From Gammaproteobacteria bacterium (lineage in GTDB: Bacteria; Pseudomonadota; Gammaproteobacteria; Pseudomonadales; Pseudohongiellaceae), in contig JAESUT010000139.1 of NCBI GenBank assembly GCA_016762995.1, positions 1-31,201 on the forward strand: a stretch of DNA of 31,201 nt, written 5' to 3'. Position 1 is the stretch's first letter. Every line of letters starts with the position of its first letter. This document shows, piece after piece, positions 1 through 31,201 of this stretch. The notes beneath the pieces were generated by a model that saw nothing but the letters and a program-made list of their open reading frames with translations, did not search any database and was not told the DNA's origin. The position numbers were made by a program, and so were the translations under genes.

Positions 1-1
1 G

Positions 2-1630
2 CAACGAATGGGAGCCGATCTGCAAATAGAAGATCGCAAGTCTCAAGGGCGTAAGTTTGACATCGAAAGCCTGGCAATGGCACTAAGTAAACAGTGTGGC
101 CAGGACTACTACCGTATCGATCCTTTGAAAATCGATGCGGCGGCAGTGACGCAGGTTATGTCATTTGCTTTCACTCAACGCCACCATATATTGGCTGTTG
201 AGGTCACGGCCTTAGAGGTGAAGATCGCTAGCGCAGAGCCGTATATCGATTCTTGGGAATCAGACCTAGAACATGTATTGAAGAAAAAGATAGTTCGCGT
301 TGTTTCCAATCCTGTTGAGATTAAGCGCCTCACTACAGAAATGTATAGCCTATCCAGTTCGATAAGCCGAGCACAGGAAGGTGGCCCGGCCAAGAAAGGC
401 ATCGGCAATCTAGAGCAGATGTTGGAGTTGGGTCATATTAAAGACCCAGAGGCTAACGATAAGCACATAGTGAATGTTGTGGATTGGATATTGCAATATG
501 CCTTCGAACAACGAGCGAGTGACATTCACATTGAGCCACGCCGAGAGAAAGGCAATGTGCGCTTTAGAATAGATGGTGTTCTCTACACGGTTTACTCACT
601 GCCTATGCAAGTTCTTGCAGCTGTTACGAGCCGCCTCAAAATCCTGGGCCGCATGAACGTTGCTGAGAAGCGTAAACCTCAAGATGGAAGAATCAAAACC
701 AAGAGCCCGAATGGAAACGAGGTTGAGCTTCGCCTCTCCACGCTACCTACTGTATTCGGCGAAAAGCTTGTAATGCGTATCTTCGATCCGGAAGTTTTAC
801 TTAAGCCTTTCGAAGAGCTAGGGCTTATAAACGAAGACTTGAATCGTTGGAAAGATATCATTGGAAATAACAATGGTATCGTTATTATCACTGGACCAAC
901 AGGTAGCGGCAAGACGACAACTCTGTACTCAACCTTGAAGATGCTGGCCACGGAAGAAGTAAACGTATGTACTATTGAAGATCCGATAGAAATGGTTGAA
1001 GAATCATTTAATCAGATGCAGGTTCAAGAGAACATAGACTTGAACTTTGCCGATGGTGTGAAGGCACTGTTGAGGCAGGATCCAGACATTATCATGATTG
1101 GTGAGGTACGTGACCTTCCTACGGCCGAGATGGCTATACAGGCTGCATTGACTGGCCATTTAGTTTTCACTACTTTGCATACCAATGACGCGCCATCGGC
1201 GATTACTCGTCTACTAGAGTTAGGCGTTCCTTCCTACCTCATAAAGGCCACCGTCATAGGCATAATGGCACAGCGGCTCGTACGTGTGCTTTGCCCACAC
1301 TGCAAGAAGGAAACGGAGATGGAGGCAGAGACTTGGGCAGCACTAACTCGTCCCTGGAAAGTAAAGTTACCGAAAAAAACCTTTGAGCAAGTTGGTTGTT
1401 TGGAATGTCGTGAAACTGGATTCAAGGGTAGAGAAGGTATCTACGAAGTGATGCCTTTCACTGAGCCTTTGCAACAGTACTCCGATAATAAGGGCGATCT
1501 ACCCACTCTTCGCAAACAGGCTTATAAAGAAGGTATGCTCAGTCTGCGTCTGAGCGGGGCGCAAAAAGTAGCAGCTGGAATTACTACCGTCAAAGAAATT
1601 TTGCGCGTTACTCCAGATAACAAAGACTGA
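2..1630 (+). CDS. GspE/PulE-family secretion/pilus ATPase, 5' partial
   Basis: This is a hexameric AAA-like ATPase of the type II secretion/type IV pilus family, which would power pseudopilus or pilus assembly from the cytoplasmic side. Counting from the first ATG (position 8), an N-terminal MshEN/T2SSE_N-like part covers about residues 15-125. The ATPase core follows, with Walker A GPTGSGKTTT at 296-305, an Asp box (EDPIE), Walker B region PDIIMIGEVRD from 359, and a His box (TTLHTND). A zinc-binding pair C429/C432 and C464/C467 is typical of GspE and PilB. The frame is open to the window edge, and the protein starts abruptly inside what looks like the N-terminal domain, so tens of residues are probably missing. 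No other secretion genes are in view, so the machine it serves cannot be named. Confidence 0.9.
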   Translation, partial: QRMGADLQIEDRKSQGRKFDIESLAMALSKQCGQDYYRIDPLKIDAAAVTQVMSFAFTQRHHILAVEVTALEVKIASAEPYIDSWESDLEHVLKKKIVRVVSNPVEIKRLTTEMYSLSSSISRAQEGGPAKKGIGNLEQMLELGHIKDPEANDKHIVNVVDWILQYAFEQRASDIHIEPRREKGNVRFRIDGVLYTVYSLPMQVLAAVTSRLKILGRMNVAEKRKPQDGRIKTKSPNGNEVELRLSTLPTVFGEKLVMRIFDPEVLLKPFEELGLINEDLNRWKDIIGNNNGIVIITGPTGSGKTTTLYSTLKMLATEEVNVCTIEDPIEMVEESFNQMQVQENIDLNFADGVKALLRQDPDIIMIGEVRDLPTAEMAIQAALTGHLVFTTLHTNDAPSAITRLLELGVPSYLIKATVIGIMAQRLVRVLCPHCKKETEMEAETWAALTRPWKVKLPKKTFEQVGCLECRETGFKGREGIYEVMPFTEPLQQYSDNKGDLPTLRKQAYKEGMLSLRLSGAQKVAAGITTVKEILRVTPDNKD

Positions 1631-1675
1631 AGGCATTCGCTTCAGATCGACACTATGTGATCAGAGATTCCCTAG

Positions 1676-2725
1676 ATGACGCAAAAAAGCCAAGAAAATA
1701 TTCTGGTGGTGGGGCCTGCATGGGTTGGCGATATGATCATGGCGCAATCTTTGTTCATGTGCCTAAAGCAACAATATTCAGATTGCCGAATCTCAGTTCT
1801 AGCACCGGACTGGACTCGACCCCTGTTGGAAAGAATGCCTGAAGTAGAGAAAGGGATTAGCCTGCAGTTGGGCCATGGTGAGCTGCAGCTAGGTAAGCGC
1901 CGGGCCCTTGGAAAGTCCCTTCGTGGCGAGCGATTTACTACTTCTATTGTGCTGCCCAACTCCTTCAAGTCGGCTCTGATTCCGTTTTATGCGGATATCC
2001 CGAACCGGGTAGCGTGGAAGGGTGAGTGGCGCAATCTTCTGCTCAGTGACTGCCGTCATCTCGACAAGGAGGCATTTCCTCTTATGGTGCAACGCTTCGC
2101 CGCCTTGGCCTATCCAGCATCCAATGGCCCGCCGGATCAAATCCCTGAACCTAGGTTGCAGTCCAACCCGGAAAGCGTGGCAGAGGCACTGGCTACATTT
2201 AGCCTAGGGTTAGAGCATAAGATATTGGCAATTTGTCCAGGAGCGGAATTTGGTGTCGCCAAACAGTGGCCTGCGGCGCATTTTGCAGCTACCTGCGAAG
2301 CAATGATCAATAAAGGGTGGCATGTGTGGATATTTGGTTCTGCTGCGGATACCGAAGTTGCCGATGAAATTTTGCAGATGCTTGTCGAAGAGCAAAGACA
2401 GAATTGTGTAAGTCTGGCGGGTAGGACGAGTCTCGCTCAGGCGATCGATCTCTTGTCAGTCGCCGAGGCCGTGCTATCTAACGATTCTGGGTTAATGCAT
2501 ATAGCCGCTGCACTTAATAAGCCGATTGTTGCACTTTATGGTTCAACTTCGCCCGATTTTACGCCACCATTGAGTAGTAAGTCGAAGTTGTTGTTCACGG
2601 ATATCGATTGTCGGCCCTGCTTTCAGAGAGAATGCCCTTTAGAGCACAAGAAGTGCCTGATAGAGCTCGAGCCAAGTAGAGCCATTTCTGCTATCACCGA
2701 GCTAGCCTCCACTGAGCGAACTTGA
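1676..2725 (+). CDS. waaF: ADP-heptose:LPS heptosyltransferase II
   Basis: This GT9 glycosyltransferase adds the second L-glycero-D-manno-heptose to the LPS inner core on the cytoplasmic face of the inner membrane. The N-terminus has the family signature VVGPAWVGDMIMAQ (about residues 11-24). The C-terminal nucleotide-sugar domain has CPGAEFGVAKQWP (about 183-195) and the ADP-heptose motif N269-D-S-G followed by LMHIAAAL and ALYGSTSPDFTPP. At 349 residues it has the normal family length. The ATG at 1676 is preceded only by a weak AGAG purine patch. It lies 45 nt after the ATPase gene and 59 nt before waaC, and so heads the LPS-core block. Confidence 0.95.
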   Translation: MTQKSQENILVVGPAWVGDMIMAQSLFMCLKQQYSDCRISVLAPDWTRPLLERMPEVEKGISLQLGHGELQLGKRRALGKSLRGERFTTSIVLPNSFKSALIPFYADIPNRVAWKGEWRNLLLSDCRHLDKEAFPLMVQRFAALAYPASNGPPDQIPEPRLQSNPESVAEALATFSLGLEHKILAICPGAEFGVAKQWPAAHFAATCEAMINKGWHVWIFGSAADTEVADEILQMLVEEQRQNCVSLAGRTSLAQAIDLLSVAEAVLSNDSGLMHIAAALNKPIVALYGSTSPDFTPPLSSKSKLLFTDIDCRPCFQRECPLEHKKCLIELEPSRAISAITELASTERT

Positions 2726-2768
2726 ATGATGAGCTCCAGAGCAAAACAGAATAGATTAGAAGAGAACA

Positions 2769-2775
2769 GGAAAGG
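2769..2775 (+). promoter_or_regulatory. Ribosome binding site of waaC (supports TTG start)
   Basis: The purine run GGAAAGG ends 9 nt before the TTG at 2785. The nearby ATG at 2777 is in another frame, so this site and the conserved MRVLIVKVSSLGDV N-terminus support a TTG start for waaC. Confidence 0.5.
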
Positions 2776-2784
2776 AATGGTTCA

Positions 2785-3852
2785 TTGCGAGTACTAATAG
2801 TTAAGGTCTCTTCTCTTGGTGATGTGATTCATACGCTACCAGCAGTTACTGATGCGCAACGTGCCAGAAAAGATATTCGATTCGATTGGGTGGTCGAGGA
2901 GAATTTCGCCGAGGTACCGAGTTGGCATCCAGCAGTCGAAAATGTCATACCCGTGGCGCTAAGGCGATGGCGGCGCAATATCTTGAAGACCTATATGAAT
3001 CACGAATTTCGTGAATTCAAACGCGAATTACAAGGCGTTCATTACGACCTCGTCATTGATGCCCAGGGACTTATCAAGAGTGGTTTTATTAGCCGGCTCT
3101 CGAAGGGTCTAACGGTAGGGCTCAGCAATCGGACTATCCGTGAACCAATGGCCACGCTGTTCTATAACAAGGTCTATTCTGTCCCCTGGACAGAGCACGC
3201 CGTGGACAGGGTTAGGCAGTTGTTTTCTCGGGCGCTTCAATACGAATACGACCCGGACGAGATCGATTACGGCATCGATGTGAATAGAATAAATGTATCG
3301 AATAGCATTAACGAGAAAGCGGACAAGCAGGTAGTTTTCCTTCACGGTACAACGTGGCAGACAAAGCATTGGCCTGAAGACTATTGGCGTCACCTCGCAC
3401 ACTTAGGCGCGAAAGCGGGTTATAAAATTCTTCTACCTTGGGGCACCCCAGAGGAAAAGCTACGCGCAGAGCTCATTGCGCAGGGCAACGAGCGGGTTGA
3501 GGTACTTGATAAGCAGACTCTGTCGGGGCTCGCCAATTATATTCAACAGTCTGATGGCGTGATCGCAGTGGATACTGGTTTAGGGCATTTAGCTGCTGCG
3601 TTAGCTAAGCCAACAGTTTCTCTTTATGGCCCAACGAACCCGGGGCTCTCTGGAACTTTTGGTGATAATCAACTGCACCTTAACTCGAGTCTGAATTGCG
3701 CGCCCTGTGTTAAGAAAACCTGTGCATACTCAGGCCCGGGAGTTACTGGGGAATATGCAGGAAGTTCATTTGCTGTTAATCCACCTTGTTTTGCATCTCA
3801 TGGACCGGTTGAGGTCTGGCAGCAGTTCGAAAAATTGTTGGATAAATCTTAA
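2785..3852 (+). CDS. waaC: ADP-heptose:LPS heptosyltransferase I
   Basis: This GT9 enzyme transfers the first heptose from ADP-heptose to Kdo2-lipid A. The N-terminus RVLIVKVSSLGDVIHTLPA is the classical WaaC start, with the catalytic Asp region in SLGDVIHT. The C-terminal domain has FLHGTTWQTKHWPEDYW (acceptor/donor cleft) and VDTGLGHLAAALAKPTVSLYG (residues 262 on, with D263-T-G). It has 355 residues, slightly longer than the usual 320-350. The reading frame begins at TTG, since no in-frame ATG or GTG fits. It follows waaF in the same direction, and 15 nt after its stop codon the miniature transposable element begins. Confidence 0.95.
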   Translation: MRVLIVKVSSLGDVIHTLPAVTDAQRARKDIRFDWVVEENFAEVPSWHPAVENVIPVALRRWRRNILKTYMNHEFREFKRELQGVHYDLVIDAQGLIKSGFISRLSKGLTVGLSNRTIREPMATLFYNKVYSVPWTEHAVDRVRQLFSRALQYEYDPDEIDYGIDVNRINVSNSINEKADKQVVFLHGTTWQTKHWPEDYWRHLAHLGAKAGYKILLPWGTPEEKLRAELIAQGNERVEVLDKQTLSGLANYIQQSDGVIAVDTGLGHLAAALAKPTVSLYGPTNPGLSGTFGDNQLHLNSSLNCAPCVKKTCAYSGPGVTGEYAGSSFAVNPPCFASHGPVEVWQQFEKLLDKS

Positions 3853-3867
3853 TCGATGAATAATTAG

Positions 3868-4130
3868 GGAGCCTCTGATCAAGTCTATGACCACTCTGGC
3901 TTACAGCCGAATCTGCTATCAAGGCGCACTTTTGCAGGCATGTGCCGACCTGACAAGGAAGTGTTTTTCTGCGAGCGGATTCGGCTGTAAGCCCCCTTGG
4001 GCGCGGCTTGGAGCGCACCGCTGCCACGTTGTCGTACTTGCCAATGGAGTAACCATTACCTGCGCACGACGCCTTGCAGCAGTACGCTCCAAACTCGCGC
4101 AGAGTGACCATAGACTTGATCAGAGGCTCC
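3868..4130. mobile_element. IS5-type miniature inverted-repeat element (MITE), 263 bp
   Basis: The ends are imperfect inverted repeats of about 32 bp (3868-3899 and 4099-4130). The outermost 22 bp match perfectly, starting GGAGCCTCTGATCAAGTC. The element is flanked by a 4-bp direct repeat TTAG (3864-3867 and 4131-4134), which fits the YTAR target of IS5-group elements. Inside are a perfect 16-bp inverted repeat (3898-3913 with 3978-3993, GGCTTACAGCCGAATC) and a second imperfect one (from 4008 against 4092 inward, core TTGGAGCG). There is no transposase, so it would be moved in trans. It lies in the waaC-waaG gap, and its right end abuts the waaG start. Assignment to IS5 rests on TSD type and layout, not on a database match. 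Confidence 0.8.
4122..4126 (+). promoter_or_regulatory. Putative ribosome binding site of waaG inside the MITE end
   Basis: AGAGG lies 11 nt before the waaG ATG at 4138 and is the only Shine-Dalgarno-like sequence there. It belongs to the right terminal repeat of the MITE. In the transcript it could pair with the left repeat (GCCTCT at 3871-3876). Confidence 0.35.
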
Positions 4131-4137
4131 TTAGCCA

Positions 4138-5265
4138 ATGCATCTGAGTTTTCTCATTTACTCCTACTTTCCGTTTGGCGGATTACAGCGGGACTTTCTT
4201 CGCGTAGCGATAGAATGTAAGTCGCGTGGGCATAACATTACTGTTTATACATTGAGTTGGGATGGCGATATTCCGGATGGCTTAAACGTTATCCTGGTGC
4301 CCGTTACAGTGCGAAATCGTATTAAACGAAATGAGGCCTACACCAAATGGGTTCGCTCTGCACTGAAGCAGCGGGAGGCCAGCCTCGTGATTGGTTTCAA
4401 TAAGATGCCATTTTTGGACATCTATTTTGCCGCAGATCCCTGCTTTATGGAAAAAGCGGTAGAGCAGCGAGGCTTCTATTACAAATTCACATCGCGGTAT
4501 AAACACTTTCGTCAGTATGAAGAGGCAGTATTTTCCGCATCGCTGATTACCGAGGTGTTAATCCTGTCCCCACATCAGCGGATAGCATTTGAGAAATACT
4601 ACCCCGGTTGTGGGCCTCGTCTTCATCAAGTTCCTCCTGGAATATCAGTAGATAGAAAAGTCGATGTAATTGATAAGCAAATTGGCACGCGATTGCGTAC
4701 TGAACTAGGCCTAGCTGCGGGTACAAAACTGCTTCTACAAGTTGGTTCTGGTTTTCGAATCAAGGGTGTGGACAGGGCGCTCAGGGCAATGGCAGACCTG
4801 GCGAAATCAGAGCTCAAGAATTGCCACTATCTACTCATAGGGCAAGACAATCCAGGGCGTTATCTACGGCTTGCCAAGAAGTTAGGCATCGCTAAACAAT
4901 TTACTGTGCTACCGGGTAGAGACGACATACCTCGATTTTTGGCAGCAGCGGACTTGTTGCTACATCCGGCTTATTCAGAGAGTGCGGGCTATATGTTGTT
5001 GGAGGCGACTATCGCTGGATTGCCAGTGCTTACGACCTCCACTTGCGGTTATGCCTTTCATGTTGAACAGGCCAAGTCCGGGCTAGTGTGCAGTGATCCC
5101 TTCGAGCAATCGCAATTGAATAGTTATTTGGCGCGGATGTTAAGGGACTTAGACACTGCCAATTGGTCGAAGAATGGTCTGGAATATGGCAAGCAAGACG
5201 AGCTATATTCTCAAGCGTCTGCTGTGGCAGATTTTTTCGAAGAGTTTTTGGCCAGAGAAGCCTAG
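4138..5265 (+). CDS. waaG: LPS core glucosyltransferase I, GT4 family
   Basis: This GT-B retaining glycosyltransferase adds the first hexose to HepII of the core, peripheral to the inner membrane. The N-terminal motif F13-GGLQRDF-20 and the stretch VIGFNKMPFLDIYFAADPC (about 84-102) are typical of WaaG. The C-terminal GT4 domain shows LLQVGSGFRIKGVDRAL and the EX7E motif (E281 to E289 in SESAGYMLLEA). It has 375 residues, normal length. The ATG at 4138 fits the family N-terminus exactly. It lies 7 nt after the MITE, so expression may depend on sequence brought by the element. The waaP gene follows. Confidence 0.94.
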   Translation: MHLSFLIYSYFPFGGLQRDFLRVAIECKSRGHNITVYTLSWDGDIPDGLNVILVPVTVRNRIKRNEAYTKWVRSALKQREASLVIGFNKMPFLDIYFAADPCFMEKAVEQRGFYYKFTSRYKHFRQYEEAVFSASLITEVLILSPHQRIAFEKYYPGCGPRLHQVPPGISVDRKVDVIDKQIGTRLRTELGLAAGTKLLLQVGSGFRIKGVDRALRAMADLAKSELKNCHYLLIGQDNPGRYLRLAKKLGIAKQFTVLPGRDDIPRFLAAADLLLHPAYSESAGYMLLEATIAGLPVLTTSTCGYAFHVEQAKSGLVCSDPFEQSQLNSYLARMLRDLDTANWSKNGLEYGKQDELYSQASAVADFFEEFLAREA

Positions 5266-5275
5266 GGCACAGCAT

Positions 5276-6076
5276 ATGCATTATCTGAATGAAAACTTTG
5301 CAAAGGACCTCCCCAAGGGCGATTGGTTTCAGCATCTGCAGGCGATGGAAGGTAAGGTCTATCGGGAAGTACAGGGCAGGAAGACTCTGCAATTCGCGCT
5401 AGGCGGCAAGAGTTACTTCATTAAAAACCACTTTGGCGTTGGCTGGAGAGAGATTCTTAAGAATCTTGTTCTGCTGCGTATGCCAATCTTGGGAGCCGAG
5501 AACGAATGGCGTGCAATCAGCAAGCTGAAGTCTCTAGGCTTGACGACGATGACATCCATTGCCTATGGCAGCAGGGGCTGGAATCCTGCGCGCAGACAAT
5601 CGCTCATTGTCACTGAAGATCTTGCCAACACTGTAAGCCTGGAAGACTATTGCAAGGATTGGCGGCAGAACTCACCCGAGTTTGCACGGAAGCAAAAGCT
5701 TTTGAGCAAGCTTGCGAGTATTAGCAGAACGTTGCATCAGGGGGGCGTCTGTCACAGAGATTACTATCTATGTCACTTCCTAATGCCGAAGGACTGTCTT
5801 GATGTTGCATCCAATCAGGCGTTCGAGCTATTTGTAATCGACTTGCATCGAGCCCTAATTAAGAATCGCCTGGGTTTACGTTGGATAATCAAAGACGTAA
5901 GCGGGCTTCTCTATTCGGCTATGGACATTGGGCTAACGCAGCGTGACTTTTTTCGATTTATCAAAATCTATGATGACATGAGCTTACGTGACGCGCTGGC
6001 ACATAACGGACCTTTCTGGAATTCGGTGCAAAAGCGTGCTTTGTCTATGCATAAGAAACTAGGTTCGGTGAGTTAA
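5276..6076 (+). CDS. waaP: LPS core heptose(I) kinase
   Basis: This kinase phosphorylates O-4 of the first heptose of the LPS core. It is a protein-kinase-like fold acting in the cytoplasm, and in Pseudomonas its product is needed for viability. The ATG at 5276 gives 266 residues, the usual WaaP length, with only 10 nt after waaG. An in-frame ATG at 5174 would overlap waaG by 92 nt and add 34 residues without family counterpart. Seen motifs: LQFALGGKSYFIKNHFG (nucleotide-binding lysines), ILGAENEWRAI, the catalytic loop H160-R-D162-YYLCHFL, and the metal-binding VID189LHRA. It lies in the core block before a second, tandem kinase. Confidence 0.94.
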   Translation: MHYLNENFAKDLPKGDWFQHLQAMEGKVYREVQGRKTLQFALGGKSYFIKNHFGVGWREILKNLVLLRMPILGAENEWRAISKLKSLGLTTMTSIAYGSRGWNPARRQSLIVTEDLANTVSLEDYCKDWRQNSPEFARKQKLLSKLASISRTLHQGGVCHRDYYLCHFLMPKDCLDVASNQAFELFVIDLHRALIKNRLGLRWIIKDVSGLLYSAMDIGLTQRDFFRFIKIYDDMSLRDALAHNGPFWNSVQKRALSMHKKLGSVS

Positions 6077-6080
6077 TGCC

Positions 6081-7526
6081 ATGACTGTATTCTCAAGCGC
6101 AGAGCTTATCGCCATGGGTCGACACATACCCACGCCATTCAGCATTAACGTCGATACAGAGCAAGGCACTGTGGAGCTGAAAATTGATTCCCTGCTGCGG
6201 ACGGTGCCAGGGAAAAGACTAGTAGCGTTGTCCACCTGGCAAGATCGTGCTGTCATTGTGAAAATATTCATTAGTAGCAACCGTTGGAAGCGCGGCATGC
6301 TGAAGGACGTTGCCGGGATGAACAAGCTCAAACAAGCGCACATTCCAGGCCCTAACCTTCTTCTGCAAACAACTACTTCAGACAACAAGGGTGGCGTGCT
6401 AATTATCGAGTATCTACGTCAAGGAGCTAGCTTGGCGGTATTGTTTGATGAGGCCAAGAGTGAAGAGGGCAAAACTAAAATAGTAGAGATGGGTGTGAAG
6501 GTGGTTGCTGATTGTCATCAGGCTGGTCTGTGGCAGAATGACAGTCATCTCGACAACTTCATGCTCTGTGCCGGTATAGTTTACGTTTTAGATGGCGGCG
6601 ACATTAAGAGCAAAGGAAGTGTCCTCGATAGTGATACTCGTCTCAAGAATTTGGCGATGTTTCTAGCGCAATTTCCTGTATCTCAAGACAAACATTGGCG
6701 AGATCTATTCGATCAATACTGTAAGCAAGCGCCGGGACTTAGCCTTGATGACGCTGCAGGCTTTGCCGAGGAGGTAATTAAAGCACGACGAAAGCGACTT
6801 AGCGCTTACGAGCGAAAGCTCAACCGATCTACCACTGCGAACCGCTGTGAGCAGGGTTCAACTTACTTCTATATCTACGATAGGTCTATTCACTCCCCGG
6901 AACTCGATAGCTTTATTGCCGATCCCGATAGTTTCATTACTGCGGAAAAACTGTTGAAAAATGGTAATTCATCTACCGTGGCAGTGATTAATATCAACGA
7001 GCGTAGTTATGTACTGAAGCGGTACAATATAAAAGGTTTCTGGCACGGTATTTCTAGAGCATTTCGTCCAAGTCGTGCTTACCATTCGTGGCGCAGTGCG
7101 TCTGTACTGGAAATGCTTGGTGTGGCTACAGCACATCCATTTCTTTATTTGGAGGAACGTGTATTCTGGCTCTTCCGCAAACGCGCTTATTTTCTCAGTG
7201 AGTATATTGAAGGACACGACTTGGGAACGGCGTGGGAGAAGCAGGAAGTAGAGATTAACGAGAGCGAAATTGTGGAGTTGTTTAGAGGCTTGTTCAAAAT
7301 AATGGCTGATTATCGCATAAGTCATGGTGACATGAAGGCGACGAATTTCTTGCTGCAAGACAAGGAACTCTATGTGTTGGACCTTGATGCCATGGTGCGG
7401 AACAACTCTAGGGCAAGTTTTGTGGAGAAGTTTAGCAAAGACTTAAAACGATTTCGAAAGAACTGGGTGGGCACCTCGATGGAGCCCGAAGTAGAAACGT
7501 TGCTAGCAGATGCAGCAAAGTATTAG
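6081..7526 (+). CDS. Tandem-domain LPS core kinase-like protein
   Basis: This 481-residue protein has two WaaP/Kdo-kinase-like domains. Domain 1 (about 20-215) has an atypical catalytic loop N153-DSHLDN-159 and a metal motif D171-GGD. Domain 2 (about 265-475) has an ATP lysine in VLK313RY, a canonical loop H415-GDMKATN-422, and LD434LD436. The presumed role is adding a further phosphate to the core. The domain-1 loop has lost the usual HxD order, so that half may be regulatory. Large kinase-like proteins of this size sit at the same place in Pseudomonas core clusters. It starts 4 nt after waaP and 13 nt before the carbamoyltransferase, so translational coupling is likely. Confidence 0.8.
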   Translation: MTVFSSAELIAMGRHIPTPFSINVDTEQGTVELKIDSLLRTVPGKRLVALSTWQDRAVIVKIFISSNRWKRGMLKDVAGMNKLKQAHIPGPNLLLQTTTSDNKGGVLIIEYLRQGASLAVLFDEAKSEEGKTKIVEMGVKVVADCHQAGLWQNDSHLDNFMLCAGIVYVLDGGDIKSKGSVLDSDTRLKNLAMFLAQFPVSQDKHWRDLFDQYCKQAPGLSLDDAAGFAEEVIKARRKRLSAYERKLNRSTTANRCEQGSTYFYIYDRSIHSPELDSFIADPDSFITAEKLLKNGNSSTVAVININERSYVLKRYNIKGFWHGISRAFRPSRAYHSWRSASVLEMLGVATAHPFLYLEERVFWLFRKRAYFLSEYIEGHDLGTAWEKQEVEINESEIVELFRGLFKIMADYRISHGDMKATNFLLQDKELYVLDLDAMVRNNSRASFVEKFSKDLKRFRKNWVGTSMEPEVETLLADAAKY

Positions 7527-7539
7527 TTTGGCGTAGTCT

Positions 7540-9288
7540 ATGACTGTCATTACATTAGGCTTATCAGGCGCTATCGGCCACGACCCCGCTGCCGCGCTCT
7601 TTATCGATGGCGAATTAGTTGCTGCTGTGGAGGAAGAGCGACTCATCAGGCGCAGGCATGCCTATGATCAGGCGCCCTACCTTTCTGCGCGACGCTGTAT
7701 GCAGATCGCCCGCATAAACCCTGCACAGATTGATCAGGTGGCGATTCCATTTGCGCCGATTAGTTTGTTTACGAAAGCCCGCTGGCATTATGCGTATCGA
7801 CATTGGTATGCCCCTGATAGGGCAATCGATAGCATACTGAATGGAAATAGACGCTATCGAAGATATATCGCCGAGCTGAAAGAGCTCTTAGAGAAACTCC
7901 ATATTCCAGTAGAAAAAGTGAAGATTGTGCCGGTGGAGCACCAGCTCGCACATGCAAGTAGCGCTTACCATCTCGATGAACGCGAAGGGAAAACTGCGAT
8001 ATTTTGCAACGACTCAAAGGGTGAGTATTCGAATATTTTCCTTGGCTTTGGGGAGAACGGCAAGATCGAAAAGGTCAAAGAATTTTACAACCCTGACTCA
8101 TTATCTGGCATGTATGCGGCGCTCACCGACTACCTTGGATTCGAAATGCTCAAAGGAGAAATCAAGGTTATGGGCATCGCTCCTTTCGGTGATGCATCCA
8201 AGTACGATCTTTCTGCACTTGCGAAATTTAATGGTAAGAAGTTTACAGTAGACAATACCTTGATTGGCACCATCGGAATTCGCCGCTACAAGGCAAAGTC
8301 CAAGGGGCATTACTTTAGTCAGGAGCTTGTCGACATGTTAGGGCCGAGGCGCGTTGGCAATCTTCTCGACGACCCCTATGTGCACTATGCCGCAGCGATA
8401 CAGAAGCTCTATGAAGACCTGTCTGTGGAATTAATTAGGCACTATTTATCAGACATTCTTGCGGAAACCGGGCGACTTGCCATTGCCGGCACAGGCTCGA
8501 TGAATATTCGCTTGAACCAGCGTCTTGCGAATCTGCCAGAGGTTAAGGAGCTAATCGTACATCCGGCATGCGCCGATGCAGGCACCGCAATCGGCGCCGC
8601 TAGCTTTGCAGTGCGGCAATCGGGCATGAAGATTGAGCCGGTTACACATATGTTTTATGGCCCTTCATATAGCAGTGATCAGTGTATCGATGCTTGTAAA
8701 TCCCACCAAGATAAACCACTTTGGGAGATTCTAGATGCACCTTATGAAAAGGCTGCACAGATCCTTGCCGATGGGCATCTACTTGCTTGGTATAAAGGCC
8801 GCATGGAATTTGGCACTAGAGCATTAGGTAATCGTAGTATTTTGGCTAATCCTAACTTTCCAGAGGTCGTGGAGAAGATCAATCACCAGGTCAAATTCCG
8901 GGAGGCCTGGCAGCCCTATTCAGTCTGCACATTGGATAGTGTAGCTGAGGAATTCATTCCGGGAGAGCAACACGATAAATATATGTGCCGTGCGGTAACC
9001 GCCAGCGATAGTTGGGCTGAAAAATATCCAGCCATTGTTCATGTGGACAAGAGTACTGAAACACAAATAGTCGATGCAGATAGCAATCCAGGTTTGTATG
9101 CGCTGTTAGTCAGCTTTCAGAAAGAAACCGGCCACAGCATGCTAATCAACGCGCGTCTATGCCGTCCTGGAGAAGCTCTGGTGTGTTCGCCAGAGGACGC
9201 GCTTAATATGTTTCTGGGCACAGATCTGGACTATCTAATCATGGAAGGTGTCTTGGTTACTAAGCGAGAGCAATCCGATGATTGGTAG
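7540..9288 (+). CDS. Carbamoyltransferase, NodU/CmcH family (probable LPS core carbamoylation)
   Basis: This enzyme is expected to transfer the carbamoyl group of carbamoyl phosphate, via carbamoyl-adenylate, to a sugar hydroxyl. Visible motifs: G13-HD-15PAAAL at the N-terminus, E-rich AAVEEERLIRRRH, the metal-binding HQLAH (134-138), a DG.GE-like CNDSKGEYSN, IAGTGSMNIRLN, PACADAGTAIGAA, the C-terminal G420-RMEFGTRALGNRS, and VCSPEDAL. It has 582 residues, normal length. The usual NTSFN motif near the C-terminus is replaced by NARLC, a notable deviation. Its position after the kinases matches the carbamoyltransferase of Pseudomonas core loci, which carbamoylates HepII. It ends tail-to-tail with the next gene, 15 nt apart. 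Confidence 0.88.
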   Translation: MTVITLGLSGAIGHDPAAALFIDGELVAAVEEERLIRRRHAYDQAPYLSARRCMQIARINPAQIDQVAIPFAPISLFTKARWHYAYRHWYAPDRAIDSILNGNRRYRRYIAELKELLEKLHIPVEKVKIVPVEHQLAHASSAYHLDEREGKTAIFCNDSKGEYSNIFLGFGENGKIEKVKEFYNPDSLSGMYAALTDYLGFEMLKGEIKVMGIAPFGDASKYDLSALAKFNGKKFTVDNTLIGTIGIRRYKAKSKGHYFSQELVDMLGPRRVGNLLDDPYVHYAAAIQKLYEDLSVELIRHYLSDILAETGRLAIAGTGSMNIRLNQRLANLPEVKELIVHPACADAGTAIGAASFAVRQSGMKIEPVTHMFYGPSYSSDQCIDACKSHQDKPLWEILDAPYEKAAQILADGHLLAWYKGRMEFGTRALGNRSILANPNFPEVVEKINHQVKFREAWQPYSVCTLDSVAEEFIPGEQHDKYMCRAVTASDSWAEKYPAIVHVDKSTETQIVDADSNPGLYALLVSFQKETGHSMLINARLCRPGEALVCSPEDALNMFLGTDLDYLIMEGVLVTKREQSDDW

Positions 9289-9303
9289 TGGATAGCGGGC
9301 AAA

Positions 9304-10818
9304 TCATTCAGAGGTACTCTGATCTACTCTTTCGAAAAGCGCAAGTCGCGGTGTCTCGGTATCTGGAAAATAGGCAAGTAGCTTCAATCTATCCACTACG
9401 GTATTTTTCTCCAGTAAATTTCTCATTTCGAAGGTAAGTTCGACTGCAATCGTAGTACCTATTTCGCTGGATAGAATCTCTTCCTCAGTTAGGTTCCTTT
9501 GTACCAAATCGTAGTCTTCGATCTTGCCACTGAAATAGGCAATCGCATGATTGTTTGTTATAAGCTCTGAAGAATCGCCGGTATTTTGTGCTATCCATTC
9601 AATTGAGTCTCTGACATAGGATTTCGATTCACCGAAACTATAGTAAGCATCGATCGCACAGTAGCTGAAGAAGATTGCAACGGCATAAGCTGCGCTTTTT
9701 CGGCCTGCTAGTCTTGCGTTTTCTAAAATGTGAAGCACCACACCGGGGACGAATAAGACTAGTAAGATACACATCAGCATCGCGTAGCGGCTGGATAAAT
9801 AGCGCGTAACAATAATGAAACTAAGGAGTATCAAAAAGTTTATGCAGAGATAGAATGCTATAGGTATAGCAACTTCCCTATTGAGACGAAGATGATTCTT
9901 AAAGAACCCAATAGTTAGAATAATTAGATACGGGCCGCCTACGCCAGTGAATAAGTTGGTTAATAGAATTGAAACCATACCAGCGAGTAGGAATACTTCA
10001 ATGTATTCACGAGAGAAGGTAGCCGCGTATTCCGAGAATAGCAATGAGCCTAAGAGCGCTCTTTCGTCATTGTTTAGCGTAAAATTACCAGAGATAAAAG
10101 GCTCGTAGATAGAAGTAAACTCGATGAAGAGCTGCGCTACGTTGAGGCCCATTAGTGTGAGAAAGAGTAGCAGGCCTATCGAGAGAGAAATCATTAAGGC
10201 ATACAACCGAAGGCAAAGAATTTTCCGAACCCGGGCTTCGTGACGCGTATTGATCAATAAAGCAAGAGGAGTAAATGCCAGATAGGCAAGCGCCTCTACA
10301 CGAAATGACGCTGCAAGGAGCAAACACGTGCAGAAAATAAAAGCAGGGCGTAATGACCGCGTCTTGGCGTAGAGCAGATACTGCCAGAATGCTGTAAGAG
10401 AAAGTGCCCAAAATCCAATATCGCGAATTAGTAGGTCGCGGTATTCGTTCAACTGCGGGTAAACCAGGATGCAGATTGCGGCAATGGCCAGCAAGGGCTG
10501 GTAGTCATTGATCTCTTTTACAATACTGAGAAAGGCATACACAAGAATAGCGTAGAACATCGCGTTTACGAATAAGCCAGCCGAGAATACATCCAGTCCA
10601 GTTACAGACACACTGCCGATTAGGATCGAGTATGTTGCCCATGAATAATGTTGATAGGCGGCGACGACCCCATCGGCAAGGAATATCTCAGCGGTACGTA
10701 CATAGGTATAAGCATCCGAGTTAGGAATCTCCTGCAGGAGTAGGGTGAAAATGGACAGCACTAGGCTCGCCGCTACCGCGATCCATCTGATGTCGTGTTG
10801 CCGCCAATCTAGATTCAT
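9304..10818 (-). CDS. Polytopic membrane protein, GT-C glycosyltransferase-like
   Basis: This roughly 504-residue integral membrane protein has about 10-12 hydrophobic helices in the first 400 residues and a soluble C-terminal tail of about 120. The layout resembles GT-C enzymes (ArnT, PMT, GT83), which use polyprenyl-phosphate sugars in the periplasm. The first loop has an acidic NSDAYTYVRTAEIFL segment near residues 33-47, where such enzymes keep a catalytic Asp. A second charged loop, NEYRDLLIRD, lies near 126. I cannot name a donor or acceptor. A GTG at 10824 is possible, but the ATG at 10818 has TAGGTGA just upstream. It lies 50 nt downstream of the lpxL-like gene and is probably co-transcribed, which suggests an envelope role. 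Confidence 0.65.
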   Translation of the reverse strand: MNLDWRQHDIRWIAVAASLVLSIFTLLLQEIPNSDAYTYVRTAEIFLADGVVAAYQHYSWATYSILIGSVSVTGLDVFSAGLFVNAMFYAILVYAFLSIVKEINDYQPLLAIAAICILVYPQLNEYRDLLIRDIGFWALSLTAFWQYLLYAKTRSLRPAFIFCTCLLLAASFRVEALAYLAFTPLALLINTRHEARVRKILCLRLYALMISLSIGLLLFLTLMGLNVAQLFIEFTSIYEPFISGNFTLNNDERALLGSLLFSEYAATFSREYIEVFLLAGMVSILLTNLFTGVGGPYLIILTIGFFKNHLRLNREVAIPIAFYLCINFLILLSFIIVTRYLSSRYAMLMCILLVLFVPGVVLHILENARLAGRKSAAYAVAIFFSYCAIDAYYSFGESKSYVRDSIEWIAQNTGDSSELITNNHAIAYFSGKIEDYDLVQRNLTEEEILSSEIGTTIAVELTFEMRNLLEKNTVVDRLKLLAYFPDTETPRLALFERVDQSTSE

Positions 10819-10868
10819 TTTCACCTATTTTTTATTCTATTTTTAACTATTCATTTTTCAATGTGAGA

Positions 10869-11816
10869 TCAATAGGGTCTGGCGGAAGGCCCGGCAGCCT
10901 GTGTCTTAAATCGCTTGTGTAGCCAGAGGTATTGATCCGGCTGTTTTCTAATTGCGCGCTCCACCAATTCGTTGGTGGTGCGCGCGTCGGCTTCTGCGTT
11001 GCCGCTTGGAAACCCTTTTAGGGCTGGGGCGAAGTCGAGATGATATCCCGAGTTATCTTCATTGCGATAATGGCTAAAAAACACTACGGCGGAGTCATTT
11101 ACCTTCGCGAATCGCGCAGTAGCGGTGATAGTTGCAGCCGGAACACCAAAGAAGGGCACGAACACGGAGTGCTTCGCACCGTAGTCCTGATCTGGAGCGT
11201 ACCAGAGAATCCGGCCTGTCTTCAGGCTACGTATAGCGCCGCGCACATCCTTTCGGTCGTAGACATGACGGAAATGGCGAATGCGGCCATTGAACATCGC
11301 CGCTTGGAACAGCGGGTTCTTGTTCGGGCGATAGGTTACATCCATATCTCCAATCAGATTGAACAAGAAACCACCCATTTCTAAGCTGGAGAAATGCGCG
11401 CAGAGCAGCAGCACACCTTGACCTTGGTCGATAGCTACCTGCAGATTCTCCAACCCAGTTACAGTGGTTCGAGATCGGAAGTCTTCAGGATTTCGAAACC
11501 AGGAGATGGCGACTTCGATGAGCCCTATGCCGTTAGACAGGAAAGTCTTTCTTACCAGCATCCGTTGTTCTCTCTCGGATAGCTCGGGAAAGCAAAGACG
11601 AAGATTAACCTCACAGATGTGTCGCCTCGACTTAGCGAAATAATAGCTGAGCAGCCCTAGGCCTCGCCCTAGTTGAATCTGCAAGGGATACGGCAGGTGT
11701 GCTGCCAGCCACATGGCAGACAGACCTATCCATGTCAGCCAATAACGTGGCGCAATGAATTGGCTTAGGGGTGTTCTTATTTGTGAATCTTCAGCCACGA
11801 GTATGCCAGCGAGCAC
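10869..11816 (-). CDS. lpxL: Lipid A biosynthesis acyltransferase (LpxL/HtrB-like)
   Basis: This inner-membrane acyltransferase moves a secondary fatty acid from acyl-ACP to Kdo2-lipid IVA. It has one N-terminal membrane helix (about 27-42), the catalytic HX4E motif H141-FSSLE146, the RPNKNPLF motif, and APD209QD211YG followed by VPFFGVPAATIT. The length of 315 is typical. The start is uncertain. GTG at 11816 gives 315 residues, while GTG at 11798 would remove six. Neither has a clear ribosome site. It diverges from hldE and is followed by the GT-C-like gene. Whether it is LpxL, LpxM or a paralogue cannot be told from motifs alone. Confidence 0.88.
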   Translation of the reverse strand: MLAGILVAEDSQIRTPLSQFIAPRYWLTWIGLSAMWLAAHLPYPLQIQLGRGLGLLSYYFAKSRRHICEVNLRLCFPELSEREQRMLVRKTFLSNGIGLIEVAISWFRNPEDFRSRTTVTGLENLQVAIDQGQGVLLLCAHFSSLEMGGFLFNLIGDMDVTYRPNKNPLFQAAMFNGRIRHFRHVYDRKDVRGAIRSLKTGRILWYAPDQDYGAKHSVFVPFFGVPAATITATARFAKVNDSAVVFFSHYRNEDNSGYHLDFAPALKGFPSGNAEADARTTNELVERAIRKQPDQYLWLHKRFKTQAAGPSARPY

Positions 11817-12116
11817 CAGAATGAATGCTAAGAGATAAGGAGAATAATAGGTTTATCGCTCTTGGTGGCGCGAATTGTAGCAGAAGCCTAAGAAAAACAG
11901 CACTTTACGCATTTTTGATTGTCAATCCAGAAAAACTGGATGAAAAGCCCACCTACAGGGAAGTTAATGGCTATATCCGGCTGAATATCCCCACTTTCGG
12001 TGAGGAGGGAGTAAGTCGACTTTCAACTGGCATTATTCCTGTGATTAGCCCATGTGATATGATCAGCCGCCATAAAAAGCGGTAAATATGCCGCCTTTGA
12101 ATATAGGAACCCTCAG
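11817..12116. other. Divergent intergenic region between lpxL-like gene and hldE
   Basis: These 300 bases must hold both promoters. The minus strand has an extended -10 (see separate entry). The plus strand has TATGAT at 12058-12063 as a possible hldE -10 without a good -35. A 6-bp palindrome ATCCAG-AAAAA-CTGGAT lies at 11925-11941. A short GCGG/CCGC hairpin lies in the presumed hldE leader (about 12077-12093). An open frame of 86 codons on the plus strand (from 11825) has no recognisable features and is not called. Confidence 0.4.
11874..11882 (-). promoter_or_regulatory. Candidate extended -10 promoter of the lpxL-like operon
   Basis: On the minus strand this reads TGCTACAAT, an extended -10 (TGn plus TACAAT, one mismatch to TATAAT). 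It is about 58 nt upstream of the GTG start at 11816. The -35 region is poor, as is tolerated with an extended -10. Confidence 0.35.
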
Positions 12117-13544
12117 ATGAAACTTGAGATGCCACCTTTTCAGCAAGCCAAGCTCTTAGTTATCGGTGATGTCATGCTGGACAGATATTGGCATGGTGCT
12201 GCCTCACGTATCTCCCCGGAGGCACCAGTTCCGGTAGTTCAAGTTGGCAATCAGGAAGACCGCCCAGGTGGCGCGGGAAACGTGGCGTTGAATATTGCCG
12301 CTCTGGGTTCGGCAGCTACGCTTATCGGTGTAGTAGGCAAGGACGATAATGCGAAGGACTTGGAGTCTCGCCTTACCGCTGCCGGGGTGTATTGCGAATT
12401 TTTGAAATCGGAAGATAAGCCGACGATCACCAAGCTGCGAGTAATTAGCCAGCATCAACAATTGATTCGCCTCGACTTCGAAGAGAAATTTGATGAGCAA
12501 GACGTGGCTGATCTGCAGTCGTTGGCGATTTCACTTCTTCCCAGCGCGCAAGTACTCGTGCTCTCAGACTATGCGAAGGGGGCATTGCAAGATGTAGCCG
12601 CCTTGATCCAGCTTGCAAGGGAACAGAATATTCCAATCATAGTCGATCCGAAAGGGACAGAGTTTGAGAAGTACCGTGGAGCGACATTAATCACTCCAAA
12701 TTTTAGTGAATTTGAAGCGGTTGTCGGAGCTTGTGCGAACGAAGAGGAATTGGTCACAAAGGGCCTCAAGTTAATGAGCGACCTCGAATTGCAGGCCATA
12801 CTTATTACTCGTGGCGAACAGGGCATGACATTGCTGCGTCCAGACTCGGAAGAATTGCATTTACCTGCACGTGCGCGTGAGGTATTCGATGTGACGGGCG
12901 CAGGCGATACGGTGATCTCTGTGCTTGCCTCGGCACTTGCGGCGGGTGATAACCTTGCTGATGCTACGGCGATCGCGAATCTTGCAGCAGGCCTAGTGGT
13001 CGGAAAATTAGGTACTGCAGCAATAAGTGGCCCAGAACTACGAAGAGCGATACTGGCCGAGCAAGACTCCGGTATGGGTGTGATGACGGCAGAGCAACTT
13101 AGCATTGCCGTGCATGATGCTAAAGCTCACGGAGAGAAGATAGTATTTACCAATGGCTGCTTCGATATCATTCATGCAGGACATGTTGGTTATTTAAGCC
13201 AAGCCAGAAAGCTAGGTGATAGGCTCGTCGTAGCGATCAATGCAGACAGTTCTGTAACGCGATTAAAGGGGCCTGGTCGCCCAATTAACCCTGTTGAGCG
13301 TAGAATGGCCGTGCTTGATGGTCTGGAGGCGGTGGACTGGGTCGTAAGTTTTGAAGAAGATACGCCAGAGGCACTGCTGAAATCTCTACAGCCAGATATT
13401 CTTGTTAAGGGTGGAGACTACTCCTTGGAGCAGGTTGTCGGCGGCGCGTACGTTCTTTCTTATGGCGGCGAAGTGAAAGCGCTGGAATTTCTAGACGATT
13501 GCTCAACCTCGGCTATAGTAGAAAAAATGAAGGACTCGGGTTAG
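12117..13544 (+). CDS. hldE: Bifunctional heptose-7-phosphate kinase / heptose-1-phosphate adenylyltransferase
   Basis: HldE makes the ADP-heptose used by the two heptosyltransferases of this window. The N-terminal PfkB/ribokinase domain (about 1-320) shows GDVMLDRYWHG, R49-PGGAGNVALN, and the anion-hole/catalytic G261-AGD264. The C-terminal cytidylyltransferase-like domain (about 340-475) shows T345-NGCFDIIHAGH-356, typical HxGH nucleotidyltransferase chemistry, and later VKGGDYSLEQVVG. At 475 residues it is the full-length fused form. The ATG at 12117 has AGGA about 10 nt upstream. It stands alone on its strand, diverging from the lpxL-like gene and converging on the aldo/keto reductase gene. 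Confidence 0.97.
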   Translation: MKLEMPPFQQAKLLVIGDVMLDRYWHGAASRISPEAPVPVVQVGNQEDRPGGAGNVALNIAALGSAATLIGVVGKDDNAKDLESRLTAAGVYCEFLKSEDKPTITKLRVISQHQQLIRLDFEEKFDEQDVADLQSLAISLLPSAQVLVLSDYAKGALQDVAALIQLAREQNIPIIVDPKGTEFEKYRGATLITPNFSEFEAVVGACANEEELVTKGLKLMSDLELQAILITRGEQGMTLLRPDSEELHLPARAREVFDVTGAGDTVISVLASALAAGDNLADATAIANLAAGLVVGKLGTAAISGPELRRAILAEQDSGMGVMTAEQLSIAVHDAKAHGEKIVFTNGCFDIIHAGHVGYLSQARKLGDRLVVAINADSSVTRLKGPGRPINPVERRMAVLDGLEAVDWVVSFEEDTPEALLKSLQPDILVKGGDYSLEQVVGGAYVLSYGGEVKALEFLDDCSTSAIVEKMKDSG

Positions 13545-13578
13545 AAAGATTGAGATAGCAGTAATCAATAGCGCTTTG

Positions 13579-14376
13579 TTACTGAGCCGCTTCTACATTT
13601 TCCTGTAAATGCTTTGGATTTATAGTTCCCACAATCACGCTAGTAACACCTTTTTTATTCAGTGCGAAGCGAAGGTTCTTTTCGGCGAAGTTAGTGCCAA
13701 CAGGATTCGAATTTGCCTCGGGCTTGATACAATCGTGCCCGCTATTCAGCGCCTTCTTTACGAGAATCCCTTTTTCGAGTGCAAGTGCGTGATCGATCAC
13801 TATCGCGTCGTTCTGAGTCGATGGGTTATAGGTCACCATTACTAAGTCGAGCATTTCAGCGGCCTTCATGCCGCCTTCCACCGTCTTAGTAGACATGCCA
13901 ACTGCCTTGATGAGGCCTTTTTCCTTGAGCCGCAGAAGGGTTTCGGGACAATCGCTGGATTCGAGGATTTTAATATCCTCTCCATTGGAATGAATCAAGA
14001 CGATATCAAGGTAGTCAGTTCCTATGTCTCGTAGACTGCGCTCGATACTGTGTTGTGTGTGTTCTGCCGAAAAATCGAAGTAGGACTTGCCGGCGGTAAA
14101 CTCTTCACCGACCTTGCTGCAAATAATCCAATTTTGACGCTCGGTGAGGAGGCGTCCCAAGCGCTGCTCGCTGCTGCCATAGGCTGGCGCTGTATCGATA
14201 AAATTGATGCCAAGTTCTTTGGCTTGGTCAATTAGCGCGGATACTTCTTTATCGGAAGGAAGCGAGAAATCGCTCGGGTACTTCACTTTTTGATTGCGGC
14301 CAATCTTGACCGTACCTAAGCCTAGGCAGGAAACCTTGAGACCTGTCTTTCCCAATGTTCTTTTTTCTAAGCTCAT
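13579..14376 (-). CDS. Aldo/keto reductase family oxidoreductase
   Basis: This is an NAD(P)H-dependent (alpha/beta)8-barrel oxidoreductase. The catalytic tetrad can be seen: D61 and Y66 in DTAPAYG, K88 in ICSKVG, and H129 in VLIHSNG. A C-terminal nucleotide-binding patch reads VTSVIVGTINPKHLQEN. It has 265 residues, short for the family (usual 280-330), yet the frame is intact. It begins 6 nt after the FAD oxidoreductase gene, so the two form an operon. The substrate is unknown. Its location between hldE and waaA hints at, but does not prove, a link to sugar or envelope metabolism. Confidence 0.88.
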   Translation of the reverse strand: MSLEKRTLGKTGLKVSCLGLGTVKIGRNQKVKYPSDFSLPSDKEVSALIDQAKELGINFIDTAPAYGSSEQRLGRLLTERQNWIICSKVGEEFTAGKSYFDFSAEHTQHSIERSLRDIGTDYLDIVLIHSNGEDIKILESSDCPETLLRLKEKGLIKAVGMSTKTVEGGMKAAEMLDLVMVTYNPSTQNDAIVIDHALALEKGILVKKALNSGHDCIKPEANSNPVGTNFAEKNLRFALNKKGVTSVIVGTINPKHLQENVEAAQ

Positions 14377-14382
14377 TTATTT

Positions 14383-15582
14383 CTAATCCCAACGTGAAGT
14401 AGCGATTTCGGCGGGCTCTAACACATCACCCAAATTTTGCTCTGTCGATGCGGTTGAGGGGACAACTCCGCTGGCTACCAAATGATCACTAATATTATCG
14501 GCTAAATTTGGTGTAAGGGTCAGCTTCGTAGGCCAAGCAACCAACACATTGCTTTCTTCAATAAAGTAGGCATCTTCCGGGCGAGTGTTGTTGTTTATGT
14601 TGGCTTCCGCCCTGTCGATGGTAAAGCATTGAAATTCCGTTGCATCAAAATCTATCCAGGGGAATAAAGTTGCTAGAAGCTTTCTCGCGACGTGAATCTG
14701 AGCATTTTTATCTTTGCCTACGCCTGCCTCAGCAATCTCGCCACCCAGGTACCAAACCGTCTCTCCGTTGGCATCGCTATGGGAGGTAACAGTTAGTTTC
14801 GGGGTTAGACTAAAACTATCTCCTATGCAGTGCACGAAAACCGGAGGAAGGGTTTTCCCCTTCACATAGACCATATTCAACGGCCTCAGTTGCGACTTCG
14901 GTTCTGTTAAGCCGGCATCATCAATTAGTTGCTGATTGCCTTTCCCCGCGCTAAAAATAAATTTCTGTGCTTCGAGAATAAATTGCGTGCCTTTATCATT
15001 GAATGCGATGGCGTTGACCAATCCCGATTCACTGCGCTTGAACGTATAGCTCCCAGGCTGCACCCTGAATATCCGATCACGCTGTTTCTCAATCAACACT
15101 TCAAGTAGGGAGTGTGTATCCACCACAAAATCTGGAAGTTTATAGAGCACTCCTTCGACAGTGGCTGCCTTAAAAAAATCTGGGTAGTCTCGCTGCTCTA
15201 CTGCGGTAACTCGGCCGCTTAGGCTCTTGCTACCGAGAAAGGTCTTAAGTTTCGAGCGAAAGCCAGAGTTGGACCACATATAGTAGTGTTCGCTGAGTAC
15301 GCGGCACTCTCTAAGGTCGATCTCGTCTTCGCCGGCTAGAGCACTGCGCCAACGTGCAGGCATGTCGGATATGACATTTGCTGCACCACTGAGAGCTCCA
15401 TTCAGTGCATATTTGAGGCCGCCGTGGATAATGCCTTGTGATGCGAGGGTCTGGCCAGAACCGAGCTTGTCAGCCTCCAACAATATGACTTGATAGCCTT
15501 GATTGCTTAGGCGGTTCAGTAACCAGAGGCCTGCAATTCCACCGCCAAATATGACGATGTCGGTTGAATAGCTCGATGTCAT
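14383..15582 (-). CDS. FAD-dependent oxidoreductase (DAO/GlpD-like)
   Basis: This 399-residue flavoprotein has an N-terminal Rossmann dinucleotide motif IFG13GGIAG18 and an acidic ribose-binding E36 at the end of beta-2 (VILLEAD). GQTLASQGIIHGGLKY follows, as in DAO-family enzymes (glycerol-3-phosphate dehydrogenase, L-2-hydroxyglutarate oxidase). It would oxidise a small 2-hydroxy or amino compound, but the substrate is not evident. The ATG at 15582 has AAGG six bases upstream. It is the first gene of a two-gene minus-strand unit with the aldo/keto reductase and is divergent from waaA. Confidence 0.85.
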   Translation of the reverse strand: MTSSYSTDIVIFGGGIAGLWLLNRLSNQGYQVILLEADKLGSGQTLASQGIIHGGLKYALNGALSGAANVISDMPARWRSALAGEDEIDLRECRVLSEHYYMWSNSGFRSKLKTFLGSKSLSGRVTAVEQRDYPDFFKAATVEGVLYKLPDFVVDTHSLLEVLIEKQRDRIFRVQPGSYTFKRSESGLVNAIAFNDKGTQFILEAQKFIFSAGKGNQQLIDDAGLTEPKSQLRPLNMVYVKGKTLPPVFVHCIGDSFSLTPKLTVTSHSDANGETVWYLGGEIAEAGVGKDKNAQIHVARKLLATLFPWIDFDATEFQCFTIDRAEANINNNTRPEDAYFIEESNVLVAWPTKLTLTPNLADNISDHLVASGVVPSTASTEQNLGDVLEPAEIATSRWD

Positions 15583-15661
15583 TCGTTACCTTAGCTCGGT
15601 ACTGTGGTTGATGCGTAGGACATGAGTGTCGTGCTGCATTTAGATAGACTATAAGATTCAA

Positions 15662-15667
15662 ATTATA
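15662..15667 (-). promoter_or_regulatory. Candidate -10 for the FAD oxidoreductase/aldo-keto reductase operon
   Basis: A perfect TATAAT on the minus strand, about 80 nt upstream of the ATG at 15582 in the gap shared with waaA. No good -35 is visible at 16-18 nt, so this is only a candidate. Confidence 0.3.
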
Positions 15668-15736
15668 TCGGTATCAGGGGCTATTTCCCACACTTCCCTA
15701 TTTCAGCGGTAAACTAAAGTACTAGGCTAAATCTTC

Positions 15737-17011
15737 ATGCATCGAATTATCTACAGTGCCATTTTCTATCTTGCACTGCCTGTGATTTTGCTTCGTCTGC
15801 TGATTCGGTCTGTGAAAGTACCGGCCTATAGGAAGCGCATTGCTGAGCGCTTTGCCCTACAGTCGATGCCCCTAGGGTTTGATAAGAATAAGCTTACGCT
15901 CTGGATCCACGCGGTTTCGGTGGGTGAGACAGCCGCATCCGCGCCGTTGGTAGCAGAACTACAGCGTGCCTATCCAGACGCTCAAATTGTTATGACTACC
16001 ATGACACCCACCGGTTCAGACCGGGTTCGCATGCTTTTCGGCGAGTCAGTGATGCACGCCTACATTCCTTATGACCTACCGGGTGCCTGTAATCGATTCC
16101 TTGATAAATACCGGCCAAGTCTTTTAATCCTTATGGAGACAGAGCTGTGGCCAAATTTAGTACATTCCTGCCATCGTCGAGGTGTCAAACTGTTGTTAGC
16201 GAATGGCCGGTTATCGGAAAAATCGGCGACAGGATATGGCAGATTCGCGACATTCACTCGCAGCCTTCTAGAGAAGATTGATAGCATAGCGGCTCAAGCG
16301 GCGCCGGATGCACAGCGATTCATCGATCTCGGGGCCAATCCAAAACAGGTAGAAGTTACAGGAAGCTTGAAGTTCTTAGTTGATGTGCATGGACAAAAAA
16401 AATCAGCGTACTTCTGTGCAATCAAAAATACCTTGCGGCCTGTTTTGGTGGCAGCTAGTACACGAGAGGGCGAGGAAGAAAAAGTGCTAGCCGCGTTCAA
16501 AAAATGTGTTGTTAAAACGCCTTCTCTACTTCTGATATTAATTCCCCGCCATCCTGAACGATTCGCTAGGGCGAGAAAGTTAAGTGAGGACGAAGGCTTC
16601 ACTACAGTGAAGCGCAGTGACGGAGCAGTAGAGCCTAACATTCAAGTTGTGATTGGCGATAGCATGGGTGAAATGCTGGACTACTATAGTGTTGGGACGA
16701 TTGCCTTCGTTGGTGGAAGCCTCGTCGATACCGGTTGTCAGAATGTTCTCGAGCCAGCGGCGTTGGGCGTACCAATTTTAGTAGGACCCTCACAATATAA
16801 TTTCGCGACGATCTGCAAACAACTGGAACACTCTGGAGGGCTAAAGACTGTAAAGAACGAATTGGAGCTAGCCCAGAGCATTTCTGCACTAATAGCAGAC
16901 GACAAGGCACGGCAGAATATGGGCGAGCGAGCAAAACAGCTAGTAAGAGAGAATCAGAATGCCTTGCCCGCACTGATGAAGCTGGTGGAGCCTCTTATTC
17001 AAAAAGTCTAA
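15737..17011 (+). CDS. waaA: 3-deoxy-D-manno-octulosonic acid (Kdo) transferase
   Basis: WaaA adds Kdo from CMP-Kdo to lipid IVA, the step before secondary acylation and heptosylation. An N-terminal membrane anchor (about 4-22) is followed by the GT30 domain with WIHAVSVGE64 (catalytic Glu), TTMTPTGSDRV, and P..LILMETELWPN (about 129-141). The C-terminal half carries RHPERF, FVGGSLVDTGCQNVLEPAALGVP and a GPSQYNF motif. Its 424 residues are the usual length. The ATG at 15737 has only a weak AGG upstream. It converges with pepQ 9 nt downstream. Confidence 0.96.
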   Translation: MHRIIYSAIFYLALPVILLRLLIRSVKVPAYRKRIAERFALQSMPLGFDKNKLTLWIHAVSVGETAASAPLVAELQRAYPDAQIVMTTMTPTGSDRVRMLFGESVMHAYIPYDLPGACNRFLDKYRPSLLILMETELWPNLVHSCHRRGVKLLLANGRLSEKSATGYGRFATFTRSLLEKIDSIAAQAAPDAQRFIDLGANPKQVEVTGSLKFLVDVHGQKKSAYFCAIKNTLRPVLVAASTREGEEEKVLAAFKKCVVKTPSLLLILIPRHPERFARARKLSEDEGFTTVKRSDGAVEPNIQVVIGDSMGEMLDYYSVGTIAFVGGSLVDTGCQNVLEPAALGVPILVGPSQYNFATICKQLEHSGGLKTVKNELELAQSISALIADDKARQNMGERAKQLVRENQNALPALMKLVEPLIQKV

Positions 17012-17018
17012 TGACTTT
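17003..17018. terminator. Possible weak bidirectional terminator between waaA and pepQ
   Basis: The hairpin AAAGTC-TAAT-GACTTT covers the waaA stop codon and ends just before the pepQ stop. On the minus strand it is followed by TT, extending the T-run of the arm to five. The stem is only 6 bp with little GC, so efficiency is doubtful. Confidence 0.25.
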
Positions 17019-17020
17019 CT

Positions 17021-18355
17021 CTATTCAAATTGGCGTGTCAGGTTTTCAGAACCACTGGATGTCACACGAATATTGTCCTCGATGCGAATCCCTCCACAGG
17101 GATAGAGTTCGTCGACTGCATTCCAGTTTATCAATTTTCCTCGATCTGAGCCGCGTTCCGCTTCCAGAATAAGCGGGATGAAGTACAAACCCGGCTCTAT
17201 TGTAAAGACCATATCGGTTTCCATCACGCGTGTATTTCTCAGTGCCGGAGAATGTTCTGGCGGAGGCAATATGGCCCCACTAATATCAAACTGATGTCCA
17301 CCTACATCGTGTACCTGAATTCCTAACAGATGTCCCACGCCGTGAGGCATAAATAGTTGAGGAATATTACGCTCTACTAAATCTTCCACTTTCCCTTTAC
17401 AGATATTGTGATCAATCAGGATCCCAGCAATTTTTGTTAATGTCGACGCATGTAATGACTGGTAGGTTTTTCCAGGCCTTACCTCGTCCACTAGCGCGAG
17501 CTCTAATGTCTCCATAGCAGTAAGGAGAGATCGAAATTTAGGGTGAGTGTCTTCACTTACCGAAGTGCGGGTTATGTCCGAACCATAGGCTTTTACGCGG
17601 CAGCCTGCATCAATTAAGAGAACCTGCCCCTTGTTCGTGTTGGTCTTGCGTTTGAACTGATAATGCAATATCGCAGACTTCTCGTTGAGTGCCACGATAT
17701 TTGTATAAGGGCATTCGTCCTCTAGATTCTGTGTGGCCAGCAGAAAGGCCATGTGGATCGCATATTCACTGCCTCCTCCTAAGAAACACGTCTTAGCAGC
17801 AGCATGTCCGACAAGGGCTAGCTGATTAGCAGCACGCAGCTGTTCGAGTTCATAGCCTGTTTTCACGGCTCGCGAGAAATCCAGATAGCTTAGTAGTTTT
17901 TTAGGGTTAATCAGTGCTTTATCAATGCAGAGGGAGTCGGCGATGTCGGCATGTCCCCCGATGTAGGCAACATCTGATACCGAACGCTGCTTTAGCTGGA
18001 CGATGAGTTCATCCAAACTGCTCAATCTAACGATAGAGAGCGCGTCTTCCCACTCGGGTTCTAAGTCTATGCTCTGTTCGTACCAGAAATCACTGGGCAC
18101 GACCTGGAAATAGACGGGCTTCTCGTCGGGCCGAAAATAGATGAATTGGTTGGGTCGGTTTACCGGTATCCAGTGCAGCAGATGCCCGTAAGCTTGAAAT
18201 GTAACTCCTCGATCATCCCCATAATAGTGTTGTTCCGAGCCGCTATGCACCAATACTGCCGCCAGTGGGGGATTCTCGTTGGCGGCGTATTGCAGGGCGT
18301 CAGCGTAGGTGCGAGTAAGTGTAGCTATATGGTTGGCATAATTGTCTATGGTCAA
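17021..18355 (-). CDS. pepQ: Xaa-Pro dipeptidase
   Basis: This is a cytosolic binuclear-metal pita-bread peptidase cleaving Xaa-Pro dipeptides. The N-terminal creatinase-like domain spans about 1-160, with the conserved NHIATL start and HYYGDDRGVTF. The five metal ligands are visible: D249 and D260 (LLID-AGCRVKAYGS-D), H338 (MPHGVGH), E387 (FTIEPGLYF) and E426 (GIRIEDN). Its 444 residues match the E. coli length. The start is TTG at 18355, backed by AGGGG 7 nt upstream and by alignment of the N-terminus. It is divergent from the MAPEG gene and has no evident functional tie to the LPS genes. Confidence 0.95.
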   Translation of the reverse strand: MTIDNYANHIATLTRTYADALQYAANENPPLAAVLVHSGSEQHYYGDDRGVTFQAYGHLLHWIPVNRPNQFIYFRPDEKPVYFQVVPSDFWYEQSIDLEPEWEDALSIVRLSSLDELIVQLKQRSVSDVAYIGGHADIADSLCIDKALINPKKLLSYLDFSRAVKTGYELEQLRAANQLALVGHAAAKTCFLGGGSEYAIHMAFLLATQNLEDECPYTNIVALNEKSAILHYQFKRKTNTNKGQVLLIDAGCRVKAYGSDITRTSVSEDTHPKFRSLLTAMETLELALVDEVRPGKTYQSLHASTLTKIAGILIDHNICKGKVEDLVERNIPQLFMPHGVGHLLGIQVHDVGGHQFDISGAILPPPEHSPALRNTRVMETDMVFTIEPGLYFIPLILEAERGSDRGKLINWNAVDELYPCGGIRIEDNIRVTSSGSENLTRQFE

Positions 18356-18362
18356 GTCCGTG

Positions 18363-18367
18363 CCCCT
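18363..18367 (-). promoter_or_regulatory. Ribosome binding site deciding the TTG start of pepQ
   Basis: AGGGG on the minus strand, 7 nt before the TTG at 18355. No in-frame ATG or GTG fits the conserved N-terminus. Confidence 0.5.
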
Positions 18368-18458
18368 GAGTGCTGTTTAATGCGATGAGTTGGAATTATA
18401 CTGTGGATTGACCGTGAACAGACAGAGGTCGTTATCGTGACTTGAAGAGGAGGGTAAG

Positions 18459-18860
18459 ATGCTATACGCAATGTTTATGCTGGTTATTCTAACTACAGTA
18501 ATAATGGTGCTCACGGCTCGCGTGAGAATTAGATCTGTACAGAGTGGTAAGGTGCCAGAGAGTTATTACCGTTTAATGGAAGGACACGATATCCCAGATT
18601 TCGTCGCCAAGACGACGCGTAATTTTAATAATTTATTCGAAGTACCGACACTGTTTTATGCAGGTGGTGCCGTGTACCTAGCATTGGATCAGACGGGGCA
18701 ACTACCTGTAATTAGTGCGTGGGTTTTCGTCGCTGCGCGAGTGCTGCATAGCATAATTCACTTGAGCTATAACAACGTGTTGCACAGACTCATCATTTTT
18801 GCCATTGGCAATCTTTCTGTTCTAGTTATGTGGCTGGGTATAGTTAATGCCGCTGGATAG
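18459..18860 (+). CDS. MAPEG family membrane protein
   Basis: This 133-residue inner-membrane protein has four predicted helices (about 3-20, 62-77, 86-102, 110-130). The motif NNLFEVPTLFYAGG (about 58-71) and the late RVLHSIIHLSYNNVLHR are hallmarks of bacterial MAPEG proteins (membrane-associated eicosanoid/glutathione metabolism family). Activity in bacteria is poorly known and may involve glutathione conjugation or peroxidase. The ATG has a strong GAGGAGGG 4 nt upstream. It is divergent from pepQ, and the DUF1330 gene follows after 68 nt. Confidence 0.88.
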   Translation: MLYAMFMLVILTTVIMVLTARVRIRSVQSGKVPESYYRLMEGHDIPDFVAKTTRNFNNLFEVPTLFYAGGAVYLALDQTGQLPVISAWVFVAARVLHSIIHLSYNNVLHRLIIFAIGNLSVLVMWLGIVNAAG

Positions 18861-18928
18861 TATTCGTGGCGGGTCTTTATAAAATAGAAACTAGATTGAA
18901 CTTAGTTTGAAACGATAGGGAGAAAAAA

Positions 18929-19243
18929 ATGTCTGACGTAGAAGTCTATATGATAGCCAATCTTGTAGTTGAGGATGCAAGTGAATACCGTAAGTATGAA
19001 AAGGGTTTCTTTCCACTATTGAAAAAATTTGGCGGCGAATTTGTGACCTTCGACGACAACCATGAAAATCTTGAAGGAGAGTCTCCATTAGAAGGTCGCG
19101 TCATTATATTCAAATTTCCCTCTGAAAAACTCGCCAAGCAATGGTACAACGATGACGAATATCAGGCTCTTTCTGAATTTCGCCGTGCTGGTACGAAGTT
19201 GAAGAGCATTACGCTGGTTCATGGGTTGCCGCCAAGGGCATAG
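18929..19243 (+). CDS. DUF1330 (dimeric alpha-beta barrel) protein
   Basis: This small cytosolic protein of 104 residues has the ferredoxin-like DUF1330 pattern: a first strand YMIANLVVED, then YRKYEKGFFPLLKKFGGEFVTFDD, then EGRVIIFKFPSEKLAKQWYNDDEYQ, and a C-terminal strand SITLVHG. The function of the family is unknown. The fold is shared with stress-responsive and heme-degrading barrels. The ATG has GGGAG 6-7 nt upstream. It follows the MAPEG gene in the same direction, but its own promoter cannot be excluded. Confidence 0.85.
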   Translation: MSDVEVYMIANLVVEDASEYRKYEKGFFPLLKKFGGEFVTFDDNHENLEGESPLEGRVIIFKFPSEKLAKQWYNDDEYQALSEFRRAGTKLKSITLVHGLPPRA

Positions 19244-19332
19244 AATTTTGTATTGTGCAGCTAATAAGCAGATTTTTATTTTCGGCTAGGCGTTTGTAAT
19301 TGAAGAATGGATATTACGCGGAGAACTGAGTC

Positions 19333-19662
19333 ATGATTCGATCGACTACACCAACATTGCAGGGTAAAGAAATTACCGACTATCTAGGCGTTGTAGTGGG
19401 TGAGGCAATTCTAGGAGCTAATATATTCAAGGATATATTCGGCGCCATACGCGATATAGTGGGCGGGCGTGCCGGCGCTTATGAAGAAGAGATGGGTCGT
19501 GCGCGGGACATTGCATTTATGGAATTGGAAGATGAGGCAAGGGCGTTGGGTGCCAATGCTATAGTTGGGATCGATTTGGACTACGAGGTTATCGGTTCTA
19601 AAGGAAGCATGATGATGGTAAGCGTCAGCGGTACGGCGGTGCGAATAAAAGAGATTGAATAA
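19333..19662 (+). CDS. YbjQ/UPF0145 family protein
   Basis: This 109-residue protein is of the YbjQ-like pentamer family, once annotated as heavy-metal binding. Conserved parts are visible: TTTPTL-like start ([11 protein letters not shown]), [18 protein letters not shown], the [42 protein letters not shown] core (about 45-86) and a C-terminal [11 protein letters not shown] strand. The biochemical role is not established. It is followed directly by a set of inverted repeats. Confidence 0.9.
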
Positions 19663-19738
19663 GTTGCACAAGGATGTGCAACCATTGCCCGTTAAGGGCA
19701 ATGCGAGTGTACAAAAGACAAGCAAAATGACATTTTGC
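19663..19738. repeat. Three successive perfect inverted repeats downstream of the YbjQ gene
   Basis: Hairpin 1 is GTTGCACA-AGGA-TGTGCAAC (19663-19682). Hairpin 2 begins at the next base, CATTGCCC-GTTAA-GGGCAATG (19683-19703). A third palindrome, GCAAAATG-A-CATTTTGC, follows at 19722-19738. All arms are 8 bp without mismatch. No T-run follows the first two, so they are not classical terminators. They could be RNA 3'-end stabilisers, protein-binding sites or remnants of a mobile element. Confidence 0.75.
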
Positions 19739-19870
19739 GCTAGCTTTTGGCGCATGACATACCGAAAAGCCATGGATGGTTTTTTAGTATTGAATAGATA
19801 GTCGATTGGCGAGAAGTTAGATGCTGTCCTAAACTAGGGAGAACCTACTGAGCAGTTAAGGATAACGCCA
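19704..19870 (+). promoter_or_regulatory. Upstream region of the acyltransferase-ACP-exporter cassette
   Basis: Besides the third palindrome, it holds a weak hairpin ending in six Ts (about 19762-19788), a possible terminator for the YbjQ gene. A weak promoter candidate follows: TTGGCG at 19806, 18 nt spacer, TAAACT at 19830. AAGGA at 19858-19862 is the ribosome site for the GTG at 19871. Confidence 0.25.
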
Positions 19871-20791
19871 GTGACTTATTCCGTATTTCAGCACGAGTAT
19901 CCGATTCTACATGAATCACTAAATCTCTTTATCGAGAAGTTACGTCCGAACGCAGAGCAAAAATTTCAATCGCTGACTCAGGCACTTTTTGAGAGGCCCA
20001 CTCTCAACGACGAAGATCAGATCGCTTACGCTTTCCGGCAGCCGGTCAAGATTGTCAACACCCTCCTCGCTAAGAACAGGCTTCACAATGGTCGGTTCGA
20101 GCAGAGGCGGAACAAAATCGAGCGGGCCTCACTCGTCCAACGCTACTGTAAAGATTTTGAAATACCACAGCGCGAAGATTATTTAGAGTTACTAAGAAAA
20201 GATGGGCGCTCACGTATCGTCGCCTCGTTCCACTGTGGTGACTTTTTGTACGGATCAGCTAGCCTATTCGGTCTCGAAAGCAACAAGCGAAGAAAATATG
20301 TCCTAAGCCTGAATAGGAATAGCATTGCTTGCTATTCAAATTTGGCTGCAGGCTTCGGTCACAAGGCTTCAGGACCGGAGTGTGAACTATTACTTTGTGA
20401 AACCGATTCGGCAGGGCTCTCCCAAATACTTCGGGCGGGGAATGCCTCATTACTTCTTTTCTGCGATGTCCCACCAGGGCTCAATCAAACTATCGAAGTG
20501 AATTTTCTTAACCGGCATGCTCGGTTCTCAATAGGTCCTGCAATCCTTGCTCTCGTTAACAGAGTGCCATTACTACCTCTCATCAACTACTCAGCTGGCA
20601 GTTCTAGTTACCTGAAGTTAGGTTCTCAGATTGAGCCAGAACTCTTTCCCTCGGAAACACTTCGAATGGGAGCGAAGAGGATTACGCAGGACTTGGTATC
20701 GTTCTTTGAGTCCGTATTTCTTGAGAATCCAGAGCAGTGGAGGTTTCTTCCGTTGTTGCCATGCTATTTCGCCAAGCCTAGAGAAGGGTAA
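19871..20791 (+). CDS. LpxL-superfamily (lysophospholipid-type) acyltransferase, atypical
   Basis: This 306-residue protein resembles the LABLAT/LpxL acyltransferase fold. Its core SRIVASFHCGDFLYG (about 116-130) corresponds to the active-site strand and His. The later LLLFCDVPPG and VNFLNRHARFSIGPAILALVNRVPLLPL parallel the LpxL segments DQD, VPFFG and the lipid-facing helix. Instead of HX4(D/E) it has HCGDFL, with Asp at +3, so catalysis may differ. It lacks the N-terminal membrane anchor of LpxL. The start is GTG with AAGGA 8 nt upstream. It is followed after 34 nt by an acyl carrier protein, the expected donor, and then by exporter genes. The acceptor is unknown, and a peptide cargo is inferred from context. 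Confidence 0.75.
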   Translation: MTYSVFQHEYPILHESLNLFIEKLRPNAEQKFQSLTQALFERPTLNDEDQIAYAFRQPVKIVNTLLAKNRLHNGRFEQRRNKIERASLVQRYCKDFEIPQREDYLELLRKDGRSRIVASFHCGDFLYGSASLFGLESNKRRKYVLSLNRNSIACYSNLAAGFGHKASGPECELLLCETDSAGLSQILRAGNASLLLFCDVPPGLNQTIEVNFLNRHARFSIGPAILALVNRVPLLPLINYSAGSSSYLKLGSQIEPELFPSETLRMGAKRITQDLVSFFESVFLENPEQWRFLPLLPCYFAKPREG

Positions 20792-20825
20792 ATTTGCCTG
20801 CGTTAGGCACTGATGGAATCGTAAA

Positions 20826-21107
20826 ATGTTACAGATCAAAAATGACAAAAACTCTGGTATGAGTTTCGAAGCAGATAAATATCCTGAGACATGTGTTATG
20901 AAATGCCTAGCAAAGCATTGCGATGGGAAGATATTAGATCAAAAAACAGCCTTGAGTGAACTTAACCTAGACTCACTCGATCTAATGGAAAGTCTCTTCG
21001 AATTAGAAAATTACTACGGGAAGACATTGAGTAATGCTGAGCTAGCATCACTAGCCACGGTTGAGGATGTAGTGAAGACCTTCTGCTCATCTACTACTCA
21101 GACATAA
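20826..21107 (+). CDS. Acyl carrier protein (phosphopantetheine-binding)
   Basis: This 93-residue protein has the ACP four-helix pattern. The attachment site is S50 in LNLDSLDLMESLFELENYYG, followed by the helix-III region ATVEDVVKTF. It is distinct from a housekeeping AcpP: it has an N-terminal extension of about 15 residues and several Cys, and it stands away from fab genes. It probably carries the acyl group used by the acyltransferase just upstream. The HlyD-type gene follows 10 nt downstream. Confidence 0.87.
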   Translation: MLQIKNDKNSGMSFEADKYPETCVMKCLAKHCDGKILDQKTALSELNLDSLDLMESLFELENYYGKTLSNAELASLATVEDVVKTFCSSTTQT

Positions 21108-21117
21108 GACGAATCTA

Positions 21118-22380
21118 ATGATGGCACAGAATTCAAACAATTTATTTCGTGAAAGGGCGGTCGCTCATAAAATAATGGGCCCGCCGTCCGCACCGGTAAT
21201 TACTTTCGTAAGTCATTTTAAGTTGCAACTAATTTTGTGGGTAGTCTTACTGCTTGTCGCTACATATCTACTAACTAAAACGACTTACAAGGAAACTGTA
21301 GCGGCTCTTGGAGTATTAGAGCCTATCCAAGATGTTCAGAAAATTGTCTCTCCCGTTGCGGCGAGAGTCGAGAAAATTCATGTTAGCCAGGGCGAAAGAG
21401 TCGAGAGAGGCGACATACTCGCATCGCTTTCCACTGGAATCTATAACGGACAGGGGATTTCTGTTGTTCAGGAAAACATACAGGCGCTGCAAATTGATAG
21501 AGAACTGTTGGTTAAGAAGTTCGATGTCCAGCAAATGGTGGAGCGACAGTCTAGGCATTGGAGCAGGCTGGCAGCCCTGAATGTTCAGAATAGTAAGCTA
21601 AGCCTTGAAGAGGAAGCGCAGTTGTTGGTAGCTCGAACACAGTTGAGCGATCAGAACTTGCAGGCAGTTTCGACGCTGCTGGAGTCGGGAAATAGCTCGG
21701 CTCGAGAATTTGATCAACAGCATCAGGTACACCTAGAGCTGCTCGGTCGTAGACAGGCGCTTTCACAAAGGCTGTTGCAATACGATTATGAATTAAATTC
21801 TCTTAACAACACCGAGCAACTCGCGAAGCTCGATTCCGAACAGGCCAGCCTGCAGGTTCAACGAGAGTTGCAGGGAATTGACCAGGAGATAACGAGACTA
21901 AGTAACCAAGCGTTATTCACGGTTATTGCCGAGGGGCCGGGTATTGTAGCGGCAGTGGGATTAGTCAGGGGAAAATCGGTATTGCCTAATCAGCCGCTAT
22001 TCTTTATTAACCCACTCAAGACCGAGCTACGGGCCACACTTTACGTGTCTGCGGCTGTTCAGGCAAAGCTAGTAGTGGGGCAGTCTGTTTTGCTTCGATA
22101 CGATGCATTCGATTTTAGGTTGTACGGCAGACAAGAGGCTACGGTGGTTGCCATTGGAAAGGCTAGGCTGGACCCGAGGGAAACTACCTTGCCGATCATC
22201 GGTATTAACGAGCCAGTGTTTAAGGTAATCGCCGAGTTGCATGAATCTACGATACAGGGAGATTCGCTGTATAAGTTACAGAGCGGAACGACGTTCATGG
22301 CCGATTTTGTCCTCTGGGAAATGTCACTTATGCAGTTCATCTTCAGGCCAATCCTCGGCCTGCAGGGTAAGGTGACATGA
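21118..22380 (+). CDS. HlyD-family periplasmic adaptor (membrane fusion protein)
   Basis: This 420-residue adaptor would link the ABC exporter to a TolC-type outer-membrane channel. It has a short cytosolic N-terminus, one membrane helix (about 36-54), a lipoyl half-motif VSPVAARVEKIHVSQGERVERGDILA (about 78-104), a long alpha-helical hairpin (about 115-260) and the second lipoyl half plus beta-barrel (VIAEGPGIVAAVGLVRGKSV and onward). The layout resembles the adaptors of colicin V/RaxA-type bacteriocin exporters. It overlaps the ABC gene by 4 nt (ATGA), which implies translational coupling. No outer-membrane channel gene is nearby. Confidence 0.9.
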   Translation: MMAQNSNNLFRERAVAHKIMGPPSAPVITFVSHFKLQLILWVVLLLVATYLLTKTTYKETVAALGVLEPIQDVQKIVSPVAARVEKIHVSQGERVERGDILASLSTGIYNGQGISVVQENIQALQIDRELLVKKFDVQQMVERQSRHWSRLAALNVQNSKLSLEEEAQLLVARTQLSDQNLQAVSTLLESGNSSAREFDQQHQVHLELLGRRQALSQRLLQYDYELNSLNNTEQLAKLDSEQASLQVQRELQGIDQEITRLSNQALFTVIAEGPGIVAAVGLVRGKSVLPNQPLFFINPLKTELRATLYVSAAVQAKLVVGQSVLLRYDAFDFRLYGRQEATVVAIGKARLDPRETTLPIIGINEPVFKVIAELHESTIQGDSLYKLQSGTTFMADFVLWEMSLMQFIFRPILGLQGKVT

Positions 22381-24494
22381 TCGATATTTTTCAGTCTCGT
22401 AATGCATTACCTATGATATTCCAGACCGAAATAGCGGAATGCGGCTTAGCCTGTTTGGCCATGGTAGCCAACTATCATGGTAAGTTTTCAGATATACGTA
22501 CTTTGCGAGAAAGTCTTTGTATGCCCCCTGGTGGAGCATCTGTAAAACACTTACTGCAAGCCGCTCTACAACTCGATCTACGAGGGAGACCTCTTAAACT
22601 CGATCTTAGTGATATTGCGCAGCTGACTTTGCCTGTAATTCTGCATTGGGACACAGACCACTTCGTTGTACTTAAGAAGGTCACTAGGAAGTCATTCGTT
22701 ATCCACGACCCTGCGATGGGTATACGAAAATACAGTCTACCTGAGCTGGATCGTCACTTCACCGGAATTGCAATCGAGTTGTCTCCAACTGTTTCGTTCA
22801 CGCGAGAAAGGCAGGGCAAAGAATACTCTTTGAAAGAGCTTTTTAAGGTAACACCTAGCTTTCGCCGGGCTATCAGGCAGGTCTTCTTTCTCTCACTCTT
22901 GCTACAGGTGCTGTCGCTCGTCTTCCCGCTTTATCTACAGCTGGTGATTGACCAAGGACTCAGCAAGGGAGACATGGACATTATTTTTCTCGTCGCTCTG
23001 CTTTTTTCGCTAGTGATTCTAGCGAAGGCAAGTGTTGCTTATTTCAGAGGAGTGGTGCTACTACAATTCTCCAGTCAACTGGGTTTTCAAATGATAAGTA
23101 ATACCTTCGCGCACCTGCTTAGGCTACCCCTATCGTACTTTGAGAAAAGAGAGATGGGGGATATTGTTTCCCGGTTTTCTTCACTCGATAATATCAAACA
23201 ACTCGTCACCCAGGAGATGATAACGGTAATAGTAGACGGTTTGTTTTCTTTGCTAACCTTTTTCTTGTTATTTCTCTACAGCCCGACCCTCGCATTTGTA
23301 GCGCTTCTTTTCGTAGTCGCATTGTCGTTGATCCGTCTTCTAGCTATACCTAGGGAAAAATCGTATCGACAGGAAGTGTTACAAAGCGGAGCTAAGCAAC
23401 AGACTAGATTCATGGAAAATATTCGATGTATAGCGGTAACCAAGAGTTATGGCATAGAGTCTGAACGCCTGTTGGAGTGGCAGAACTACTATGCTTATTT
23501 TATACGTTCAAGCTATAGACTTGGACATCTGCAACTGAGCCTAACTACTTTGCACAGTCTTCTATTCGGCATAGACCATGTTGTGACGATCTACCTTGGA
23601 TCTGCTGCAATATTCAGTGGCCAGCTGACCATAGGCCAATTGATGAGTTTCATTTTCCTAAAGCAAAATTTTTCTGGATCGGTAGCGGCAATGCTTCCTA
23701 AACTAGCGGAAATAAAGCTCTTAAGGCTGGAGCTCGATAGGGTATCCGATATAGTCTTTGAAGAACCGGAACTGAATTTTCAAGACACCAACCTCCTCAA
23801 GCTTGGAATTTCTGGCGCCATCGAGGCAGAGGGCCTTGGCTTTAGCTATTCCACGGCACAGGCCGAATTATTTGGGAATCTTAACTTCAGCATCGTAGCA
23901 GGTGAATTCTGCGCGATCTCCGGGTATTCAGGATGCGGTAAATCGACACTCCTAAAATTACTGCTTTGCTTAGCTGCGCCTTCAACGGGCGTAATTCGTG
24001 TTGATGGACATACGATTCCTGAACTGGGAGTGAGCCATTATCGGTCACAAGTTGTAGCGGTACTCCACGGAGACGGCTTGTTGTCTGGATCTCTTGCTTA
24101 CAACGTGCACCTAGAGACGGAGCCGTTAAATCTAAAGCGACTAGAAGCGGCGTGCCGAATATGTTGCATCTTTGATGATATAAGCCAGCTTCCTATGGGG
24201 TTTAACACACAGGTAGGTGAGATGGGAGTGGCCCTTTCTGCAGGCCAGGTTCAACGGGTTCTACTTGCTAGGGCGCTCTACCGACATCCAAAAATAGTAG
24301 TACTGGATGAGGCGCTATCTCACCTAAGTACGAATGTGGCGCGTAAGATCATCGCGGGCATTCGAGATTCTAAGACTACTCTAATTCTTGTAACACATAA
24401 TCCGGATCTGATTAGCCTCGCTGACTATTCGCTCGTATTGGGCGAGCAGAATTCGGGGCAAGCGGTGCCTAGGGAGGTAAGACGAGATATATGA
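22377..24494 (+). CDS. Peptidase C39-containing ABC exporter (double-glycine leader processing)
   Basis: This 705-residue half-transporter both cleaves a leader peptide and exports the cargo. The N-terminal C39 domain (about 5-130) has a complete triad C22 (AECGLAC), H95 (DHFVVL) and D111 (HDPAMG), with the same C-H-D spacing as I recall for the colicin V exporter CvaB. Six membrane helices lie in about 165-440. The ATPase domain shows Walker A G516-YSGCGKS-523, signature L620-SAGQ (second residue pair differs from LSGGQ), Walker B with D644-E645, and H-loop LVTHN. The D-loop is unusual (SHLS rather than SALD). It would pair with the upstream HlyD adaptor and an unlinked TolC. Confidence 0.92.
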   Translation: MIDIFQSRNALPMIFQTEIAECGLACLAMVANYHGKFSDIRTLRESLCMPPGGASVKHLLQAALQLDLRGRPLKLDLSDIAQLTLPVILHWDTDHFVVLKKVTRKSFVIHDPAMGIRKYSLPELDRHFTGIAIELSPTVSFTRERQGKEYSLKELFKVTPSFRRAIRQVFFLSLLLQVLSLVFPLYLQLVIDQGLSKGDMDIIFLVALLFSLVILAKASVAYFRGVVLLQFSSQLGFQMISNTFAHLLRLPLSYFEKREMGDIVSRFSSLDNIKQLVTQEMITVIVDGLFSLLTFFLLFLYSPTLAFVALLFVVALSLIRLLAIPREKSYRQEVLQSGAKQQTRFMENIRCIAVTKSYGIESERLLEWQNYYAYFIRSSYRLGHLQLSLTTLHSLLFGIDHVVTIYLGSAAIFSGQLTIGQLMSFIFLKQNFSGSVAAMLPKLAEIKLLRLELDRVSDIVFEEPELNFQDTNLLKLGISGAIEAEGLGFSYSTAQAELFGNLNFSIVAGEFCAISGYSGCGKSTLLKLLLCLAAPSTGVIRVDGHTIPELGVSHYRSQVVAVLHGDGLLSGSLAYNVHLETEPLNLKRLEAACRICCIFDDISQLPMGFNTQVGEMGVALSAGQVQRVLLARALYRHPKIVVLDEALSHLSTNVARKIIAGIRDSKTTLILVTHNPDLISLADYSLVLGEQNSGQAVPREVRRDI

Positions 24495-24520
24495 GAAGAG
24501 AAACGGAAAGACAGCGATTG

Positions 24521-24528
24521 AAGGGAGG
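24521..24528 (+). promoter_or_regulatory. Strong ribosome binding site of the RAYT-like gene
   Basis: AAGGGAGG lies 8 nt before the ATG at 24537. A strong site argues that this transposase-like gene is still translated. Confidence 0.5.
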
Positions 24529-24536
24529 CGCAGAGA

Positions 24537-25220
24537 ATGATGGCCACTAGAAGCCTAATTCCCGGGAAGACCTATTTCGCTGTAATAAAACAGAGAACAT
24601 TCGGTACTGGATTTTTCGATGATGCTTGCAAAGATTTCTATCTACGCCGTCTCCTGAATTGTCAGAATGCCTTCCAAGTACAGCTCCATGCTTATCTTCT
24701 TATGAAGAAAGACATATTTCTGATAGTTACGTCGTTGACGCCATTGGGTTTCGATTCATTCGTTAGGTTTCTTAACGCTAGTTATAGCAGGTACTATTTG
24801 ATTCGCTTTGCACGTGGTGTCCTAGCTTGGCAGAATGAACCACTCGTTTGTCGGCTACCAGGCGACAAACTCGTTCTTGATTGCCAAAAATTTGTCGAGC
24901 GTTATGTGCTTAACTTTGGTATCGAGAATCATCCAGGTGAGTATGGCTATTCTAGCTACTGTGCGAACGCATTTACGCGCAGTCCATGTTTCTTGCAGCG
25001 CCATCGAGCAGTTCGACAATTCATAAATATTGAAGCCAATGGGCTTCAACGATATCGAGATTTTGTCGCCACACCATTCTGTAAAGAGTATGAGCGATTC
25101 TTACAGAGCCGGCTGCTCTCCGGGCGAGCGCTGTTGCAGCAGAAATCGTCATTTAAGCTCGAGAACAATAGGGCTTTGACCGAAATAGAGAAAAGCGGCA
25201 CAATAGCTACCATTGCATGA
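24537..25220 (+). CDS. RAYT/Y1-transposase-like protein with degenerate HUH site
   Basis: This 227-residue protein has the sequence skeleton of REP-associated tyrosine transposases: GKTYFAVIKQR at the start, FFDDACKDFYLRRLL, H51-AYLLM, then SFVRFLNASYSRYYL, and ERY123VLNFGIENHPGEYGYSSY near 121-142. In active proteins the segment after HAYxLM reads NHVH (metal-binding HUH). Here it is K58-D59-I60-F61, so both His are gone, while a Tyr at the nucleophile region (Y123) seems kept. It is intact, has a strong ribosome site and lies 42 nt after the exporter gene. That suggests domestication or reuse rather than a decaying insertion. Function is unknown: DNA/RNA binding, regulation, or a role in cargo handling are all possible. 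Confidence 0.75.
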   Translation: MMATRSLIPGKTYFAVIKQRTFGTGFFDDACKDFYLRRLLNCQNAFQVQLHAYLLMKKDIFLIVTSLTPLGFDSFVRFLNASYSRYYLIRFARGVLAWQNEPLVCRLPGDKLVLDCQKFVERYVLNFGIENHPGEYGYSSYCANAFTRSPCFLQRHRAVRQFINIEANGLQRYRDFVATPFCKEYERFLQSRLLSGRALLQQKSSFKLENNRALTEIEKSGTIATIA

Positions 25221-25336
25221 CGGAATAGGGATTGTAGAGGGAATTGGTAAGGCGATACAGTCTCGCAGGGAAGGTGCCATGTTAACTTTCATCTGACTGC
25301 GAAAACTGACCACGGCGTCAGCTAGATCGAGCGGAA
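25221..25336. other. Gap between the RAYT-like gene and the membrane protein gene
   Basis: The 116 nt were read in all forward frames for a small peptide gene with a double-glycine leader. None was found; only frames of a few codons occur. No clear promoter or terminator is visible. Confidence 0.5.
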
Positions 25337-26314
25337 ATGCGTATGCTACATAAATCAAATTTTTACCCTTTCTATGACCCATATAGCGATGGTGGCGGGC
25401 TAGGCTATGGAAGTAAGCTAGTCATTTCACTCGGCTTTGGTGCTTGCTATGCATGGCTTCAATATTATTCTCTGCCGGATAAGACGGTTTTCTTTAGCGA
25501 GAATTGCTGGAGACTCGCTCTAATAATCTCAACGTCGTTTTTTGCACTTTATGTTGCTACGGATGTTTTTCGAAACAATCTTAATATGATACGCGAAATC
25601 GAAGATAAGTATGCCGGTAGCCTAAAGGTTGTTGATGAAGTGATGAGCGACAAATGGCTGCTTCTTGCGGGGTTTGCGTTTGGAACGGTAAACACTACAA
25701 TAGGACACGTTTTAGGCGTGCCATCGGTTTTTTTCGAATCAACTCCTTCCTTAGTGATGATCTATTTTGGATTTTTCTTAGGCGGATTTACCAGCGGAAT
25801 GGGCCTACTAGCTATCGGCGCTGTGATAATGCTCTATCTAAAATTCGCTCCCAGCCTTCAGTACACATTGGACCCTAACAATCCTGATGGTAACGGTGGC
25901 ATTAAGAAGCTCGGAGATTCACTCTGGTTCTTCGGCGGTCTAATTGGAGTCATTGGGTTTTTGATCAGCATGTATATGTTCGGAGTTTCTTGGACTTATA
26001 TGCATAAGCCGTATGTCCAATTTATTTTTCTGTTTTGGGTCTCTCTACCTTATGTTTTGGCAGTATCTATAGTGTTGATACCTGGCCTCGCTGTAAGGCG
26101 TCAAGTTTCTTACTATAAGTCATACAAGTCTGGCCAGCTTAAACAGGAGAAGGTAAAGCTGTATTCGAGTTATAAACAGTTCAAACCTAGGGAAGATGAA
26201 GAGATTATCTCGGAAAAGAAAGAACTTGGAGAAAAATTAGAACGAATTCAAAGTGAACTAGAAACGCTCAAGAAGATGCGAAATTCGCATATCGATGGAA
26301 AGAACTCGGACTAA
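25337..26314 (+). CDS. Unrecognised multi-pass membrane protein with C-terminal coiled coil
   Basis: I do not recognise a family. The 325 residues contain about six hydrophobic segments (near 26-45, 58-77, 107-127, 137-165, 195-215 and 226-252). A charged cytosolic tail (258-325) follows, with a heptad-like EEIISEKKELGEKLERIQSE region suggesting a coiled coil. Between helices 4 and 5 is a polar loop with DPNNPDGNGG. ATGs at 25337 and 25343 are both possible starts. It is the last plus-strand gene of the accessory cassette, 116 nt after the RAYT-like gene, and converges with gcvP 27 nt downstream. It might be an immunity or accessory factor of the exporter, or unrelated. Confidence 0.7.
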   Translation: MRMLHKSNFYPFYDPYSDGGGLGYGSKLVISLGFGACYAWLQYYSLPDKTVFFSENCWRLALIISTSFFALYVATDVFRNNLNMIREIEDKYAGSLKVVDEVMSDKWLLLAGFAFGTVNTTIGHVLGVPSVFFESTPSLVMIYFGFFLGGFTSGMGLLAIGAVIMLYLKFAPSLQYTLDPNNPDGNGGIKKLGDSLWFFGGLIGVIGFLISMYMFGVSWTYMHKPYVQFIFLFWVSLPYVLAVSIVLIPGLAVRRQVSYYKSYKSGQLKQEKVKLYSSYKQFKPREDEEIISEKKELGEKLERIQSELETLKKMRNSHIDGKNSD

Positions 26315-26341
26315 CCGAGCCCCACCACCTCTGCCTACTGA

Positions 26342-29290
26342 CTATTCATAGCTCTCGATGCTTGGGCAGGCACAGAATAAATTCCTATCCCCATATACAT
26401 TGTCGATTCGGTTTACACTTGGCCAGTACTTGTTCGAAGCAACTGCGTCCTCCGGTTGATTAGGGTAGGCGGCCTGCATTTTACTGTAAGGCCTGTCCCA
26501 GCTCTCATCCATCATGTCGGCGAGGGTGTGGGGTGCATTTTTTAGCGGATTATTCTCCGCGTCGATGTTACCTGACTCAACGTCTGCGATTTCCTTGCGA
26601 ATTTGGATCAGTGCGTCGATGAATCTATCAAGCTCCGCTTTCGACTCGCTCTCGGTCGGCTCAATCATCAACGTTCCAGCTACCGGGAAAGACATAGTTG
26701 GTGCGTGGAAACCAAAATCCATAAGTCGCTTGGCGACATCTTCCTCGCTAATGCCCGAGCTGAGCTTGAGCGGGCGTAGATCGATAATACATTCATGAGC
26801 CACCATGCCGTTGCGTCCGGTATAGAGCACTGGGTAGTGCTCTGCCAACCTAACGGCGATGTAGTTCGCACTGAGTATTGCGACCTGAGTCGCCTTCAAT
26901 AGTCCCTCTGCGCCCATCATGGCGATGTACATCCAAGAAATTGGCAATATTCCGGAGCTGCCCCAAGGTGCGGCAGAGACCGCGCTGTTACTAGCCTCTG
27001 GGCCATCCAGTTTAATCAGGGAATGGTTTGCTAGGTAGGGCACGAGGTGCTTCTTTACTCCGATGGGCCCCATGCCTGGGCCGCCGCCACCATGTGGAAT
27101 GCAAAATGTTTTGTGTAGGTTTACGTGAGAGACATCAGCTCCGATATCAGCGGGCTTCGCTACTCCAACCTGCGCATTGAGATTGGCGCCGTCCATATAG
27201 ACCTGCCCGCCATGATCATGAACTATCTGGCAGATTTCTTTTACGGCTTCCTCGTACACTCCGTGTGTGGAAGGATAGGTAATCATTAGTGCGGCGAGGC
27301 TATCGATATTTTCTTTAGCCTTACTGCGCAGATCTTCAACATCGATGTTGCCATTGTCGTCGCAGGCAACGACTACAACCTTCATGCCAATCATCTGCGC
27401 GCTGGCAGGATTCGTGCCGTGTGCCGAGCTAGGTATTAGGCATACATCCCTAGCCCCCTCGCCTGTGCTTGCAAGGTACTTTTTGATGGCCAGCAGGCCA
27501 GCGTATTCTCCCTGTGCACCCGAGTTTGGTTGCATACTCACGGCATCGAATCCGGTAATTACCTCTAACATTTTTTCCAGGCCAGAGATCATCTGTTGGC
27601 AGCCTGCCATCTGTTCTATTGGTGTGAACGGGTGTGGCTTTGCAAACTCAGGCCAACTAATTGGCGCCATCTCGGCAGCGGCGTTAAGTTTCATCGTGCA
27701 GGAACCCAATGCGATCATCGCATGGGTAAGTGAAATATCTTTGTCTTCGAGCTTCTTCAAATAACGCATCATTTCAGTTTCACTGTGATAGTTATTGAAG
27801 TTGGGATGTTGTAAGTACGCGCTTTGGCGAATCAGGCTATCTGGGATAACTGCTGCCTTTTCGCCACTTACGATTTGTGCGTCAATGTCGGCGGTTGAAA
27901 GTTTCTGCGCGGCATCGCCGAGAATGATCTGCCAAATACTTTCAACATCTTCACTGGAGGAGCACTCGTCCAGGCTTATGCCGATTGACTTGTCTTGTTC
28001 GGCTCTATCGATACGCAAGTTTATCTTGCTCGTTTTCGCACGCTCCAATATAGCACCAAGATTGTCAGCACCTATTTTAAGGGTAAGGGTATCGAAGAAG
28101 TTTTCGTTAACTATTTCAATGCCTGCATTTTGTAATCCTGCGGCCAAAATAGAAGTTAACCGATGAATTCGCTGAGCAATATTTTTAAGACCTTTGGGCC
28201 CGTGATACATCGCATACAGGGCGGAAATATTTGCTAACAGTACCTGCGCGGTACAAATATTGCTGTTCGCCTTCTCGCGGCGTATATGTTGCTCACGAGT
28301 CTGTAGCGCCATACGAAATGCTTGGCGCCCGCGCGTGTCTATTGAGACGCCGATGATGCGGCCGGGAACGGCGCGCTTGTATTCTTCTTTAGTAGCGAAG
28401 TAGGCGGCATGCGGGCCGCCGTACCCCATGGGTACGCCGAAGCGCTGCGTAGTGCCGGTAACGACATCTGCCCCCATTTCACCTGGTGGTTTTAGTAGTG
28501 TTAGGCTCATTAGGTCGGCCGCGACTATCGCGATCGCTTTGTGCTCATGCAATTGGCTGATAATCTCAGTGAGGTCTCGAGCCTCGCCGGTTGCCGCAGG
28601 GTACTGAAAAATAGCACCAAACAATTCGGACAGATCGGCATCCTTGATATCACCTATGACTAGCTCGAAGCCGAAACATTCTGCTCGAGTCTTTATGACA
28701 TCGATTGTCTGCGGGAAACAATGCTGATCAACGAAAAATTTATTTGCCTTTCGGTTTTTGCTCACGCGTTTCGCGAACGACATAGCTTCCGCAGCGGCAG
28801 TAGCCTCATCAAGCAAGGATGCATTCGCCAAATCCATTGCCGTTAGATCTAGAGTCATCTGTTGAAAATTGAGGAGACACTCTAAGCGGCCCTGTGAAAT
28901 CTCAGGCTGGTAGGGCGTATATGCTGTATACCAACCGGGGTTTTCCAATACGTTGCGTAAGATCACATGTGGCGTAAAGGTGTCATAGTAGCCAAGCCCA
29001 ATAAATGATTTTGCTGTGCTGTTTTGCTCGGCGATTTCTTTTAGCTTCGCCAGTGCAGCATTTTCAGTAAGCGAATCATCTAACTCTAGAGCGCCTTTAA
29101 AGAGAATCGCTTCGGGAACTGTGTTGTTGATAAGGTCATCTAGCGATTCCAAATTTAGCACTTGCAGCATCTGTTCTATTTGAGCTTTGCTCGGGCCAAT
29201 GTGACGATCGATAAATTCGCCGCTGTATTGTAGAGTCTTGAGCGACGGAGCGGAATTGTTCTTAGTCGCCGGAGTGGATTGTGTTTGCAT
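26342..29290 (-). CDS. gcvP: Glycine dehydrogenase (decarboxylating), P-protein
   Basis: This is the PLP-dependent decarboxylase of the glycine cleavage system, which passes the aminomethyl group to the lipoamide of GcvH. Both halves are present: the N-terminal part with [17 protein letters not shown] and [13 protein letters not shown], and the C-terminal part with the PLP lysine K727 in [16 protein letters not shown]. An ATG at 29311 is in frame, but the ATG at 29290 has AAGGA 5 nt upstream and gives 982 residues, still a little longer than the usual 950-960 because of a polar N-terminal tail. It is the third gene of gcvT-gcvH-gcvP, 115 nt after gcvH. Confidence 0.97.
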
Positions 29291-29295
29291 TACTG

Positions 29296-29300
29296 TCCTT
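29296..29300 (-). promoter_or_regulatory. Ribosome binding site choosing the gcvP start
   Basis: AAGGA on the minus strand, 5 nt before the ATG at 29290. The alternative ATG at 29311 lacks such a site. Confidence 0.5.
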
Positions 29301-29372
29301 GCAGAAAACATAATTCATCTTTGATATTGATGTTGCTAATAGAGATGAAAATTTAATCGATGGGCTGTAGTT

Positions 29373-29389
29373 GGCGAAGAATATTCGCC
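29373..29389. repeat. Intercistronic hairpin between gcvH and gcvP
   Basis: Inverted repeat GGCGAA-GAATA-TTCGCC. There is no T-run on the minus strand, so it is not a classical terminator. In the gcvHP transcript it could affect RNA stability or the ratio of GcvH to GcvP. Confidence 0.45.
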
Positions 29390-29405
29390 GATGTGGCTCA
29401 GCCTC

Positions 29406-29795
29406 TTAACCCTCTTCGCAGTGATCCGAGTAAGCGTCGGCGTCCATCAATTCATCCAGCTCTATCTCGTCACTTATCTTGATTTTGTAAAGCCAACCGT
29501 CGTCGTAGGGAACTGCGTTGACTGTTTCCGGCGCATCAGCGAGCAGCTCATTGGTAGCGATAATTTCGCCAGATATTGGACTGTACACATCCGATGCCGC
29601 CTTAACAGATTCTACAACCGCGACTTCATCTTTTGCGTGAATCGTAGCGCCCACTTCGGGTAGTTCAATGAATACGATATCACCCAATGCATCTTGTGCA
29701 TGATTACTAATGCCTATCGTAGCTGTGCCATCTTCCTCAAGGCGAACCCATTCATGAGTGGCGGCGTATTTAAGATTATCTGGATATGTACTCAC
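29406..29795 (-). CDS. gcvH: Glycine cleavage system H protein
   Basis: This is the lipoyl carrier that shuttles the aminomethyl group between GcvP, GcvT and lipoamide dehydrogenase. Its 129 residues have the usual length. Visible are [32 protein letters not shown], the lipoylated K65 in [19 protein letters not shown], and the C-terminal GWLYKIKI. The start is GTG at 29795, preceded by AGGA about 8 nt upstream. It sits between gcvT (98 nt) and gcvP (115 nt) on the minus strand. Confidence 0.97.
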
Positions 29796-29893
29796 TAGGT
29801 TTTCCTCATTTAGTCGGTGCGGGTTTCAACTCTATTAGATTGCTGAATCGCTATAAGTTAGTAGAACTAATTACTGCGTGAAATCTCAATCTT

Positions 29894-30982
29894 CTACTCG
29901 AATACTTTCTTGCCGAAGCGAACGAAATTTGGCTTTACTATTCGCACATTGGTCAGCGTACCGCGAATATCTACCTGGCAGGCACCGCTATCAACAGGGA
30001 TTCTAGCTAATGCGATTGAATGCTTCAATGTGGGAGAAAAGCTACCACTAGTAATTACGCCTTCTCCTTTTTCGCAGAGAACCTTCTGACCTTCGCGCAG
30101 CACGCCCCGCTGCTCCAGAACCAATCCAGTAAGCAGTGGCATTGTACCGGCATCGACCTCAGCTAGGTGGGCGGTGACTGCCGCTCGACCAATGAATTCC
30201 CGGTCCTCGGGCTGCCAGGCTATTGTTTGCTGCATATTGGCAGCGATGGGTGAAGTGGTTTCATCCATGTCGTGGCCATAGAGATTCATCCCTGCTTCAA
30301 GACGTAGCGTATCTCTTGCGCCCAAGCCTACAGGTTTGACGCCAACTGCCAATAACTTGTCCCAAATTTCCGGTGCCTCGGTACTGGGCAGAATTAGCTC
30401 GAGGCCCTTTTCCCCCGTGTAGCCGGTGCGCGCAATGAACCAAGAGCCTGACTCGAAGCCACGGAAATTCTTTAGCTCTCTACTTGTGGCGGCGCGGTCA
30501 TCAGTAAGTATCGAACATACTTTGTCGATTGCTTCGGGCCCATGAACCGCTAGGATAGCGAACTGTGGTTGCTCTTCTATACTAACGTCAAAGTCTGCTG
30601 AATGAGTACGCATCCAGGCCAAGTCTTTGTCGCGGGTAGCGCAGTTCACCACTACGCGATAGCCGAAGCTCATTCGGTAGACAATCAGGTCGTCAACAAC
30701 GCCGCCATCCGCATTCAGCATGCCGCTGTATAGAGCCCGCCCGACCTCATCTAACTTGGCGACATCGTTTGCTAATAGATAGCGCAAGAATGCCTTCGCC
30801 CCAGTGCCAGACACATCTACCACTGTCATATGTGATACGTCGAAGATGCCCGCTTGGTTTCGTACCAGATTATGTTCTTCTATCTGGGAGCCATAATTAA
30901 TGGGCATATCCCATCCGGCAAAATTGACCATCTTGGCACCGGAATCGAGATGCTTCTGATATAGAGAGGTATGTTGACCCAT
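29894..30982 (-). CDS. gcvT: Aminomethyltransferase (T-protein)
   Basis: This enzyme transfers the methylene unit from aminomethyl-GcvH to tetrahydrofolate, releasing ammonia. The sequence shows MVNFAGWDMPINYGSQIEEH, AGIFDVSHM, the LLANDVAKL segment with the conserved catalytic Asp, ARTGYTGEKGLEL and GARDTLRLEAGMNLYGHDMD. The ATG at 30982 gives 362 residues and aligns with the family N-terminus (MGQHTSLYQKH). The frame is open to a GTG at 31030 and has an ATG at 31021. None of the three has a convincing ribosome site, so the start is uncertain. It is the first gene of the gcvTHP unit. No glycine riboswitch motif was seen upstream. Confidence 0.95.
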   Translation of the reverse strand: MGQHTSLYQKHLDSGAKMVNFAGWDMPINYGSQIEEHNLVRNQAGIFDVSHMTVVDVSGTGAKAFLRYLLANDVAKLDEVGRALYSGMLNADGGVVDDLIVYRMSFGYRVVVNCATRDKDLAWMRTHSADFDVSIEEQPQFAILAVHGPEAIDKVCSILTDDRAATSRELKNFRGFESGSWFIARTGYTGEKGLELILPSTEAPEIWDKLLAVGVKPVGLGARDTLRLEAGMNLYGHDMDETTSPIAANMQQTIAWQPEDREFIGRAAVTAHLAEVDAGTMPLLTGLVLEQRGVLREGQKVLCEKGEGVITSGSFSPTLKHSIALARIPVDSGACQVDIRGTLTNVRIVKPNFVRFGKKVFE

Positions 30983-31120
30983 TAAATAACACGCTCGAGT
31001 GGAGGGAAGAGAAGCCGCCATTTTACCCACAGCAGGAGTCTTTTAATAGGGGAACCTGAGGTGTTTTAACACTCTATCTTAGGGTAATTAACGGTCGAGG
31101 AATCGTGTAAAAAATTGATC

Positions 31121-31201
31121 TCATGGCATCCAGGCATAACTAAACTTGGCGAATACTGTGCGGTTAGTTTTCTCGATGGCATCATAGGTATCGTTTTGAA
31201 A
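31121..31201 (-). CDS. C-terminal end of an unidentified protein (partial)
   Basis: An open minus-strand frame enters from the right edge and ends at TGA (31121-31123) after 26 codons. The end reads NRTVFAKFSYAWMP, alternating polar and aromatic residues like a last outer-membrane beta strand. It lies 138 nt upstream of the gcvT ATG at 30982 on the same strand. It is too short for a family call. Confidence 0.4.
   Translation of the reverse strand, partial: FQNDTYDAIEKTNRTVFAKFSYAWMP

Follow-up and report, generated by a model that had tools for sequence, protein, structure and literature searches.

The window, the whole 31,201-nt stretch of DNA that was analyzed, carries six plus-strand ORFs between positions 19871 and 26314, encoding an acyltransferase (AT), an acyl carrier protein (ACP), an HlyD adaptor, a C39 exporter, a RAYT-like protein and a membrane protein (Table 1). 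The first five ORFs are spaced by 34, 10, −4 and 42 nt, and the sixth follows after 116 nt. Gene positions, shared strand and the first four gaps given in an earlier note on this DNA were exact when the ORFs were checked, and its family labels for AT, ACP, HlyD and the C39-ABC protein were borne out by Pfam matches. About 75 nt upstream of the AT start are conserved between the window and loci L035 and L037 to L041, with poor alignment further upstream. An Rfam search of positions 19200 to 26500, which included this leader, gave no match, and the counts of promoters and terminators were inside the shuffled range.

Table 1. Features of the cassette and the basis of their assignment
Feature	Position	Strand	Basis
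Conserved non-coding leader, RBS before GTG	19795..19870	+	Alignment of window with L035, L037-L041
LPLAT-type acyltransferase (AT), 306 aa, GTG start	19871..20791	+	PF03279
Stand-alone acyl carrier protein (ACP), 93 aa, LDSLD Ser site	20826..21107	+	PF00550
HlyD-type membrane fusion protein, 420 aa	21118..22380	+	HlyD_3
Peptidase (C39)-containing ABC exporter, 705 aa	22377..24494	+	PF03412, ABC_membrane, ABC_tran
RAYT-derived protein without HUH motif, 227 aa	24537..25220	+	Kinship to canonical RAYTs
Membrane protein, four hydrophobic segments, 325 aa, probable accessory	25337..26314	+	Hydropathy

The AT matched PF03279 over residues 182 to 293 (E = 5.7e-6; 26.2 bits versus a gathering score of 22.3), and its closest solved relative is PatA (E = 7e-9). 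H121 and D199 are present in all 31 aligned rows, and D199 is, judging by its position, the likely equivalent of PatA E200. The acid of the HX4D/E motif is absent from all 31 rows, where L, I, V, T or F is found instead. In this the AT is like the ACP-dependent LPLAT VexE, which is active without that acid and acylates a hydroxyl (PMC9597891). By hydropathy, the N-terminus of the AT has no membrane span. The ACP matched PF00550 (E = 8.7e-7); there is no space for an ACP gene in 5 of 34 genus loci.

In the exporter, a Peptidase_C39 domain (E = 1.8e-34) is combined with ABC domains, and all 42 rows that extend over the Cys/His/Asp triad keep it, the window included. This agrees with the leader-cleaving kind of exporter postulated earlier. 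Among solved chains, the bacteriocin transporter 4ry2 is the nearest. The cut-offs were reached neither for the NHLP bacteriocin exporter model TIGR03796 (425.5 bits; cut-off, 853.3) nor for the HlyB/RTX model TIGR01846 (355.8 bits; cut-off, 725.55), and the HlyD protein remained under the cut-off of TIGR01843 (79 bits). The window genome has a single C39 match, which is the cassette exporter, and two TolC-type proteins above cut-off. At the sequence level, processing and export of peptides by the cassette are well supported. Assignment as a defense system was rejected, PADLOC having returned only ABC/ATPase-type matches of the exporter.

Neither Pfam nor NCBIfam gave a match above cut-off for proteins 5 and 6. 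The RAYT-like label that protein 5 had received holds only via its relatives: eight canonical RAYTs encoded in family genomes reach 113 to 147 bits against a profile built from the cassette proteins. These eight, two of them from the window genome, keep the HUH motif (HxH), which is found in 0 of 31 cassette copies. At the position of the catalytic Tyr, the window has F, and the 31 rows comprise F (11), Y (9), M (8), A (2) and L (1). Solved structures searched with the RAYT profile and with one canonical RAYT gave no relevant match. The gene was not found at the 22 cassette loci examined in other genera, and in four genomes without an AT or C39 match it occupies its locus alone, stop-free. Its earlier description as a dedicated partner is therefore not supported in the strict sense. 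Since the HUH motif was lost from all 31 copies and the gene occurs solitarily at its locus, we conclude from the sequences that the protein is domesticated and not a strictly dedicated partner.

The membrane protein was detected in 38 of 137 family genomes, all of the window genus. It is near full length in 22 of 24 genomes with AT versus 2 of 14 without AT, and is absent from some genus cassettes. Because it is genus-specific, missing from some cassettes and mostly fragmentary where the AT is gone, it is probably an accessory.

The earlier note had named recurrence as the check for a system, and the gene neighborhoods supported a recurring system, yielding the cassette core at 34 further loci of the window genus in addition to sister genera. 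HlyD follows AT at all 34 loci and the RAYT-like gene comes next at 30, so the gene set is beyond chance. Three of the other four loci break off at a contig end, and their genomes have ABC-RAYT on a separate contig. Two sister genera show the order oxygenase/ligase-ACP-AT-HlyD-C39, lacking the RAYT-like gene and differing from the window genus in gene context; in the window genome, no close counterpart of their ligase was detected (best, 27% identity to the G034 ligase). The distant loci L120/L121 have an ABC(C39)-AT-HlyD arrangement. In an order sample of 390 genomes, 16 AT matches fell outside the family, and nine of them were mapped more widely; among these nine, a C39 gene beside the AT was found only at L120/L121. 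The AT profile run over 369 genomes of the class gave two new matches, with no C39 gene within approximately 1.5 kb. A contig scan with the window AT retrieved five loci, all in MAGs, and one with the L120 acyltransferase gave no match.

No cargo peptide was found inside the cassette: the GG-leader pattern gave no match in the window, and weak matches at L045, L051 and L053 were judged to be chance. The cargo was therefore sought outside the cassette. Class II microcin-like precursors with a double-glycine leader occur across the family, and the window genome has two of them on another contig. The one that was searched gave matches under cut-off to PF10439 (E = 6e-4) and to MccV (E = 0.013); a query of this genome with one G085 peptide gave no match. 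Precursors are located directly beside the cassette ABC gene in three sister genomes (L129, L139 and L140), where one passes TIGR03949 (22.3 versus 21.5 bits), and they adjoin C39-AT-HlyD in L120/L121. Double-glycine-leader precursors, a cargo that the earlier note had missed, were thus detected both in the own genome and beside related cassettes. Precursors (E ≤ 0.01) were present in 45 of 57 AT-positive versus 26 of 80 other genomes (P = 1e-7, kinship ignored). Furthermore, a small, immunity-like membrane protein neighbors 45 of 91 precursors versus 33 of 600 at random, and a small membrane ORF follows both own-genome precursors, suggesting putative immunity pairs. Since these two precursors lie outside the cassette, leader type and exclusion link them to its exporter, which they would use.

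Mature peptides from AT-positive genomes end in Ser in 63 of 84 cases (for 34 of the 84, the genome has more than one C39 match), compared to 1 of 12 from AT-less, C39-positive genomes (P = 1.4e-5, kinship ignored). On the exporter tree, presence or absence of the AT is clustered, with three changes, so the independent contrasts are few. In AT-positive genomes without a second C39 match the proportion was 40/50, and at least one Ser-ended precursor was found in 39 of the 45 AT-positive genomes examined. By position (n = 77), Ser was present at −1 in 60, at −2 in 16 and at −4 in 3 cases, and the terminal Ser uses all six codons. The AT-positive sister genus g7 is an exception, with no Ser-ended peptide among five (tails CSM, GSH and CR) and Ser at −2 in four; terminal Ser is also missing from 8 of 50 precursors in genus g1 and 4 of 21 in g6. 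It is found in 10 of 16 precursors from genomes without AT or C39, one of the other six being cut by a contig end. Genome G032, AT-less with a contig that starts inside HlyD, has one Ser-ended precursor adjoining the ABC gene. Otherwise, AT-less exporters, mostly plain HlyD-C39, accompany other tails.

We propose, with moderate confidence, that the cassette is a microcin maturation and export module in which the AT would esterify peptides from acyl-ACP, most likely at a C-terminal Ser. The lipidation step is suggested by AT and ACP belonging to the cassette, by the conserved AT catalytic residues and by the C-terminal Ser pattern. In our model, the cassette would serve as the common module of a class II microcin-like system, whose small precursors, carrying leaders like MRELTLDEIEQVSGG, would be encoded elsewhere in the genome, the small membrane protein often adjoining them probably being the immunity protein. 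With a fatty acyl group supplied by the cassette ACP or by the general pool of acyl-ACP, the AT would esterify a precursor hydroxyl in the cytoplasm, most likely that of the C-terminal Ser. The C39 domain would cleave after Gly-Gly, and the ABC protein, HlyD and a TolC would export the lipid-tailed peptide. Loading and modification of the ACP-bound acyl chain are probably the tasks of the AMP-ligase and the AurF-like oxygenase found in the two sister genera. Having lost its nuclease site, the RAYT-derived protein is probably a nucleic-acid-binding regulator kept since domestication; this role, like any role of the membrane protein, is putative. It is conceivable, but more doubtful than the module itself, that all this amounts to a new class of lipid-tailed microcins. 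Here one vertically inherited module of ACP-dependent LPLAT and C39 exporter, regulated by a domesticated RAYT protein, would serve many unrelated peptides encoded in scattered precursor-immunity pairs and O-acylate each at its C-terminal serine.

The exporter might instead carry microcin-like peptides unmodified, while the target of AT and ACP is a different one (a glycolipid, the exporter itself or the membrane protein of the cassette), for example for self-protection or envelope anchoring, the terminal Ser then being a lineage trait. This is rather unlikely, although it has the known activities of the family on its side: LpxL, LpxM, PatA and VexE acylate lipids or sugars (PMC9597891). The Ser tails in genomes without AT and C39 and the AT-positive genus g7 without them also fit. 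However, the AT shows no N-terminal span, adjoins the C39 exporter in the window genus, sister genera and distant L120/L121, and in some sister-genus and L120/L121 loci has precursors beside its operon; moreover, other tails go with AT-less exporters. Less probable still is acylation of the peptide at another Ser/Thr or at Lys, with the Ser tail used for exporter or immunity recognition. The 21 of 84 AT-positive precursors without terminal Ser and the −2 Ser of g7 would suit such a site, but the concentration of Ser at −1 and the use of all its codons point to the terminus.

Two further explanations concern the cassette as a whole. That unrelated genes form a mere syntenic block, kept together by slow chromosome rearrangement, would explain why it has conserved flanks (waaA, pepP and gcvP) in many genus genomes. 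This is already disfavored and very improbable, given that ACP-AT-HlyD-ABC recurs in another gene context in sister genera and ABC-AT-HlyD in L120/L121. Activation of the HlyC type with type I secretion of a large RTX-like protein, which the TIGR01846 match might suggest, can hardly be credited, since that score is far under its cut-off, the exporter keeps the C39 catalytic Cys and no HlyC domain was found in the cassette proteins.

Compared with known systems, the AT of the proposed module is in one family with PatA, LpxM/LpxL and VexE and, like them, combines the catalytic His with an acidic residue distal to it. An ACP donor is shared with LpxL, LpxM and VexE (PMC9597891), but the predicted acceptor here is a peptide. 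According to a 2022 review, 10 class II microcins have been described, all from Enterobacteriaceae (PMC10233263). In that review, class IIa microcins and microcin V have the same set of precursor, immunity, C39 exporter, MFP and TolC; the own precursor resembles MccV weakly, and AT, ACP, RAYT-derived and membrane proteins are extra here. Class IIb (siderophore) microcins, in the same review, share the GG leader, C39 exporter with MFP, an adjacent immunity gene (putative here) and chromosomal location; they also use one exporter and one modification set for several precursors, as proposed here, and are modified at a C-terminal Ser, like the site suggested for our peptides. In contrast, their tails are Ser/Gly-rich stretches rather than one or two Ser. 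The cassette further differs from class IIb in its modifying enzyme, an ACP-linked LPLAT, in dispersed precursors and in the RAYT-derived gene in the operon; no siderophore attachment genes were recognized among the cassette proteins. If the proposal is true, class II microcins reach beyond Enterobacteriaceae into a marine lineage, and the C-terminal Ser is a testable one-residue rule for finding such peptides.

Protein 5 belongs to the same sequence family as RAYT/TnpA-REP transposases but differs by its lost HUH motif, variable Tyr and fixed chromosomal place, making it a clear case of a RAYT without nuclease motif held at one position. Finally, selidamides, nostolysamides, lipolanthines and goadvionins are ribosomal peptides with lipid chains, as proposed here. 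In selidamides, lipolanthines and goadvionins the lipid is attached by GNAT or PKS routes. Nostolysamides have their acyl groups on Lys side chains, unlike the proposed Ser ester. A literature search of titles and abstracts found no LPLAT route to ribosomal peptide lipidation; if our reading is true, a lipid A/PIM-type acyltransferase was recruited to this task, providing a new route of lipid attachment to microcin-like peptides.

The open reading frames of the window confirmed the six genes that the earlier note had listed, with their positions and gaps. Pfam analysis of the encoded proteins revealed a lipid A/PIM-type acyltransferase (AT), an ACP, an HlyD adaptor, and a C39-ABC exporter, and gave nothing above the cut-off for proteins 5 (RAYT-like) and 6 (membrane protein). 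In its 3.05-Mb assembly (234 contigs, 92% complete), the window corresponds to contig C99; homologues carry database names such as Pseudohongiellaceae, Pseudohongiella, and SAR86 cluster bacterium. Approximately 75 nt 5' of the AT gene were conserved in six relatives, and the region farther upstream aligned poorly; judging from this alignment, the stretch is possibly a promoter or regulatory leader.

Coordinates of the cassette and of its upstream region in the window
Feature	Position	Strand
Conserved stretch 5' of AT	19795-19870	
Six-gene cassette	19871-26314	+

Of 137 family genomes, 59 contained the AT. Since G060 and G061 harbor remnants, 57 AT-positive (AT+) genomes were compared with 80 other family genomes. 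Forty loci were read around the AT. At all 34 loci of the window's genus (g1; window not included), HlyD follows the AT, and in 30 the RAYT-like gene follows; of the remaining four, three end at a contig break, with ABC-RAYT on another contig, and one (L065) has lost the distal cassette genes. There is no room for an ACP gene in 5/34, and none was recognised at one further locus of this genus (L052). The cassette is frequently located between waaA/pepP and gcvP and is therefore inherited with the chromosome; decay was seen at L115, L133, and L134. ACP-AT-HlyD-ABC was also present in the sister genera g6 and g7. The order in g6 and g7 is AurF-like oxygenase (PF11583, divergent), AMP-binding ligase (PF00501), ACP, AT, HlyD, ABC. 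Sister-genus cassettes in which an AurF-like diiron oxygenase gene diverges from AMP-ligase-ACP-AT-HlyD-ABC were seen at L069-L073, L129, L130, L135, L138, and L139; this run possibly specifies a modified-acyl pathway. Elsewhere in the order, weak acyltransferase matches (L122-L128) lay in different gene contexts, some near an ACP match, and the stretches read there contained no C39 exporter match; these contexts are probably aryl polyene clusters.

The RAYT-like protein had been proposed as a dedicated partner in the cassette; a strictly dedicated role was not supported. At L103-L106, its gene lacks the HUH motif, contains no stops, and sits by itself between pepP and gcvP; these genomes have no AT or C39 match. 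At L100, in another genus, a related gene between pepP and gcvP retains only the second His. HxH was absent from 31/31 cassette copies, and the Tyr position was occupied by F (11), Y (9), M (8), A (2), or L (1). HxH and Tyr were both kept in eight canonical RAYTs from family genomes, including two from the window's genome, and canonical RAYTs match PF01797 (L108, E 7e-14). In the accessible part of a RAYT survey, proteins without core motifs were suggested to be non-functional and set aside (PMC6006769). The loss of HUH and the solitary, stop-free copies mark the RAYT-like protein, by its sequence, as domesticated, with a function that may lie outside export. The 22 loci examined in other genera, several of them truncated by contig ends, yielded no RAYT match. 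The membrane protein was detected in 38/137 family genomes, all in the window's genus, and by reading was near full length in 22/24 AT+ genomes and 2/14 others, some short matches lying at contig ends.

The C39 catalytic Cys, His, and Asp were kept in 42/42 rows covering them (47 rows in all), and the nearest solved chain is 4ry2, a peptidase-containing bacteriocin transporter. The window's genome, 92% complete, has one C39 match. Genomes G134, G135, and G108 each have at least five, plus several precursors with a double-glycine (GG) leader. At L241 (G096:C94), three consecutive small GG-leader peptides, none ending in Ser (0/3), are encoded close to a second C39 exporter.

Candidate cargo was found beside some related exporters. 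At L129, the sister-genus cassette is immediately followed by two GG-leader peptides, the first scoring 22.3 bits against TIGR03949 (cut-off 21.5), and such peptides also adjoin the ABC gene at L139 and L140. At L120/L121, which belong to a different family of the order, C39-ABC, AT, and HlyD are preceded by a GG-leader ORF of 60 residues. With TIGR03949, matches at E<=0.1 were obtained in 36 of 137 family genomes (23 exceeding the cut-off) and 3 of 14 control genomes (0 exceeding it); the window's own genome gave no match. A profile (A3) built from 27 leaders and 15 residues of the core, with the C-terminus left out, matched 100/137 family genomes at E<=1, including the window's (1e-5). At E<=0.01, matches were found in 45/57 AT+ versus 26/80 other genomes (P = 1e-7, uncorrected for phylogeny; counted by eye among the matches listed, in genomes that share ancestry). 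On C24, the window's genome encodes two tandem precursors, and a small membrane ORF comes after each of them. An ORF with at least two hydrophobic spans lay within 150 nt of 45/91 precursors (at least 20 bits, sufficient flank) versus 33/600 random positions. We conclude that the cassette probably exports microcin-like peptides and cleaves their leaders.

Precursors for tail counts were picked by E-value and exporter status, without sight of the tails, from some of the places in listings that themselves covered part of the matches. At 16 bits or more, Ser was the last residue in 63/84 precursors of AT+ genomes, 1/12 of genomes with C39 but no AT, and 10/16 of genomes with neither; P was 1.4e-5 for the first two groups, uncorrected for phylogeny among genomes of overlapping ancestry. 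The respective counts were 63/85, 2/19, and 10/18 at 14 bits and 50/61, 1/5, and 7/9 at 24 bits. An initial smaller set gave 60/77 for AT+ genomes and, with near-copies removed, 44/58, 1/11, and 10/15. Ser tails occurred in 40/50 precursors of AT+ genomes without a second C39 match (32 genomes), in 23/34 of those with more than one, and at least once in 39/45 AT+ genomes read. In the 77 AT+ precursors, Ser occupied position -2 in 16, -3 in 9, and -4 in 3. The 63 final codons were TCC (21), TCT (15), TCG (11), AGT (7), AGC (5), and TCA (4). The L120/L121 peptides, outside these counts, likewise end in Ser.

Several observations weigh against an association of Ser with the AT. In g7 the AT is present, but Ser tails are not (0/5). 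Ser tails persist (10/16) in the above-mentioned genomes with neither gene, which are mostly members of the window's genus in which the cassette may have been lost; in this group, a contig end truncates one of the rows without Ser (G091). The exporter tree (midpoint root) requires three changes of AT label and therefore offers few independent contrasts. Of 20 loci from AT-negative genomes with a C39 match, 13 are HlyD-ABC without an AT, ACP, or ligase match, two have the ABC at a contig edge as their first gene, and two have paired ABC genes. The loci of G032 and G033 are related to the AT cassette. In G033 (L297), an AMP-ligase directly precedes HlyD-ABC, AT and ACP are missing from the otherwise similar cassette, and the peptide ends in FLAN. 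In G032, whose contig begins inside HlyD, one peptide ends in FFAH and the other in DNGS. In the remaining one, G078, tallied as AT-negative, cassette pieces are present, and the ABC was not found with the queries used. LPLAT-type enzymes acylate hydroxyls, and a Ser side chain therefore fits as acceptor. Taken together, acylation of the peptide is somewhat favored, and the chances that the terminal Ser is the site are about even.

In the AT (ACYLTRANSFERASE), H121 and D199 are invariant (31/31), and the acid of HX4D/E is replaced by L, I, V, T, or F; a profile alignment showed both residues kept in the L120 AT. The closest solved relative is PatA, the alignment covering roughly the final 90 residues of the domain. 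According to the part of the source available, VexE is an ACP-dependent LPLAT with Tyr at the HX4D/E acid position, which is inactive upon removal of the His and much weakened upon removal of the PatA E200-equivalent (PMC9597891). We infer that D199 fills the role of this residue. In the literature searched, mostly without subscription papers, looking by name for acylated bacteriocins or microcins found no paper, and the titles and abstract openings from related searches mentioned no such system. As described in the accessible part of PMC10233263, a class II microcin system comprises a GG precursor, immunity, a C39 exporter, an MFP, and TolC; class IIb microcins are modified at a C-terminal Ser, and several precursors can share one exporter and modification set. 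VexE and the cassette AT are alike in that the catalytic His is kept and the HX4D/E acid is absent in both.
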